Positions 1 to 64,000 of a stretch of 64,000 bases of DNA are shown here, piece by piece (position 1 is the stretch's first letter; each line of letters starts with the position of its first letter). The notes beneath the pieces are model-generated. The model made no database searches and was not told where the DNA came from. It worked only from the letters and a program-made list of their open reading frames with translations. The position numbers and the translations under genes were made by a program. Where the stretch lies: positions 186,001 to 250,000 of the forward strand of contig NZ_FNMV01000002.1 of assembly GCF_900106645.1 (NCBI RefSeq), given 5' to 3'. Source of the DNA: Flavobacterium degerlachei (GTDB lineage Bacteria; Bacteroidota; Bacteroidia; Flavobacteriales; Flavobacteriaceae).

Positions 1-1609
1 TGCATTATTAGCACAAATGGTAAGCGAGATGAATGATTACAGCTTTATTTTATCTGAAGCTACTTCATATCCTAATGATACATCAGGGGCAAAACAAAAA
101 GTAGGATTCATTTATAAAAACAAAACAGTTGCCGCTGTTAGTACTAAAGTGTTGTTAAAAACAATTCACCCTTACTATAATGGTGGTGACGCAGCTGCTT
201 TAGCTAATTATCCAGATACTGATAAATCTCGCTTTTTTGCTAGCGGAAGATTGCCTTTTATGTTAACTGCCAATGTTACTATTGATGGTAACAAAAAACA
301 AATTAATATCATTGACCTTCATGCTAGAGCAAATACTAGTGGTGACGCTCAAGGCAAATACGACATGCGTAAATTTGATGTTGAGGTCTTAAAAGACACA
401 TTGGATGCACAATATCCAAATGCTAACTTAGTTTTACTAGGAGATTATAATGATGATGTAGATCAAACTGTATCAGATGTTTCTACAACTGTGTCTTCTT
501 ATGAAGCCTATGTAAATGATGCTGCAAAATATTTTGTACCTACAAAATCATTAAGCGATGCTGGTTATAGATCGTATGTGACTTATGAAAACATGATTGA
601 CCATATTACACTTTCAAATGAATTAACTGATTTATATATACCAGAATCAGCAAGAGTTCATTACGAATTTTATTCTAGTGATTATACAAAAACAGCATCA
701 GATCACTTCCCAGTTTCAGTGAGATTACAAATGAAACTGATGAATGTTGATAGCTTAAATGTAACCAATGTTACTTGTAACGGTGAAGAAAATGGTACAG
801 CTAGTATCGTTGTTTCTGGCGGAATTTCTCCTTACTCTTATACATGGAGTACAAATGATACTACAAACGGTATTACAAATATTGCGGCTGGAACTTATTC
901 TGTTATTGTTAAAGATGCATTAAAGAATACAATATCCAAAGAGGTTACAGTTACTGAAGCTACAGCAATTGAGATACCAACAGCTGAAGATGTAACTGTT
1001 TATCGCGGGTACAGTGAAAAATCCTGTACTACTCTAACTGACGACGGTATTTCGGGTGGTGTACAACCTTATTCTTATGCTTGGAGCAATGGCGCGACAA
1101 CAAATGCTATTAAAGTATGTCCAGAACAAACTACAACTTATACGCTAACTGTAACTGATGCTAATGGTTGCATTGCTGTTTCTGAAAGAACTGTAATCGT
1201 AGAAGATGTGCGTTGCGGAAATAACCCTAGAAACCCTAAAGTCGAAATTTGCCACAATGGAAAAGCTATTTGTGTGGATGAACATGCAGTAAAATGGCAT
1301 TTGGCTCACGGAGATCTTTTAGGAAGTTGTTCAGGAAATGATAGCCAAATCAATATTACAAACGTTAATGTGTATCCAAATCCATTTGTAAATAATGTAA
1401 ACGTTAGCATTAATAGTTCTACAAATGGCAAAGTAGATTTCTTAGTATATAATTTCTTTGGGCAATTAGTTAGCCAGACTACACAAGAAGTAAGTGCAGG
1501 AAAATCAGTAACGAATTTAGAATTATCCAAATTAAGAAAAGGATTTTATTTCTTAAAAACAGTAGTGAACGGAAAAATCAAAAACATCAAATACTTGGTA
1601 AAAAGATAA
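1..1609 (+). CDS. Secreted endonuclease/exonuclease/phosphatase-like protein with T9SS sorting domain (5' partial)
   Basis: The reading frame is open to the left window edge (in-frame codons precede the first Met at 17), so only the C-terminal part is present. The first ~230 visible residues look like the end of an endonuclease/exonuclease/phosphatase fold: LLGDYNDD resembles the GDFN metal-site motif and SDHFPV is the typical terminal catalytic Asp-His motif. Next come two SprB/PKD-like repeats (about 245-400), each with a PYSYxWS signature, then a Cys-containing linker. The last ~85 residues form a type IX secretion type A sorting domain (VYPNPF, then a C-terminal FYFLKTVVNGK-type strand), so export across the outer membrane is expected. 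A strong terminator follows at 1654. Substrate is unknown; extracellular DNA or phosphoesters are plausible. Confidence 0.8.
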   Translation, partial: ALLAQMVSEMNDYSFILSEATSYPNDTSGAKQKVGFIYKNKTVAAVSTKVLLKTIHPYYNGGDAAALANYPDTDKSRFFASGRLPFMLTANVTIDGNKKQINIIDLHARANTSGDAQGKYDMRKFDVEVLKDTLDAQYPNANLVLLGDYNDDVDQTVSDVSTTVSSYEAYVNDAAKYFVPTKSLSDAGYRSYVTYENMIDHITLSNELTDLYIPESARVHYEFYSSDYTKTASDHFPVSVRLQMKLMNVDSLNVTNVTCNGEENGTASIVVSGGISPYSYTWSTNDTTNGITNIAAGTYSVIVKDALKNTISKEVTVTEATAIEIPTAEDVTVYRGYSEKSCTTLTDDGISGGVQPYSYAWSNGATTNAIKVCPEQTTTYTLTVTDANGCIAVSERTVIVEDVRCGNNPRNPKVEICHNGKAICVDEHAVKWHLAHGDLLGSCSGNDSQINITNVNVYPNPFVNNVNVSINSSTNGKVDFLVYNFFGQLVSQTTQEVSAGKSVTNLELSKLRKGFYFLKTVVNGKIKNIKYLVKR

Positions 1610-1653
1610 TGCTTCCTATAAAATAGAGAAACAATATACTTTTGTCTAAAACT

Positions 1654-1690
1654 AAAGCCTCCAAAATAATTATTTTGGAGGCTTTTTATT
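1654..1690 (+). terminator. Rho-independent terminator after the T9SS protein
   Basis: A perfect inverted repeat pairs 1654-1669 with 1670-1685 (AAAGCCTCC arm), followed by a T-rich run. It separates the secreted protein from the retron-like locus. Confidence 0.85.
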
Positions 1691-1842
1691 TTAAACTAAC
1701 ATTATAAAAAAATTACTTAAAACAAGGCTTGCAAATATATTTTTTCGTAACTTTATTAAGCACTATTTACGGCTAAATAATTTATATAGAGATACTTATA
1801 AATAAATAACATTTTCAACGACTCCATAAAAATTTTCATAAA

Positions 1843-1971
1843 ATGGAAACAAACAAGAGATTGAAACGAAAAAGAAAAGAAGAATGGATTTCAAAAGATA
1901 TGAAGAGTAAAATTCCAAAATTGGATAAGAAAACAATATACGTACCTCTTCAGAACGAATTGCCTTTCTAA
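1843..1971 (+). CDS. Small basic 42-aa ORF upstream of the retron-like RNA
   Basis: ATG at 1843 opens a 42-codon frame ending at TAA 1969-1971, two bases before the region that folds as the putative msr. The peptide begins METNKRLKRKRKEEW and is very Lys/Arg-rich, ending in a more neutral VPLQNELPF tail. No family is recognised. It has no signal peptide or TM segment. Its position directly upstream of the structured leader and RT suggests co-transcription, and a basic peptide could bind nucleic acid, but this is inference. It could also be a chance frame in A-rich DNA. Only comparison with homologous loci would show whether it is conserved. Confidence 0.35.
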   Translation: METNKRLKRKRKEEWISKDMKSKIPKLDKKTIYVPLQNELPF

Positions 1972-1973
1972 TC

Positions 1974-2140
1974 ATTTTTAACGATTTTGTTAGCTTAGCT
2001 AACATCGGAGCAGTGAGTCACTGTTCTGTAATTGAATGCTTTTTCAAGCACTGGGTTTAAAAGGCCCTCCGCAGAGCTCCGAACCTTTTAAACCCGTATT
2101 CCTAACTGGAGTGAGAGACGTAAAAATCCTCACTCCATTA
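1974..2140 (+). ncRNA. Putative retron msr-msd non-coding RNA
   Basis: The 180 bases before the RT start fold into four consecutive hairpins. (1) 1988-1994/1998-2004, 7 bp with a 3-nt loop. (2) 2006-2015/2019-2028, 10 bp including two G-U pairs, with a 3-nt loop. (3) 2053-2064/2084-2095, a perfect 12-bp stem with a 19-nt loop. (4) 2107-2115/2129-2137, a perfect 9-bp stem. Short 3-nt-loop stems followed by a long stem are the typical msr then msd layout, and TTAGC at 1990-1994 resembles the retron branch-guanosine context. The flanking a1/a2 repeats are not clear: the best candidate is a bulged 9-bp pairing of 1974-1983 with 2119-2127, which lies in the loop of hairpin 4. Boundaries are therefore approximate. 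Confidence 0.6.
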
Positions 2141-2154
2141 TCGATTTTAACGTT

Positions 2155-3216
2155 ATGGATTTTTCACAATACGAAGATGCTTTTACAAAGGAAGCCACAA
2201 AAATGGGCTACAGTCCACAGCGTATCGAACGCTGCTTGGATTATGCCGAAATGTTGTATTCTAATGATGTGCCGGTGATTTATAATTCATCGCATCTAGC
2301 GGGACTAGTGGGATACAAAAAAGAATACCTAAAAAAAGCAGCTCTTCATACCAAATATTTTTACCGTGATTTTGAGATCCTTAAAAAGAACGGCAAAAAA
2401 AGACCAATCTCCGAGCCCTTACCTAGTTTGAAAGAAATTCAGCATTGGATTCTAAAAAACATATTATATAAACGTCCAGTCAGTGCTTTCGCCAAAGCCT
2501 ATAAGCCTAATGTGAGCCTTATCGAAAACTTGAAATTTCATAAAAATCAAGCTAAGGTCTTTACGCTGGATTTAGAAAATTTCTTTCCCTCCATTGGCAT
2601 CGAAAGCGTTGAAAAAGTCTTTGCCGATGTGGGATATACTAGAAGTATTTCCGATTTATTGTCGAAATTATGCACTCGAGATGGGAGCTTGCCACAGGGA
2701 GCTCCAACCAGCCCCTATCTTTCGAACCTGATTTTTGAAGAAGCTGATAAAGTCATTTCTCAATATTGTATTCAAAAAAAAATCAGGTACACCCGCTACG
2801 CAGATGACCTAAGTTTTTCAGGAGATTTTGACGAAAAGGAACTATTTAATATAGTGACTGAAGCAGTTGAGAAACTGAAACTAAAAATAAACCCAAGTAA
2901 AACAAAATTGATGACTCCTGACTCTAGACAAACCGTGACAGGAATTGTTGTCAATGAAAAACCGCAGGTAGTATTTCACAAACGTAACGCGCTGCGACAA
3001 GCAATGTACTACATCCAGAAATTTGGTATTGATGAACATCGCGAATATAAGGAAATCAATCAAGCCAACTACCTAGAGCACCTGCTGGGAAAAATAAATT
3101 TTGTCCTTCAGATCAACCCAAAAGACTCAGAGTTTATAGGATACAAATCTTTTCTTAAAGACTTAAAAAAGAAAAGGGAAGCAAGCAATAACAGAATTAT
3201 GCCATTGTTGATGTAA
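2155..3216 (+). CDS. Retron-type reverse transcriptase (353 aa)
   Basis: This is an RNA-directed DNA polymerase expected to make msDNA from the RNA encoded just upstream. Visible motifs in order: an N-terminal segment 1-85, SEPLPSLKEIQ around 86-96, the retron motif NAxxH as NLKFH 125-129, catalytic Asp139 in TLDLENFFPSI, QGAPTSP 181-187, the YADD box 215-218 with the catalytic Asp pair, and the retron motif VTG at 261-263. Length fits stand-alone retron RTs (about 300-380 aa), and no effector domain is fused. The X and Y motifs separate it from group II intron and DGR enzymes; I see no maturase domain and no intron ends. ATG 2155 is chosen because it follows hairpin 4 directly. Its effector partner is not obvious; candidates are the 42-aa and 85-aa neighbours. 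Confidence 0.9.
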   Translation: MDFSQYEDAFTKEATKMGYSPQRIERCLDYAEMLYSNDVPVIYNSSHLAGLVGYKKEYLKKAALHTKYFYRDFEILKKNGKKRPISEPLPSLKEIQHWILKNILYKRPVSAFAKAYKPNVSLIENLKFHKNQAKVFTLDLENFFPSIGIESVEKVFADVGYTRSISDLLSKLCTRDGSLPQGAPTSPYLSNLIFEEADKVISQYCIQKKIRYTRYADDLSFSGDFDEKELFNIVTEAVEKLKLKINPSKTKLMTPDSRQTVTGIVVNEKPQVVFHKRNALRQAMYYIQKFGIDEHREYKEINQANYLEHLLGKINFVLQINPKDSEFIGYKSFLKDLKKKREASNNRIMPLLM

Positions 3217-3251
3217 TGCCGCTTTTCCATTTACTGAAATTAAACCTCCAA

Positions 3252-3272
3252 AACGTCCCCTCGTAGGACGTT
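3252..3272 (+). terminator. Possible weak terminator or hairpin after the RT
   Basis: AACGTCC (3252-3258) pairs with GGACGTT (3266-3272) across a 7-nt loop, 36 bases after the RT stop. Only a short T-containing stretch follows, so termination strength is doubtful. Confidence 0.35.
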
Positions 3273-3409
3273 CTCATTTCTAAATTTGAGTACATTGAAT
3301 ATAGAAAAAGAATTAAAGTACAGTATAGATTGTCAAAACAAAACTGACACTTATTAAGATCATAATACATACTTTGATTTAGGTATTTTTCAACTTTGTC
3401 ATTTTTTAT

Positions 3410-3667
3410 ATGCTTTATGCCGTTATTTTAGACAAAATCGACATTTGCCTCTGGATTGGATATACTCTAATAGTCTCGGAAGGCATTACCTTATTAATCT
3501 TTAAATTCTTTTGCCCACTAACCATTATTGCTCGAAAATATTCCGATTCTACAAAAGACAATTTTGATATTTATCTACCCAATTGGCTAGCAAAATACAA
3601 CAAACGCATTTACTCAGGAATCATGGTTATTATAATTATACTAACTATTTATCGAGTCGCGAAATGA
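3410..3667 (+). CDS. Small two-TM membrane protein downstream of the retron RT
   Basis: The 85-residue protein has two hydrophobic segments, about 12-34 and 66-82, joined by a polar loop with Lys/Asp/Asn residues. No domain family is recognised. It starts 193 bp after the RT stop, beyond a weak hairpin, so it may be a separate transcript. Some retrons use small two-TM proteins as toxic effectors (for example the Ec48 type), which makes it a candidate effector by position and topology only. It may equally be an unrelated membrane protein. Confidence 0.5.
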   Translation: MLYAVILDKIDICLWIGYTLIVSEGITLLIFKFFCPLTIIARKYSDSTKDNFDIYLPNWLAKYNKRIYSGIMVIIIILTIYRVAK

Positions 3668-3765
3668 AGCTTAAAAAACTGCTTCTCTTTAGCTTTGAAT
3701 TGCAATATTATATCACATATGATTTCAGAATTTAAATACTACCTAATTTATAAATTCCATTTAAT

Positions 3766-4224
3766 ATGAAAGCAACAACACAAGTACTTATTGAACTTTG
3801 GCAAGAAGCCAGAACTCGTTTTACAAATAAGTTACAACAAATCACAGAAAATGATTTAACAAAGAAGCTAGCTCCTTGTCCGTATAATCTTGGATTTCTC
3901 ATACGTCATATCGGTGACATGGAATTGCTTTTTGCAAAAAATGAATTAGGATCCACTGACATTAAGGCAATTGTAAAAACAGATATTGCACAAAAAGACA
4001 CTAGAGATTGGACTAATCTCGCTGATTTAAAAGACTATTCTGATTATGCCTTTAAAAGTTTATTGTCTATTCTCGAAAAACAAACAGATGCAGATTGGGA
4101 ATCCACAATTACAATCAAAGAAGCTGGCACTAAAACAAAAGCCGAAGCTTTTGGAAGAATTATTTCTCATACGGCATATCATGCTGGACAAATTTCTATC
4201 ATACATAAATATGGAAACATCTAG
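3766..4224 (+). CDS. DinB family protein (DinB/YfiT-like metal-binding four-helix bundle)
   Basis: The 152-aa protein is of typical DinB-superfamily length. Three His residues (His48 in IRHIGD, and His135 and His139 in SHTAYHAGQ) sit where the family's metal triad lies. Members are often thiol-dependent transferases or damage-inducible proteins; the precise reaction cannot be deduced. No operon partner is visible: the next gene starts 219 bp downstream. The ATG at 3766 follows an AT-rich leader without a clear promoter. Confidence 0.8.
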   Translation: MKATTQVLIELWQEARTRFTNKLQQITENDLTKKLAPCPYNLGFLIRHIGDMELLFAKNELGSTDIKAIVKTDIAQKDTRDWTNLADLKDYSDYAFKSLLSILEKQTDADWESTITIKEAGTKTKAEAFGRIISHTAYHAGQISIIHKYGNI

Positions 4225-4442
4225 AATTACTATTTTTTGATTCAACTGACAAACTCAATATTTTTCAAACCACAAAAGGTAGTGTACCAAACAATTTCAT
4301 TACTATAACTTATTGAAATAAAACATTTTATTACAACTTATCCGTTAAAAATTGATTAAATTTGATAGTGCACTTTTCGATTTAGATGAACCTTTATTTC
4401 TAAGGAAATTCTGCAATTAAATAATTATAAAATATATTCTAA

Positions 4443-5348
4443 ATGGCATTTATAGACTATTACAAAGTTCTTGGGGTAGACAAAAAAGCGACGGAAGCTG
4501 AAATAAAAAAGGCATACCGTAAGATGGCTCGAAAATACCACCCTGATTTGAATCCAAACAATAAGGAAGCTGAAAGAAAATTCAAGGAATTAAATGAAGC
4601 CAATGAAGTATTGAGCAACGCTGAAAACCGTAAAAAATATGACGAATACGGGGAGAACTGGCAACATGCTGAACAGTATGAACAACAGAAAAAGCAACAG
4701 CAACAATACCAAGGAAGTGGTCAACAAGGCGGTTTTGGAGGTTTTAGTGGCGGTGGCGATTACTCTGACTTTTTTGAATCAATGTTTGGAGGTCAATCCG
4801 CTCGAGGAGGTGGTGGGCGTCGTAGTGCTCAATTTAAAGGCCAAGACTTTAATGCTGAACTTCACCTTGATCTAAAGGAAGTCTATACTACACACAAGCG
4901 AACCTTAACCATTAATGGCAAAAACATTCGGCTTACGATTCCGGCAGGGGTTGAAAATGGTCAGGTAATAAAAATTACTGGTCATGGTGCTGCGGGATCT
5001 GGCGGTGGCCCAAAGGGAGATTTGTATATCACCTTCACCATAGAAAACCACACTAATTTCAAGCGAGACAAAAGCAATCTATATACAACTGTAGCTTTAG
5101 ATTTGTATACCGCCATTTTAGGGGGCGAAATAACTGTAGATACTTTTGACGGAAAAGTAAAATTAAAAGTGGCAGCAGGAACCCAAAATGACACAAAAGT
5201 AAAACTGAAAGGAAAAGGCTTTCCGGTTTATAAAAAGGAAGGTCAATTTGGCGACTTATACATCAGCTATCAAATACAAATACCCACATCCCTTTCTGAA
5301 AAAGAGAAAGAACTATTCACCGAACTTTCAAAGTTAAGAAACATATGA
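4443..5348 (+). CDS. cbpA: Curved-DNA-binding/DnaJ-type co-chaperone CbpA
   Basis: An Hsp40 co-chaperone that stimulates DnaK ATPase. The J domain spans 1-70 with the HPD motif at 33-35, followed by a Gln-rich then Gly/Phe-rich linker (about 78-130) and two C-terminal substrate-binding beta domains (about 135-295). The four CxxCxGxG zinc-finger repeats of DnaJ are absent, which identifies the CbpA class. Its stop codon overlaps the start of the downstream cbpM-like gene (ATGA at 5345-5348), so the two are translationally coupled. CbpM proteins inhibit CbpA, so the pair forms a self-limiting chaperone module. Confidence 0.9.
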
Positions 5349-5638
5349 GCACAGAAAACTTCATTCCCCTAGAAACCTTATGTAGCCATTATAACGTGGA
5401 ATTATCCTTTTTCTCCAATTTAGATGAAATTGGATTGATTGAAATCCAAATGGTTGAGCAAACACAATATATTCACCAAGATTCTATTTATCAAATTGAG
5501 AAAATGATTCGAATGCATCAAGAGTTAGATGTTAATCTCGAAGGTATTGATGTGGTTTTTAATTTACTACAAAAAATAGATTCTTTACAAGCTGAGTTGC
5601 TTTCTGTAAGAAATAGATTGTTACTCTATGAAAACTAA
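5345..5638 (+). CDS. cbpM: Chaperone modulator CbpM
   Basis: A 97-aa MerR-like protein overlapping the end of cbpA by four bases. The N-terminal half has the compact helix-turn-helix pattern of CbpM ([12 protein letters not shown], then an IEIQMVEQ segment). The C-terminal half is a helix with leucine spacing ([19 protein letters not shown]) likely to form a coiled coil. CbpM family members bind the CbpA J domain and block its activity. The assignment rests on size, the fold pattern and the adjacent cbpA. Confidence 0.85.
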
Positions 5639-5704
5639 AGTTAATTATGTCCATTTTATTTGTTTTTTACCATTATTAATTAAACGAAAACTTTATTTAT
5701 TTGC

Positions 5705-5712
5705 TATATTTG
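5705..5712 (+). promoter_or_regulatory. Possible Bacteroidota -7 promoter element
   Basis: TATATTTG matches TAnnTTTG, about 205 bp upstream of the histidine kinase start. No convincing -33 TTTG was found. Confidence 0.35.
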
Positions 5713-5809
5713 GGATCAGTACCACGATACCTATTTATAATTATTAATTATATTTAATATTAATAATTCATGCCCTATAAAATTCCAAAACTCTTCTTTA
5801 ATTTTGTTT

Positions 5810-5836
5810 TTTTATACCGTTTTTAGCGGTATAAAA
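5810..5836 (+). other. Stable hairpin in the kinase 5' leader
   Basis: TTTTATACCG (5810-5819) pairs perfectly with CGGTATAAAA (5827-5836) around a 7-nt loop. It is flanked by T-rich sequence, so it could act as a terminator or attenuator about 80 bp before the kinase start. If transcription starts near 5719, the hairpin lies inside the leader. Confidence 0.5.
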
Positions 5837-5916
5837 TTTTATATTTAAAAAAATAGATAAATTAAAATACATCGCTATGAAGGTGTATAATATTATAAAA
5901 AAGTCCCTTTAGTAAA

Positions 5917-8900
5917 ATGAGTTATCTCAAAGAAGAATTATATCAGCTTGTAAGGAATGACAGTAGGTTTTTTGATTTTATCCAAGAACATGCAATAGAC
6001 GGCTTGTCATATCAAAACAATGCACAGGAGTGGAAAAATCCTAAGTTATGCTTAACCTTAGGTTATAAAAATCAAGAAACCCTACAAAAAAACAATGACG
6101 GATCACATCTACAAGACTTAAACAGTTTTAAAAAAATAGATATTAATTCAGATACTGATCTGTCTTTACTCCATACTCAACAATTTGCACATAAAAATGG
6201 TACTACCATATCGATGCTGTGTAAAACACTCGCTGTTAAAAACGAAAAAGGTGAAGTTATAAGTATTTTAAAAGGATTCACAAAAATCAATACCCCCAAT
6301 CAACCTACATTAAAAGATAAAAAAATAGAAGAGCAAGTTGAAAAACTTCAAAAGCAAGAAGATTTTATTGAAAAAATCAATTCTGCAGCTTCTATAGGAT
6401 ATTGGGATTTCAATCTAATAAAGCAACAGATACATTGGAGTAGCATGACAAAGGTAATTCATGAAGTGCCTAAAGATTACGAACCTCAACTTGAAACCGC
6501 CATTGATTTTTTTAAAGAAGGAGAGTCGCGAAATAAAATCACTGCAACTATTGAAATAGCAATTTCAAAGGGCCAAGCATTTGATCTTGAACTGCAATTA
6601 AAAACAGCGAAAAACAATAGCCGATGGGTAAGATCTATTGGTCAATCTGTCATAAAAGATGGGAAATGTATCCGAATATATGGAACATTTCAAGATATCA
6701 CTTTAGCAAAGGAAAACCATATTGCACTACTTCAAGAAAAAGAAAAACTCCAAAGTGTAATACATGCTACAAATTCTGGAACTTGGGAATGGAATATACA
6801 AACTGGAGAAACGCATCATAGTGAACTTTGGGCAAAAATCATCGGGTATCGATTAGACGAACTACATCCTATTACCACAGAAAAATGGGAGAAATTAGTG
6901 CATCCTGATGATATACAACTCTCGAAAAGCAGAATGGATGATTGTTTTGAAAAGAAAACAGAATATTACAATTGTGAGTATCGATTAAAACACAGAGATG
7001 GTAGCTGGGTATGGGTTTTAGATAAAGGTAAAATCATTAGCTGGACAGATGATGGCAGCCCTTTAATGATGTTTGGAACACACACAGATATCAGTGAACA
7101 AAAAATGATTATTCAAAGAAATATCATGTTTATTGAGCAAACACCAAATGCCATTGCCATGTTTGATATTGAAATGAACTATTTAGCAGCATCAGAAAAA
7201 TGGAAAAAAGAATATAAACTCATCGATAGAGAGATTATAGGAAAATCTCATTATGAAATATTCCCAGAAATATCAGATGAATGGAAAGAAATTCATCAAA
7301 AATGTCTCGCTGGTACATCCTTTAAGAATGACGAAGATAAATTCATTAAAAAAGACGGAGAATTACAATGGTTAGAATGGGAAGTTAAACCATGGTACAA
7401 TGACAAGGGTGTTGTTGCTGGATTAATTATGTATACCGCAGATATCACTGCAAGAAAAAAAACCGAAGAACAACTGCGTATTAGCGAGGAAGCTTTTAGA
7501 GGAAATTTTGAAAACGCAGCCATAGGAATGGCCTTACTTAATGAAAAAGGACAATGGCTTAAGGTCAACCAAAACTTTTGCAATTTATTGGGGTATTCAG
7601 ACAAGGAATTAATGAAACTAACATTGCAGGACATTACCCATCCAGATGATTTAGAAGCCGACCTGAAACTACTCAACGAACTCATTATAGGAGAGCGCAA
7701 ATTCTATCATCTAGAAAAAAAATACATTTGTAAAGATGGAAGTATCATTAACATTATACTTGCCGCATCTTTAGTTAGAGATGCGAACAATAAGCCATTG
7801 TATTTTATTTCTCAAATAATTGATATTACACAGCAAAAAAAAGCCGATCTAAACTTAGCCGAAGCTTTAAGTAAAATACAGGGAATACTAGATGCCAGTA
7901 CACATGTTTCTATAATTGAAACCGATATAAATGGAACCATTACAACTTTTAACAAAGGTGCCGAAAATTTATTAGGCTACAGTAAAAGTGAAATTTTAAA
8001 CAAAAAAACACCTATAATAATTCATATAAAAGATGAGATAGAAAAACGCAAGTTAGAAATCTCAAATGAGCCTAGTGACTCGATTCACGATTTTAGTGTT
8101 TTTACTTACGAAGCAAATAAAGGGAATTTTGACACTCGTGAATGGACATATATTAAAAAAAACGGAACTCAATTCCCAGTACAATTAACCGTCACTTCCA
8201 TAAAAACAAATGGAGAAATAACGGGTTACTTAGGAATTGCAGTTGATATTAGCAGCCTTAAAGAAGCCGAAAAAGAAATTCAATCCTTACTTCATGTCAC
8301 CAAAGACCAGAATGAAAGGTTAAAGAATTTCACGCATATTGTTTCACATAATCTTAGGTCACATTCAGGGAACATGGCTATGATGTTAGACTTATTAATT
8401 TATGAAAACCCCGAATTTGCAAAAAACGAATTCATAGAATTATTAGGTGTTGCTTCAAATAATCTTAAAGAAACAATACAACATCTAAATGAAGTTGTAT
8501 TAATAAACACCTCTATAAAAGATAATTTAGTTAATTTAAATTTGAATAATTATTTTGAATCCGCATTAACAAACATTAATATTCTAGCAATAAACGCCAA
8601 TGTTACAATCGTAAATCAAATTAATCCAGATATAATGATTCAGGGAGTACCTGCCTATCTAGATAGTATTCTATTAAATTTCTTGACAAATGGAATAAAA
8701 TATAAATCAGAAGAAAGAGATAGCTACATTAAAATGCATTGTACCGAAGAAGATCAATATATTATACTTCATATTGAGGATAATGGAATAGGAATCGATC
8801 TTAAAAAAAATAGAAACAAACTTTTCGGCATGTATAAAACGTTTCATAATAATACGGACGCCCGTGGAATTGGACTTTTTATAACTAAAAACCAGATAGA

Positions 8901-8985
8901 AGCCATAGGTGGAAAAATAGAGGTCAATAGTGAATTAAATAAAGGAACAACATTTAAAATATATTTCAAAAATGAAAAAAATTGA
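5917..8985 (+). CDS. Multi-PAS sensor histidine kinase (1022 aa)
   Basis: A cytoplasmic sensor kinase with no visible TM segment or signal peptide. About five to six PAS/PAC units run from residue 1 to about 790. The clearest are near 130-265, 275-395 and 525-645 (HPDD motifs in the second and in the 525-645 unit), and the last is near 655-785. The phospho-acceptor is His811 in IVSHNLRSH (HisKA), followed by an HATPase_c domain with the N-box FLTNGIKYK, DNGIGID and a GIGLF G-box. Its 3' end overlaps the receiver gene by 14 bp, so the pair is a two-component system. The stacked soluble PAS units suggest redox, light or small-molecule sensing; no cofactor can be assigned from sequence alone. 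Confidence 0.9.
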   Translation: MSYLKEELYQLVRNDSRFFDFIQEHAIDGLSYQNNAQEWKNPKLCLTLGYKNQETLQKNNDGSHLQDLNSFKKIDINSDTDLSLLHTQQFAHKNGTTISMLCKTLAVKNEKGEVISILKGFTKINTPNQPTLKDKKIEEQVEKLQKQEDFIEKINSAASIGYWDFNLIKQQIHWSSMTKVIHEVPKDYEPQLETAIDFFKEGESRNKITATIEIAISKGQAFDLELQLKTAKNNSRWVRSIGQSVIKDGKCIRIYGTFQDITLAKENHIALLQEKEKLQSVIHATNSGTWEWNIQTGETHHSELWAKIIGYRLDELHPITTEKWEKLVHPDDIQLSKSRMDDCFEKKTEYYNCEYRLKHRDGSWVWVLDKGKIISWTDDGSPLMMFGTHTDISEQKMIIQRNIMFIEQTPNAIAMFDIEMNYLAASEKWKKEYKLIDREIIGKSHYEIFPEISDEWKEIHQKCLAGTSFKNDEDKFIKKDGELQWLEWEVKPWYNDKGVVAGLIMYTADITARKKTEEQLRISEEAFRGNFENAAIGMALLNEKGQWLKVNQNFCNLLGYSDKELMKLTLQDITHPDDLEADLKLLNELIIGERKFYHLEKKYICKDGSIINIILAASLVRDANNKPLYFISQIIDITQQKKADLNLAEALSKIQGILDASTHVSIIETDINGTITTFNKGAENLLGYSKSEILNKKTPIIIHIKDEIEKRKLEISNEPSDSIHDFSVFTYEANKGNFDTREWTYIKKNGTQFPVQLTVTSIKTNGEITGYLGIAVDISSLKEAEKEIQSLLHVTKDQNERLKNFTHIVSHNLRSHSGNMAMMLDLLIYENPEFAKNEFIELLGVASNNLKETIQHLNEVVLINTSIKDNLVNLNLNNYFESALTNINILAINANVTIVNQINPDIMIQGVPAYLDSILLNFLTNGIKYKSEERDSYIKMHCTEEDQYIILHIEDNGIGIDLKKNRNKLFGMYKTFHNNTDARGIGLFITKNQIEAIGGKIEVNSELNKGTTFKIYFKNEKN

Positions 8986-9358
8986 TATTGCATGCATTAT
9001 AGACGACGATCCCATTTTCGTATTTGGTACAAAAAAAATTATGCAGTTAGCTAATTTTTGTGAAAGCTTCATGGTATTTCATAACGGAAAAGATGCTTAT
9101 GAAAAATTAAAAGCTATTATAATTAATGAGGAAAAACTACCTGATTTAATCTTACTAGATTTAAATATGCCTATTTGGGACGGTTGGGAATTTCTTGATG
9201 AGTTTATTAAAATACCAAATGATAGACCCGTTACAATTTATATCATAACAAGTTCAGTTGACCCTGCGGATGTTGAGAAAGCAAAATCCTATGATTTAGT
9301 GAGTAATTATATAGTAAAACCAATAACGATGGAAGAATTAAAGAAAATGATGGTTTAA
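8972..9358 (+). CDS. Single-domain response regulator receiver protein
   Basis: A 128-aa stand-alone receiver domain with no DNA-binding output. It has the acidic pocket (Asp11-13), phospho-acceptor Asp63 in LLDLNMP, the Thr93/Ser94 switch and Lys116 in VKP. It overlaps the upstream kinase gene by 14 bp, so the kinase is its probable phospho-donor. Single-domain regulators of this kind act by binding a target protein or by phosphorelay. The target is not encoded next to it. Confidence 0.9.
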   Translation: MKKIDIACIIDDDPIFVFGTKKIMQLANFCESFMVFHNGKDAYEKLKAIIINEEKLPDLILLDLNMPIWDGWEFLDEFIKIPNDRPVTIYIITSSVDPADVEKAKSYDLVSNYIVKPITMEELKKMMV

Positions 9359-9649
9359 TTACTTTCCTAAAACAGTTCTTTAAATAGTAAAAATGAGACT
9401 ACTTATTCCTTTATAACCTAAGGAAAAGCTTGTGTCATTTTTTTATTGCCTTTAGTCATCCAACACCTTTTTTTAAGTTGAGCTAAAACATACGTTTTAA
9501 TTCATATAGTAACACTCAACAAATTTCACTCTTCATACAACTACAGAGTTACTAAATAGTTACTAACTTATTATTTCGTACTTTTATAGGTACTGATTCC
9601 TTTATTACATTAAAAAAATAAGTTATTTAACTCCATAAACTAGAATTAG

Positions 9650-11161
9650 ATGTCTGTACCATATAACACTTTAAAACTGGTTCATCTTGGTATCGATACC
9701 CAAAAAGAACATGTCGTATTCATTCGTAAGGACTGCTATATATGCAAATCAGAAGGTTTTGAGGCACTTAATAGGGTGTTAATAACAGTTAAAGGAAAAT
9801 CTTTAATCGCGACTTTATATATTATTACAGATGGAATTCTGAAACCTGGGAAAGCAGGAATATCTGAAAGTGCATGGTACAATTTAAATGCAAAAGATGA
9901 TGATGAAATCAGCTTTTCTCATGTCCAACCAGTCATTTCTATGCGGAGTATACGTGCTAAAATGTATGGAAAAAAACTAAATTATGAGGCCTTCCAAAAC
10001 ATTATTGATGATATTGTAAAGGGTCAATATTCTAATATTGAGATTGCCGCTTTCATAACTGCTTGTGGTGGAGACAACCTCAGCATTCATGAAATAATTG
10101 GCCTTACGAAAGCAATGGTTAATTCAGGTAAAAAGCTTTCTTGGAGAAAAAAAATTGTAGTAGACAAACATTGCGTTGGTGGTCTTCCGGGAAATAGAAC
10201 AACACCAATTGTCGTCGCTATCATAGCTGAGTTTGGGCTTACAATACCTAAAACTTCTTCCCGTGCCATTACATCTCCAGCTGGGACTGCTGATACATTA
10301 GAGACGATGACAGAAGTTAACCTTTCGATTAAAGAAATCCAAAAAGTGGTGGAAAAACAAAATGGTTGCTTTGTCTGGGGAGGCTCAATAAAATTAAGTC
10401 CTGCCGATGACATTTTAATACGCGTTGAACGAGCCCTTGATGTCGATGGCGAAGGACAAATGATTGCTTCCGTATTATCCAAAAAATCAGCGGCAGGTTC
10501 CACTCATGTAGTTATTGATATTCCAATTGGAAAAACAGCCAAGGTCAGAACAGAGGAAGACGCCGAAAAATTGAAATACTACTTCAATGTCGTAGGAAAA
10601 GCAATTGGTATAGAAGTAAAAGTACTTTTTACTGATGGTTCGCAACCCATAGGTAGGGGAATTGGCCCTTCACTTGAAGCCATGGACGTGTTAAGTGTAT
10701 TGCGAAATGAAAAAAATGCTCCCCAAGACTTAAGAAATAAAGCGTTATATCTTGCTGCTAATATAATCGATCTGGTACATAGCAAACCACATGAAAATGG
10801 GTTAGATATAGCCGAAAAAATACTTTCCTCTGGACAGGCATATGAAAAATTCATGGCTATTTGTAAAGCCCAAGGTGGATTTAAGGAGCCTGAATACGCC
10901 ATCTATAAAATGGAAATTCATGCAGAGAAATCGGGAATTGTAATCGAAATTGACAACCGAAAACTGGCTAAAATTGCTAAGCTTGCCGGAGCTCCACATG
11001 ATCGCAAAGCAGGCGTTTTTCTGCAAACCCCTTTGAATACAAAAGTGAATAAAGGTGATTTGCTCTTTTGCATTTATGCGGAAACGGAAGGGGAATTGAA
11101 ATACGCAATAGAGTATATGAAAAGCGAACCGGATATTATTTTAATAGAATCAGTGTCATGA
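9650..11161 (+). CDS. Thymidine/AMP phosphorylase family protein (DeoA family, 503 aa)
   Basis: A nucleoside or nucleotide phosphorylase. The glycosyltransferase-3 core holds DKHCVGGLPGNRTTPI and SRAITSPAGTADTLE, the phosphate and pyrimidine-site signatures. An extra N-terminal domain of about 90 residues precedes the core, as in the long archaeal AMP-phosphorylase-like subgroup rather than in E. coli DeoA (about 440 aa). The stop overlaps the start of the PRPP synthetase gene (ATGA at 11158-11161). In archaea such enzymes make ribose 1,5-bisphosphate from NMPs; pairing with a PRPP synthetase suggests ribose-phosphate recycling. Whether the substrate here is thymidine or an NMP cannot be told. 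Confidence 0.85.
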   Translation: MSVPYNTLKLVHLGIDTQKEHVVFIRKDCYICKSEGFEALNRVLITVKGKSLIATLYIITDGILKPGKAGISESAWYNLNAKDDDEISFSHVQPVISMRSIRAKMYGKKLNYEAFQNIIDDIVKGQYSNIEIAAFITACGGDNLSIHEIIGLTKAMVNSGKKLSWRKKIVVDKHCVGGLPGNRTTPIVVAIIAEFGLTIPKTSSRAITSPAGTADTLETMTEVNLSIKEIQKVVEKQNGCFVWGGSIKLSPADDILIRVERALDVDGEGQMIASVLSKKSAAGSTHVVIDIPIGKTAKVRTEEDAEKLKYYFNVVGKAIGIEVKVLFTDGSQPIGRGIGPSLEAMDVLSVLRNEKNAPQDLRNKALYLAANIIDLVHSKPHENGLDIAEKILSSGQAYEKFMAICKAQGGFKEPEYAIYKMEIHAEKSGIVIEIDNRKLAKIAKLAGAPHDRKAGVFLQTPLNTKVNKGDLLFCIYAETEGELKYAIEYMKSEPDIILIESVS

Positions 11162-12024
11162 AAAAAATATTTTTTGCATTACCAGGAAACGAAAATCTGA
11201 CTGATAGACTTATTCAAAGAGAAAATGCTGAAAAGGGCGCCTTTGAACTGAGACAGTTTCCCGATGGAGAAACTTATATTAGGATTCTATCAAGTGTAAA
11301 GAATAAGATAGTGGTTTTAGTTTGCACGCTTCATCAACCAGACGCTAAATTACTCCCTCTTTATTTTTTGTCTAAAAAAGTAAAAGAGATGGGTGCGAAT
11401 ACTCTTACCCTAGTCGCTCCATATCTTTCATATATGCGGCAAGACACCATTTTTAATCCAGGGGAAGCAGTCACCTCTACTTATTTTGCCCATTTAGTAT
11501 CTGGTTTTGTAGATTCTTTGATTACGATTGATCCACACTTACATAGAAGATCTTCATTATCTGAAATTTATACCATCCCTACAAAAGTAGCGCATGCCGC
11601 AAACCATATTTCTGAATGGATAAAAACCAATATTGATTTCCCACTATTAATTGGGCCAGATGGAGAAAGTGAGCAATGGGTATCTGAAGTGGCTAAAAAG
11701 GCTAATGCTCCCTATATAATATTGACTAAAATTAGACGTGGAGATCGCGACGTAGAAGTTTCTATTCCTCATATTGACATTTACAAAAATCATATCCCCG
11801 TTTTAATAGATGACATTATTTCAACGGGACGAACCATGCTAGAAACCATAGGTCATTTGAAAGCTGCAGGAATGAAGCCAGCTATTTGCATTGGTGTCCA
11901 TGCCGTTTTCGCAGGAAATTCATTTCAGGAAATTAAAGATTCTGGTGCAAAGGAAATCATTACATGTAATACCATTCCTCATAAAAGCAATCAAATCGAT
12001 ATTAGCGATTTGTTGAGCTTATAA
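11158..12024 (+). CDS. prs: Ribose-phosphate pyrophosphokinase (PRPP synthetase, short form)
   Basis: Makes PRPP from ribose 5-phosphate and ATP. At 288 aa it is shorter than the usual ~310-aa Prs. It has FPDGETYIRI near the N-terminus, YLSYMRQD in the ATP-site region, a DPHLHR metal-binding motif and the PRPP-binding loop VLIDDIISTGRT near the C-terminus. I chose ATG 11158, which overlaps the phosphorylase stop, over the longer in-frame extension to 11068 that lies inside the upstream gene. It is probably a second, pathway-specific PRPP synthetase rather than the main housekeeping enzyme, given its length and context. Confidence 0.88.
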   Translation: MKKIFFALPGNENLTDRLIQRENAEKGAFELRQFPDGETYIRILSSVKNKIVVLVCTLHQPDAKLLPLYFLSKKVKEMGANTLTLVAPYLSYMRQDTIFNPGEAVTSTYFAHLVSGFVDSLITIDPHLHRRSSLSEIYTIPTKVAHAANHISEWIKTNIDFPLLIGPDGESEQWVSEVAKKANAPYIILTKIRRGDRDVEVSIPHIDIYKNHIPVLIDDIISTGRTMLETIGHLKAAGMKPAICIGVHAVFAGNSFQEIKDSGAKEIITCNTIPHKSNQIDISDLLSL

Positions 12025-12310
12025 TCTAAAAAGTTATACCGATTTTTCATAATAACTGAATATAAAGTCACCAAATTGCTTTCAATTTACAATTTTACCT
12101 CAACTCTTATGAGCTATTGCCTTCCCTTCCTTTCATGGCAAGAATCTACTGCAATACTAAAATCATTTTATTTTTTTCTTCGCTACACTTTATAAGAATT
12201 TACCTGCTAAAGTTCATATTGTTCATTCTGCAAACTCCTTTTATCGACAAAACCATCAAAATAACAGATTAACAACAACTGAAATGTCTGATAATCAATA
12301 AATTAGTCCG

Positions 12311-12318
12311 TATATTTG
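12311..12318 (+). promoter_or_regulatory. Probable promoter -7 element for the Mla-like operon
   Basis: TATATTTG fits TAnnTTTG, 33 bp before the ATG at 12352. The ~328-bp gap 12025-12351 is otherwise AT-rich with no other feature I can support. The predicted transcript start (about 12324) falls after the alternative TTG at 12316, which favours the ATG. Confidence 0.5.
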
Positions 12319-12351
12319 AGTAGCCCCTTTACTATTAAAAATTATTTCATT

Positions 12352-13140
12352 ATGCCTATGAATGCTGTTTTTAACATAATAGAACTTTTCAAATCCTTTT
12401 TACTTGAAATTGGTGAACTCTCTTTTTTCGCTGCGCGCTTTTTTAGAGAATCATTTAAACGTCCAGTAGAGTTCAAGGAATTCCTTCGCCAATGCTATAA
12501 TATGGGTAATCGTTCCCTATTACTTGTTGCGGTTACAGGATTTATTATTGGATTAGTTTTTACCCTTCAATCACGTCCAACGCTTCAGGAGTTTGGAGCC
12601 GTCTCCTGGATGCCTTCGATGGTAAGTATTTCCATAATAAGAGAGATTGGTCCCATTATAACGGCACTGATTTGCGCGGGTCGAATAGGCTCTGGAATAG
12701 GAGCTGAATTAGGTTCTATGAGAGTAACGGAACAAATTGATGCCATGGAAGTGTCAGGTACAAATCCCTTTAAATATCTAGTTGTTACCCGAATTATGGC
12801 AACGACATTTATGCTACCCATATTAGTGTTTTTTGGAGACGCCATAGCACTCTTTGGTTCGTATCTCGTTGAAAATATAAAAGGGAACGTTTCCTTTTTA
12901 TTGTATTTCAATCAGGTATTTGATGCGTTGGAATTTGGAGATTTAATGCCTGCAACAATCAAAACGTTCTTTTTTGGTTTTGCAATAGGCCTAGTAGGCT
13001 GTTTCAAGGGCTACTATTGTAAAAAGGGTACAGCGGGTGTAGGTGTTGCCGCTAATTCAGCGGTAGTTTTTACCTCCATGCTCCTATTCATTATTGACTT
13101 TATAGCTGTTTTCGTAACCGACATTTTTTATGATTTATAA
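12352..13140 (+). CDS. mlaE: MlaE-family ABC transporter permease
   Basis: An inner-membrane permease of a phospholipid or hydrophobic-substrate ABC transporter linked to MCE proteins. The 262-aa product has the MlaE hallmarks: FIIGLVFTLQSRPTLQEFGA, an IREIGPIITALICAGRIGSGIGAELGSM-type block with the conserved EIGP (given here only as the motif), and MRVTEQIDAMEV. Five to six TM segments are visible. ATG 12352 is preferred over an upstream TTG because the promoter lies between them. The ATPase gene follows 6 bp downstream and the MCE protein after that, forming a compact operon. Confidence 0.9.
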   Translation: MPMNAVFNIIELFKSFLLEIGELSFFAARFFRESFKRPVEFKEFLRQCYNMGNRSLLLVAVTGFIIGLVFTLQSRPTLQEFGAVSWMPSMVSISIIREIGPIITALICAGRIGSGIGAELGSMRVTEQIDAMEVSGTNPFKYLVVTRIMATTFMLPILVFFGDAIALFGSYLVENIKGNVSFLLYFNQVFDALEFGDLMPATIKTFFFGFAIGLVGCFKGYYCKKGTAGVGVAANSAVVFTSMLLFIIDFIAVFVTDIFYDL

Positions 13141-13146
13141 CTAATT

Positions 13147-13899
13147 ATGAGTACAACCATGCCAAATAAGAAACCCATTATAGAAATCAAGGACTTGAGA
13201 AAAAGTTATGGTGACAATCATGTTTTGAATGGTTTTAATATGGTATTAAATGAAGGAGAAAACTTGGTTATCATGGGGAAATCTGGTTCTGGAAAATCTG
13301 TAATGATAAAATGCTTAATCGGACTAGAAAGACCAGACAGCGGAACCATTATTGTTATGGGAGAAACTATCGGGGAACTAAGTCGGACAACACTAGACGA
13401 ACTAAGAACAGAGATTGGTTTTCTTTTTCAAGGAAGTGCACTTTATGACTCTATGACTGTTCGCGAAAATTTGGAGTTCCCGTTACGACGACATACCAAA
13501 AAATTTGGAATCTTAAAAGACACAACGCCCTTAGTAATGGAGGCTCTCGAGAGTGTAGGCTTAGCACATGCAGTAAACTTAATGCCTGCAGAACTTTCAG
13601 GAGGAATGAAACGAAGAATTGCTCTTGCCAGAACCTTGATTCTGCAACCAAAAATCATACTCTATGATGAGCCCACAACAGGACTAGATCCCATAACAGC
13701 AAAGGAAATATTGATACTTATGAAATCAATCCAAGATAAATACAATACATCAGCAATTATAATTACCCACGACGTCGATTGTGCTCGAGTGATTTCGAAT
13801 AGAATGATTTTGCTCGTCGACGGTATCAATTATGCAGAAGGCACTTTTGAAGAATTATCAAAATCTACTGATCCTCAGGTTCAGGCTTTCTTTAAATAA
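13147..13899 (+). CDS. mlaF: MlaF-like ABC transporter ATP-binding protein
   Basis: The energising ATPase of the Mla-type transporter, 250 aa. Walker A is GKSGSGKS, the Q-loop is FLFQGSALYDSM, the signature is LSGGMKRR, Walker B is ILYDEPTTGLDP and the switch His is in IITHDV. The substitution of GM for GQ in the signature motif is common in this subfamily. It lies 6 bp after the permease and 8 bp before the MCE gene. It is expected to bind MlaE on the cytoplasmic face. Confidence 0.92.
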   Translation: MSTTMPNKKPIIEIKDLRKSYGDNHVLNGFNMVLNEGENLVIMGKSGSGKSVMIKCLIGLERPDSGTIIVMGETIGELSRTTLDELRTEIGFLFQGSALYDSMTVRENLEFPLRRHTKKFGILKDTTPLVMEALESVGLAHAVNLMPAELSGGMKRRIALARTLILQPKIILYDEPTTGLDPITAKEILILMKSIQDKYNTSAIIITHDVDCARVISNRMILLVDGINYAEGTFEELSKSTDPQVQAFFK

Positions 13900-13907
13900 C
13901 TACAGAC

Positions 13908-14885
13908 ATGGAAAAAACAACAACACAAAAAATAAGACTAGGCCTCTTTGTAATAATTGGGCTGCTAATTTTCGTTTTAGCCACTTATCTAATTGGCGAT
14001 AAGCAAAAAATGTTTGGTAATACCGTGCAACTAGCAACCAGCTTCAACAACGTAAATGGTTTACAATTAGGAAATAATGTACGCTACTCCGGTGTAAATG
14101 TGGGAACGGTACGAAACATCGAAATGATTGGAGATACTAATATTCGAGTAGAAATGATCATCGATAAAGAAATATTTAAACACATTAAAAAAAATGCAGT
14201 CGCCACCATAGGTTCTGATGGATTAGTGGGAAGTATGGTTATAAATATCTTACCAGGCAAAGGCATGGCAGATTTAGTTGAGCCAGGTTATGAAATCAGC
14301 TCCCTAAATCGCATCCGTACAGATGACCTTTTAAATACGTTTAGCAAAACAAATAAAAATGCCGAACAGCTAACAGAGAATTTACTTAAAATCACAAATG
14401 AAATTAATGATGGAGAAGGAACTGTGGGATTACTGGTCAATGATATCGCCATGGCAAAGGACCTAAAGTTAACCATGAGTTATTTGAAAGTATCGAGTCA
14501 AAAAACCTCCGAATCGATTTCAAATTTGAATAGACTAATTGCCACTTTAAACAATAAGGATAATGTTGTTGGTATTTTAAAGGATACGGCTGTAGCCAAT
14601 AGGATCCGAAATATAGTAGGCAATTTAGACAATACAAGTATCGAAATAAATAAAGCGGTTAGCAATGTGAATAAAACTGTTTTAAACATAAAAGACGGTA
14701 AAGGCGCGCTGAACTACCTTTCCAATGATCCTGGGTTGGTTCGAAAAATAGATTCGACAATGACAAATGTGAATGAGGCCAGCATACGCTTGAATGAAGA
14801 TTTAGAAGCCTTAAAACACAATTTTCTATTTCGCGGATACTTTAGAAAATTAGAAAGAGAAAAATTGCGGGAGCAAAAAAAATAG
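13908..14885 (+). CDS. mlaD: MlaD/MCE domain protein
   Basis: The periplasmic, membrane-anchored lipid-binding subunit of the transporter. One N-terminal TM anchor (about 9-28) is followed by an MCE domain (about 38-118; NNVNGLQLGNNVRYSGVNVG). A long helical region (about 135-310) contains several Asn/Thr-rich coiled-coil segments. At 325 aa it is longer than E. coli MlaD (~180) and resembles the long MCE proteins of Bacteroidota. The C-terminal helical part may span the periplasm toward the outer membrane; this is inference from family architecture. Confidence 0.88.
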   Translation: MEKTTTQKIRLGLFVIIGLLIFVLATYLIGDKQKMFGNTVQLATSFNNVNGLQLGNNVRYSGVNVGTVRNIEMIGDTNIRVEMIIDKEIFKHIKKNAVATIGSDGLVGSMVINILPGKGMADLVEPGYEISSLNRIRTDDLLNTFSKTNKNAEQLTENLLKITNEINDGEGTVGLLVNDIAMAKDLKLTMSYLKVSSQKTSESISNLNRLIATLNNKDNVVGILKDTAVANRIRNIVGNLDNTSIEINKAVSNVNKTVLNIKDGKGALNYLSNDPGLVRKIDSTMTNVNEASIRLNEDLEALKHNFLFRGYFRKLEREKLREQKK

Positions 14886-14928
14886 GCAATTGAAATAGTA
14901 CAGAGTTAAAATTCCAAAACAGCCAATT

Positions 14929-15966
14929 ATGATTACTATAGAAAAACTTGGTACTATACTAAGTCCCACTAATTTCGAATTTGAAAACACTGGTGTCTTA
15001 AATCCAGCCGTATATCAAGACGGAAATACACTTCATATTCTATATCGGGCAGTCCAAGACGGAAATTCATCCACCATTGGCTACGCCAAAACAGATGGCC
15101 CGACGACTATTGTCGAGAGAATGGAAAAGCCTTTGATTACAAGAGATTTTGAATATGAGAAGCAAGGAGTCGAAGACCCTCGAATTGTAAAAATTGAAGA
15201 TACCTTTTACATAACTTATACTGCTTTTGACGGTATTAATGCCATGGGAGCACTAGCCACGTCTAAAGATTTAATCCATTTTGAAAAACAAGGAATCATC
15301 ACCCCAAAAGTCAACTACGAGCAATATGAAAGCCATGTGAATTATTGCAATGAAAACAAATTGAACCCTAAATACCATCAATATTATAACTTATTTGCCC
15401 AAATAGGAGTCGTAGGTGATGAGACTCGGTTATTACGAGATAAGGATGTGGTGTTATTCCCAAGAAAAATCAATGGTCAATTTGTGCTTCTGCACAGAAT
15501 ATGGCCGGGAATCCAAATAGTAAAGTTTAACGACTGGAACGAATTGACTCTCAGTTTTTGGGTAGAATACCTCAGAAATTTAACCGATTATATTATTCTG
15601 GACCCGAAAGACTCTTATGAAATGAATTATATCGGAGCGGGAGTACCTCCAATTGAAACTCCAGACGGATGGTTATTAATATATCATGGTGTACACGAAA
15701 CAACAACTGGTAAAGTCTACCATGCAAAAGCCGCTCTATTGCATTTAGACAAACCTGAAATGGAGATTTCCAGATTGCCCTACCCTCTTTTTTCACCAAT
15801 AAAACAATGGGAAAAAAATGGCGTGGTAAACAACATTGTCTTCCCTACAGGTCATGCATTATTTGAAAATGATCTTTACATCTATTACGGTGCCGCTGAC
15901 AAGCACATTGCTGTGGCAAAAATGAATATCAATGAAGTACTTCTTGAATTAAAAAAACAACCTTAA
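14929..15966 (+). CDS. GH130 family glycosidase/mannosyl phosphorylase
   Basis: A 345-aa five-bladed beta-propeller enzyme of family GH130, which phosphorolyses beta-mannosides to mannose 1-phosphate. Propeller repeats appear as NPAVYQDGNTLHILYR, EDPRIVKIEDTFYITYTAFDG and a late GVVNNIVFPTGHALFENDLYIYYG-type blade (quoted as a motif only). The Asp in VEDPRI fits the catalytic acid site of the family. No signal peptide is present, so it is cytoplasmic. A GT4 fusion glycosyltransferase follows 12 bp downstream, suggesting the two make and recycle the same mannan-like glycan. The specific linkage is unknown. Confidence 0.85.
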   Translation: MITIEKLGTILSPTNFEFENTGVLNPAVYQDGNTLHILYRAVQDGNSSTIGYAKTDGPTTIVERMEKPLITRDFEYEKQGVEDPRIVKIEDTFYITYTAFDGINAMGALATSKDLIHFEKQGIITPKVNYEQYESHVNYCNENKLNPKYHQYYNLFAQIGVVGDETRLLRDKDVVLFPRKINGQFVLLHRIWPGIQIVKFNDWNELTLSFWVEYLRNLTDYIILDPKDSYEMNYIGAGVPPIETPDGWLLIYHGVHETTTGKVYHAKAALLHLDKPEMEISRLPYPLFSPIKQWEKNGVVNNIVFPTGHALFENDLYIYYGAADKHIAVAKMNINEVLLELKKQP

Positions 15967-15978
15967 AACATTACGGAA

Positions 15979-18198
15979 ATGAAGTTTGAAAAAGAAATAA
16001 AAATGCTAATTGTAAGTTCCTATCCCCCTCGAGAGTGTGGATTGGCAACTTTTTCAAATGACATTGTCAATGCAGTAAAAAATGTATTTGGTGATACATT
16101 GCCTATTGAAGTGTGCGCTCTACAAAATAAAAAAGACCAATACCAATACAATCAGGAAGTGGTCTACACTATAACTTCTTCCAAGTTAGAAGAATTCCAA
16201 ATTATAGCCGAAAAAATAAACGAACGAAAAGATATTGGGTTGGTTTGCATTCAGCATGAGTTTGGACTTTATGGTGGCGAATACGGTGATTATGTCCTTG
16301 CATTCATATTGGCTTTAAACAAACCAATCGCTACTATTTTTCATACAGTATTACCAAATCCTGATCAAAAACGAAAAAAAATAGTTCATGCCATAGCAGA
16401 TCTATCAGACAAAATAATAGTGCTAACTAAAAAATCTCGTGAGATTTTGACATCTCATTATGACTGTTCCATGTCCAAAATCCAAGTAATTCCACATGGC
16501 AATCACAGCATACTTTGGGAGCAGAAAGCAAAGCTAAAAGATAAGTATGGACTATCAGATAAAATAGTACTGTCCACTTTTGGTCTCATAAGCGAAAACA
16601 AGAATATTGAAACAACATTATTTGCCTTAACAGAAATCGTAAAAAAACATCCACAAATTGTCTATTTCATAATTGGTAAAACTCATCCTGAAATTATTAG
16701 AAAGGAGGGAGAGAAATATCGTAATCTATTAATTGCCACAGTACAGGAACTACAATTAGAAGACAACGTTGTATTCATCAATGAATATCTTGAATTGAAG
16801 GAACTCTTGGAATATTTAACATTATCCGATATCTATCTTTTTTCCTCAAAAGACCCTAATCAGGCGGTGAGCGGTACTTTTGCTTACGCTATGAGTTGCG
16901 GATGTGCAGTTATTTCGACCCCAATTCCGCATGCCGTTGAAGCGCTTGAACATAATGCTGGTATATTATTAAAAGAATTTGATAATCCAGAAGAATTTAA
17001 AGCCGCAATATTGCGACTTGTTGAAAATAAAGAAGAGCGAATTGCGATGGGGAAAAATGCTTTTTCCTTATCACATGCCCCGGCTTGGGAGAACATAGCC
17101 ATACAATATGGATTGATGTTTGGTGAATTGACAAACAGAGTAGAGGATTTACAGTTCAATATGCCACCACTCAAAATAGATCATATTAAGAAACTAACAA
17201 CAGACCTTGGTATATTACAGTTTTCAAAATTTTCTGAACCTGATCCGGAATCTGGATACACTTTAGACGATAATGCAAGGGCGCTAATTGATATGGTTAT
17301 GTACAATAAAATTTTTCCAGATGATGAAAGCTTGATAATGGCAAGCACCTATCTTAAATACATTGAAGATATTCAAAGGGAAAACGGTTGGTTTGACAAC
17401 TATAAGGATTTCGACAATCAACTGACAAAGCAGAATGGCGAAGTCAATTTAGAAGATGCTAATGGAAGAGCTTTGTGGAGTTTGGGAACTGTAATTGGTC
17501 ATAAGGAAACGCTGCCTATTGAAATTGTACTAAGAGCAAAAAAATGCTGGGATAAAGCAATCCTAAGACTTGCCGATATCAATTCACCGAGGGCCATGGC
17601 CTATGCAATAAAGGGACTATATAATTATTACTCTACCCATAAAGATGAAGCAATCGAGAAACATATTGAAAAATTAGCTAATGAATTATTACGCCATTAT
17701 CAAATTAACTCAGAAGTGAACTGGTGTTGGTATGAAGATTATATGACTTATGCTAATAATGTGCTGCCGGAAGCAATGATGTACAGTTATCTGGTAACAG
17801 GAAAAATGAAATATAAAAAAATCGCACTAATCACCTTTGACTTTCTACTATCCCATTATTTCATGAAAGGGCAGTTAAAGGTAGTTTCAAACAGAAGTTG
17901 GTTTAAAAAAGAAAACGCAAGGACCTTTTATGGAGAACAGCCCATCGAAGTGGCTACAACGATAATCACTTTAGATTTGTTTAATGAAGTAACAAGGAAT
18001 AGAAAATACAAAGATCAACTCAAGCTCGCTTTCATTTGGTTTTTAGGCAATAACCATCTACAGCAAATTATGTATAATCCTGAGAATGGTGCCTCTTATG
18101 ACGGACTAGAAGACAAATGCATTAACATAAATCAGGGTGCTGAGTCAACATTATGCTTTTTTAAAGCCCGCCTGATAATGGAAAAATATTCCAGCTAA
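15979..18198 (+). CDS. Glycosyltransferase GT4 with C-terminal alpha/alpha-barrel-like domain (739 aa)
   Basis: A two-domain cytoplasmic protein. Residues 1-390 form a GT-B glycosyltransferase: N-terminal SYPPRECGLATFS, mid-region FGLISENKNIETTLFAL, and a C-terminal nucleotide-sugar site at AVSGTFAYAMSCGCAVISTPIPHAVE. Residues 400-739 are a helical domain containing SGYTLDDNARALID and YGEQPIEVATTI, which resembles the alpha/alpha-barrel fold of glycan-acting enzymes. Fusion of a GT4 domain to such a domain next to GH130 suggests synthesis and trimming of a short mannoside. No TM segments are visible. The assignment of the first domain is firm; the role of the second is inferred. Confidence 0.8.
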   Translation: MKFEKEIKMLIVSSYPPRECGLATFSNDIVNAVKNVFGDTLPIEVCALQNKKDQYQYNQEVVYTITSSKLEEFQIIAEKINERKDIGLVCIQHEFGLYGGEYGDYVLAFILALNKPIATIFHTVLPNPDQKRKKIVHAIADLSDKIIVLTKKSREILTSHYDCSMSKIQVIPHGNHSILWEQKAKLKDKYGLSDKIVLSTFGLISENKNIETTLFALTEIVKKHPQIVYFIIGKTHPEIIRKEGEKYRNLLIATVQELQLEDNVVFINEYLELKELLEYLTLSDIYLFSSKDPNQAVSGTFAYAMSCGCAVISTPIPHAVEALEHNAGILLKEFDNPEEFKAAILRLVENKEERIAMGKNAFSLSHAPAWENIAIQYGLMFGELTNRVEDLQFNMPPLKIDHIKKLTTDLGILQFSKFSEPDPESGYTLDDNARALIDMVMYNKIFPDDESLIMASTYLKYIEDIQRENGWFDNYKDFDNQLTKQNGEVNLEDANGRALWSLGTVIGHKETLPIEIVLRAKKCWDKAILRLADINSPRAMAYAIKGLYNYYSTHKDEAIEKHIEKLANELLRHYQINSEVNWCWYEDYMTYANNVLPEAMMYSYLVTGKMKYKKIALITFDFLLSHYFMKGQLKVVSNRSWFKKENARTFYGEQPIEVATTIITLDLFNEVTRNRKYKDQLKLAFIWFLGNNHLQQIMYNPENGASYDGLEDKCININQGAESTLCFFKARLIMEKYSS

Positions 18199-18410
18199 TC
18201 AACAATACCTATATGTAATAAAAAAGAACGGAAAGAATTACTGCCTGATAAACAGCTAAGTGAAAGAAATAGAATTAACAGATGGTAACTTTTTTTTTGA
18301 TATTTAAACTAATTTTTATGTTTTGACAATCAAATGTACTATATTTCGGGTCGGCTGCATCCATTATAATTAGTGGATACACATTAAAATTAAAAAAAAA
18401 ATAATTTTCT

Positions 18411-19652
18411 ATGACAATAATAATTTCACTTTGTCTATTGTTACTGGTTGCTTATTTATTTGATCTTACTGCTGCAAGGACTAAAATACCTTCTGTAATA
18501 TTATTACTGCTATTGGGATGGATAGTAAGAGAAGCTACCTACTTATTTAGTATTGAGATTCCTGACCTTTCCTCTACCCTACCTGTATTAGGTACCATAG
18601 GACTAATCCTTATCGTACTCGAAGGCTCCTTGGAACTTGAACTCAATAAGTCTAAAATTGGACTCATAAAAAAATCTTCATTGGGAGCATTTCTGCCTTT
18701 GATTATTTTGGCCTTTTCCTTAGCTTACTTATTGCATTATTACGGGGGATATTCGTTTAAAGATAGCCTTACAAATGCGATCCCTTTTTGTGTGATTAGC
18801 AGCGCCATTGCCATTCCAAGCGTTAGAAACCTATCTTCAAGTCAAAAAGAATTTATTATCTACGAAAGTAGCTTGTCAGATATTTTTGGGGTAATATTTT
18901 TTAACTTCATCATCTATAACACTAGTTTTGGCTTAGAAACTTTTGGGTATTTTTGTCTGGAGATTTTAATTATTATCGCGATTTCATTTGTCGCTACTAT
19001 TTTGCTTTCTTTTCTTCTAAAGAAAATTGACCATCATATCAAATTTGTACCTATCATATTGCTAATCATATTGATATATGAAATTTCAAAAATATTCCAT
19101 TTGCCAGCACTTATTTTTATCTTGGTGTTTGGATTATCAATTGGGAATTTAGATGAACTAAAACATTTTAAATGGATTCAAAACTTTAGACTTGATTTAT
19201 TATTATTAAACAAGGAGGTTTCTAAATTTAAAGAACTTATAGTTGAAGCTACTTTTCTTGTTAGAGCGCTATTCTTTCTTTTGTTTGGGTATTTGATTAA
19301 GACCTCTGAAATAATAAACCTAGATACATTAGTATGGTCAGTTGGAATAGTATTAGGCGTTTTTATATTGAGAATCATTCAACTAAAAATCTCAAAAATC
19401 CCCTTATTTCCTTTGTTATTTGTGGCACCAAGAGGACTTATAACCATCTTATTATTCCTTTCGATCGCTCCTGAGCACAAGATATTATTGATTAATAAAT
19501 CAGTTATTATTCAGGTTATACTATTAACCGCCTTGGTTATGATGGTTGGCCTAATGGTAACTGCCAAAACAAGAGAATCAATTTTGTTAAAAAGACAAAA
19601 AGCTAAAGAGGAAAAGGAAGCTAAAGAAGCTTTAGAAAGAGTTGTAGAATAA
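18411..19652 (+). CDS. Cation/proton antiporter (CPA1/Na+:H+ family)
   Basis: A 413-aa polytopic inner-membrane protein with about 12 hydrophobic helices, ending in a Lys/Glu-rich cytoplasmic tail (residues ~390-413). The early helices have the SVILLLLLGWIVR and TIGLILIVLEGSLELE patterns of CPA antiporters, with acidic residues in TM segments. Na+ or K+ for H+ exchange is the expected activity. It lies 212 bp after the glycosyltransferase and is probably a separate transcript. A bidirectional terminator follows. Confidence 0.8.
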   Translation: MTIIISLCLLLLVAYLFDLTAARTKIPSVILLLLLGWIVREATYLFSIEIPDLSSTLPVLGTIGLILIVLEGSLELELNKSKIGLIKKSSLGAFLPLIILAFSLAYLLHYYGGYSFKDSLTNAIPFCVISSAIAIPSVRNLSSSQKEFIIYESSLSDIFGVIFFNFIIYNTSFGLETFGYFCLEILIIIAISFVATILLSFLLKKIDHHIKFVPIILLIILIYEISKIFHLPALIFILVFGLSIGNLDELKHFKWIQNFRLDLLLLNKEVSKFKELIVEATFLVRALFFLLFGYLIKTSEIINLDTLVWSVGIVLGVFILRIIQLKISKIPLFPLLFVAPRGLITILLFLSIAPEHKILLINKSVIIQVILLTALVMMVGLMVTAKTRESILLKRQKAKEEKEAKEALERVVE

Positions 19653-19670
19653 AATCAAATCTATACTATC

Positions 19671-19712
19671 TAAAAACAGAAAAACCGCTTTGAAGCGGTT
19701 TTTCTGTTTTTA
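19671..19712. terminator. Bidirectional terminator between antiporter and cysteine desulfurase
   Basis: A long inverted repeat (core CCGCTT/AAGCGG, extended by A/T arms with ACAG/CTGT) serves both converging genes. The desulfurase stop codon at 19710-19712 lies inside its right arm. Confidence 0.85.
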
Positions 19713-20834
19713 GATATTTTTTAATGCCGCTATTAGCAAATCGACATCTTCCTTGCTGTTGTAATGGCTAAAGGAAATTCGTAGGCTTGGTTTTTTCAAA
19801 TCCTCCTGAGAGAGCATTTCCGCTAAAACATGCGATGCTCTAATGCTACCGCTCTGACAAGCGCTTCCTCTAGAAACTGCAATCCCCTTCATGTCCAGAT
19901 TAAATAAAATCATTGCCGTTTTATCAGCTGAAAAAGGTAATAAAACATTTAGCATATTATAAAGTCCATCTTGGCTTCCGTTTACAACATAGCCCGCAAA
20001 CTCAATTTCAAGCTGTTCAATCAAATATTTCTTTAATTCGGATATATGTGCCCTTTCTGTATCTAAATTGGCATACGAAAGCTCTAATGCTTTTGCCATT
20101 CCTGCAATTTGGTGTACCGCTTCCGTTCCAGCACGCAATCCCTTTTCTTGTTCGCCACCATAAAAAAGTGGCTGCAATCCTGAATTTTTCCTTACAAATG
20201 CAAATCCCACACCTTTAGGTCCGTGAAATTTGTGTGCGCTGGCAACTAGGAAATTTATTGGAAACGCTTGCACGTCCAATTCTATTTTTCCTATGGATTG
20301 TACAGTATCAGAGTGAAACAAGACATTATGCTCTGCACAAATCACCCCTATTCGTTTTATATCTAAAACATTTCCAGTTTCGTTGTTCACATGCATCAAA
20401 CTCACTAAAGTTTTATCATCCTGTGATAACAACTGCACTAAATCAGTAATATCGATATCACCATTAGACTTGACGGCAACATAATCGACCTGAATACCAA
20501 ATTCTTTTTGCAATGCCTGAACGGTATATAGAACGGCGTGATGCTCAATTTTGCTTGTTATTATTCGTTTTACCTTCAAATCCACAACAGCTGAACGAAG
20601 AATCCAATTGTTAGCTTCTGTTCCACAGGAAGTAAAAATAATTTCCTGAGCCGCAGCATTCAATTGCTTGGCGATTGATTTTCTAGAGAGCTCCAAAACG
20701 CTTTTTCCATTGCGGCCAAAACTATGTGTTGAAGAAGGATTTCCAAAATCTTCTGCCATTACCTTGGTCATTTCTTGAATGACTTCGGCACGAATGGCTG
20801 TCGTTGATGCGTTATCGAGATATACTTTTTTCAT
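19710..20834 (-). CDS. Cysteine desulfurase (NifS/IscS family)
   Basis: A PLP enzyme that removes sulfur from L-cysteine for Fe-S and thio-cofactor assembly. The 374-aa product starts at MKKVYLDNASTT (ATG complement at 20834); a 15-residue upstream extension is dropped because it runs into the intergenic region. The PLP Lys lies in SAHKFHGPKG and the catalytic Cys is in SRGSACQSGS. No iscU or iscA neighbours are present, unlike in the isc operon, so its partner acceptor is encoded elsewhere. Confidence 0.9.
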   Translation of the reverse strand: MKKVYLDNASTTAIRAEVIQEMTKVMAEDFGNPSSTHSFGRNGKSVLELSRKSIAKQLNAAAQEIIFTSCGTEANNWILRSAVVDLKVKRIITSKIEHHAVLYTVQALQKEFGIQVDYVAVKSNGDIDITDLVQLLSQDDKTLVSLMHVNNETGNVLDIKRIGVICAEHNVLFHSDTVQSIGKIELDVQAFPINFLVASAHKFHGPKGVGFAFVRKNSGLQPLFYGGEQEKGLRAGTEAVHQIAGMAKALELSYANLDTERAHISELKKYLIEQLEIEFAGYVVNGSQDGLYNMLNVLLPFSADKTAMILFNLDMKGIAVSRGSACQSGSIRASHVLAEMLSQEDLKKPSLRISFSHYNSKEDVDLLIAALKNI

Positions 20835-20895
20835 TACTGCAAAGTTATGAAATATCAATTGTGTATTCTCAATTATCAATTGCCATTTTTTTCGC

Positions 20896-20903
20896 TATTT
20901 TTG
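20896..20903 (+). promoter_or_regulatory. Possible -7 promoter element
   Basis: TATTTTTG fits TAnnTTTG, 18 bp upstream of the lipoprotein start at 20921, leaving a very short leader. No clear -33 element is seen. Confidence 0.4.
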
Positions 20904-20920
20904 TCAAAATATATTTTACG

Positions 20921-21883
20921 ATGAAAAGAGTTCTAAGCCTATTGGTTTTTGTGGTACTATTGAATGGTTGTGATGACGGTAATTTAATTCAAGAAGATAT
21001 CGATTTTGAATCTGCAACTATGCAAAGTTGTAGTACTAATAATATTATTTACAAGCTAAACGAAAAAGAAGCTTTACTAGTTGAAATTCCGGAAACTTCC
21101 TTTACAACTGAGCCATCTTCTACTAATACACCTACGGAGCTAAGCATCAGTAGCACTAGTAATCGCGTTGTTTACCGCTTTTTTAACGGTACCGTATCAG
21201 CAGATAATATCTGTGAGACCATACCAGCAGCAGCACCTATTGTAACGGACCAATGGACTGCAACTGACGGTACTATTCAAATACTCACTACAGCAGTAAA
21301 AACGACAAATACTACTGATAATAGTACTAAAATTACTGGATACAATCATAATATTGTTTTCAAGAACATCACATTTGCTAAGAGTAGCGGAACGCAGGTT
21401 TATGAAACTTTCGCTTTTGGCGATTACGTAACAACTGCCACCACTTTGCCTTTCCTATTTGATGAAACGCTAGAAAAATGTTCTACTTCAAATCAAATAT
21501 ATAACTATACCAGTAGCGAGGCTTTAATGTTAACTATAGATCCTAGTTTAATCGTTAATGAAGTAACTCCATTAAATAGTCCGCGAACAGGAATTATTGG
21601 AACTACTACAAACATCCTTAAGTATCGTTTATTTTCGGGATTACTTACCTCAGCCTATTTTTGTAATGCAACAACACCAACTACTCCTGCGTTGAGTCAA
21701 GAATGGAATGGTGTAGCGGGTATATCTGGAATAAGTGGTATCATCGAGGTTACAACAACAACTAACGGACCAAGTAGTTTTAAGCATACAATCGTGCTTA
21801 AAAAAGCATCTTTGGCCAAAGGAAATAACAATTTTTTACTTGGTGATAATTACATTTACGGGGAACTTTTAACGACAAATTAA
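20921..21883 (+). CDS. Hypothetical lipoprotein with two repeated ~130-aa halves
   Basis: The start at MKRVLSLLVFVVLLNGC gives a lipoprotein signal with the acylated Cys at residue 17. The 320-aa product has two similar halves, each opening with a short Cys-containing motif (MQSCSTNNIIYKLNEKEALL, then LEKCSTSNQIYNYTSSEALM). Each half has Thr/Ser-rich strands and a YRFFNG or YRLFSG motif. This suggests a duplicated beta-rich extracytoplasmic domain. No function is recognised. A strong terminator follows. Confidence 0.75.
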   Translation: MKRVLSLLVFVVLLNGCDDGNLIQEDIDFESATMQSCSTNNIIYKLNEKEALLVEIPETSFTTEPSSTNTPTELSISSTSNRVVYRFFNGTVSADNICETIPAAAPIVTDQWTATDGTIQILTTAVKTTNTTDNSTKITGYNHNIVFKNITFAKSSGTQVYETFAFGDYVTTATTLPFLFDETLEKCSTSNQIYNYTSSEALMLTIDPSLIVNEVTPLNSPRTGIIGTTTNILKYRLFSGLLTSAYFCNATTPTTPALSQEWNGVAGISGISGIIEVTTTTNGPSSFKHTIVLKKASLAKGNNNFLLGDNYIYGELLTTN

Positions 21884-21912
21884 GCCTCATAATTCAACTC
21901 AAAATACCTCAT

Positions 21913-21954
21913 AAAAAAGCTCCCATTTGCAATCACAAATGGGAGCTTTTTTAT
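21913..21954. terminator. Bidirectional terminator
   Basis: A 17-bp perfect stem, 21913-21929/21936-21952 with the core GCTCCCATTTG, has A and T runs at both ends between converging genes. Confidence 0.9.
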
Positions 21955-21970
21955 TTAAAATGGTATGCTT

Positions 21971-22522
21971 TTATTTGCTGTTTTGCTTAATAAAAACCTC
22001 GGTGGCACCTTGCCCATATTTTTGATAATTGCCTTCTTGAAAAGCGATATTGTCATATCGTCCTAATAAAAAATCAAGCTCTGCTTTAAGCACTCCTTCA
22101 CCAACTCCGTGAATAAAAACAATTTTAGGTATACGATTACGGATAGCAAATTCGATGTGCCGTTTTGCCGTTTCTGATTGTAAAGTCAGAATATCATAAT
22201 TTGACATTCCACGTTTGTTAGGCACTAGTTTTTCAATGTGCAAATCGAACTCAGGAGCCGAAACTTCGTGTTTATCCTTGCGCTCTTTTACAAAACTACG
22301 TGGTTTTGGAATCTCTTTCTCCTTCGAAATTTCATCTACATTAATTCTTCTAATAGAATCCATTAAGTTATTGGAATCGTTTACTTTAAGTAATTCATTG
22401 ACAAGAAATGTCATCACGAATCCATCCTCTGTTTCTACCGTTACTTCTTTATCTTTGGTTGACAAGACCACTCCATTAATGGCTTCGTCGAGCACTGTAA
22501 CCTTGTCTCCCTTATTGAACAT
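21971..22522 (-). CDS. Smr/MutS2-type domain protein (DUF2027-like)
   Basis: A 183-aa protein. An N-terminal SH3-like barrel (MFNKGDKVTVLDEAINGVV) precedes a C-terminal Smr domain containing FDLHIEKLV (the HxxK/DLH motif) and IVFIHGVGEGVLKAELD. Smr domains nick or bind nucleic acid, and the DUF2027-type arrangement is common in Bacteroidota. I start at the Met of MFNKGDKV (22522), since upstream codons overlap the preceding membrane-protein gene. It overlaps that gene by 11 bp, so co-transcription is likely. Confidence 0.8.
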   Translation of the reverse strand: MFNKGDKVTVLDEAINGVVLSTKDKEVTVETEDGFVMTFLVNELLKVNDSNNLMDSIRRINVDEISKEKEIPKPRSFVKERKDKHEVSAPEFDLHIEKLVPNKRGMSNYDILTLQSETAKRHIEFAIRNRIPKIVFIHGVGEGVLKAELDFLLGRYDNIAFQEGNYQKYGQGATEVFIKQNSK

Positions 22523-22697
22523 CTTTATCGTCTTTTTCTTGATTTTTACTTGGCGTTTTGGCACTTAACCTCATCATCCCAAACATAAATATAGCGATTG
22601 CAATTACCGTTATATACACGTTTTTATCGTCACTCACCTGCTCAAAAAAAGCAACCAGTATCGCAACAATCATAATTGGAATTATTATTTTTTTCAT
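22512..22697 (-). CDS. Small two-TM membrane protein
   Basis: A 61-aa protein with two hydrophobic segments (about 3-20 and 28-46) and a charged C-terminal tail KTPSKNQEKDDKD. No family is recognised. It lies directly upstream of the Smr-domain gene with an 11-bp overlap, suggesting one transcript. Confidence 0.65.
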   Translation of the reverse strand: MKKIIIPIMIVAILVAFFEQVSDDKNVYITVIAIAIFMFGMMRLSAKTPSKNQEKDDKDVQ

Positions 22698-22799
22698 TTC
22701 TTTACATATCAGATTCCAAAAGTAATAAATTTAAAACTGCCTTTCTTTTTTATTGAAAAGGATTCCTGTTATTTTGTAAATTGTAAAAAAATAAAACCA

Positions 22800-23078
22800 T
22801 TGGATTTAGAAAAATATATGTTCCCTTGCTTGAGCAAAACACTCTTTGGAGTGGAGTGTTTGGGCTGCGGTTTTCAGCGATCATTCCTGCTTCTTTTGAA
22901 CGGAGAATTTGCCGCTTCTTTTGAAATGTATCCAGCGCTATTTTCAACACTTTTATTTTTGGGCTTACTGGGATTTCATTTAATATTCAAACGCTTTTTT
23001 TCTCAAAAATTAATTTTTGCAGTCGCAATTATAAACGTTCTTTTTATGATTGCCGGCTATATTTACAAACACTTTTGA
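22800..23078 (+). CDS. DUF2752 membrane protein
   Basis: A 92-aa protein matching the DUF2752 pattern: PCLSKTLFGVECLGCGFQRS with the CxxCG core, then two TM segments. The start is a TTG at 22800 giving LDLEKYMFPC; an ATG at 22818 would shorten it by six residues. The conserved motif begins after either start, so both remain possible. The function of DUF2752 is unknown. Confidence 0.75.
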   Translation: MDLEKYMFPCLSKTLFGVECLGCGFQRSFLLLLNGEFAASFEMYPALFSTLLFLGLLGFHLIFKRFFSQKLIFAVAIINVLFMIAGYIYKHF

Positions 23079-23105
23079 GCCGAATATATTAGCTAAAAAA
23101 CGGAA

Positions 23106-23807
23106 TTACTTATTAATTCTACTCAATATATCATTCATCATTTCGATCTGAATCTTTTGAATTTCTATCAATTCTTCTTGTTGATGCCTTACCAAATGAT
23201 CCAGTTTTTCGTGCAGCATTCTAATTTCAAGTTCTGACTTTAAATTAATCATATAATCCTTTCTGGCCCTTTCCCGATCTTTTTCCTCCTGCCGATTTTG
23301 ACTCATCATGATAACTGGAGCTTGAAGAGCCGCAAGGCAAGATAAAATCAGATTTAATAAAATAAAAGGATAAGGATCAAAGCCTTTATTGTATAGAATA
23401 TAAATATTAGCCAAAATCCAGAGCAGGATGAACACGCCAAACAGAATGATAAATTTCCAGCTTCCGCCAAAATTAGCAACTTTATCTGCTACCAACTGTC
23501 CAAAAGTTCTCACTTCCAACTTCTCTTCCATTTTACTGACCATGGAATCAGACTCCATAAATTCTTCCGAAACAGCATCTTCTATTTTAGACAACTCCCC
23601 TATTTCATTGGACAAATAATCAGAAATATATTTTTCCCGATACAAATTAAGTTCTGTAATAGACAAAAACTGATCGGTACTGAAATCAGGAAAGTCGGTT
23701 TTCATCAAAGATAAAATAGGCTTGCGAACTATTTTCCCAGAAACCTTGTCAGTCAGTGGAAACTCCTTCTTTGATAGATCACTTGTAAATGTCGGAATAG
23801 CGTTCAT
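23106..23807 (-). CDS. DUF1003 domain membrane protein
   Basis: A 233-aa protein. A soluble N-terminal half is followed by two TM segments (about 117-137 and 148-165) with the DUF1003 hallmarks FGQLVADKVANFGGSW, PYPFILLNLILS and APVIMMSQNRQ. A charged helical C-terminal tail follows. The function is unknown; the family is widespread. It converges with the DUF2752 gene, 27 bp apart. Confidence 0.85.
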   Translation of the reverse strand: MNAIPTFTSDLSKKEFPLTDKVSGKIVRKPILSLMKTDFPDFSTDQFLSITELNLYREKYISDYLSNEIGELSKIEDAVSEEFMESDSMVSKMEEKLEVRTFGQLVADKVANFGGSWKFIILFGVFILLWILANIYILYNKGFDPYPFILLNLILSCLAALQAPVIMMSQNRQEEKDRERARKDYMINLKSELEIRMLHEKLDHLVRHQQEELIEIQKIQIEMMNDILSRINK

Positions 23808-23924
23808 TTAAACTGTTTTTAACAAGCTAATTTACGCATTTAAAATTATTTATGTTAAAATAATACTACATCCAAGTTTCATGCAACTGTTATTTATACC
23901 TCTATTAGCAGAGTCTATCAGTTC

Positions 23925-23958
23925 TTTCAGAATTATTCGAAATAGTTCAATATATTTG
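23925..23958 (+). promoter_or_regulatory. Promoter of the cysE leader
   Basis: TATATTTG at 23951-23958 fits TAnnTTTG. A TTTC at 23925-23928, 22 bp upstream, is the only -33-like match. Predicted initiation is near 23965, about 28 bases before the leader peptide ATG. Confidence 0.55.
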
Positions 23959-23991
23959 TTTCATTTTTTATTTAAACCAAAAAATACAGTC

Positions 23992-24063
23992 ATGAGCAAC
24001 AGTCAACTTATTTTCAACTTAAACGTTTCAAATTCCTACTGGAATTGTTGTTGCCATTACTAA
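23992..24063 (+). CDS. 23-aa poly-cysteine leader peptide upstream of cysE
   Basis: ATG 23992 encodes a peptide ending SYWNCCCHY followed by TAA. Three consecutive Cys codons (TGT TGT TGC, 24046-24054) sit just before the end. The in-frame 60-codon extension to 23881 is rejected because the probable transcript starts near 23965. It lies 48 bp before the serine acetyltransferase start, and the Cys codons overlap a hairpin arm (see the regulatory feature). It is probably a cis-acting sensor of Cys-tRNA charging rather than a functional protein. Confidence 0.75.
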   Translation: MSNSQLIFNLNVSNSYWNCCCHY

Positions 24064-24099
24064 AAACATCATTTTCTACGTCCTTTCTATTAACAATTC
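24031..24099 (+). promoter_or_regulatory. Putative cysteine-responsive attenuator/translational switch
   Basis: Two mutually exclusive pairings exist. Hairpin A pairs AATTCC (24031-24036) with GGAATT (24041-24046) across a 4-nt loop. Hairpin B pairs GAATTGTT (24042-24049, covering the first Cys codon) with AACAATTC (24092-24099), just 12 bases before the cysE ATG. A ribosome stalled at the Cys codons would cover the 5' arm of B and free the cysE initiation region. The pairings are seen; regulation is inferred. Confidence 0.6.
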
Positions 24100-24111
24100 A
24101 ACCCCATAATC

Positions 24112-24903
24112 ATGACAAAAGATCTGATTATCAAAAATATCGCCGCTTTAAAAAGCCACACCAATATTAATTACGGAATCAAAACAAAAACGGAAGTATT
24201 TACTGAGAAACTCTTCTATACTTTATTTGATTCGAATGCTCCATTAAGCGAAAGCATTGACGAACTGAAGGTTCTTTTCAAAGAAATATCAGTAGTAGCA
24301 TGCAAAAAGCCAAAGGGAATATGCGATTCTATTTGGGATAGTTTTCTTGAAAAATTACCTTCCGTACTCGAAAAGCTAAATGCAGATGCCAATTTCTTTT
24401 TGGAAAATGACCCTGCCTCAAATAGCGTACAAGAAGTATACCTTGCTTACCCTGGGTTTTATGCCATTGCGATTTATCGTCTGAGTCATGAATTATACCT
24501 TTTAGACCTGCTGTTATTCTCCAGATTAATGAGTGAATATGCCCACCGCATCACTGGAACGGATATCCACGCAGGTGCCAGTATTGATTCGCCTATTTTT
24601 ATAGACCACGCTACAGGTATTGTAATTGGTGAGACTACCGTGATCGAAAAAAACGTAAAGATTTATCAGGGAGTAACTTTGGGAGCATTAAGTGTCAGCA
24701 AAGAAATGAAAGATAACAAAAGACATCCTACTGTAGAAAAAAACGTCTGTATTTACGCGAATGCAACAATTTTAGGAGGAGAAACAGTAATTGGTAAAAA
24801 CAGTATTATTGGCGGAAACGCATGGATTACCAAGTCCATTCCCCCAAGATCATTGGTTACCAATACTACAACTACAGAAGTAAAAATAAAAGAGCTAAGA
24901 TAA
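24112..24903 (+). CDS. cysE: Serine O-acetyltransferase
   Basis: Makes O-acetylserine from serine and acetyl-CoA, the first step of cysteine synthesis. The 263-aa product has a helical N-terminal half (1-130) and a left-handed beta-helix of hexapeptide repeats (about 155-250). Catalytic His/Asp motifs appear in GTDIHAGASI, IDHATGIVIGET and a later GGNAWITKS. The gene follows the poly-Cys leader and precedes cysM by one base, forming a cysteine-synthesis operon. Confidence 0.92.
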   Translation: MTKDLIIKNIAALKSHTNINYGIKTKTEVFTEKLFYTLFDSNAPLSESIDELKVLFKEISVVACKKPKGICDSIWDSFLEKLPSVLEKLNADANFFLENDPASNSVQEVYLAYPGFYAIAIYRLSHELYLLDLLLFSRLMSEYAHRITGTDIHAGASIDSPIFIDHATGIVIGETTVIEKNVKIYQGVTLGALSVSKEMKDNKRHPTVEKNVCIYANATILGGETVIGKNSIIGGNAWITKSIPPRSLVTNTTTTEVKIKELR

Positions 24904-24904
24904 T

Positions 24905-25792
24905 ATGGAGCCAAAAAAATTATTAGAATTAATTGGCAATACGCCTTTAATGGAGACTGTCAATTTAATCAAAAACAAGAATGTAAAACTCTTGTTGAAG
25001 CTCGAAGGGAACAATCCTGGAGGAAGTGTCAAAGACCGCGCAGCCTACAACATGATTGCATCAGCCTTAGAAAGAGGGGACATTAAAAAAGGAGACAAAC
25101 TAATTGAAGCCACCAGCGGAAATACAGGAATAGCACTAGCAATGATTGCGCAGTTATTCAATATTGAAATAGAATTAGTCCTGCCAGAAGACTCTACTAA
25201 AGAGCGTACTCAAACGATGAGAGCTTATGGTGCAACAGTCATTTTAACCTCCGCAAAGGAAGGAATTCTAGGGTCTAGAGACTATGCCGACAAGAAAGTG
25301 GCCGAAGGTGGATATGTGATGCTAAACCAGTTTGCTAATGATGACAACTGGAAAGCCCATTATAAAACTACCGGTCCAGAAATTTGGAACGATACTGATG
25401 GAACTGTAACCCATTTTGTTGCGGCAATGGGAACCACTGGAACGGTTATGGGGACTTCTACTTATTTGAAAGAGAAAAATCCAGCCATACAAATCATAGG
25501 TGCACAACCTAGTGACGGCTCACAAATTCCAGGAATCAGGAAATGGCCACAGGAATATTTGCCTAAAATCTTTAATGCTTCTAAGGTAGATCGTATCGTT
25601 GAAGTGAGCGAACAAGAAGCCCGTGCGATGACCAAACGTTTAGCTCTTGAGGAAGGCGTTTTTGCAGGAATGAGCAGCGGTGGATCAGTTGCTACGGCGC
25701 TTAAAATTGCTGAAGAACTGGAATCGGGAGTGATAGTAGCCATCATATGCGATCGAGGCGATCGCTATTTATCATCTGATTTATTTGATTAA
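24905..25792 (+). CDS. cysM: Cysteine synthase (O-acetylserine sulfhydrylase B)
   Basis: A PLP enzyme converting O-acetylserine plus sulfide to cysteine. The 295-aa product has the PLP Lys in GGSVKDRAAYN, the asparagine loop in EATSGNTGIAL, and the phosphate-binding GTTGTVMGT loop. It lies one base after cysE. It ends one base before the GNAT gene's start, so three genes share one transcript. The CysM-type choice over CysK rests on length and overall pattern, and is moderately sure. Confidence 0.92.
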   Translation: MEPKKLLELIGNTPLMETVNLIKNKNVKLLLKLEGNNPGGSVKDRAAYNMIASALERGDIKKGDKLIEATSGNTGIALAMIAQLFNIEIELVLPEDSTKERTQTMRAYGATVILTSAKEGILGSRDYADKKVAEGGYVMLNQFANDDNWKAHYKTTGPEIWNDTDGTVTHFVAAMGTTGTVMGTSTYLKEKNPAIQIIGAQPSDGSQIPGIRKWPQEYLPKIFNASKVDRIVEVSEQEARAMTKRLALEEGVFAGMSSGGSVATALKIAEELESGVIVAIICDRGDRYLSSDLFD

Positions 25793-25793
25793 A

Positions 25794-26246
25794 ATGATAA
25801 CAATTACAAGAACTAGCCCGGAGAATGTTGATTTTACTGCCCTCATAAAGGAACTTGACAACGATATTGAAAAACGTGACGGAGAAGAACACAGCTTCTA
25901 CGCGCAGTTTAACAAAACGGACAACATCAAACATGCAATTGTGGTTTATGAAGACCAAAGAGCCATTGGTTGTGGTGCTTTTAAATTTTATAAAGGCGAT
26001 GTTGCCGAAATAAAAAGGATGTTTGTTAATCCAGAAGACCGCGGTAAAGGCATTGCCTCAAAAATACTGAAAGAACTGGAATCATGGGCAAGAGAAGAAA
26101 ACTTCAATAGCTGCATACTGGAAACAGGCAAAAGATACCCTGAAGCCATTGCTCTGTACAAGAAAAATGGATACAGCATAACCGCTAATTACGGACAATA
26201 TGAATTAGTTGAAGATAGTGTTTGTTTCCAGAAGACAATCTCTTAA
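25794..26246 (+). CDS. GNAT family N-acetyltransferase
   Basis: A 150-aa acetyltransferase starting at MITITRTSPENV (ATG 25794; a TTG three codons earlier is less likely). The acetyl-CoA loop is VNPEDRGKGIASKILKEL, the Q/R-x-x-G-x-G/A type, followed by AIALYKKNGYS near the C-terminus. The substrate is unknown. It is the third gene of the cysE-cysM transcript, so an amino-acid or thiol substrate is possible. Confidence 0.88.
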   Translation: MITITRTSPENVDFTALIKELDNDIEKRDGEEHSFYAQFNKTDNIKHAIVVYEDQRAIGCGAFKFYKGDVAEIKRMFVNPEDRGKGIASKILKELESWAREENFNSCILETGKRYPEAIALYKKNGYSITANYGQYELVEDSVCFQKTIS

Positions 26247-26267
26247 AACCAGCATTATTTAAATTAC

Positions 26268-26300
26268 AAAAAGGGCTCTACTTAGTAGAGCCCTTTTTTA
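26268..26300. terminator. Bidirectional terminator after the cys operon
   Basis: A 14-bp stem, 26268-26281/26285-26298 (core AGGGCTCTAC), has a 3-nt loop and A/T runs, placed between converging genes. Confidence 0.9.
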
Positions 26301-26396
26301 TACAGTTTCACCACATAAGTGGTAATTTATTTATCTGCTTTTTTTGTCGGTTTGATACATTTTCAAAAGAAATTCGTTTCTAAACCAAAGCAATAA

Positions 26397-26810
26397 TTAT
26401 TGTGCTAAAGTCGCAGAAGTAGAAATTGCTGCATTCAACACTTTAGAAATTGGACAGTTTTTCTCCGCTTTTGTAACCTGTTGTTGGAAAACATCATCTG
26501 AAATGCCTTTTACTTTAGCATTAACAGTCAGATGAGAAGTTACGATTGCACCATCAACCAAGTCAATGTCACATTTTGTTTCGATACTTTCAATTTCAAA
26601 ATCCAATTCGCCAATATAAGCCGAAAGCTGCATTGTAAAACATCCTGCGTGTGCTGCTGCGATTAATTCTTCTGGGTTTGTCCCTACACCTTGCTCAAAA
26701 CGAGATTTGAATGAATATTGTGCGTTTTCTATAAGTGTACTTTGGGTGGTCAATTTTCCTGCTCCCTCTTTTAGGGAACCGTTCCACACTGCGGTTGCAT
26801 GTCTTTTCAT
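26397..26810 (-). CDS. OsmC family peroxiredoxin
   Basis: A 137-aa organic hydroperoxide reductase-like protein. The two redox Cys lie in AAHAGCFTMQLS and EKNCPISKVL, the standard OsmC/Ohr pair. It resolves organic hydroperoxides using thiol reductants. It stands alone on the minus strand. Confidence 0.9.
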   Translation of the reverse strand: MKRHATAVWNGSLKEGAGKLTTQSTLIENAQYSFKSRFEQGVGTNPEELIAAAHAGCFTMQLSAYIGELDFEIESIETKCDIDLVDGAIVTSHLTVNAKVKGISDDVFQQQVTKAEKNCPISKVLNAAISTSATLAQ

Positions 26811-27052
26811 AATGGGTTCTTTTTTAGTTTTCTCAAATTTAACCTTTTTAAAATGTAAGTTTTTCAGTCCATCATTTTTTTAACGAAAATTTAATCTGCT
26901 TTCCCTAACTCCTATTTAACTACCCAATCTAAATTGCTACCCTATCAGAAATTTAAGCCTCAATACTGACATCTTGTTTATTGCTTCGAAATTATTAAGT
27001 TTGTTTCTTCCAAAAAACAGCACTTATTTTCAACTACCTAATCTAGTCACTT

Positions 27053-27745
27053 ATGAAAGCTTACAGATTATTTTTCGGAATACTATTTACATCATTTTTT
27101 ATGGGACAAAAACTACAGGCACAAGACTGGCCAAATCTAAACAAATACCAAAAAGTCAACCTCTTACTACAAAATGCGCAGCCTAATCCTAACAGAGTGG
27201 TATTCATGGGAGATTCTATCACTGAGTTTTGGAGCCGTGAAGCACCTGAATATTTTCAAACCCATAATTATATTAATCGTGGTATTAGCGGGCAAACAAC
27301 ACCACAAATGCTTCTTCGTTTTAGGGCTGACGTAATCGCTTTAAAACCTGCTGTTGTAGTAATTCTAGCGGGAGTCAATGACATTGCCGGTAATACTGGC
27401 CCGGCAACCTTAGAAATGATTACAAATAATATTTTCTCTATGATTGATTTGGCGAAAGCCCATAATATAAAAGTGATTCTCTGCTCCGTATTACCTGCAG
27501 CTGATTTTCCTTGGAAACCTGATCAGGATCCGGCTAATAAAATTATGGCGCTAAACAGTTTATTAATAAATTATGCTGATGATAACGCAATCACTTTTGT
27601 CGATTACTTTTCGGTGATGGTTGATAACCAAAACGGATTACCTAAAACCTACTCAGGCGATGGTGTCCATCCTAACAAAGTAGGTTATGAAATTATGGCG
27701 CCACTGGTTGAAAAAGCCATCCAATTTACGCTGCAAACACGATAG
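27053..27745 (+). CDS. Secreted SGNH/GDSL-type hydrolase
   Basis: A 230-aa protein with a signal peptide ending LQAQD. All four SGNH blocks are visible: GDSITEFW (catalytic Ser), NRGISGQTTPQML (Gly), LAGVNDIAGN (Asn) and GDGVHPNKVGYE (Asp and His). It is probably a periplasmic or extracellular lipase, esterase or carbohydrate deacetylase. The substrate cannot be assigned. Confidence 0.88.
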   Translation: MKAYRLFFGILFTSFFMGQKLQAQDWPNLNKYQKVNLLLQNAQPNPNRVVFMGDSITEFWSREAPEYFQTHNYINRGISGQTTPQMLLRFRADVIALKPAVVVILAGVNDIAGNTGPATLEMITNNIFSMIDLAKAHNIKVILCSVLPAADFPWKPDQDPANKIMALNSLLINYADDNAITFVDYFSVMVDNQNGLPKTYSGDGVHPNKVGYEIMAPLVEKAIQFTLQTR

Positions 27746-27764
27746 TCAAAAAGCGATATAAACT

Positions 27765-27800
27765 AAAAACCCAATCACTATTTCTAGGATTGGGTTTTTT
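27765..27800. terminator. Bidirectional terminator
   Basis: AAAAACCCAATC (27765-27776) pairs with GATTGGGTTTTT (27788-27799) between converging genes. Confidence 0.9.
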
Positions 27801-27818
27801 ACTTTTTGGGAATTTCTA

Positions 27819-29666
27819 TTATTTCAATACCGTAAAAATGATTTTAGAATTATCATACACACGTTGCGTTTGCTTTTTGAAATCTGATTCTTTAGCATAG
27901 AAAATATTGTCTACATAGGTTTGCGGATTCAAATCTATCAAAGGAAACCACGTGCTCTGAATCTGCACTTGAATTTTATGTCCTTTCTTGAATGTATGCA
28001 TTACATCCTGCAGTTTGATATTCACCGCTGTTTTTTGATTCGCTACAAAAGGTTCCGGATTGATGAAGCTATTTCTAAAACGGCCTCTCATTACCTCGCT
28101 ACGCACCATCATATGGTAATTGCTCATCTTTAAGTATGGTGCGACCTCAGCAGTTTCAGGTTCGTCTGCAGGAAAAACATCTATTAATTTCACAATCCAA
28201 TCAGAATCAGTTCCTGAAGTAGACACTTGTAATTGCGCTAGGATATCTCCGGCAAGCGTCATATCCTTACTTAAAGCTGACGTTTCATACACAAGAACAT
28301 CTGGGCGTCTTGCAGCAAAACGTTGGTCATCGGTCATGTATTTTCTTGGGGTAATCCCTTTTTGATTGATATCTTCGGTAAACGGAACCGGTTTTTTAGG
28401 ATCACTGATGAATTCTGCGAAAGCATTACTTTTACCTGTTTCCTCAGTAATAGTATTTTGAGTTAAAAAATACGCCTCTTTCTGTGTGTTTTTAGGAGGC
28501 CATGCATCGTAGGTTTTCCAATCTTTAGCGCCAGTATCAAAAACATAAGCTTCTGGCAATTTGTTCTCCCCTTTAGCATTGTCTTTAAGGAAATGACGAA
28601 AGAAGTTAGCTTCAATATTTTTTTGGTAAAAACTAGAAACACTATCTCCAAATTTTATATTTCCAATGGTAGCTGTTGCACTATTTCTAGCCCAATCACC
28701 GTGACTCCAAGGTCCCATAACGATTGTATTGTAGTTTTTACTGCTTTTTTCGATTGCTTGGTAAGTGTTTAAAGGGCCGTATAAATCCTCGGCATCAAAC
28801 CAACCTCCTACAGTCATTACTGCAGGTTTGATATCTTTTAAATGTTGTAGAATCCCACGTTTTTGCCAGAAATCATCATAGCTGCTGTGGTCTTTTAGCT
28901 GTTGCCAAAATTCATCTTCTTTACCATAATATTTATCCAGATTAGACAAAGGTCCTGCATCCAGAAAAAACTGGTAGTCATCCTTAGTTCCTAAATCAGG
29001 AAAGGTATACCACGATTTGCTGGTTTTTTCTGATTTTTGAATACCAAATAAAGGTGTTGCTTTCCAGTAGCTCAATAAATAAGCGCCATTGTGATGAAAA
29101 TCATCAAAAAAGAAATCACTGATACAAGCTTGTGGCGAAACTGCTTTCAAAGCCGGGTGATTGCTCAACAAAGAATAGGTAGAATAAAATCCCGGATACG
29201 AAATTCCCCAAACACCTACATTTCCGTTATTGTTTGTTGCATTTTTCACCAACCAATCAATAGTATCATAAGTATCTGAAGCTTCGTCAACTTGGGTTTT
29301 TCCTTTTTTATTAGGGATAAAAGCACGCATATTGTCATACAAACCATCACTCATCCAGCGCCCACGTACATCTTGATAGACGACAATGTAGCCTTCATTC
29401 ATCATTGTTTCGCTGGGACCAATGCTCTTTTTGAACTCGTTTTCCCCATAAGGCGCACAGCTGTAAGGCGTGCGTTGCATGATGATAGGATATTTCTTTG
29501 ATTTGTCTTTTGGCGTGTAAATGGCGGTAAACAAAGTAGCGCCATCTCGCATTTTAATATGCACCTCTTTCTTGGTGTAATTTTCGCCAACAGTACTTAG
29601 ACTGTTGTCTTGGGCAAAAACGCCTGCAGTAATTGCGAAAAACGCAATAAATAATAGTTTTTTCAT
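27819..29666 (-). CDS. CocE/NonD (S15) family hydrolase
   Basis: A 615-aa secreted serine hydrolase with a signal peptide ending VFAQD. The alpha/beta-hydrolase core carries GVWGISYPGFYS (the GxSYxG nucleophile elbow), YQDVRGRWMSDG, an Asp in VGGWFDAEDLYG and MGPWSHGDWAR with the catalytic His. The C-terminal half is a jelly-roll X-Pro dipeptidyl-peptidase C domain. Peptidase, alpha-amino-acid ester hydrolase and acylase activities are all known in this family. Confidence 0.88.
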   Translation of the reverse strand: MKKLLFIAFFAITAGVFAQDNSLSTVGENYTKKEVHIKMRDGATLFTAIYTPKDKSKKYPIIMQRTPYSCAPYGENEFKKSIGPSETMMNEGYIVVYQDVRGRWMSDGLYDNMRAFIPNKKGKTQVDEASDTYDTIDWLVKNATNNNGNVGVWGISYPGFYSTYSLLSNHPALKAVSPQACISDFFFDDFHHNGAYLLSYWKATPLFGIQKSEKTSKSWYTFPDLGTKDDYQFFLDAGPLSNLDKYYGKEDEFWQQLKDHSSYDDFWQKRGILQHLKDIKPAVMTVGGWFDAEDLYGPLNTYQAIEKSSKNYNTIVMGPWSHGDWARNSATATIGNIKFGDSVSSFYQKNIEANFFRHFLKDNAKGENKLPEAYVFDTGAKDWKTYDAWPPKNTQKEAYFLTQNTITEETGKSNAFAEFISDPKKPVPFTEDINQKGITPRKYMTDDQRFAARRPDVLVYETSALSKDMTLAGDILAQLQVSTSGTDSDWIVKLIDVFPADEPETAEVAPYLKMSNYHMMVRSEVMRGRFRNSFINPEPFVANQKTAVNIKLQDVMHTFKKGHKIQVQIQSTWFPLIDLNPQTYVDNIFYAKESDFKKQTQRVYDNSKIIFTVLK

Positions 29667-29879
29667 TTGAATAATAGCTAATTATAAAAGCGTAAAGATA
29701 TTTAGAATAAAACTAATTTTAACACTTAGTTTTTAAGTATTTGTACATATCACTAAAAGTGGGTATTGTGGTTGTGGTTTTTAAAGTGTTTATTTACAAT
29801 TAAGTAAATAATGTATTAAAACACGTATGTTCTAGATGTTATTTACGAGTTATGCAACATTTAAAACATGCCTTGACAA

Positions 29880-30491
29880 ATGAAATTTAAGATAATTACA
29901 ACCATTTTTTATATTTTATTCTTTTGCTCATGTAATCAAAAATTTGAAATGTTATCAGCAAAAAATACAGAAAACGGAGTTCTGTTGAAAAAAATTATAC
30001 CAAATAAAAACGTTAAATATTGGCAAGTTGAACACTTTCCAAATTATAAAACTGAGGATTTGGATTTTGAAATTTTATTTTCAAAAGGGAATACGGAAAA
30101 TATATCCATTCCGAAAAACGAATTTAATTTAAATGGATTTTTTTCAGGTTGTCATCCATCACTTTGTGCTTACAGAATTACTTATTTGGAAAAAGACCAG
30201 TGGAAAATCATACAGTCAGAAAAAGAATTGAAAACTTTCATTGATAAAATTGATAATGTGTATGAAGCCTATTTGATCGGAAAAATAAATGAATACGACA
30301 TTGACCAAAATTCAGAAAAAGGAAATGGATTTGTAAAGCAAAAAGATGGTTACAAACTTAAAATGATGAAATACAACAATTGTCCAGAATCAAAAGAGAG
30401 TTTTACTTTATCTATCAATAACAATGGAAATATCGAAAACACAAAAAGCAATGGGTTTTATTTTAAAACTACTGATTGCATAATTTACTAA
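29880..30491 (+). CDS. Orphan hypothetical lipoprotein (cassette-like)
   Basis: A 203-aa protein with an N-terminal hydrophobic segment ending in a FFCSCNQ lipobox (Cys16/Cys18). No family is recognised; the rest is Lys/Asn/Glu-rich with several Cys. The stop lies 6 bp before the attC-like repeat at 30497, as a cassette gene would. Its AT content is high even for this genome, compatible with recent acquisition. Confidence 0.65.
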   Translation: MKFKIITTIFYILFFCSCNQKFEMLSAKNTENGVLLKKIIPNKNVKYWQVEHFPNYKTEDLDFEILFSKGNTENISIPKNEFNLNGFFSGCHPSLCAYRITYLEKDQWKIIQSEKELKTFIDKIDNVYEAYLIGKINEYDIDQNSEKGNGFVKQKDGYKLKMMKYNNCPESKESFTLSINNNGNIENTKSNGFYFKTTDCIIY

Positions 30492-30496
30492 AATAA

Positions 30497-30650
30497 AAAC
30501 GTTGCATAACAGCCATTTAGCAATATTGCGAGTTTTGTGGTAAATTCACGTTTACGTTTCGTAAGAAATTATATCTTTAACGGCAAATAATAGGTCACGA
30601 AGTTCGCAACATCGCTAAGTGGCATAACGTTATAGGCTAGTTTACCGCCG
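30497..30650 (+). repeat. attC-like long hairpin repeat (copy 1)
   Basis: Imperfect inverted arms flank a ~70-nt spacer. GCCATTTAGC (30512-30521) pairs with GCTAAGTGGC (30614-30623), TTGCGA (30526-30531) with TCGCAA (30604-30609), and ATAAC (30506-30510) with GTTAT (30629-30633). This layout, of two paired boxes near each end and a long middle, resembles integron attC sites. The spacer contains GTGGTAAAT and CGGCAAATAA, reused in copy 2. No integrase gene is in the window. Confidence 0.6.
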
Positions 30651-30688
30651 ACACTATGAAATCAACCAAAATGAAATATTTTTAATCA

Positions 30689-31455
30689 ATGGAATACCAA
30701 CAAATTTTTGTGAAAAATACATCAGAATGTAAAAAAACGGAAACCTACATTGGAACAGGAAATCCAAATAGTAAAATTTTAATTATTGGAAAGGAAACAG
30801 CAACTGATATAGAAAACAAAGCAAATCGTGATGAACATTATGTTAAGTTTCAGATAGAGAATTTACAAGATTTTAAAGAAAATGCCGTCAAATGGGATTT
30901 AAATATTAAAAATAATGTTGTAGTAAATTCAATTCCTAATTGGATTGGCGGTAAAGATTCTCCTTTAACTTCAAATCCATTGTTTCCTTATAAAAGTTTG
31001 CATCCGACAGAACTAAAAGAAGGACAAACTTGGCGTAAATATCAAAAACTACACGACTTAATATTTTTAAATGATCTATCATCACTAAAAGAAAAAGAGA
31101 TTGATTTTCACAATAATTTCTTTTTGACCGAAATGAATAGTTCTCCTGCTAAATTTACTAAAGATGCAAACAAAAGCGGAATTCCATCTAGAAAATTTTT
31201 TTCAAAGAAAGTGATTTCTTTCAAAGTTTTGCTGTTGTTGTTTTAGCTTGTAGCAACTATATCAATGGCGATGAAATTAAAGAAATTTTTGATGTGAGTT
31301 TTGATAAACAATATGGTAATGGGAAACAATTATTTTGGACACACTATAATTCTGACAAGACAAAATTGGTAATTCATACAAGACAATTAAGTGCAAATGT
31401 TTCAAACGATTTATTGAAAGAAATTGCAAATGAAATTCGAAATTTCACAAAGTAA
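30689..31455 (+). pseudogene. Frameshifted orphan gene, possible uracil-DNA-glycosylase-like
   Basis: The frame from 30689 runs 185 aa to 31246, but its last ~20 residues are an unlikely tail. Reading -1 from the T-run at 31196-31202 restores a coherent protein (ESDFFQSFAVVVLACSNYI and onward) to a TAA at 31453-31455, with no stop in between. A one-base deletion in the 7-T run, a sequencing error or slippage would each explain this. The N-terminal part includes ILIIGKETATD, faintly like uracil-DNA glycosylase-type small orphan proteins, but this is weak. It lies between two repeat copies, as a cassette gene would. Confidence 0.6.
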
Positions 31456-31458
31456 AGG

Positions 31459-31510
31459 CACGAATCCTTTCGTGTGGTAAATCTTGCACGGCAAATAAAT
31501 CATGATTCCA
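31459..31510 (+). repeat. Truncated second copy of the cassette-associated repeat
   Basis: GTGGTAAAT (31474-31482) and CGGCAAATAA (31489-31498) recur in the same order as in copy 1 (30537-30545 and 30581-30590), with the middle deleted. A small hairpin CACGAA/TTCGTG precedes at 31459-31474. It directly follows the frameshifted gene. Confidence 0.55.
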
Positions 31511-31589
31511 ACACAAACTAGTTCTAAACTCATAAATGCTGTAACAAAAACCCCTTCTCTTCGTCTTGTTTATAATAAAGATACCTTAC

Positions 31590-33116
31590 ATGAAACCTAG
31601 CTTACTATATACTTTTTTCATTCTATTTTTGATTCAAACAGCATTTGCCCAAAACATCAGGGGGAAAATTATTGATTCTAATACTGGGGAAAGTATTCCC
31701 TATGCAAACATTAGAGTAAACGAATCAGAGAATTTAGTTTCTAATGGGGAAGGTTATTTTACTTTATCTGAAAACAACAGTCGTGATGAAACCGTACTTA
31801 CTGTTTCTTATTTGGGTTTTGTTAATCAGCAATTGAGTGTTGCCCAATTGAAAAAACTCGACTTTACTATTAAACTCTTAGCCGGAATTTATGAATTGAG
31901 CGATGTTGCGGTGTCTAACATAAAACCAAATCCTTACGAGATTATGGCAAATGTAAAAGCCAACTTGAGCCAAAATTATACTACCGGTGAAAAAGGGTCA
32001 AAAGAAATGTTCTTTTTCAGAAAATCTAATTATTTCAATCCTTCTATAATTGATATCGAAATTAACAAATCAACTGGCTTTAGCAAGCAAGCATTATCAA
32101 AAGTCAACAACGACTTGCAGTCTTTCTCTACTAAATTAATTTCGAGGCCACCAGTATCATTTACTGATGTGCTTTGCAATTACTATTCAGTTAAAACAAA
32201 AAAAGCAGATAAGTTTGTGTTTAGATCCAAACTAGATGTGTTAAAAGCCACTATTTTAAAAAATGCAGGAGAATCTATATCCATAGACGATTTAGAAAAA
32301 ACAGCCGAAAAATTGATGCTACAACACCTAGATACTACTAAATATTACCGCATAAAAAGTGGACTTATAGGATCTAGAGATACGATATCATTACGTAAAG
32401 ACTTCAACAACAAAAAAACCTCTAAAGACAAAGAAGAAAAGAATCAATTAACTGCTGCAAAAATTAATTTGAACAGCTTCATGAATGAAAACAACTTTTT
32501 AAAGAACAAGAGATTTGATTTTATACAAAATCCGAAGCTATATGACTATGCTTATGAAGGAACGACCTACACAAACCAAAATGAATTTGCTTATGTACTG
32601 AGTTTTAAACCTCGAAAAAGTAAAGCGATGTATGTGGGGAAATTATATATTTCTGAAACCGATTATGCCGTTCTGAGAGCTGATTATGTCCTAGATGAAG
32701 GAGAGAAAGTGAGTAATTTTAATATGAAGTTTCTTTTAGGAATTAAAGTCTCTGAGAATGTAAGTAAAGGAACTATTATTTATAAAAAAAGAGCCGAAGA
32801 CGATAACTACTACATGCAGTATGCCGCAACAGAAAGCGGAAATTACTTTTACCTAAATCGCCCACTTAAACTTATAGAGTTAGCTAAGGGTGAAAAAGAT
32901 GTTTTAGCACTTGATTTTAAAATGGAAGCCAATATGCGCAATAAAACAGAGTTTCTAAATATGTCCCGCACTGAAATATCGCAGTCAGCAATTGAAAAAA
33001 TTAAAGAGGAAGATTTTAAATATATAAATATCAAATCCTACGATCCAAAGATTTGGAAAGACTACAATGCCATCGAACCCTTGCAAGAAATGAAGCAATT
33101 CAAGGCTGTAAATTAA
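31590..33116 (+). CDS. Secreted CarboxypepD-regulatory-like domain protein
   Basis: The start at MKPSLLYTFFILF (ATG 31590) gives a signal peptide ending AFAQN. A beta-sandwich CarboxypepD_reg domain (about 20-105; GKIIDSNTGESIPYANIRV) is typical of Bacteroidota cell-envelope proteins. The remaining ~400 residues are mixed beta-strands with Lys-rich segments and no recognised catalytic motif. A small secreted protein follows 5 bp downstream, so they are probably co-transcribed. Function is unknown. Confidence 0.75.
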   Translation: MKPSLLYTFFILFLIQTAFAQNIRGKIIDSNTGESIPYANIRVNESENLVSNGEGYFTLSENNSRDETVLTVSYLGFVNQQLSVAQLKKLDFTIKLLAGIYELSDVAVSNIKPNPYEIMANVKANLSQNYTTGEKGSKEMFFFRKSNYFNPSIIDIEINKSTGFSKQALSKVNNDLQSFSTKLISRPPVSFTDVLCNYYSVKTKKADKFVFRSKLDVLKATILKNAGESISIDDLEKTAEKLMLQHLDTTKYYRIKSGLIGSRDTISLRKDFNNKKTSKDKEEKNQLTAAKINLNSFMNENNFLKNKRFDFIQNPKLYDYAYEGTTYTNQNEFAYVLSFKPRKSKAMYVGKLYISETDYAVLRADYVLDEGEKVSNFNMKFLLGIKVSENVSKGTIIYKKRAEDDNYYMQYAATESGNYFYLNRPLKLIELAKGEKDVLALDFKMEANMRNKTEFLNMSRTEISQSAIEKIKEEDFKYINIKSYDPKIWKDYNAIEPLQEMKQFKAVN

Positions 33117-33121
33117 ACAAA

Positions 33122-33760
33122 ATGAGAAAAAGCAAGCTGTTTATAATTCTATTTATTACTATTAGCATTTCGATTGTTTCTGCGCAAAAAAAGGAAGTTT
33201 ATGTAAACGACGACTTAGAGTTGATTACTCAACAAGACTACGACCGCAATTCAGGCGACGATTATTTGAATCTAAAATTTGATGCTGATTCTATCTACTT
33301 AAATGTTAGCGCTAAAAGAATTAAAAAAGGAAAAATAAGTAACAGTCAACTTAACGCCTTAAAAGCAGATTTAGCAATTAGTTCAGCCTATTATGATAAA
33401 GAGGATAAAATAGTCATCTATTATTATCCTGGCCAAGATGCCTGTAATAGTAGTGGTGACAAGGAAATGACGAGACAGAACTATCAAGAGTATTTAAAAA
33501 AGCTTAAAAAGAACCAAAATATCAAACAGTTTTTTGTCTATAAATCCCCCGAAGGAACAGCAGCTTATGGAAATATTGATTGGATCATGGATAAAAACAA
33601 ATTAATAGAAACTATTTTTTTTCCTGTGCATTATCCTTGTAATAGCACCGTTATAATAGATTCTTATGGAAACTATTATTCGCATCGCGGAGAAAACAAT
33701 ATTAGTGACGTTTTTAAAATTTTGAAAGACAAAAAAACATTTACAAATACGGCAAACTAA
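33122..33760 (+). CDS. Hypothetical secreted protein
   Basis: A 212-aa protein starting at MRKSKLFIILF (ATG 33122) with a signal peptide ending VSAQK. Tyr/Asp/Lys-rich, with no recognised domain. It starts 5 bp after the CarboxypepD-domain gene and is probably its partner. Confidence 0.65.
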   Translation: MRKSKLFIILFITISISIVSAQKKEVYVNDDLELITQQDYDRNSGDDYLNLKFDADSIYLNVSAKRIKKGKISNSQLNALKADLAISSAYYDKEDKIVIYYYPGQDACNSSGDKEMTRQNYQEYLKKLKKNQNIKQFFVYKSPEGTAAYGNIDWIMDKNKLIETIFFPVHYPCNSTVIIDSYGNYYSHRGENNISDVFKILKDKKTFTNTAN

Positions 33761-33854
33761 AGTACAATCCCTTCCTTTAAACAAGGTAGTTTTTCCTCTT
33801 CTTATTCCTAATTTAGTCTAATTTTGCTTTTTGTAAAAATAGCAACACCCAATT

Positions 33855-34304
33855 ATGCTTTCGAAAGTACAGTTTAAAGAATGGTTTGATCGTTATAAAT
33901 ATGCCGAATTGGCTGCGACTACTGCTGCCTTATTGGGTTCGCAGTTCAGCAGGATTTTTAGTGGTTTGACTACGGCTTACTTGATTACCTTTATGGAGTA
34001 CTTTGCTTTTTATGGGGTTATTATTAGCATGGCCTACATTCAACTCGCCAAAAAGAATAAAGACCTAGAAAAACAGACTTCTTTAAATGACATTTTAAGG
34101 ATTGTCAAAAACTTAGTATTGGAATTTGGTTACCCTGCCCTTTTAGATATTTTATTAGTACGTCCGTTTTGTATGTACTGGTTGCCTATTTTGACAGGAA
34201 ATGCGGTAACGGGAATCATGGCGGGAAAACTTTGCGCTGATTTCCTGTTTTACTTTCTCTCTATTGTGAACTACGAATGGATGAAGCGCAAAAATCATTT
34301 TTAA
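33855..34304 (+). CDS. Hypothetical membrane protein
   Basis: A 149-aa protein with about three to four hydrophobic segments (near 20-35, 42-62, 90-110 and 112-138) and a basic C-terminal tail. No family is recognised. TAATTTTG at 33819-33826 upstream may be its -7 element. Confidence 0.6.
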   Translation: MLSKVQFKEWFDRYKYAELAATTAALLGSQFSRIFSGLTTAYLITFMEYFAFYGVIISMAYIQLAKKNKDLEKQTSLNDILRIVKNLVLEFGYPALLDILLVRPFCMYWLPILTGNAVTGIMAGKLCADFLFYFLSIVNYEWMKRKNHF

Positions 34305-34779
34305 GTCAAATAGGAATTTTAATATAGAAGAAATTCGATACGAACAACAAGCACAATGCTTTTTCAGAATTTATGATTGAATTTAGTTCTTTTTATAAAT
34401 TCCAAAATGCAAAACAATTCCTTTTGAATGTTTTAGCTGAAATAGACACTACTAACCTGCTGTTTTCATAATGATTGAATCGTTATTTTGTAACTTTTTT
34501 TTATATTTTAGTCTAATGAATAAATTTAATTCGTGAAACATAACACTATTAATAAGCAATAAAATTATATGTGAAATTAAAGTAGTATTTATTGATAGTG
34601 CCACCCTTTACTATTTGCAACTAGTTTTGATCAGAAATTAGAATGGAGCGATATCAAGTCATTAATAATCATAATGCTTTATTTATAAAAGCATTACTTT
34701 AGTTATCAGAATTACAAAGTTGCAAAATTTCAGCTAATGCAATTACTTTAACACTTTTATTTCAATACAATTTAAAGAT
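34305..34779. other. 475-bp AT-rich gap before the AraC gene
   Basis: A 32-codon frame (34373-34471) is present but has no support. No terminator, RNA or repeat was recognised here. It presumably holds the AraC promoter, but no convincing TAnnTTTG was found near 34780. Confidence 0.5.
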
Positions 34780-35628
34780 ATGGAATCTATAATCATTAAA
34801 CCAAAAAATGAAATCCTGAGAAAGTATATTCAATATTTTCTGTTTTTTAAAAATACAGAAAACGCTATTCTCAGCTATACTACATTCCCTAATAATAATC
34901 TATGTCTGGCTATTTATAAACAAAATGAAATAAAACACGTAAATAAATCACAAACAAATCGTTGTATCATTACTCAAGGAAGCAAACCGTTTGTAAGTAA
35001 ACTTTATGGATTTCATAAAACCCCTTTTCAAGTTGACATTAACTCAAGTCTTGACCAAGTTTGTATCATTTTTCACCCTTCAGCATTGCGATCGTTCACT
35101 AATGCTTCTTATACTGATTTAATGAAATCGGATACTGTTTTTGAGGATATTTTTTTAAACAACAATGATTTTCTTTTAGAACAAATTTTTGAAGAAGATG
35201 ATTTTGCCAAAAGGACTCAAAAATTAGAATCATTGCTTTTAGGGAATTTAAAACACGAAATTCCCGATAAATTGAAAGAAGGATTATATTTTATCTCAAA
35301 AAACAATAACGAAAATCTTACGGTTGAAACACTTTGTAAAAACCTTAAAATAAGTGAAAGCTCCTTATTTCGATTATTCAAAAATAATTTAGGACAAAAT
35401 CCAAAATCATACCTAAAAACAATCCGATTTAGAAATATTCTGGATGAAATTATGCTTGGACAGAATACACATACTGAAGTAGATTACCTCAATCAATATT
35501 ACGACCAAGCACACTTCATAAATGATTTCAAAACACATACAGGCTATTCTCCAAAAAGTTTGATCGAAAAAGTATCTGTTCAACAAAATGATTTGACTTG
35601 GATTTATAATAAAATGAATCGTGAATGA
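34780..35628 (+). CDS. AraC/XylS family transcriptional regulator
   Basis: A 282-aa regulator. The N-terminal ~170 residues form a variable sensing domain resembling AraC-type helical/beta modules. The C-terminal ~100 residues form the paired HTH with NLTVETLCKNLKISESSLFRLFKNNLGQNP and FINDFKTHTGYSPKSLIEK. The S41 protease gene starts 59 bp downstream on the same strand, so it is a possible target. The inducer is unknown. Confidence 0.88.
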   Translation: MESIIIKPKNEILRKYIQYFLFFKNTENAILSYTTFPNNNLCLAIYKQNEIKHVNKSQTNRCIITQGSKPFVSKLYGFHKTPFQVDINSSLDQVCIIFHPSALRSFTNASYTDLMKSDTVFEDIFLNNNDFLLEQIFEEDDFAKRTQKLESLLLGNLKHEIPDKLKEGLYFISKNNNENLTVETLCKNLKISESSLFRLFKNNLGQNPKSYLKTIRFRNILDEIMLGQNTHTEVDYLNQYYDQAHFINDFKTHTGYSPKSLIEKVSVQQNDLTWIYNKMNRE

Positions 35629-35687
35629 TTTTTACAATTTTAGACACTAGCAATTGATTTCATTTGTATTCTAAAAAATAAAGTAAA

Positions 35688-37268
35688 ATGAAACAGTTTT
35701 TTTCCATTAGTTTAGTTTGTTTATTAATTGCTTGCAGTAGTCCTAAACATACCCTTTCTAATTCAGAAAGTTTACCTAAACTATCTTACCAACAAATGCT
35801 GGAAGACCATGATACCTTAGTGTCTAAAATCAAGCAAACAAGTCCGATAATCTATTTCAATAAAGAAGTTAGAGGCATAGACTTTAATCAACATGCAACT
35901 ACTCTTAGAAAGCAAATTAATACCAAGACTACAACACAACAATTCCTTCAAATAGTAGACAAAACACTTAATGCGGCACAAGACGGACATACAAATAGAT
36001 TGAATGATGCATTACTAGATCACATGAAAAAATATGGTATTCCATTGGGAGCTATAAAGGGCATAGATAGCACAGATGCCAAAAATAGTTATACATATAA
36101 CAACTATTTTAAAAACGAAGTATATACAAAATTAGATTTGAATCTGATTTATACAAACGGTGCGTATTACAACTTATTGCCATTCTCCTACAAAGAAAAA
36201 AACTATCCTACTGCAATGAAACTTATTAGTTGTAATGGAATAGAAATCCATCAATTTGTAAATAGTCTTACCGAATTAGCCTCTCCTTTACGTTGGGATA
36301 GAACAAATAATAGAACTTATAAAGAAGATTTTTACCGAAATTCTGAAATTTATAAAAACAATGTACTAAAACTGGTTTTTCAAGATAAAGGATTTAAAAA
36401 TCACAAAATATCCATCATTAAAAATGATAAAGTAACTTTCTTGCAAGAAAGAAATTGGAAATACGGTTACAATCAGGCTAAGGATTCTTTAGCAACACAT
36501 TTTTTTGAAAAACAAGGTGTTTTTTACGCTAAACTGCCAAGGATGGACGTACCATTAGGCGATTCTATAAATCAACGTTTAGGAACGATTATTAACAAAC
36601 ACAATGTAAACGCCGTTGTGATTGATATCCGTGGAAATGGCGGTGGAAATGACGAAACTTACAATAACGCTTTAAAATCAATCATCAAGGATACCTTACG
36701 ACTGAACGTGGTATTAGGTATAAACTGGAGTCCATACACACGTAATTATTATGAATACAATCGTGATTCTATACAAAAAGAGCCTATATTTAGTTTTAAA
36801 GTGGATGTTCCTACTTTAAAAGAACCGGAAATGTTTTATATCACATTTGCTAGTGCTTTAATAGTTCCTGATAGTATTAAATATCCTTTTGAAGGCAAAA
36901 TTTATATTTTACAAGACAGGTACATTTATTCCGCATCCAGTAATCTGTCCGCTTTAGCAAAAAACACCGAACAACTAATCAGCATAGGAGAAACACCTGA
37001 CTTACTGGGTGGGATGCAAAGAGACCCTTTTATTATGATGCTACCACATAGTAAAGTCATTTTTAGAGTAGAGCCACAAATTGATTTTACAGACAACAAA
37101 AAAGTGGAAGACTGCTTTAAAAACAACGTGGAGTTCCCAGTTCAATACTCTATTGATAATTTGTATTTGCGTACTACTACAAAAGAAAATGTATTTGGAA
37201 AAGAGTTTCTTTTTAACAATGATCCAATGTTTAAAAAGGTAATAGAACTAGAAGGTATAAATAATTAG
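35688..37268 (+). CDS. S41 family peptidase lipoprotein
   Basis: A 526-aa periplasmic lipoprotein (lipobox LLIACSS, Cys16). The S41 core is indicated by VVIDIRGNGGGNDETY and a catalytic Ser/Lys region at YSASSNLSALAKN. The N-terminal part includes a TSP-like domain around NAAQDGHTNRLND. Tail-specific (C-terminal processing) proteases of this family degrade periplasmic proteins. Catalytic residues are inferred from position. Confidence 0.85.
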   Translation: MKQFFSISLVCLLIACSSPKHTLSNSESLPKLSYQQMLEDHDTLVSKIKQTSPIIYFNKEVRGIDFNQHATTLRKQINTKTTTQQFLQIVDKTLNAAQDGHTNRLNDALLDHMKKYGIPLGAIKGIDSTDAKNSYTYNNYFKNEVYTKLDLNLIYTNGAYYNLLPFSYKEKNYPTAMKLISCNGIEIHQFVNSLTELASPLRWDRTNNRTYKEDFYRNSEIYKNNVLKLVFQDKGFKNHKISIIKNDKVTFLQERNWKYGYNQAKDSLATHFFEKQGVFYAKLPRMDVPLGDSINQRLGTIINKHNVNAVVIDIRGNGGGNDETYNNALKSIIKDTLRLNVVLGINWSPYTRNYYEYNRDSIQKEPIFSFKVDVPTLKEPEMFYITFASALIVPDSIKYPFEGKIYILQDRYIYSASSNLSALAKNTEQLISIGETPDLLGGMQRDPFIMMLPHSKVIFRVEPQIDFTDNKKVEDCFKNNVEFPVQYSIDNLYLRTTTKENVFGKEFLFNNDPMFKKVIELEGINN

Positions 37269-37294
37269 AAAGTTATAATTACTATTGGCGACAT

Positions 37295-37348
37295 ACTATT
37301 TAAACAGGTAAAGTATCTTAGTTCTAAGTTGTTTTACCTATAAATAGT
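37295..37348. other. Three-part extended hairpin
   Basis: ACTATTTA (37295-37302) pairs with TAAATAGT (37341-37348), AGGTAAA (37306-37312) with TTTACCT (37333-37339), and CTTA/TAAG forms the tip. It directly follows the S41 gene and may be a terminator or structured RNA. No T-run follows. Confidence 0.45.
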
Positions 37349-37454
37349 ATTACTTACTGTCAAAGGGATTACATTCTATGAAGGAAATAATTGCCTATTT
37401 TCAAGAGATTGGAAAAAAAATAATTTTAAACAACAAAATGCAATTTGTTCCCAT

Positions 37455-37600
37455 CTCCCTGCCCCCGATTGAAGCGCAAAACCCGCAGTTGCGACAGCCT
37501 ACAAAGCCGTGCAAGAAAAGAGCGACCGCAGGAAGCTCCTTTTATGGCCGGATCTGGGCTGTAGAAACGAGGATTTGTAGCGGAAAGCGGGATTTGGCCC
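37455..37600 (+). repeat. Dispersed RNA-like repeat element, copy 1
   Basis: Three blocks match the copy at 52698-52847 in order: CTCCCT.CCCCCGATTGAA.CG at the 5' end, an AAGAGC.../GGAAGCTCCTTTT hairpin in the middle, and TTGTAG.GGAAAGCGGGA near the 3' end. Both lie in long intergenic gaps. A short frame crossing it (37378-37623) is rejected as coding. Confidence 0.65.
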
Positions 37601-37664
37601 AAATAAAAAACACTTCTTTTTGAAAATATTTGCCAAATTAAATTTATAAAAGTTTACAAACGCT

Positions 37665-37672
37665 TATTTTTG
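37665..37672 (+). promoter_or_regulatory. RlmD promoter -7, nearly leaderless
   Basis: TATTTTTG ends 4 bases before the ATG at 37677, so transcription would start at or next to the start codon, giving a leaderless mRNA. Confidence 0.5.
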
Positions 37673-37676
37673 CGCC

Positions 37677-39089
37677 ATGGCTAAGAAAAATACAGACAAA
37701 GTTGTCTTTCATCAGATAAAAGTCCTTGATGCAGGTGCAAAAGGCGTATCAGTTGCGAAAGCTCCTGATGGGAAAGTAGTGTTTATCCCAAATGTGGTTC
37801 CGGGTGATGTGGTTGACGTGCAAACGTTTAAAAAGCGCAAGTCCTATTATGAAGGGAAAGCAGTACTTTTTCATGAATATTCAGAACATCGTACTGAACC
37901 TGTTTGCGAGCACTTTGGTGTTTGTGGAGGTTGTAAATGGCAAAATATGAAATACAGCCAACAGTTGTATTACAAGCAAAATGAGGTTTTGAACCATTTG
38001 CAACGCATAGGAAAAGTAGAACTTCCTGAATTTGAACCTATTTTAGGTTCTGAAAAACAGTTTTTCTACAGAAACAAAATGGAATTTTCGTTTTCTAACA
38101 GCCGTTGGTTAACTGAAGCAGAAATTGCAAGTACCGAAGACTTAGGAAACAGAAATGCACTTGGTTTTCACATTCCGAAAATGTGGGATAAAATCCTGGA
38201 CATCAACAAATGTCACCTTCAAGAAGATCCATCAAATGCGATCAGAAACGAAGTGAGAGATTTTGCTAATGCAAACGGGCTGACTTTCTTTAACCCAAGA
38301 GAACATTCTGGTTTATTAAGAACTTTAATGTTACGTACGTCTTCAACTGGCGAAATCATGGTTTTGATTCAGTTTTTTGAAAATGACAAAGCTAACAGAG
38401 AATTAATCCTAGATCATTTATACGAGAAGTTCCCGCAAATTACTTCATTACAATATGTGGTGAACGCTAAGGCAAATGATACCTTATATGATACAGATAT
38501 AAAACTGTATAAAGGTCGTGACTATATCCTAGAAGAAATGGAAGGTTTGAAATTCAGCATTAATGCTAAATCTTTTTACCAAACCAATTCAGACCAAGCT
38601 TACGAGCTATACAAAATAACACGTGATTTTGCAGGACTTACTGGAAATGAAATCGTGTATGATTTATATACTGGAACAGGTACTATTGCTCAGTTTGTTT
38701 CTAAAAAAGCAAAGAAAGTAATAGGTGTAGAAAGTGTTCCTGATGCAATTAAAGATGCTAAAGCGAATGCGGTGCGCAATGAAATCACAAATTGTGAGTT
38801 CTTTGTAGGAGACATGAAAGTGGTTTTTAACGATGAGTTCATCGCACAACATGGTCATCCAGACGTTATTATTACTGATCCACCAAGAGACGGAATGCAT
38901 AAAGACGTGGTTGAACAAATCATGAAAATTGCTCCAGATAAAGTGGTGTATGTAAGTTGTAACTCGGCCACACAAGCACGTGATTTAGCGTTGATGGACG
39001 AGAAATACAAAGTAACTCGCGTGCGACCTGTAGATATGTTTCCACAAACGCATCACGTTGAAAACGTAGTACTTCTTGAAAAGAGATAA
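37677..39089 (+). CDS. rlmD: 23S rRNA (uracil-1939-C5)-methyltransferase RlmD
   Basis: A 470-aa RNA m5U methyltransferase. A TRAM domain (about 1-70) is followed by Cys residues of the [4Fe-4S] motif (CEHFGVCGGCKWQ). The SAM-binding segment is VYDLYTGTGTIA and the catalytic Cys is in VYVSCNSATQARDL. Rather than TrmA it is the RlmD type, given the TRAM domain and Fe-S cysteines. It probably modifies 23S rRNA. Confidence 0.88.
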   Translation: MAKKNTDKVVFHQIKVLDAGAKGVSVAKAPDGKVVFIPNVVPGDVVDVQTFKKRKSYYEGKAVLFHEYSEHRTEPVCEHFGVCGGCKWQNMKYSQQLYYKQNEVLNHLQRIGKVELPEFEPILGSEKQFFYRNKMEFSFSNSRWLTEAEIASTEDLGNRNALGFHIPKMWDKILDINKCHLQEDPSNAIRNEVRDFANANGLTFFNPREHSGLLRTLMLRTSSTGEIMVLIQFFENDKANRELILDHLYEKFPQITSLQYVVNAKANDTLYDTDIKLYKGRDYILEEMEGLKFSINAKSFYQTNSDQAYELYKITRDFAGLTGNEIVYDLYTGTGTIAQFVSKKAKKVIGVESVPDAIKDAKANAVRNEITNCEFFVGDMKVVFNDEFIAQHGHPDVIITDPPRDGMHKDVVEQIMKIAPDKVVYVSCNSATQARDLALMDEKYKVTRVRPVDMFPQTHHVENVVLLEKR

Positions 39090-39117
39090 GGTTTCTGATT
39101 TAAGAATTGTGATTTTT

Positions 39118-39157
39118 GATTGCTGATTTTTTTTTTAAAGATCTGAAATCAGCAATC
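39118..39157. other. 12-bp inverted repeat after rlmD
   Basis: GATTGCTGATTT (39118-39129) pairs with AAATCAGCAATC (39146-39157) in the rlmD-DUF6452 gap; a possible terminator. Confidence 0.5.
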
Positions 39158-39189
39158 GTTAATCTACAATCTTCATTCAATATTATTAT

Positions 39190-39711
39190 ATGAAAAAAAT
39201 AATTCTTCTAGTATTAGCTATTGCCTTCACTTTCTCCGGTTGTGAGAAAGATGATATTTGTGATGCAGATACAATCACCACTCCCCGATTGGTCATTTCG
39301 TTTTACGACATAAACAATCCATCTGAATTGAAAAGCGTTACTGATCTAACCATAATTGGAGAAGGAAAGACCGAAGGAATTACTTTCAATGAGAGCACCC
39401 TCGTTAACGGGAGTACCGTTTCGATCCCATTAAAAATAGACGCTGATGCCACTAGTTTTAGTTTTATTTTAAATTATGGCAATTCAGATACTGCCTTGGT
39501 AAATGAAGACGAATTAAAACTTAATTATTCTAGAGAAAATGTTTTTGTTTCTAGAGCCTGTGGTTTTAAAACAGAATTCACTTTAGACCCTATAACGCCT
39601 TATGTTCATACTGACGCAGCGGTAGCTGATGAAAAGTGGATTCAATATATTGCAGTCAAAAACAGCACGATCGATAACGAAAATGAAACACACCTTGAAA
39701 TATATTTTTAG
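39190..39711 (+). CDS. DUF6452 family lipoprotein
   Basis: A 173-aa lipoprotein (lipobox FTFSGC, Cys18) with the DUF6452 pattern CDADTITTPRLVISFYD. Function unknown. Its 3' end overlaps the DUF6048 gene by 29 bp, so they are a translationally coupled pair, often found next to rlmD in Flavobacteriia. Confidence 0.8.
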   Translation: MKKIILLVLAIAFTFSGCEKDDICDADTITTPRLVISFYDINNPSELKSVTDLTIIGEGKTEGITFNESTLVNGSTVSIPLKIDADATSFSFILNYGNSDTALVNEDELKLNYSRENVFVSRACGFKTEFTLDPITPYVHTDAAVADEKWIQYIAVKNSTIDNENETHLEIYF

Positions 39712-40519
39712 TATTTGCCTCGTTTTTTCTCTGTTTTTAGTTCAAGCACAGGAGACTACCACACTGAAAAACACTATTGACAGCACTAGTACGGAGGCTA
39801 TAATTCCTGATAACGGGAATTTAAAGACCGTAAAATTGCCTGAAGAACAACAACAGGTAGTGGTTCCTGCTAAAACAAATCGATACGGCTTGCGTGTAGG
39901 TGTTGATTTATATAAACTGACTCGCGGTTTGTATGACAGTGACTATAAAGGAATTGAGTTTGTGGGAGATTACCGACTGACAAAAAAATATTATTTGGCT
40001 GCCGAATTAGGTAATGAAAATAAAACTACTGATGACACTCGATTGAATTTTACCACTAAAGGTTCTTATCTAAAAGCAGGTTTTGATTACAATGCCTATG
40101 AAAACTGGTTAGATATGGAGAATATTATCTCTATTGGTTTGCGATATGGTTTCAGTACTTTCAACCAAGAACTCAACAGTTACAAAATATACAATGCCAA
40201 TCCTTATTTTGGTGAAATACCATCAATTGCATCCGGAGAAAAATTCAACGGATTAACTGCAAGCTGGATTGAAGTGGTGGCAGGTGTCAAAGCAAAAGTG
40301 TTTGACAACGTATTTATGGGTTTCAGCCTTCGTTTAAACCTATTAGTTTCCAATAAAACGCCAGACAATTTTGAGAACCTATACATCCCTGGATTCAATA
40401 GAACTTATGATGGTGATTTTGGAGTAGGATTCAATTATACCGTTAGCTATTTCATTCCTCTTTATAAAAAGAAAGTAGAAGCAGTTGTCGTTCCTAAAAA
40501 ACCACAGCCAAAAAGATAA
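39683..40519 (+). CDS. DUF6048 family outer membrane protein
   Basis: A 278-aa protein starting at MKHTLKYIFSICL (ATG 39683), with a signal peptide ending VQAQE. A beta-barrel pattern fits: alternating strands, GLRVGVDLYKLTRG, and a C-terminal pattern ending YFIPLYKKK. The DUF6048 fold is predicted to be an outer-membrane barrel. It overlaps the DUF6452 lipoprotein gene, suggesting a complex. Function unknown. Confidence 0.75.
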   Translation: MKHTLKYIFSICLVFSLFLVQAQETTTLKNTIDSTSTEAIIPDNGNLKTVKLPEEQQQVVVPAKTNRYGLRVGVDLYKLTRGLYDSDYKGIEFVGDYRLTKKYYLAAELGNENKTTDDTRLNFTTKGSYLKAGFDYNAYENWLDMENIISIGLRYGFSTFNQELNSYKIYNANPYFGEIPSIASGEKFNGLTASWIEVVAGVKAKVFDNVFMGFSLRLNLLVSNKTPDNFENLYIPGFNRTYDGDFGVGFNYTVSYFIPLYKKKVEAVVVPKKPQPKR

Positions 40520-40541
40520 ATTTTCTAATCTATAGAACAGT

Positions 40542-40585
40542 AAAAAGGAGCTAATTATAAAAATATAATTAGCTCCTTTTTTTTT
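40542..40585. terminator. Bidirectional terminator
   Basis: An 18-bp stem, 40542-40559/40564-40581 (core GGAGCTAATTATA), has A and T runs, between converging genes. Confidence 0.9.
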
Positions 40586-40602
40586 ATGTTGCAATCAACA
40601 AA

Positions 40603-40839
40603 TTATCCTATTTCTTTCACCCCTTTGGCAAAAATCCATTTCATAAATAATCTCTCGCCGTCTTTGGTTTTTACTGCCTGAAACTTTGGAGATAAAAGCG
40701 TACCTACAATAAATGCAGTACCAGGAATCCACAATCCAGTTAATTCAGTATAACGTTCCACTAAATAGCGTGCTGAAATGAATAATATTGCGAAACACCC
40801 TAGTTGGTATAAAAATGCTCTTATTTGTAATTTTGTCAT
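40603..40839 (-). CDS. Small membrane protein (hypothetical)
   Basis: A 78-aa protein with two hydrophobic segments (about 7-24 and 34-50) and a C-terminal charged tail. No family recognised. It lies alone between the converging DUF6048 gene and the THUMP methyltransferase. Confidence 0.6.
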   Translation of the reverse strand: MTKLQIRAFLYQLGCFAILFISARYLVERYTELTGLWIPGTAFIVGTLLSPKFQAVKTKDGERLFMKWIFAKGVKEIG

Positions 40840-40957
40840 TATATTATATTTTATTTTTCGTTTAAAGTTTAAGTTTTAAGGTTTAAAAAAGTTGGAAAAT
40901 GATTACGCTCCACAAACACCCATCATTCTTTTTTCTATACTCTGTATTCTTTACTCT

Positions 40958-42166
40958 TTATTCTTTATTCTCTTCAATCTCTTTTCCCTCAATTTCATCG
41001 TCCTTTTCAGTCACCTGAAATTTAGTTCTCTTACTTCCTTCGTACATTTCGTATTTTACTAAACGTGCTTCAATACTTGCATTAAAAAGTTTGATTTTTC
41101 TTGAAGGTTTCAGTCCAACAAATTTCAAAGCTTCTAGATTTCCAGTAATAAACCAAGCGTTAGTTCCAGGATAGTTTTTCTTAAGCGTATCGCCAATGTT
41201 TTTGTAGAATTCTTCCATGTGAATATCCAATCGTTCATCATACGGCGGATTGAAAACCATATGCAGTTTTCCTTGAGTAGTTTTTTCAGTATCAAAGAAA
41301 TTTTGCTCTTCAATAGTGATGTATTCGTCAAGATTAGCATTCTTGATATTGTCTTTGGCTTTTTGAACTGCTGATGGTGCTTTGTCAAAACCTTTTATCG
41401 TGTAATGAAATTCACGCACTCTTTTCAATAAACTGTCTGTGATATTGTCAAACAATTCATTGTCCCAATCATGCCATTTTTCGAAAGCAAATTCTTTACG
41501 GTTAATGTTTGCCGGAATATTACAAGCAATCATAGCCGCTTCAGCAAGAAAAGTTCCAGAACCACACATCGGGTCTAAGAAATCACCTTGACCGTCCCAA
41601 CCTGAAAGTAATAAAACTCCTGCTGCTAGTACTTCGTTGATAGGTGCAATATTCGTTGCTGTTCTGTATCCACGTTGGTGCAATGAATTTCCTGAAGTAT
41701 CTAATGCTACTGAAACTTGGTCTCTGTCAATATGAATATTGATTCTTAAATCAGGATGTATCTTATCAATACTTGGACGTTGTCCTGTTCTTTCTCTAAA
41801 TTGATCTACAATCGCATCCTTACATTTCTGTGAAACGAATTCAGAATGATTAAAATTATCCGAGTGAACGGTAGCGTCAATCACAAAAGTCTGATTGGCG
41901 TTAATATATCTTGACCAGTTTACACCAGAAATTCCTTTATATAAAGCTTGTTCGTTGTTTGCCTTAAAAAAATAAATGGGTTTTAAGATTTTTAATGCCG
42001 TACGCAAAGATAAATTCGCTTTGTACATAAATCCTTTATCCCCCTTAAAACTTACCATTCTTACCCCTTGTTCAACGTCTTGTGCGCCTAACATCAGTAA
42101 TTCCTTTGCTAATATTTCTTCAAAACCAAAAAAGGTTTTGGCAACCATCTTAAAATTATTTTCCAT
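40958..42166 (-). CDS. THUMP-domain RNA methyltransferase (RlmL-like)
   Basis: A 402-aa class I SAM-dependent methyltransferase with an N-terminal THUMP domain (about 1-165). The SAM-binding and catalytic motifs are DPMCGSGTFLAEAAMI and FNPPYDERL (NPPY motif). It resembles the N-terminal half of RlmKL, which makes m2G2445 in 23S rRNA, without the fused RlmK half. The specific base is inferred. Confidence 0.85.
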   Translation of the reverse strand: MENNFKMVAKTFFGFEEILAKELLMLGAQDVEQGVRMVSFKGDKGFMYKANLSLRTALKILKPIYFFKANNEQALYKGISGVNWSRYINANQTFVIDATVHSDNFNHSEFVSQKCKDAIVDQFRERTGQRPSIDKIHPDLRINIHIDRDQVSVALDTSGNSLHQRGYRTATNIAPINEVLAAGVLLLSGWDGQGDFLDPMCGSGTFLAEAAMIACNIPANINRKEFAFEKWHDWDNELFDNITDSLLKRVREFHYTIKGFDKAPSAVQKAKDNIKNANLDEYITIEEQNFFDTEKTTQGKLHMVFNPPYDERLDIHMEEFYKNIGDTLKKNYPGTNAWFITGNLEALKFVGLKPSRKIKLFNASIEARLVKYEMYEGSKRTKFQVTEKDDEIEGKEIEENKE

Positions 42167-42290
42167 CTTTTTGTGTCAATTAAAACAAGCATTTTCTATA
42201 TAAAATTCTGCCTGTAATAAAAATTTTAGTATTTGTTACGAGAATGTCCTTGTATATACCCGTATTCGTTATTTTTCAGCAAAAATACAC

Positions 42291-42298
42291 TAAATTTG
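42291..42298 (+). promoter_or_regulatory. Promoter -7 for the methyltransferase gene
   Basis: TAAATTTG fits TAnnTTTG, 29 bp before ATG 42327. A minus-strand TATTTTTG overlaps nearby (42280-42287) and may serve the divergent THUMP gene. Confidence 0.5.
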
Positions 42299-42326
42299 CC
42301 GGATAGAATAAATTGAAAAAGAATAA

Positions 42327-43091
42327 ATGTCTGAAGAACAAAAACCAACGATAATAAATCAAGATCAACCAACTCAAACTTGGTTCAGTTCATGGTTCGA
42401 TACACCTTACTACCACATCCTTTATAAAGACCGTAATTACAGGGAAGCGCAGATTTTCATGGATAATCTAACGCACTACCTTAACCTTCCGGAAAAAGCA
42501 AAAGTGCTTGATTTGGCCTGCGGAAAAGGGCGTCACTCTATTTACCTTAACCAATTAGACTTTGATGTTTTGGGTGCTGATTTATCAGAAAACAGTATAG
42601 CCGAAGCCAATAAAAATGCCAATGAAACTTTGCATTTTAAAGTGCACGACATGCGCGAGCCTTTTGAAGAGAAGTACGATGCTATTTTCAATTTATTTAC
42701 CAGTTTTGGCTATTTTGAAAATGACGAAGACAATCTTACGACTTTAAAAGCAATCAAAGAGAGTTTATCTGAATATGGATTTGCCGTGATTGACTTTATG
42801 AACGTGGCTCAAGTCCTAAACTCCTTAGTTCCTGAAGAAACAAAAACAGTTGATGATATTGATTTTCATATCAAACGCTATTTGAAAGACGGTCATATCT
42901 ATAAAGAAATTGACTTTGAGGACAAAGGACAAAAATTTCATTTCACTGAAAAGGTAAAAGCCTTGACCCTTCAAGATTTTGAAACCTTAATGGAAGAAGC
43001 TGGCATCTATTTGTTGGACATTTTTGGAGATTACAAATTGAAAAAATTCCACAAGGCGGAAAGCGAAAGGTTAATTATGATTTTTAAATAA
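42327..43091 (+). CDS. Class I SAM-dependent methyltransferase
   Basis: A 254-aa Rossmann-fold enzyme. Motif I is VLDLACGKGRHSI, followed by LGADLSENSI. The substrate is unknown. The zinc-type ZIP transporter follows 44 bp downstream. Confidence 0.85.
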   Translation: MSEEQKPTIINQDQPTQTWFSSWFDTPYYHILYKDRNYREAQIFMDNLTHYLNLPEKAKVLDLACGKGRHSIYLNQLDFDVLGADLSENSIAEANKNANETLHFKVHDMREPFEEKYDAIFNLFTSFGYFENDEDNLTTLKAIKESLSEYGFAVIDFMNVAQVLNSLVPEETKTVDDIDFHIKRYLKDGHIYKEIDFEDKGQKFHFTEKVKALTLQDFETLMEEAGIYLLDIFGDYKLKKFHKAESERLIMIFK

Positions 43092-43135
43092 CAGATAGAT
43101 TAAACGGTTAAACAAATAAACGGGTAAGCAAAAAC

Positions 43136-43807
43136 ATGAATTATCTTTTACCATTACTATCCGTACTATTAGGATATGTTATAGCATTGGTTTTAAAACC
43201 AAAAAACAAAACCAACCTTAAGCTATTGTTGGCTTTCAGTGGTTCTTTCTTACTTTCATTAACCGTAATGCATCTTTTACCGGATGTTTACGAAAGCCAT
43301 GAAGAGAACATTGGTGTCTTTATCATGCTGGGAATTTTATTCCAAATCATACTCGAGTTCTTCTCAAAAGGAGCAGAACACGGTCACGTACACGGTCATG
43401 TAAATATGTCTCACATCCCTTGGTTGTTATTCGTTAGCCTTTGTATACATGCTTTCCTGGAAGGTTTCCCTGTAGGTCATCATCATGATAATCTCGCCAT
43501 AGGTATAGCTATTCATCATTTGCCTATTGCCATTATCCTGACTACCTTTTTTATTAACTCACACTTAAACAAAAAAGCCATTTTTGCCTTCATGATTACC
43601 TTTGCAATTATGACTCCATTAGGAACCTTTGTATCTGATTATTTACCTGTTTTAAATCAGTATACTACACAAATTACAGCCGTTGTCATTGGGATATTAT
43701 TCCATATTTCATCGACTATTATTTTTGAAAGCAGCGAAGGACATAAATTCAATATCGCCAAAGTTTCCATGATTGTTCTAGGAATTGCATTGGCATATTT
43801 TCTATGA
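43136..43807 (+). CDS. ZIP family metal transporter
   Basis: A 223-aa protein with about seven TM segments. The metal-binding TM motif is HAFLEGFPVGHHHDNLA, followed by AIAIHHLPIAI. A His-rich cytoplasmic loop (HGHVHGHVNMSH) lies in the middle, a common ZIP feature. It probably moves Zn2+ or related divalent ions inward. Confidence 0.88.
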   Translation: MNYLLPLLSVLLGYVIALVLKPKNKTNLKLLLAFSGSFLLSLTVMHLLPDVYESHEENIGVFIMLGILFQIILEFFSKGAEHGHVHGHVNMSHIPWLLFVSLCIHAFLEGFPVGHHHDNLAIGIAIHHLPIAIILTTFFINSHLNKKAIFAFMITFAIMTPLGTFVSDYLPVLNQYTTQITAVVIGILFHISSTIIFESSEGHKFNIAKVSMIVLGIALAYFL

Positions 43808-43810
43808 TTT

Positions 43811-44010
43811 TGGGCGTGACCACACTTCCACTATCGTTACAGCGCGGTCGGGCTATACGCTTCAAATGAAATTCACCGAATTCCGACTAAAATAAAAATA
43901 ATATGAAGTAATCTTTTTATTTAAAAAAACAAAAAGGATTTACGCCGCAAACGAAGTTCACCGAACTCCGATAAAAAAAAATAAAAGTGAGGTACTCCCT
44001 CACGCAAAAT
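43811..44010 (-). repeat. Dispersed RNA-like repeat element with paired hairpins
   Basis: A closing stem pairs GCGTGA (43814-43819) with TCACGC (44000-44005). An internal stem pairs ATCTTTTT (43911-43918) with AAAAAGGAT (43931-43939). Two related hairpins lie inside: AATTC/GAATT (43870-43882) and AGTTC/GAACT (43955-43967). GGTCGGGCTATACGC is another conserved-looking block. Orientation is uncertain. Confidence 0.55.
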
Positions 44011-44030
44011 AATCAGTCACAACCCATGAA

Positions 44031-44061
44031 TTGTTACTTCATGTAAAACTTTGTAACTTTG
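44031..44061 (+). promoter_or_regulatory. Promoter of murQ
   Basis: TTG (44031-44033), N20, then TAACTTTG (44054-44061): a good match to the Bacteroidota -33/-7 consensus, 30 bp before the murQ ATG. Confidence 0.65.
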
Positions 44062-44091
44062 AATCTTTGCAACTTTGAACCGCTATAAAAA

Positions 44092-44910
44092 ATGACATTC
44101 ATTAAAACCACAGAACAATCCTCAAAATACGAACATTTGGAAAAAATGTCCGTTCAAGAGTTGCTTACAAACATCAATCAGGAAGACAAAACGGTTCCAT
44201 TAGCTGTTGAAAAAGCCCTACCACAAATTGAAACTTTGGTGATTCAAATTGTCGCTAAAATGAAACAAGGAGGTAGACTTTTTTACATTGGTGCAGGAAC
44301 TTCAGGACGATTGGGAGTTGTGGACGCATCAGAGTGTCCGCCTACTTTTGGCGTTCCTTTTGATATGGTAGTAGGTATTATTGCAGGTGGTGACACGGCG
44401 ATTCGTAGAGCGGTAGAAAATGCCGAAGACAATGCTACCCAAGCTTGGAAAGATTTAGAAGAATATCATATAAATGAGAATGACGTTGTAGTGGGAATTG
44501 CAGCCTCAGGAACAACTCCTTATGTGATTGGAGGATTGCAGACTTGTAATGAAAACAACATTATCACAGGAAGTATTTCCTGTAATGCAGCAAGTCCGCT
44601 TTCGCAAACAGCACAGTTTCCTATCGACGTAGTTGTAGGTCCTGAATTTGTAACTGGAAGCTCCAGAATGAAAGCAGGAACAGCTCAGAAATTAGTGTTA
44701 AACATGATTTCGACAGCCACCATGATTCAATTGGGTAAAGTCAAAGGAAACAAAATGGTCGATATGCAACTGAGCAACAGCAAACTCGTTGACCGCGGAA
44801 CAAAAATGATTATGGGAGAGATTCCAGTCAGTTATGAGGAAGCAGCAAAATTATTAGAAACACACGGAAGTGTCCGCAAAGCAGTTGACTCTTATAATAA
44901 TAAACAGTAA
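44092..44910 (+). CDS. murQ: N-acetylmuramic acid 6-phosphate etherase
   Basis: A 272-aa SIS-domain enzyme that cleaves the lactyl ether of MurNAc-6-P during cell-wall recycling. It has the GRLFYIGAGTSGRLGVVDASECPPTFG block (quoted as a motif), GIAASGTTPYVIGGL and GSSRMKAGTAQKLVLN. It is slightly shorter than the E. coli enzyme (~300 aa) but complete. It stands alone, with no kinase neighbour (anmK, murP). Confidence 0.92.
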   Translation: MTFIKTTEQSSKYEHLEKMSVQELLTNINQEDKTVPLAVEKALPQIETLVIQIVAKMKQGGRLFYIGAGTSGRLGVVDASECPPTFGVPFDMVVGIIAGGDTAIRRAVENAEDNATQAWKDLEEYHINENDVVVGIAASGTTPYVIGGLQTCNENNIITGSISCNAASPLSQTAQFPIDVVVGPEFVTGSSRMKAGTAQKLVLNMISTATMIQLGKVKGNKMVDMQLSNSKLVDRGTKMIMGEIPVSYEEAAKLLETHGSVRKAVDSYNNKQ

Positions 44911-44911
44911 A

Positions 44912-44945
44912 CAGTGTTCAGTGTTCAGTGTTCAGTGTTCAGTGT
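44912..44945. repeat. 7-bp tandem repeat
   Basis: CAGTGTT repeated four full times plus a partial unit after murQ; further degenerate copies run to 45030. Confidence 0.9.
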
Positions 44946-45079
44946 ATAATAAAGAGAAACGATAATTAGTAAACAGTGTTCAGTATGCAGTAATTAGAAG
45001 CAGTGTTCAGTAATTAGGAACGATAAGTAGTAAACTGTTTTCCGTAAACAAAATAACCTGAAACTTTAAACAAAAATTA

Positions 45080-45301
45080 ATGGCGACAAATAAGAACATA
45101 CTATCCAAGGGAATCAAATACTTATCAGGGGCTTTGCCGTTGATGTTTATTGGCCCCTCGCTCATTTATAATGCGTTTATGAATAAACAAAACGTTTGGC
45201 ATTATCTCGTTTTGGCAATCGGAATTATAGCTTGTCTGGGTGCAATGTTCCTCATGTATTTAGGTTTAAAAACAATCATGAAAAGCTTATTTAACGACTA
45301 A
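45080..45301 (+). CDS. DUF6095 family small membrane protein
   Basis: A 73-aa protein with two TM segments and the DUF6095 pattern GIKYLSGALPLMFIGPS. Its stop overlaps the start of the pentapeptide-repeat gene (TAATG at 45299-45303), so they are coupled. Function unknown. Confidence 0.75.
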   Translation: MATNKNILSKGIKYLSGALPLMFIGPSLIYNAFMNKQNVWHYLVLAIGIIACLGAMFLMYLGLKTIMKSLFND

Positions 45302-45873
45302 TGGAAGACCTTATACACATTCAAAAGACATTTGAAAAAGTTGTTTTCGTCAACAAGAGAGTAAACAATAGAGAATTTGAGGATTGTACCTTTAAAAAAT
45401 GTGATTTCTCTAACAGTGATTTCTCTAACAATACCTTTATGGATTGCGAGTTCATCGATTGCAATCTTTCGATGACACAATTGATTGGAACAAGTATGAA
45501 AACAGTCAATTTTACTAATTGTAAATTGATGGGAATTCAATTTAACAGTTGTACTGATTTCTTGTTTGGAGTGAATTTTCAGGATTGCGTATTGGATTAC
45601 TCTTCTTTTGCGAACAAAAAAATGCCCAAAACAAAGTTCAACAACTGCTCGATGAAAGAGGTTAGTTTCGTAGGAACTATCCTTATCCAATCGGTTTTTG
45701 ACAACTGCAATTTAGATGACGCCATTTTTAATGATACGCAATTAAAAGAAGTCAATTTCTTAACCGCTTACAATTATAAAATCGATCCCGAGTTTAACCC
45801 GATGAAAAAAGCACGCTTTTCGACTCAAGGAATACCAGGACTTTTGGATAAATATGATATTAAAATTCAATAA
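45301..45873 (+). CDS. Pentapeptide-repeat protein
   Basis: A 190-aa protein with pentapeptide repeats (FEDCTFKKCDFSNSDFSNNT type) forming a right-handed beta-helix. Such proteins may mimic DNA and protect topoisomerases (as Qnr does) or act as scaffolds; with parC/parE in the next ~1-4 kb this is noted but unproven. It overlaps the upstream DUF6095 gene. Confidence 0.8.
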   Translation: MEDLIHIQKTFEKVVFVNKRVNNREFEDCTFKKCDFSNSDFSNNTFMDCEFIDCNLSMTQLIGTSMKTVNFTNCKLMGIQFNSCTDFLFGVNFQDCVLDYSSFANKKMPKTKFNNCSMKEVSFVGTILIQSVFDNCNLDDAIFNDTQLKEVNFLTAYNYKIDPEFNPMKKARFSTQGIPGLLDKYDIKIQ

Positions 45874-45880
45874 CAACAAC

Positions 45881-46261
45881 ATGAATATAAAAAGCATACT
45901 CTTATTACCACTACTACTATTAGTTGTTTCTTGCTACAATGTGGAACACAACTGCAAAGATTTTAAAACCGGTAAATTCAGTTTTGAATACGAGGTAGAT
46001 GGCGTTAAAAAAACAACTATGTTTGAACGAAATGACAGCATAGAAATTGAAACTTTTGAGGGTAAAACGGATACGGCTTCAATACGATGGGTTAATGATT
46101 GCGAGTACATTTTGAAAAAATTGTATCCTAAAAATATGGCAGAAGAAAAAGCAATTGCAATGAAAATTTTGTCAACATCAGGAAACACCTATACCTTTGA
46201 ATTTGGGATGGTAGGTGCTGCACAAAAGCAAAAAGGAATCGTAACAAAACTATCAGAGTAA
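45881..46261 (+). CDS. Small lipoprotein (family often misnamed topoisomerase IV)
   Basis: A 126-aa lipoprotein starting at MNIKSILLLPLL (ATG 45881; the longer frame starts inside the upstream gene). The lipobox is LLVVSC (Cys18). A Bacteroidota family with this pattern is often mislabelled DNA topoisomerase IV because of its genomic neighbours; the sequence is plainly a lipoprotein. Function unknown. Confidence 0.7.
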   Translation: MNIKSILLLPLLLLVVSCYNVEHNCKDFKTGKFSFEYEVDGVKKTTMFERNDSIEIETFEGKTDTASIRWVNDCEYILKKLYPKNMAEEKAIAMKILSTSGNTYTFEFGMVGAAQKQKGIVTKLSE

Positions 46262-46315
46262 AGACTAACAACCAGAATGCAATCAAGCCAATAAATCAAT
46301 TAACACCTTACTAAA

Positions 46316-47089
46316 ATGGAAGTATTTTTAAATCCGGATGCGTGGATTGCCCTGTTAACATTAACATTCCTGGAAATTGTCCTAGGGATTGACAACATTA
46401 TTTTCATTTCGATTGCAACGGGTAAACTCCCCCCAGAAAGACGTAAAAAAGCGACTAAAATAGGGATGTTTTTGGCCATGTTTATGAGAATTGCCCTTTT
46501 GTTTGGGATTAACTTATTAATTCAAATGAAAGCAGCTTGGTTTACCATTGACCTTAGTTGGTTTTCTGCCGGAATCACGGGACAAAGTTTAATACTACTC
46601 TTTGGAGGTCTATTCCTGATTTATAAAAGTACCAGTGAAATTCGAGAGAAAGTAGATGAAAAAGGACTTGAAGAAAAAGAATTAGGTAAAGCCGCTACAA
46701 AATCATTTCAGAATGTATTACTGCAAATCATTATGATTGATTTGGTTTTCTCTTTTGACAGTATTCTTACTGCCGTAGGTATGACTAACGGTGTTGAAGG
46801 CGCCTTGTACATTATGATTACGGCTGTTGTAATTTCTGTTTTAATCATGATGCAGTTTGCAGTTCCTGTAGGGAATTTTGTAAACAAACATCCATCGATC
46901 CAGATTTTAGGGCTTTCATTTTTGATTTTAATTGGAATGATGCTGCTTACAGAAAGTGCTCATTTATCGAATGCGCTGATATTTGGTAGTCATGTGACAC
47001 CAGTACCGAAAGGTTATCTGTATTTTGCGATTTCATTCTCCTTATTTGTTGAAGTATTGAATATGAAGTCTACTAAAAATAAGAAATAG
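46316..47089 (+). CDS. TerC family membrane protein
   Basis: A 257-aa polytopic protein with about seven TM segments. The acidic TM motifs LEIVLGIDNIIFISI and LVFSFDSILTAVGMT are TerC hallmarks. TerC/Alx proteins move metal ions such as Mn2+ or relate to tellurite resistance; here it is probably a Mn2+ exporter by family knowledge. Confidence 0.88.
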   Translation: MEVFLNPDAWIALLTLTFLEIVLGIDNIIFISIATGKLPPERRKKATKIGMFLAMFMRIALLFGINLLIQMKAAWFTIDLSWFSAGITGQSLILLFGGLFLIYKSTSEIREKVDEKGLEEKELGKAATKSFQNVLLQIIMIDLVFSFDSILTAVGMTNGVEGALYIMITAVVISVLIMMQFAVPVGNFVNKHPSIQILGLSFLILIGMMLLTESAHLSNALIFGSHVTPVPKGYLYFAISFSLFVEVLNMKSTKNKK

Positions 47090-47111
47090 TATAAAAAAAA
47101 ACAGTTCTAAT

Positions 47112-47146
47112 AAAAAAGCTTCCGCATATAACGGAAGCTTTTTTTA
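47112..47146. terminator. Bidirectional terminator
   Basis: AAAAAAGCTTCCG (47112-47124) pairs with CGGAAGCTTTTTT (47132-47144) between terC and parC. Confidence 0.9.
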
Positions 47147-47147
47147 T

Positions 47148-49787
47148 TTAGAATAAGATGATTTGACCATCTTCATCGCGTTGTACATCAGGATCATCAT
47201 CATCTGATTCTCCTTTAACACGCTCTTCCTTTACTTCTACAGGAACCTCGTAATGCAAGGGCTCTAAAAGATTTACTTGTTTTAATTTATCAGTTGTCAA
47301 TTGATTTCCCATTGCCTTAAATCCTTTCACGGCAATAAAATCTTCAATATCAATCGTCATACTTTCTTTTTGCACTCCCTTAATTTTCGGAAAAACCAAT
47401 TCGGCCACAGGGCGATAATCTGTTGATACAATCTCTAATTGTGAATTAGGATGCTCAGTGATGAAAGTCTCTTCTTTATTTTCGGCTTCCACTAAGAAGC
47501 GCTTCACATAGTAACGTGCTTTTTCTCCATCAAAGTAAATGGCAGAAATAGGTTTCTTAGGAACCCATTTTTCTAACACTACCATATCTTCCTCAAAATG
47601 TGTAGATAATTCAGGCGTAATCACTTTCAATTTTCCTGATTGATGGATTATCAAAATTTTATCACTTGGTCTGAACTCACCCAATAATTCTCCTCTTCCG
47701 TCAACATTCAATCGTTGTATAGTATCATCATACCATACTTTCCTTGGCAACAAAGTTGAAATTCCTTTTTCCTTTATTTCAATTTTCTTAATTGGATATT
47801 TGGAAGCCAAATTCCCTTTAGAAGCACGTCCTTTGATTGCTAGTTTAGCAAAGTCAATATCAAATTTTAATTTTTTGATAGTACCTACCTGACGCAATAT
47901 TACTGTAATTACTTCGGCTTCACCGTTTTTATTACAAGTGAAATAAAGAATCTGAGATCCTTTGGTACCATTAGTCAAATCGTACAATTTATCCCTGGTT
48001 ACACCAGAAACATTAAATCGTTTGATATAAGAAGGTCCAGATTTTCCGTCACGATAAATCACATTATAAATGGTGCGTTTATCACTTTTGTCAAAAATGG
48101 CGATGTGAATAATGTCTTTCCCCACAAAGGTTTTGGCATCGACCTTGGTCACCATCATATTTCCATCTCGTAGAAAAACAATCACATCATCAATATCAGA
48201 ACAATCCGTAACGTACTCGTCTTTTTTCAAACTTGTACCTACAAATCCTTCTTCTCTGTTTACGTATAGTTTTGTATTTCTTAAAACTACTTTTGTAGCT
48301 TCGATATCATCAAAAATTCGAAGTTCAGTTTGGCGTTCCCTTCCTTTTCCGTATTTCTCTTTCAGTTTGGCAAAATAGGCAATTGCAAAATCAATCAAAT
48401 GCTCTAAATCGTGTTTAACCTGCTCTATATTTCCTTCCAGAGCTTCAATCTTATCTTGTGCTTTATTACTATCAAATTTAGAGATACGCATGATTCGTAT
48501 ATCCAATAAGCGCAGAATATCTTCTTCAGTTATATCGCGCTTTAAGTGCTTAATATGCGGTCTTAAACCGTCATCAACTGCTTGAATTACATCTTCTCTT
48601 GTCGTTTTCTCTTCAATATCACGGTAAATCTTGTTCTCGATAAAAATACGTTCCAAAGACAAGAAATGCCATTGCTCTTCAAGTTCACTCAATTGAATTT
48701 CAAGTTCACTTTTAAGTAACTGTACGGTCCTGTTAGTTGAAATTTTCAACATATCCGAAACTCCAATAAACAAAGGCTTATTGTCTTCAATCACACAACC
48801 CAGTGGCGCTACCGATGTTTCACAAGCCGTAAAGGCAAACAAGGCATCTATTGTTTTGTCTGGCGATACTCCTGGAAAAAGATGGATTAAAATCTCAACA
48901 TCAGCGGCAGTATTGTCTTCAATTTTTTTAATCTTGATTTTCCCCTTATCATTGGCTTTCAAAATACTATCAATCAAAGTGGTTGTATTTGTAGAAAACG
49001 GAATTTGGGTAATCACCAAAGTATTTTTGTCCAATTGGCCAATTTTGGCTCGCACGCGAACACGACCACCGCGCAATCCATCATTATAATTAGACACATC
49101 AGCAATTCCTTGCGTCATGAAATCAGGATAAATCGTGAACGGTTTCCCCTTCAGAATTTTTATGGATGCGTCAATTAGTTCGTTAAAATTATGAGGTAAC
49201 ACTTTCGTCGAAAGTCCTACTGCAATTCCCTCTGCGCCAGAAGCGAGTAATAATGGAAATTTTACTGGTAGGTTATTCGGTTCTGCACGACGTCCGTCAT
49301 AAGACATTCCCCAGTCGGTAATCTTAGGGCTATATAGTACTTCCAAGGCAAATTTAGACAAACGCGCTTCAATGTAACGAGAAGCTGCTGCGCTGTCACC
49401 AGTAAGGATATTTCCCCAGTTTCCTTGGCAGTCGATCAACAATTCTTTTTGACCTATTTGCACCATCGCGTCACCAATACTCGCATCACCGTGAGGATGA
49501 TACTGCATAGTGTGACCTACAACATTCGCTACTTTATTGTAACGGCCGTCATCTAGCTCTTTTAGCGAGTGCATGATTCTACGTTGAACAGGCTTAAAAC
49601 CGTCTTCAATCGCGGGAACTGCACGCTCTAAAATAACATAAGAAGCATAATCCAAAAACCAGTCTTTGTACATTCCTGTAACTTTGGTAATGGTATCCTG
49701 CTCGTCTTCTTGGTTATCATAAAAATGTCCTTCAGGCTTCTTTTCTTCTTGTTGCCCTTCTGGATTTATATTTTCTTCTTCGTCCAT
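47148..49787 (-). CDS. parC: DNA topoisomerase IV subunit A
   Basis: An 879-aa type IIA topoisomerase breakage subunit. The catalytic Tyr138 lies in DSAAASRYIEARL. The N-terminal winged helix (YASYVILERAVPAIEDGFKPVQRR), coiled-coil gate and C-terminal beta-pinwheel are present. The C-terminus is acidic. It lies directly downstream of parE. Calling it ParC rather than GyrA rests on the paired ParE-type subunit and lack of the GyrA box in the part I can see. Confidence 0.9.
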   Translation of the reverse strand: MDEEENINPEGQQEEKKPEGHFYDNQEDEQDTITKVTGMYKDWFLDYASYVILERAVPAIEDGFKPVQRRIMHSLKELDDGRYNKVANVVGHTMQYHPHGDASIGDAMVQIGQKELLIDCQGNWGNILTGDSAAASRYIEARLSKFALEVLYSPKITDWGMSYDGRRAEPNNLPVKFPLLLASGAEGIAVGLSTKVLPHNFNELIDASIKILKGKPFTIYPDFMTQGIADVSNYNDGLRGGRVRVRAKIGQLDKNTLVITQIPFSTNTTTLIDSILKANDKGKIKIKKIEDNTAADVEILIHLFPGVSPDKTIDALFAFTACETSVAPLGCVIEDNKPLFIGVSDMLKISTNRTVQLLKSELEIQLSELEEQWHFLSLERIFIENKIYRDIEEKTTREDVIQAVDDGLRPHIKHLKRDITEEDILRLLDIRIMRISKFDSNKAQDKIEALEGNIEQVKHDLEHLIDFAIAYFAKLKEKYGKGRERQTELRIFDDIEATKVVLRNTKLYVNREEGFVGTSLKKDEYVTDCSDIDDVIVFLRDGNMMVTKVDAKTFVGKDIIHIAIFDKSDKRTIYNVIYRDGKSGPSYIKRFNVSGVTRDKLYDLTNGTKGSQILYFTCNKNGEAEVITVILRQVGTIKKLKFDIDFAKLAIKGRASKGNLASKYPIKKIEIKEKGISTLLPRKVWYDDTIQRLNVDGRGELLGEFRPSDKILIIHQSGKLKVITPELSTHFEEDMVVLEKWVPKKPISAIYFDGEKARYYVKRFLVEAENKEETFITEHPNSQLEIVSTDYRPVAELVFPKIKGVQKESMTIDIEDFIAVKGFKAMGNQLTTDKLKQVNLLEPLHYEVPVEVKEERVKGESDDDDPDVQRDEDGQIILF

Positions 49788-49839
49788 GTATCTTTTTTGG
49801 ATTGTATAAGAGCTACTCTTATCAACTATAAACTATATT

Positions 49840-51702
49840 TTATACTGCTTCAACCACATCCAATTCTACCTTCAGGTTCTTAATAATGAACTCTTGACGG
49901 TCTGGCGTATTTTTTCCCATATAGAACGACAACAATTGCTCTACAGATGTGTTTTTGTCCATCATAACGGGATCTAATCGAATGTCTTCGCCAATAAAAA
50001 ACTGAAATTCATCAGGAGAAATTTCCCCCAAACCTTTAAATCGGGTGATTTCTGGTTTTGGTTTTAATTTTTCAATCGCTGCTTTTCTTTCATCATCAGT
50101 ATAACAGTAGATCGTCTCCTTTTTATTTCTAACCCTAAAAAGTGGCGTTTGTAAGATGTATAAATGTCCTTCTTTTATTAATTCAGGAAAAAATTGCAAG
50201 AAAAACGTAATCAGCAATAACCGAATGTGCATTCCATCGACATCGGCATCTGTTGCAATTACGATATTATTGTAACGTAATTTTTCCAGTCCGTCTTCAA
50301 TGTCTAATGCCGACTGTAATAAATTAAATTCTTCATTTTCATAAACAATTTTCTTGCTCATTCCATAGGAATTTAATGGCTTACCACGCAAACTAAAAAC
50401 AGCCTGTGTATTCACATCCCGAGATTTAGTAATCGACCCAGAAGCCGAATCTCCCTCCGTAATAAAAAGAGTACTCTCTAAATTTCTTGGGTTTTTAGTG
50501 TCTGGAAGATGGGCGCGACAATCTCTTAATTTCTTGTTGTGCAAATTTGCCTTTTTGGCACGATCAGTAGCTAATTTTCTGATTCCTGATAATTCCTTAC
50601 GTTCTCTTTCGGCTTGCAAAATTTTTCTCAATAATGCATCTGCCGTTGGAGGATTCTTGTGCAGATAGTTATCTAATTTCGTTTTTACAAAATCATTTAC
50701 AAAAGTTCGTACTGAAGGCATTCCCGGTTCAGAACCTATATCCGTAGAACCTAATTTGGTTTTGGTCTGTGACTCAAAAACTGGCTCCATCACTTTGATA
50801 CTGATGGCTGTAACGATAGACTTTCGAATATCAGAAGCCTCGAAACTTTTGTTGTAAAACTCTCTGATGGTTTTTACAATCGCTTCTCTATAGGCAGCTA
50901 AATGCGTCCCTCCCTGTGTGGTATTTTGTCCATTCACAAAGGAATGGTACTCTTCGCTATATTGTGTTTTACTGTGCGTTAAGGCAATTTCGATATCTTC
51001 TCCTTTCAAGTGGATGATTGGATATTCTAGATCTTCTGTATTAATGGTTTCTTCCAATAGATCTTTCAATCCATTTTCAGAGAAATATTTTTCGCCATTA
51101 AACAATATTGTCAACCCATTATTTAGGTAACAATAGTTCTTCAGCATTTTAATTATATATTCATAACGAAATTTGTAGTTTTTAAAAATCGCTTCATCTG
51201 GGATAAAGGTTACTTTAGTTCCTTTTCGTTTTGTGGTGTCAATAATGTCTTCTTCGAGAACCAAATTACCTGCCGAAAATTCAGCGGCCTTTTGTTTCTC
51301 ATCACGCACAGATTCCACGCGGAAATAATTAGACAAAGCATTAACTGCTTTTGTTCCTACTCCGTTCAAACCTACTGATTTCTTGAACGCCAAGGAATCG
51401 TACTTACCACCGGTATTCATTTTAGAAACTACGTCAATCACTTTCCCAAGCGGGATTCCACGACCATAATCTCTTACGGTAACAGTTTTGTCTTTAATGG
51501 TCACTTCGATCGTCTTACCAGCTCCCATAACGAATTCATCGATACAGTTGTCCAGCACCTCTTTTAAAAGGATATAAATACCATCATCAGGTGAAGAACC
51601 ATCACCCAACTTCCCAATGTACATGCCGGGTCGCATACGGATATGCTCTTTCCAGTCAAGCGAACGTATATTGTCTTCGGTATATTGATTTTTATCTGAC
51701 AT
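49840..51702 (-). CDS. parE: DNA topoisomerase IV subunit B
   Basis: A 620-aa ATPase subunit. The GHKL ATP-binding site has [12 protein letters not shown] and GRGIPLGK; the TOPRIM domain has ITEGDSASG and [12 protein letters not shown]. At 620 aa it matches ParE rather than longer GyrB. It lies 52 bp upstream of parC on the same strand, so both are co-transcribed. Confidence 0.92.
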
Positions 51703-51892
51703 TTTGAATTTTAACGATTTGTTGCTAATGTAGTATAAAATGATAAAAATTAAAAGAGGATCCCATCAAAGTTATTAAGAATAATATTGACATTTTTTTT
51801 GACAGTAACAAAGTCACAGAGTCTCAAATTTTCAAAGGACTACAAAGAGAGCTAATTGCTATTGTCCAAACTTTGTTTCTTTATTTTTAAAA

Positions 51893-52414
51893 CTAAAAAC
51901 CTTTAACAATTTCTTTTAGCTGATTATCCAATTCCGGATTAGAAATTTGTCCTTTTTTGATATCGAAATTATCGTTGAAACTAGGCAATGAGAACGTTGC
52001 ATTGATATTTCCACCGTAAAAAGGAAAGGCGTTTTTAGCTACTCCCAGTACACTTGCCCCCCCTTTTGCCCCAGGCGAAGTTGCCATAAGCAGCATAGGT
52101 TTATTTTGAAAAACTTTAGCATTTATCCTGGTACACCAGTCAAAAATATTTTTGAAAGCTGCGGAATAATTCCCGTTATGTTCCGCCATGGAAACCACCA
52201 GAATATCGGCTGTGGTAATTTTATCTAGAAAGGCTTGCGCCAAAGGATGCTGACCTATTTCTTCCTCAATATCTACGCTAAATAAAGGCATTTGAAAATC
52301 ATTTAAATCCAAAACTTCTACATCAGCATTTTCAAATAAAGACGCAGCATAGGTAGCTAATTTTTTATTGATTGAGTTTTTACTTGGACTTCCTCCAAAG
52401 GCTATTATCTTCAT
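51893..52414 (-). CDS. NADPH-dependent FMN reductase
   Basis: A 173-aa flavodoxin-fold protein. The FMN phosphate loop is FGGSPSKNSINKKL and the second flavin site is SMAEHNGNYSAAFKNIFDW, followed by LMATSPGAKGGASVL. It reduces FMN, quinones or azo compounds. It stands alone. Confidence 0.88.
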   Translation of the reverse strand: MKIIAFGGSPSKNSINKKLATYAASLFENADVEVLDLNDFQMPLFSVDIEEEIGQHPLAQAFLDKITTADILVVSMAEHNGNYSAAFKNIFDWCTRINAKVFQNKPMLLMATSPGAKGGASVLGVAKNAFPFYGGNINATFSLPSFNDNFDIKKGQISNPELDNQLKEIVKGF

Positions 52415-52542
52415 ACTAGTAGTTTTTTATAAAAATAGTAAAATTCCGCCATAGATTCAACGTATTAAAAAGAAAATGGAATCCAGGTCAGATAGATTTA
52501 GCAGATTGAGATGGTTTTATTTACCGCTAATTCGCAGATTTT

Positions 52543-52703
52543 TAATACGTTTTTCTCTTTTTTCTATTTTCTCTACTCTCTTTCTTCTTTCCTCTCCCCT
52601 CTATTTTCTATTCTCTATTCTCTCTCCTCTTTCTTCTCTTTCTTCTTTCTTCTCTTTCTTCTTTCTTCTCTTTCTTCTTTCTTCTCTTTCTTCTCTACTC
52701 CCT
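52543..52703. repeat. Polypyrimidine tract with 16-bp tandem repeats
   Basis: Nearly all C/T over ~160 bases on this strand, with a 16-bp unit (CTTCTCTTTCTTCTTT) repeated about four times at 52633-52696. Two frames across it (52476-52732) are low complexity and rejected as genes. Confidence 0.85.
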
Positions 52704-52847
52704 ACCCCCGATTGAAACGAAAAGCATTTTAACAGGATTTCCTACTTTTTTATAGACCAAAAAGAGCGCCCAAAGGAAGCTCCTTTTTTGACTAATAAAA
52801 AAAGGCAAGACGATAAAATCTTGTAGTGGAAAGCGGGAATTAGGTCC
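52698..52847 (+). repeat. Dispersed RNA-like repeat element, copy 2
   Basis: Matches copy 1 (37455-37600) in three ordered blocks: CTCCCTACCCCCGATTGAAA, the AAAGAGC/GGAAGCTCC hairpin and TTGTAGTGGAAAGCGGGA. It directly follows the polypyrimidine tract. Confidence 0.65.
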
Positions 52848-52854
52848 ATAAAAA

Positions 52855-52882
52855 AAACCTGCAAAATGACTCTTGCAGGTTT
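52855..52882 (-). terminator. Terminator of ychF
   Basis: AAACCTGCAA (52855-52864) pairs with TTGCAGGTTT (52873-52882); on the minus strand a T-run follows, so it ends ychF. Confidence 0.8.
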
Positions 52883-52921
52883 CTTTCTATTTTCTTTATT
52901 CTTTACTCTGTTTTCTAGAAG

Positions 52922-54016
52922 CTACACGTTAAAACGGAAATGCATTACATCACCATCCTTAACAATATATTCTTTACCCTCTACTTTGAATTTTCCAGCT
53001 TCTTTCGCTTTTGCCTCAGATCCGTAATGAACGAAATCTTCATAAGCAATTACTTCAGCACGAATGAATCCTTTTTCGAAATCAGTATGAATCACTCCTG
53101 CAGCCTGTGGTGCTGTTGACCCAATATCGATTGTCCAAGCACGAACTTCTTTTACTCCAGCAGTAAAGTAAGTTTGTTGTTTTAATAATTTATAAGCTGC
53201 ACGAATAAGAACTGAAGCACCTGGCTCAGTTAATCCCATATCTTCAAGAAAAACCTGACGTTCTTCGTAGCTTTCTAACTCTGTAATATCAGCTTCTGCA
53301 CCAACAGAAAGTATAATTACCTCTGCATCCTCATCTTTAACTAGTTCACGAACTAGATCTACATATTTATTCCCTTTAACTGCTGAATTTTCGTCAACAT
53401 TACATACATACAAAACTGGTTTTGCAGTGATTAACTGAAAGCTTTCCATCAATACTTCCTCATCGTTCCCTTGAGGAATAATAGTTCTAGCTGATTTTGC
53501 TTGAAGCAAAGTCTCTCTAACTCTATCTAAAAGTGCTTTTTCTGTTTGCGCTTCTTTATTTCCAGTTTTAGCAGCACGATTTACTTTCTCAAGACGTTTT
53601 TCTACTGTCTCTAAATCTTTTAACTGCAATTCGATATCAATAGTCTCTTTATCACGAATTGGGTTTACATTACCATCAACGTGAACAATGTTATCATTAT
53701 CAAAACAACGCAATACGTGAATAATAGCATTACATTCTCTGATGTTTCCAAGAAACTGATTTCCTAAACCTTCTCCTTTACTTGCTCCTTTAACTAAACC
53801 AGCAATATCTACGATATCAACTGTAGCCATTTGCACACGCTCTGGCTTTACTAATTCCTCTAATTTTTCAATTCTTGGATCAGGAACGTTCACAACTCCT
53901 ATATTAGGTTCGATTGTACAAAAAGGAAAGTTGGCACTTTGCGCTTTTGCATTTGATAGACAATTGAATAATGTTGATTTTCCAACATTTGGTAATCCTA
54001 CAATTCCTGCTTTCAT
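52922..54016 (-). CDS. ychF: Redox-regulated ATPase YchF
   Basis: A 364-aa Obg-like P-loop ATPase, typical length for YchF (~363). Walker A is GLPNVGKSTLF; the non-canonical NxxE (YVCNVDENS) instead of NKxD explains its ATP preference. A C-terminal TGS domain (DVMHFRFNV end) is present. I chose the Met at 54016; the upstream 29-codon extension is dropped. It is linked to ribosome function and oxidative-stress control. Confidence 0.92.
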   Translation of the reverse strand: MKAGIVGLPNVGKSTLFNCLSNAKAQSANFPFCTIEPNIGVVNVPDPRIEKLEELVKPERVQMATVDIVDIAGLVKGASKGEGLGNQFLGNIRECNAIIHVLRCFDNDNIVHVDGNVNPIRDKETIDIELQLKDLETVEKRLEKVNRAAKTGNKEAQTEKALLDRVRETLLQAKSARTIIPQGNDEEVLMESFQLITAKPVLYVCNVDENSAVKGNKYVDLVRELVKDEDAEVIILSVGAEADITELESYEERQVFLEDMGLTEPGASVLIRAAYKLLKQQTYFTAGVKEVRAWTIDIGSTAPQAAGVIHTDFEKGFIRAEVIAYEDFVHYGSEAKAKEAGKFKVEGKEYIVKDGDVMHFRFNV

Positions 54017-54563
54017 GACATTTATTTTTACAGATAATGATTTTTCATTATCCGTCTTTAGTAATTCCTTTTTTAAAGTTTGCAAATATAAGATATAATG
54101 CACTTACTCAGCAAATTTTCACTCTTCCTTTTCAGCACGAAACTGAGGTTGAAAACAAACACTTTGATTCGGTAACAATTAACAACCTTCAAAATACTAT
54201 AACGGTTACTTAATTCGGTAACGTTTTTATTCTCCCAATTGTTTTCTTACTGGCAATTATATGACATGTTCTTTCATTATTAAAATAACATTCTCCTTTA
54301 AACGCAATAAATACAACGCGTACTAGTCTAATAGAACATTATTTCGACTAACTTAAAAAGTTAAATTATCGATATCATTTTTAACTATTATATTGATGCA
54401 ATAATAATTTCCATCATAATTTACCACATCTATAATTAGCTATCTACATTTTAGATTTACAGTATTTATTTTTAGAAACACGAACGAAATATTAAAGTTT
54501 TGTTAAAAAAATGTTATATTGCAGTCCAAATTAAACCAAACAAAAACCAAAATTCAATTATTT
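54017..54563. other. Intergenic gap with repeated ATTCGGTAAC
   Basis: The 547-bp gap between ychF and the TonB receptor holds two ATTCGGTAAC copies (54167-54176 and 54213-54222) with an ACGGTTAC between them. They could be regulator sites for either divergent gene. No other feature was recognised. Confidence 0.5.
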
Positions 54564-57215
54564 ATGAAAAAAATCACATTATTATTTCTACTACTGAACG
54601 TCAGTTTCCTTTTTGCACAAAAAGAAATATCAGGAGTAGTAAAAGATAACACTGGGGCAGCGCTTCCAGGAGTTAACATCGTAGAAAAAGGAACCAGCAA
54701 CGGTGTTTCAACAGACATTAATGGTACCTATAAAATAAGAGTTAAGGAAGGCGCTATGCTACTTTTCAGTTACATTGGTTTTTCTAATGTTGAAAAAGCA
54801 GCAACATCTTCTACTGTAAATGTTGTTATGGCTGAATCAGGTGGACAAGCACTACAAGAAATTGTTATTACTGGATCTAGAACTGCTCCAAGAAGTAACA
54901 CAACTACTGCATTACCTATTGACGTTATTTCTTCAAAAGACTTAGCATCTACTGGGCAAGCAAGTTTTGACAAGGCGTTACAGTACAAAATTCCATCTTT
55001 TAACACGGTACAAACACCGGTAAATGATGCAACTTCATTATTAGACCCTTATGAAATCAGAAACATGGGACCTAGTAGAACTTTAATCCTTATTAATGGT
55101 AAACGTAAAAACTTAAGTTCTTTACTTTATGTTCAAACATCTCCAGGACGTGGTGAAACAGGTGCTGATATCTCAGCTATACCAACTGATGCAATCGAAA
55201 GAGTAGAGATACTTCGTGATGGTGCTTCGGCTCAATACGGTTCTGATGCAATTGCAGGGGTTATGAATATCATCTTAAAGAAAGACACTAAAGGCGGATC
55301 AGTAACTGTTAGAACTGGAATCACCTCTGAAGGTGACGGAGAAATGTTAGGAGTAAGTCTTAACAATGGTTCTGAAGTAGGTGATGGTAAAGGTTTTGTC
55401 AACTATACTGTAGATTTCTCTAAAGTTTCTCAATCAAACAGACCTGGTACAGTTGATGCTGCTGGTGAAGCTACTGATTTTGGTGCTTCATTATCTGACG
55501 TACAAGCTTTCTTAGCTAAAAAACCAGATGCAGGAAACATCAATGGTTCTCCTGAAACTGCCGCTGCTAAATTTTTAGTAAATGGTGGATTTGATCTATC
55601 TGAAGAAACACAACTTTATTATAATGCAGCCTATGTTTACAAAAAAGTAAACTCTTTTGCTAATTACAGAACTCCATATTGGAGAACTTTATCTGACTAT
55701 CCTTACTTAAAGGATTTCTTTGGAGACGGTACTCCCGCTTCATATGTTGGTTATGTACCTACATTTACAGGGGATTTGAATGACTATAATGCTACATTAG
55801 GTTATAAATCAGTTAAGAACGGATGGAATACTGATGCGAGTGTAACTGTTGGTGGAAACACACAAACCTATTCAGTGGAAAACTCTCACAACAGATCAGA
55901 TTTACAAGATGAAAATGGAGCCAATATTTACCTAGAAAACAGCCCTATTGCATTCAAACCAGGTGGAACTTCTTTCAACCATGTTGTAGGAAACCTAGAT
56001 ATCTCAAAAATTCTATCTGATAAAATCAGTATTGGTTTTGGATCTGAGATCAGAACAGAAACTTTTGAAGTTATAGAAGGAGACTTAGCATCTTATGACG
56101 GACAAGGAGCTGACTCATTTGCTGGTAACCTTCCACAAAATTCAGGAAAATGGAATCGTTATAACTTAGGTGGTTATTTTGATGTTGCGTATGACGTAAC
56201 TGAAGATTTCTTAATCAACGGAACCCTTCGTTATGAAGATTATAGCGATTTTGGTGGAGCAACAGTTTGGAAAATCAGTTCAAGATATAAATTTGCTGAG
56301 GATAAAATTACATTAAGAGGATCTGTTTCTACAGGTTTCAGAGCTCCTACATTACACCAAATCTATACTCAAAAATCACAATATTCATTCGTTGCAGGAG
56401 AAGGAATTCAAGTTAGCGGAATTATAAATAATGTATCTCCACAAGCTCGTTTAATAGGCGTACCTAAATTAGATGCTGAAAAATCTACTAATATTACTGT
56501 AGGTATTGGAGCTAAACCTTCAAGAAATTTCAATTTTACTGTAGATTATTACAATATCAAAGTTAAAGACAGAATTATCTTAGGAGATATTGTATCAACA
56601 CCTTACGGAGATGTAGCTTGGTTTGAAAACTCATTTGACTCAAGAACTTCAGGTTTAGATTTTGTTGCAAATTACAGCAACATCTTACTTGGAGAAGGTA
56701 AATTAGGATTCAACTTATCTGGAAACATTACTATAGATAACGAAAGAATATCTCCATTAAAAAGAGACAATTTCAGCGCAACACTTGACGCTTTAATGTT
56801 TACTTCTAGACCAAACACAAAATGGATTTTAGGAGCTAATTATGAAATTGGAAAATTCGATTTCTCTCTTAACAACACTTATTTTGGTAAAACAACCTTT
56901 AAACAAGCTGGTTTAAGTGATAATTTAAGAACAGAATTTATTCCTAAAATCGTTACAGATTTAGGAGTTAATTTTTCTGCAACAGAGAAGTTAACTTTAT
57001 CTTTAAACGTAAACAACTTATTAAATGTATTGCCAGAATGGGAATTCAAAGCTGAAAACGCTGCAGGTACTACTTTATTAAACGATCCAGCACTAGTAAA
57101 AGAGCAATCTAACTTGATTACTTTTAACCAACGTTATTCTCAAATGACATACGATGGTTTTCACTTTAGCCAATTAGGTACAATGTTTAACTTATCGTTG
57201 AACTATAAATTCTAA
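54564..57215 (+). CDS. TonB-dependent outer membrane receptor
   Basis: An 883-aa receptor starting at MKKITLLFLLLN (ATG 54564), with a signal peptide ending LFAQK. An N-terminal CarboxypepD_reg domain (about 20-105; GVVKDNTGAALPGVNIVEKG) precedes a plug domain (about 115-230, with RTLILINGKRKNLSSL) and a 22-strand beta-barrel ending in a terminal Phe (LSLNYKF). It is a stand-alone receptor without a SusD partner, so siderophore, vitamin or peptide uptake is more likely than glycan uptake. Confidence 0.88.
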   Translation: MKKITLLFLLLNVSFLFAQKEISGVVKDNTGAALPGVNIVEKGTSNGVSTDINGTYKIRVKEGAMLLFSYIGFSNVEKAATSSTVNVVMAESGGQALQEIVITGSRTAPRSNTTTALPIDVISSKDLASTGQASFDKALQYKIPSFNTVQTPVNDATSLLDPYEIRNMGPSRTLILINGKRKNLSSLLYVQTSPGRGETGADISAIPTDAIERVEILRDGASAQYGSDAIAGVMNIILKKDTKGGSVTVRTGITSEGDGEMLGVSLNNGSEVGDGKGFVNYTVDFSKVSQSNRPGTVDAAGEATDFGASLSDVQAFLAKKPDAGNINGSPETAAAKFLVNGGFDLSEETQLYYNAAYVYKKVNSFANYRTPYWRTLSDYPYLKDFFGDGTPASYVGYVPTFTGDLNDYNATLGYKSVKNGWNTDASVTVGGNTQTYSVENSHNRSDLQDENGANIYLENSPIAFKPGGTSFNHVVGNLDISKILSDKISIGFGSEIRTETFEVIEGDLASYDGQGADSFAGNLPQNSGKWNRYNLGGYFDVAYDVTEDFLINGTLRYEDYSDFGGATVWKISSRYKFAEDKITLRGSVSTGFRAPTLHQIYTQKSQYSFVAGEGIQVSGIINNVSPQARLIGVPKLDAEKSTNITVGIGAKPSRNFNFTVDYYNIKVKDRIILGDIVSTPYGDVAWFENSFDSRTSGLDFVANYSNILLGEGKLGFNLSGNITIDNERISPLKRDNFSATLDALMFTSRPNTKWILGANYEIGKFDFSLNNTYFGKTTFKQAGLSDNLRTEFIPKIVTDLGVNFSATEKLTLSLNVNNLLNVLPEWEFKAENAAGTTLLNDPALVKEQSNLITFNQRYSQMTYDGFHFSQLGTMFNLSLNYKF

Positions 57216-57234
57216 TTCGATTATCGAGTAATTC

Positions 57235-57267
57235 AAAAGGGCTATCCATCGGATAGCCCTTTTTTTA
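57235..57267 (+). terminator. Terminator of the TonB receptor
   Basis: A 13-bp stem, 57235-57247/57251-57263 (core GGGCTATCC), is followed by a T-run. Confidence 0.9.
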
Positions 57268-57381
57268 TATACTATTTTTCCATAAATTTATAAAGTGTTT
57301 AAAATCTATTGATTGGATGCTATATCCTGCTTTGCAATATCAGTTCAAACGAAAGTAATATACACTTCTAAACGAAAAAAT

Positions 57382-58128
57382 ATGGCAACTCTTTATCACG
57401 GAAAAATGGCCGCAATATATGACGCCATGTATCAAACCTTTGTTGACTATGATGAAGAGTATGCATTCTACAATAGCTTTATCAAGGAAAACAATTGCAA
57501 AACCATCCTAGAAATAGGCAGCGGAACAGGAAACCTTGCCAAAAGATTTAAAGAGAGTCAGCAAGATTACAAAGGACTGGATTACAGCGAAAGCATGATA
57601 GCTATTGCCCGAGAAAGAAACAAAGATTGCACCTTCATTCAAGGTGACATGAGAGATTTCAATCTAGATAAGCAAGTCGATGCTATAATTATTACTGGCA
57701 GATCTACTAGTTACCTGACGACAAACGAGGATATGGATGAAACCTTTGCGTCCTTATTCAACAATATCACCGATGAAGGTATAATTGTATTTGATTTTAT
57801 TGATGCCAATCGGTTTATTCCCTATATAAATGAAAATCAAAAAATAATACATCAAGCCCGACACGAGGGAATAAATTACATAAGAGAAAGCCACTGGGAA
57901 ACGACGACTGCAGATAATTTCATGGTGGAATGGCAAGCAAAATACTACACTAACATAAATGGTGTAAAAAACCTGATAGCTGATGATTTTTCTACTGTTC
58001 GGGTTTTTACATTAAATGAAATGCAACTATTCCTATATTTAAATAATTTTGAAATTATAAAAACAATCGACCGAAAAACATACGCCTATGACACCTACGT
58101 CATTGTTGCTAAAAAAAAGAGTAAGTAA
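57382..58128 (+). CDS. Class I SAM-dependent methyltransferase
   Basis: A 248-aa protein starting at MATLYHGKMAAIYD (ATG 57382; a longer in-frame start lies in the leader). Motif I is ILEIGSGTGNLAK, with GLDYSESMI and FIQGDMRDF. The substrate is unknown; small metabolites are common for this group. Confidence 0.83.
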   Translation: MATLYHGKMAAIYDAMYQTFVDYDEEYAFYNSFIKENNCKTILEIGSGTGNLAKRFKESQQDYKGLDYSESMIAIARERNKDCTFIQGDMRDFNLDKQVDAIIITGRSTSYLTTNEDMDETFASLFNNITDEGIIVFDFIDANRFIPYINENQKIIHQARHEGINYIRESHWETTTADNFMVEWQAKYYTNINGVKNLIADDFSTVRVFTLNEMQLFLYLNNFEIIKTIDRKTYAYDTYVIVAKKKSK

Positions 58129-58237
58129 AGCCACTTTGTTTTTAGTGTGAATAATACAATCTTTAGCTACAATTTTGTAATAAATTAAAAGTCATATAGT
58201 TGTAAATTTGTACTGTAAACCTTTAAAATAAAATATC

Positions 58238-58771
58238 ATGAAAATTATAGTTTTAGGAATGGCCGCTTTTTTATTTTCTGTAAATATTCAAGCACAAAAC
58301 AAGAATGTAAAAACAGAAGTCAAGACAAATATTACGACCATCAAAGATTCTCAAGGGGAAAAGAAGTTAGTCGAAACTAAGGAAATTCAAGAGGTTCAGA
58401 ATTTAGAATTAAATGATGCCAATTCGAATGTGTTAAATAAAGACATAAAAGAAAGTCCTGTTGAAGTAACAGCAACTACTAAAGTTACCGCTGACGGGGT
58501 TACTAAATTAATTGATGTAGACAGATCAGCATATTATGAACTAGATGGAACAAAATATCAAGTCTCTACTGATAAAAAAGGTTATTCAGTTTTTATGCCA
58601 GACGGAAAAAAAGCTGCTATTTTGAGAAAAACATCAAACAACAATTATATCTATAAATCAGGAAATAAAACTTCATTTGGTCATTTTAACTCTGATGGAA
58701 ACATGATATTAGAAACTTATGATGACAAAACAGATACGATTACAATTACTACGTACCATATTGAAAAATAG
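58238..58771 (+). CDS. Hypothetical secreted protein
   Basis: A 177-aa protein with a signal peptide ending IQAQN. Thr/Lys-rich, followed by a region of short beta-strands (YYELDGTKYQVSTD). No family recognised. TAAATTTG at 58202-58209 may be its -7 promoter element. Confidence 0.6.
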   Translation: MKIIVLGMAAFLFSVNIQAQNKNVKTEVKTNITTIKDSQGEKKLVETKEIQEVQNLELNDANSNVLNKDIKESPVEVTATTKVTADGVTKLIDVDRSAYYELDGTKYQVSTDKKGYSVFMPDGKKAAILRKTSNNNYIYKSGNKTSFGHFNSDGNMILETYDDKTDTITITTYHIEK

Positions 58772-58790
58772 TAAAAAATAGATTTGAACA

Positions 58791-58828
58791 AAAAAATCCT
58801 GTTCGCCTCTGCGAACAGGATTTTTTTT
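58791..58828. terminator. Bidirectional terminator
   Basis: A 16-bp stem, 58791-58806/58811-58826 (core TCCTGTTCGC), lies between converging genes. Confidence 0.9.
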
Positions 58829-58847
58829 GTTCTACTATTTCTAGATG

Positions 58848-59198
58848 CTATTCGTTGTGTAAAAACGCTTTTCTGTTAAGTAACGTCTCTTCAGATTCTA
58901 CATGATTATCATCAGGAATACAACAGTCAACAGGACAAACCGCAGCACATTGTGGTTCATCATGAAAGCCTTTACATTCTGTACATTTTCCTGGAACAAT
59001 GTAATATACTTCATCCGAAATAGGCGTTTGGGCATCCTCAGCATCAACCTCAGTACCGTCAGGTAAAATTACTTTCCCTGTTAGTTTAGTCCCGTCTTTA
59101 TATCTCCAATCATCTGCTCCTTCGTATATCGCAGTATTTGGGCACTCTGGTTCACATGCGCCACAATTAATACATTCGTCTGTTATTATAATTGCCAT
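58848..59198 (-). CDS. 4Fe-4S dicluster ferredoxin
   Basis: A 116-aa protein with two Cys clusters: [12 protein letters not shown] at the N-terminus and [22 protein letters not shown] near the C-terminus (an insertion-type second site). Electron carrier in the cytoplasm. The acyl-CoA reductase is divergent next door; a link is possible but unproven. Confidence 0.88.
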
Positions 59199-59262
59199 TT
59201 GCTATATTATTTGTTATTCGGGTCAAAAAAAATTCTATTAAGTGACTTTTGACTTTAAGACT

Positions 59263-59294
59263 TTTGACTTTCGACTTATTAAAGCTTATTTTTG
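59263..59294 (+). promoter_or_regulatory. Promoter of the acyl-CoA reductase gene
   Basis: TTTG (59263-59266), N20, TATTTTTG (59287-59294) matches the -33/-7 consensus, 38 bp before ATG 59333. Imperfect GACTTTTGACTTT repeats lie just upstream (59243-59276). Confidence 0.65.
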
Positions 59295-59332
59295 TGCAAA
59301 ATTACAATCAAAACAATTCATAAGCAAACATA

Positions 59333-60391
59333 ATGACATTAGAAACAAAAAAAACTGTTTTTGTTGAATTAGGGAGATTTTTAAGTCAATTTTCCGAAGA
59401 CAACAGTTCCAAAGAAGAAACTGTTCTGCATAACGATCTGTTTTTTGACGATTTTATCAAATTAATAAAACTATCCCAGTCCCACAATGGATGGTATACA
59501 CCTGAACAGGTATACTTTTCCATTCAATCATGGGCAAAAGCGCTAACGCAAGAAAACTTAGACAAATGGTTATCTAGTTATGAAATTGACACCGTAAAAC
59601 CCAAAAACATTGCGTTAATCTTAGCGGGTAATATACCATTAGTTGGTTTCCATGATTTCTTGTCCGTTTTAATTACAGGTCACTCTGTACTAGTAAAAAC
59701 ATCTTCAAATGACCAACATTTACTTCCGTTTCTAGCCAAATACATAATTGCAGTTGAGCCTAAGTTTGCCGATAAAATCACATTTGTTGAAGGGAAACTA
59801 GAAAATTTTGACGCAGTTATTGCAACCGGAAGTAATAATACAGCCCGTTATTTTGAATATTACTTTAAAGACAAACCGTCCATAATTAGAAAAAGCCGAA
59901 ACTCCATTGCAGTATTAAATGGTACCGAAACTAAAGAGCAGTTGAGCGCTTTAGGAGAGGACATTTTTAGATATTTTGGCTTGGGATGTCGCAATGTATC
60001 GAAGCTATTCGTACCAAAAGGCTACACATTTGACAGCTTTTTTGAATCTATTTTTGAGTATCAAGATGTGATTCATTATGAAAAATATGCAAATAATTAC
60101 GATTATAATAAGGCTGTGTTTTTAATGAGTAATTTCAAGTTATTAGATAATGGATTTCTAACTTTAAAAGAAGATAAAAGTCACGCCTCTCCTATTTCGA
60201 GTGTGTTTTACGAATTCTATGATGACATCGTAGATTTACAAACACGTTTAAAGTCAGAAGACGAACAAATACAGTGTATCGTTAGTAATAATCTTGTTGA
60301 AAACAGTATTATTTATGGTGAAACACAAAATCCTCAATTATGGGATTATGCAGATAACGTCGATACTATAACGTTTTTGTTAACAATATAG
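59333..60391 (+). CDS. LuxC family acyl-CoA/acyl-ACP reductase
   Basis: A 352-aa aldehyde-dehydrogenase-superfamily protein of the LuxC-like group. It has ILAGNIPLVGFHDFLSVLITGH and IRKSRNSIAVLNG, with FGLGCRNVSKLFVP carrying the candidate catalytic Cys. It reduces fatty acyl groups to aldehydes. It ends ~90 bp before serC and is a separate unit. Confidence 0.82.
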   Translation: MTLETKKTVFVELGRFLSQFSEDNSSKEETVLHNDLFFDDFIKLIKLSQSHNGWYTPEQVYFSIQSWAKALTQENLDKWLSSYEIDTVKPKNIALILAGNIPLVGFHDFLSVLITGHSVLVKTSSNDQHLLPFLAKYIIAVEPKFADKITFVEGKLENFDAVIATGSNNTARYFEYYFKDKPSIIRKSRNSIAVLNGTETKEQLSALGEDIFRYFGLGCRNVSKLFVPKGYTFDSFFESIFEYQDVIHYEKYANNYDYNKAVFLMSNFKLLDNGFLTLKEDKSHASPISSVFYEFYDDIVDLQTRLKSEDEQIQCIVSNNLVENSIIYGETQNPQLWDYADNVDTITFLLTI

Positions 60392-60484
60392 GTTAAAAAT
60401 GTTTTATTTTTTCGAATTATTTAACGCTTTTTAAAGTCCTAATGCCGAAATTTGCGTTTTAATTTTTCGGACATAAACTACACC

Positions 60485-61555
60485 ATGAAAAAACACAACT
60501 ACAGCGCAGGACCATGCATTTTACCACAAGAAGTTTTTGATAAATCAGCACAAGCTATTTTAAATTTTAATGATTCTGGCTTATCCATTTTAGAAATTTC
60601 GCACAGAAGTAAAGATTTTGTTGCAGTAATGGATGAAGCGAGATCACTTGCTCTTGAATTATTAGGACTAGAAGGCAAAGGATACAAAGCTCTTTTCCTT
60701 GCAGGTGGAGCAAGTCTTGAATTTCTAATGGTACCTTATAACTTAATGAAAGAAGGCGGTAAAGCTGCATATCTTGATTCAGGGACATGGGCTAACGGAG
60801 CAATAAAAGAAGCAAAATTTTTTGGAGAAACAGTGGTCGTAGCTTCTTCAAAAGAAGAAAACTACAATAATATTCCAAAAGGATACAGTGTACCTGCTGA
60901 TGCAGATTACTTTCACTGTACGAGCAATAACACCATTTTTGGTACACAAATGAAAGAATTTCCATCGCTTGACATGCCAATTGTTTGCGATATGAGTTCT
61001 GATATCTTTTCTAGAGTATTAGATTTCTCTAAATTTGATATCATTTATGCGGGAGCACAAAAAAATATGGGCCCTGCAGGAACAACTCTTGTTATTGTTA
61101 AAGAAGAGATTCTTGGTAAATCAGGAAGAACTATTCCAAGTATATTGGATTACGAAAAGCACATTAAAGCCGAGAGTATGTATAATACGCCAGCTGTTTT
61201 TCCAGTTTATGCTTCATTATTGACTTTACAATGGTTAAAAAAACTAGGTGGAGTTGCAGCAGTTGAAAAACTGAATAATGCAAAAGCCGAGTTACTTTAT
61301 AACGAAATAGACAGAAACCCTTTATTTAAAGGAGCTGCAGCTGTTGAAGATCGTTCAAACATGAATGCTACTTTCTTATTGAATGATGCTGCACATACTG
61401 AAACTTTTGACACTATGTGGAAAGCAGCAGGAATCTCTGGAATACCAGGACATCGTTCTGTAGGTGGTTACAGAGCTTCTATGTACAATGCAATGCCAAT
61501 TGAAAGCGTTCAAGTATTGGTAGATGTAATGAAAGCTTTAGAAAAAGCAATTTAA
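60485..61555 (+). CDS. serC: Phosphoserine aminotransferase
   Basis: A PLP enzyme converting 3-phosphohydroxypyruvate to phosphoserine. The 356-aa product starts at MKKHNYSAGPC (ATG 60485; the longer frame is leader DNA). The PLP Lys is in YAGAQKNMGPAG. It precedes serA, giving two adjacent steps of serine synthesis; a 118-bp gap with an inverted repeat separates them. Confidence 0.92.
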   Translation: MKKHNYSAGPCILPQEVFDKSAQAILNFNDSGLSILEISHRSKDFVAVMDEARSLALELLGLEGKGYKALFLAGGASLEFLMVPYNLMKEGGKAAYLDSGTWANGAIKEAKFFGETVVVASSKEENYNNIPKGYSVPADADYFHCTSNNTIFGTQMKEFPSLDMPIVCDMSSDIFSRVLDFSKFDIIYAGAQKNMGPAGTTLVIVKEEILGKSGRTIPSILDYEKHIKAESMYNTPAVFPVYASLLTLQWLKKLGGVAAVEKLNNAKAELLYNEIDRNPLFKGAAAVEDRSNMNATFLLNDAAHTETFDTMWKAAGISGIPGHRSVGGYRASMYNAMPIESVQVLVDVMKALEKAI

Positions 61556-61567
61556 AAATTAAAACAT

Positions 61568-61609
61568 TGAATGATTTAAGGATTTGAATAGTCCATTTAT
61601 AATCATTCA
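61568..61609. other. 9-bp inverted repeat in the serC-serA gap
   Basis: TGAATGATT (61568-61576) pairs with AATCATTCA (61601-61609) across a 24-nt loop. No T-run follows, so a terminator role is doubtful. Confidence 0.4.
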
Positions 61610-61673
61610 CTACATTAAATAATAGATCGAATCTTTAAATCTTTAAATTTTCCAATCTTAAAATATAAATAAA

Positions 61674-62624
61674 ATGAAAGTACTAGCAAACGACGGAATT
61701 TCTAAAAGTGGAATTCTAGCTTTAGAAAAAGGTGGATTTGAAGTAATAACTACAAAAGTAGCACAAGAACAAGTAGCTAATTATGTGAACGAAAACAACG
61801 TAAGCGTAGTTTTAGTGCGTAGTGCAACTAAAGTTCGTAAAGATATAATTGATGCATGCCCAGGTCTAAAAATAATTGGTCGTGGTGGTGTAGGAATGGA
61901 TAACATTGATGTTGACTATGCAAAAAGCAAAGGGATTCACGTAATTAATACACCTGCATCTTCATCAGAATCTGTAGCAGAACTAGTTTTTGCTCACCTA
62001 TTTTCTGGAGTTCGTTTTTTACATGATTCAAACAGAAATATGCCTCTTGAAGGAGATTCAAACTTTGATGGTTTGAAAAAAGCATACGCAAATGGTGTTG
62101 AACTAAGAGGAAAAACATTAGGAATTGTAGGAATTGGACGTATTGGCCAAGCTACTGCAAAAATGGCTCTTGGATTAGGTATGAAAGTCATTGCTGCGGA
62201 TAGTTTTATCCCTAAAGTTGATTTAAAAGTAGAATTCTTTGACGGACAGTCAATCACTTCAACAATAGTTTCTCAATCACTTGAGTCATTATTTAAAGAG
62301 GCTGACTTTATTACCTTACACGTTCCTGCTCAAGATGGTTACATCATTGGTGAGAAAGAATTAGCTATCATGAAAGATGGTGTAGGTATTGTAAATTGTG
62401 CTCGTGGTGGTGTTATTGATGAAGTAGCATTAGTAAAAGCATTAGACAGCGGAAAAGTATTATTTGCAGGATTAGACGTTTTCGAAAACGAACCAACTCC
62501 TGAAATGACTATTTTAATGAATCCTAAAATTTCATTGACTCCACATATTGGAGCTGCAACAGGAGAAGCGCAAGATAGAATTGGAACTGAATTAGCTTCA
62601 CAAATCATTAATTTGATTGGATAG
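61674..62624 (+). CDS. serA: D-3-phosphoglycerate dehydrogenase
   Basis: Oxidises 3-phosphoglycerate to 3-phosphohydroxypyruvate, the first step of serine synthesis. The 316-aa form lacks the C-terminal ACT regulatory domain of longer SerA proteins, so feedback by serine via ACT is not expected. NAD-binding is GIVGIGRIGQATAK; catalytic Arg, Glu and His lie in NCARGGVIDE, FENEP and LTPHIGAATGEAQ. It follows serC. Confidence 0.92.
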   Translation: MKVLANDGISKSGILALEKGGFEVITTKVAQEQVANYVNENNVSVVLVRSATKVRKDIIDACPGLKIIGRGGVGMDNIDVDYAKSKGIHVINTPASSSESVAELVFAHLFSGVRFLHDSNRNMPLEGDSNFDGLKKAYANGVELRGKTLGIVGIGRIGQATAKMALGLGMKVIAADSFIPKVDLKVEFFDGQSITSTIVSQSLESLFKEADFITLHVPAQDGYIIGEKELAIMKDGVGIVNCARGGVIDEVALVKALDSGKVLFAGLDVFENEPTPEMTILMNPKISLTPHIGAATGEAQDRIGTELASQIINLIG

Positions 62625-62651
62625 TTAAGAGAAATTCTAGTTATTTATACG

Positions 62652-62693
62652 AGTGGGTTTGTTAATTTATTTTAACAAACCCACTTTTTTTTG
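62652..62693 (+). terminator. Terminator after serA
   Basis: A 14-bp stem, 62652-62665/62672-62685 (core GTGGGTTTGTTAA), is followed by eight T residues. Confidence 0.92.
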
Positions 62694-62725
62694 TAAATTG
62701 TAAAATGAACTAAAAAAAGTATATA

Positions 62726-63289
62726 ATGTTTGAACAATTAGCACAATTAGCGCAACAATTTGGACAGGAGGCTGTAGTAAATAACACAGCAGTTCCAAAT
62801 GAAAAAAATGAAGCTGTCATAACTGAAGCTAGTAATTCAGTAATAAGCGGATTGCAAAAAATAGTTTCAGAAGGAGGTGTCGACCAATTAGCAGGATTAT
62901 TTCAAGGCAATAACGCTGCAGATAAATCGAACCCAGTAGTTCAAAAACTAACAAATGAATTATCAGGTAACTTAGGTGAACAATTTGGAATTAATGCTTC
63001 AGATGCATCTGGAATAGCTTCTAAGTTAATCCCGCAAATAGTAGCAGCATTAGTAGGAAAGGCTAAAGACCCAAACGATTCAAGTTTTGAAATATCGGAT
63101 ATTATTGCTGCGATTTCTGGTGGTTCTGGTGATAATTCAGGTATTATGGATGCCATTTCTAAGTACGGAGGACAATTTGGTTTAGACCAAAATGGGGACG
63201 GAAAAGTAGATCTAAGTGATGCGATGGATGCTGTCAATAAAAAAGGCGGTGGAATTGGTGGAATGCTAGGTGGTTTATTTGGAAAATAA
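62726..63289 (+). CDS. DUF937 domain protein with EF-hand-like loop
   Basis: A 187-aa protein; the first ~125 residues match DUF937 (helical, Gln/Ala-rich). A Ca-binding type loop DQNGDGKVDLSDAMDA lies near 152-167, then a Gly-rich C-terminus GGGIGGMLGGLFGK. No signal peptide is seen. Function unknown. Confidence 0.7.
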   Translation: MFEQLAQLAQQFGQEAVVNNTAVPNEKNEAVITEASNSVISGLQKIVSEGGVDQLAGLFQGNNAADKSNPVVQKLTNELSGNLGEQFGINASDASGIASKLIPQIVAALVGKAKDPNDSSFEISDIIAAISGGSGDNSGIMDAISKYGGQFGLDQNGDGKVDLSDAMDAVNKKGGGIGGMLGGLFGK

Positions 63290-63313
63290 TAAAATCAAAA
63301 GTCATATAATTAT

Positions 63314-63346
63314 AAATCATTTGCCTGTTGCAAATGATTTTTTTTT
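63314..63346 (+). terminator. Terminator after the DUF937 gene
   Basis: AAATCATTTGC (63314-63324) pairs with GCAAATGATTT (63330-63340), then a T-run. Confidence 0.9.
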
Positions 63347-63404
63347 CCTAAAACACTAAAAACCAATTGTTAATTTTTGTAACTTTAATTCAAATCTTTC
63401 AATC

Positions 63405-63839
63405 ATGAAAAAAAGCTTCTACATATTAGCCATCATTTTAGTTTCCTTTTATAGTTGTAAAACTTCTAACTCTACAATAACTAAATCAGATAATCCTAAT
63501 GCTACACAAAACGATACGGTAAGAATTGCTAATGATGAATTAGAATATGAAGTAATCATTATTGACATTGGTTTTTCAAGCTGGCTAGCCTCAAGAGCCT
63601 TTCCTAGAGGTTACCATTCCCAGAGTTATTTGGAAAACAAAAACAGCCTTTGGATTAACGAATGGAACAATCGCGTTTTACAACCTTTCCGCTATAATCC
63701 TAATTTATATGAAATGACCATAGCTTACGACCCAAATATTAATTACGGATACGAAGTCAATTATTTAATTTATAATTATTTGGTTTATTTTCAAAATACC
63801 TACAAACAAAAACTTTTTGGTTATGTTCCTGCGAGATAA
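63405..63839 (+). CDS. DUF6146 family lipoprotein
   Basis: A 144-aa lipoprotein (lipobox SFYSCK, Cys18). It has the DUF6146 pattern FSSWLASRAFPRGYHSQSYLENKN and a Trp/Tyr-rich C-terminus. Function unknown; it stands 32 bp before the next gene. Confidence 0.8.
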   Translation: MKKSFYILAIILVSFYSCKTSNSTITKSDNPNATQNDTVRIANDELEYEVIIIDIGFSSWLASRAFPRGYHSQSYLENKNSLWINEWNNRVLQPFRYNPNLYEMTIAYDPNINYGYEVNYLIYNYLVYFQNTYKQKLFGYVPAR

Positions 63840-63871
63840 TGTCACTATATTTGTAATCATTATAAATAAAA

Positions 63872-64000
63872 ATGAAGGCATTAAAAAAACGTTGGGGCAT
63901 TGACTCTAATTTCCAACTAGCAGTTATATTTATCGTTTTTGCAATTACGGGTTCTACTTCAGCTTGGCTGTCGAAACCTGTGTGTTTTTGGCTGGGAATT
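63872..64000 (+). CDS. DUF6787-like membrane protein, 5' part only (runs off window)
   Basis: ATG 63872 opens a frame to the window end: MKALKKRWGIDSN, then a TM segment (FQLAVIFIVFAITGSTSAW). Family assignment from the N-terminal pattern is tentative. The end lies outside the window. Confidence 0.6.
   Translation, partial: MKALKKRWGIDSNFQLAVIFIVFAITGSTSAWLSKPVCFWLGI

Follow-up and report, generated by a model that had tools for sequence, protein, structure and literature searches.

A poly-cysteine leader reading frame recurring in front of cysE-cysM in Flavobacterium, a probable cysteine sensor without an intrinsic terminator

A short open reading frame with a run of cysteine codons near its end was found in front of the cysteine biosynthesis genes cysE and cysM of Flavobacterium degerlachei, and comparison of related genomes supports its recurrence within a part of this cysE-cysM lineage, where it is evidently under selection. 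Most probably (at roughly 80%), the leader serves cysE-cysM as a sensor of charged Cys-tRNA that works through the ribosome. When cysteine is scarce, the ribosome would stall in the cysteine run, and when it is ample the ribosome would reach the leader stop codon and depart; the stall would result in more cysE-cysM output, by which cysteine would be restored. Of this scheme, we infer that the leader is translated, that the ribosome stalls, and in which direction the response goes. The readout appears to use neither an intrinsic terminator nor a recognisable conserved hairpin, as judged from the sequences and their predicted folds. All coordinates refer to the window, which is the whole stretch of DNA that was analyzed (64,000 nucleotides).

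The original prediction had described a 23-residue frame ending in WNCCCHY, and this frame was located on the plus strand at 23992-24063 (MSNSQLIFNLNVSNSYWNCCCHY, 23 codons, the coordinates including the stop codon), 48 nt before cysE. Its cysteine codons, TGT TGT TGC at 24046-24054 of the same strand, are the proposed stall site and lie 58-66 nt upstream of the cysE ATG at 24112. The 48-nt spacer between the leader stop codon and cysE (24064-24111, plus strand) is terminator-free and poor in G (G 0.02, C 0.29). The cysteine run by itself is weaker evidence, since the 64-kb window contains seven frames of 8-60 residues with at least three cysteines in the last 10 residues, the leader frame counted. 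The Rfam scan of the window gave no match at the leader; the only Rfam match reported in the window was a Flavo-1 RNA at 52700-52844 (RF01705, 44.9 bits). A DNA match of 87% between 24062-24098 and five other genome sites, which represent an insertion-element-like repeat end, was judged to be due to chance. A near-identical insertion-element-like sequence end was seen at five places (L002, L003, L005, L006, and L007).

The gene following the leader was annotated as cysE, encoding serine O-acetyltransferase (24112-24903, plus strand), based on the NCBIfam model EPS_EpsC (152.8 bits, cut-off 150); its score against TIGR01172 cysE (159.2 bits) was under the cut-off of 210.65. The nearest named CysE found was that of F. 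frigoris PS1 (96%), and the CysE proteins of the two Flavicella loci (L196 and L212) were 82-83% identical to that of the window, the other genera examined being at 57-64%. The cysteine synthase gene cysM (24905-25792, plus strand) was assigned with NF008735 (482.3 bits, cut-off 413), and cysM was immediately 3' of cysE at 157 of 159 loci with room for it, second copies among them. A gene for a GNAT-type acetyltransferase (25794-26246, plus strand; TIGR01575 rimI, 43.9 bits, under the cut-off of 86.4) has its ATG 1 nt past the cysM stop codon and is probably the third member of the cysE-cysM unit. Past this gene, a hairpin GGGCTCTAC-TTA-GTAGAGCCC followed by six T residues was recognized by eye at 26273-26299, was absent from the terminator scan, and is the probable end of the unit.

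Recurrence of the leader was assessed in 398 genomes of the genus, 160 of which contained an ortholog of this cysE at E <= 1e-110; the upstream regions of 151 of these were examined. A leader was defined as an ATG frame of 15 or more codons that has three or more cysteines in its last 9 residues and ends 40-60 nt before the gene. By this definition an ATG leader was present at 13 of the 151 genus loci, and three further different leaders, in Flavicella marina, Flavicella sediminum, and Flavobacterium sp. 28A, came from named genomes and a family-wide search. In that search, an ortholog at E <= 1e-90 was present in 77 of 299 genomes and 28 additional loci were taken, two of which, both from Flavicella, carried a leader. 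Altogether, 24 of 259 loci qualified; 16 of them are different leaders, and the other 8 duplicate a locus already counted. No leader was detected at the 26 examined, about 60% identical orthologs from other genera, Flavicella excepted. Within the F. degerlachei genome, short cysteine-rich ATG frames at the sulfate-assimilation cluster (L327) and at four PF01053 loci (L319-L322) occurred only inside or antisense to genes.

The 16 leaders, that of the window included, encode 23-27 residues (for example MSNNHLFSNITFSISSWNCCCPS, MLKHPYSNLFFSKLPAFTKIYSCCCCH, MKQLQILFYTSAIIYTKWYCCCCF, MQINYSQDSFSFNSQTPLCHCCCCC, and MFSNKQQNTFHALLQYSLLRCCCCF), with the stop codon 46-52 nt and the first cysteine codon 64-76 nt before cysE. 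Conservation of the cysteine run in the cysE leaders of relatives had been named in the original prediction as a check, and it was borne out: each leader has three to six cysteines within its last 9 residues, and all 62 cysteines of the 16 peptides are located there, with none elsewhere. It is very unlikely that the frame is untranslated or idle and its cysteine run a chance TTG/TGT repeat. The pattern TGYTGYTGY is indeed common in the genome (611 places, compared with 219 for the reversed pattern), but the definition was satisfied in only 3 of 8000 dinucleotide shuffles of the upstream regions of the 16 leader loci, the leader register of these bases encodes 62 cysteines, compared with 8 and 0 for the two alternative registers, and the leaders are 16 different ones. 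The two cysteine codons are used interchangeably (42 TGT and 20 TGC) with cysteine kept in frame.

A working small cysteine-rich peptide, active in metal or thiol chemistry, would account for three to six neighbouring cysteines and is a still more improbable reading. Against it, the start methionine is the sole residue common to the 16 peptides apart from the cysteine run, amino acid changes dominate in close pairs, the distance to cysE is fixed, and the distribution over the tree is patchy. The 16 leaders diverge except among close relatives, and in close pairs the differing codons are mostly nonsynonymous (11 of 13 between the window and L038, for instance), so that the peptide itself is not conserved. 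Where a leader is present, comparison thus showed that the frame, the cysteine run, its register, and the spacing from cysE are retained, whereas the remaining residues of the peptide vary.

The leader is evidently dispensable, since 138 of the 151 genus loci are without an ATG leader by the definition used. In the window, a promoter-like block TTCGAAATAGTTCAATATATTTG at 23936-23958 of the plus strand includes a -7-like box TATATTTG at 23951-23958. The sequence TAnnTTTG is the -7 element of Bacteroidota. Transcription would start near 23965 as placed from this box, 27 nt before the leader ATG; across the leaders for which a box was found (13 of 16), the corresponding distance is 21-29 nt. The block core TTC[AG][AG]TAT[AC]TTTG was present upstream at 25 of the 151 genus loci. 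Across the window and the 24 further loci the block (TTCAAAATAGTTCAATATMTTTG) is unusually conserved and lacks a clear -33 element. It was considered as a regulon operator and rejected, there being no second genome match with fewer than three mismatches: the 19-base pattern AAATAGTTCAATATMTTTG had a single perfect genome match, that of the window, and the other 14 matches each carry three mismatches. Besides the five sites matched by 24062-24098, a sixth genome match (L004; 24 bases, 96%), which covers the -7 box of the promoter block, has the box in common and differs in the preceding bases. The upstream promoter block was present at 12 of the 13 genus loci with an ATG leader, and the two Flavicella leaders have a promoter-like sequence TTG-N(19-20)-TAnnTTTG in its place.

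Among the 138 leaderless genus loci, 122 carry TTACTTTT or TACTTTTA as a -7-like box, positioned between -56 and -37 relative to the gene (median -41). This near-gene box is located just 3' of the former leader stop codon, so a leader would go untranscribed from it. Intermediate arrangements were also found. At L046 an intact leader coexists with the near-gene -7-like box. Five of the 122 near-promoter loci (L031, L103, L128, L149, and L158) have no ATG start and retain cysteine codons and a stop codon at the place of the leader, and L009 and L041 have kept the upstream promoter and part of the cysteine codon region and are missing about 20 nt of the frame along with its start codon. Eight leaderless loci with the upstream promoter (L012, L019, L026, L055, L058, L111, L112, and L119) have a small predicted hairpin before cysE, of the type AGTAG..CTACT or GCAGAA..TTCTGC. 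The leader has a scattered distribution on the CysE tree, with 7 parsimony changes, 4 of which are forced by well-supported branches (7 and 3 in the first tree). Two identical proteins were dropped from the first tree, and the second was made from a subset of the near-promoter loci with 7 added rows. The distribution fits an old leader that was lost many times; gains or transfer may be alternative histories, and in Flavicella the leader and cysE-cysM were possibly transferred together.

Classical transcription attenuation, in which an intrinsic terminator lies between the leader and cysE, is barely credible for this lineage. The layout itself exists in the genus. In the F. degerlachei genome, a leader frame of hisG (MFTIQLHHHHFHSCSQAKC, containing HHHHFH; L344) and a Phe/Tyr-rich leader frame of pheA (MLNNRFYFSNTYYFFWKEGRDCRMVI; L345) are each followed by a strong hairpin and a T-run, so that by their sequences they would be classical attenuators, and for both genes in F. 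psychrophilum PMC9723704 has already reported structured 5' elements. In a second cysE lineage (46-59% identical), a cysteine leader frame with at least two cysteines is followed by a terminator at 6 of 20 loci examined (L306, L308, L309, L310, L311, and L313; for example MRTVALNAVICMCCLL and MMLFVCNMCCMMWKNPQSISIA); these six are candidate classical cysteine attenuators, with a looser link to cysteine since some of the frames contain just two cysteines. At the leader loci of the present lineage, by contrast, a terminator-like hairpin with a T-run was found at none of the 16 between -160 and +60, nor was a terminator present on the plus strand of the window between leader and cysE. The original description of this leader as not terminator-based thus stands. 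The same terminator test applied to -80 to 0 of the near-promoter loci was also negative (0 of 122). Flavobacterium therefore appears, from these sequences, to have cysteine leaders both with and without a terminator.

The mechanism first put forward was a translational switch of two mutually exclusive hairpins. Both exist as complementary sequence on the plus strand: hairpin A (24031-24036/24041-24046, 6 pairs) and hairpin B (24042-24049/24092-24099, 8 pairs) have 24042-24046 in common, and the 3' arm of B ends 12 nt before the cysE ATG. According to this proposal, hairpin B pairs the cysteine codons with the cysE start region, and a stalled ribosome opens B so that cysE is translated; this is unlikely. 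In its favor, the 8 pairs of B are perfect in the window and the helix is about as long by eye in L038 and L039, the innermost three pairs are formed by 13-16 of the 16 leaders, and three pairs show a double change, a number that was reached by 35 of 500 shuffles. Sliding the partner strand lowered the retained pairing from 74.2% to at most 50.8%. However, the 74.2% of pairs kept compares with 71.9% in column-shuffled controls (59 of 500), so the covariation of B that had been named as a check came out close to the controls, and RNAalifold gave no consensus fold for the leaders. The predicted probability of B was 0.03 in the window, rising to 0.08-0.12 when a ribosome occupied the leader start. 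For hairpin A, pair probabilities of 0.51-0.97 were predicted in the free window RNA, and its pairs were kept in 56.3% of cells versus 52.7% after column shuffling (76 of 500).

Also in favor of B, spacers paired better with their own than with swapped partners at p 0.036-0.076, and AACAAT was present before cysE at 8 of 16 leader loci versus 17 of 122 near-promoter loci (p 0.002, uncorrected for relatedness). Against this, the cysteine region paired with the cysE start at a mean z of -0.29 relative to shuffles (16 leaders), was not better with its own than with swapped cysE starts (p 0.09-0.17), and, measured against the starts of 45 other genes in the window, paired worse with that of cysE (mean z +0.64). 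The cysE start was predicted to be harder to open in leader transcripts than in those of near-promoter loci (5.18 versus 3.58 kcal; 4.63 versus 3.94 kcal for -36..+60), but at the equal length of -148..+60 the values were 5.13 and 5.47 kcal, respectively. When the leader start was occupied in the model, stalling reduced the opening cost of the cysE start by a mean of 0.49 kcal across 16 leaders before control, the largest effects being in L039 (2.9 kcal) and L196 (1.5 kcal). In the controlled comparison, however, a stall on the cysteine codons gave -0.32 kcal versus -0.39 in shuffled spacers (14 leaders), and with no ribosome on the leader start the stall hardened opening of the cysE start in the window from 4.5 to 5.5 kcal. 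An alternative pairing of the leader start with the cysteine codons, which the predicted folds of 12 of 16 leaders show prominently (mean z -1.0 versus shuffles and -0.71 versus other gene starts), was discarded, as it was no better than with leader starts swapped between species (p 0.11-0.32).

Of the proposed switch, therefore, the complementary sequences stood, while B is rare in the predicted ensemble, a consensus fold was not obtained, and opening by a stall was near control; as modelled, the two-hairpin switch is not supported. Hairpin B possibly contributes in the clade of the window itself, but it is not retained as the mechanism of the leader family.

The preferred reading, a ribosome stalled at the cysteine run of the leader, thus leaves several candidate readouts. 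The one ranked first, at somewhat less than even odds, is that the stall averts early Rho-dependent termination or loss of the transcript in the exposed G-poor 5' region; the ranking is due to the absence of a terminator, the lack of a fold switch, and the presence of a Rho gene in the genome (TIGR00767, 631.8 bits). This readout stays a guess because the composition of the spacer is the same in near-promoter loci. In the last 48 nt before cysE, C and G were 0.26 and 0.037 at 13 leader loci and 0.215 and 0.035 at near-promoter loci, and with the two groups alike, a low-G spacer is no evidence for a Rho site. In addition, a ribosome stalled in the cysteine run would leave most of the spacer exposed, so Rho fits only if its site extends into the leader. 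Weak pairing of the cysteine codons with the cysE start, as first proposed, is a doubtful readout, and some other readout has an appreciable, if minority, chance. It is also tentatively suggested that the fate of the transcript (continuation, retention, or translation) depends on where the stalled ribosome sits, which the 46-52 nt spacer would hold nearly constant relative to the cysE start, with no need of a terminator or hairpin. If so, this kind of sensor would serve two cysE lineages within the genus, its output involving a terminator in one and none in the other.

Shine-Dalgarno initiation is mostly absent from Bacteroidota. If the proposed sensor is real, cysteine would be sensed by a ribosome on a short open reading frame in a phylum where the usual hiding of a ribosome-binding site may not apply. 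The genus would also offer a natural experiment, the leader being kept, decayed, or bypassed by a nearer promoter among close relatives and another cysE lineage having cysteine-containing leader frames with a terminator, so that signalling by a stalled ribosome in the absence of a terminator can be tested directly. A recurrent terminator-free cysteine leader of cysE-cysM in Flavobacterium and Flavicella seems to be new, there being no report of a cysE leader in Flavobacterium or Bacteroidota among the titles and abstract beginnings searched, with partial journal coverage. A translational attenuator in Bacteroidota, as put forward at the outset, would not be a novelty, since the tetQ leader of Bacteroides is already listed as an attenuator controlling translation in PMC5418344; that leader answers a drug and not an amino acid.

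In the broad sense, the leader has what defines an amino acid leader attenuator by sequence, namely a run of codons for the end product before a biosynthetic gene, recurring in relatives. Like attenuators of the trp/his type, it is a short frame containing codons of the end product of the pathway, and unlike them it has no intrinsic terminator in the lineage of the window. In mycobacteria, stalled ribosomes reportedly block structures that hide the next ribosome-binding site (work of Canestrari et al., 2020), and no counterpart of such a structure opened by a stall was found here in fold, shuffle, or alignment tests. Leader-peptide attenuation upstream of amino acid operons of F. psychrophilum is reported in PMC9723704. 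For Rhodobacterales, PMC8632094 describes the uORFC-8-2 motif upstream of cysS, which has tandem cysteine codons in an upstream frame; that motif differs from the Flavobacterium leader in having two stems and a U run consistent with a terminator. Cysteine leaders were predicted in actinobacteria in 2005, where the same puzzle of the readout was stated (PMC1262725). There is a close resemblance to the poly-cysteine short frames of mycobacterial cys operons, work on which is cited in PMC13236596 and PMC9094748: in both cases a cysteine run is located near the stop codon of a short frame before cysteine genes, although the present leader belongs to another phylum and, if the promoter assignment is right, its frame is not on a leaderless transcript.
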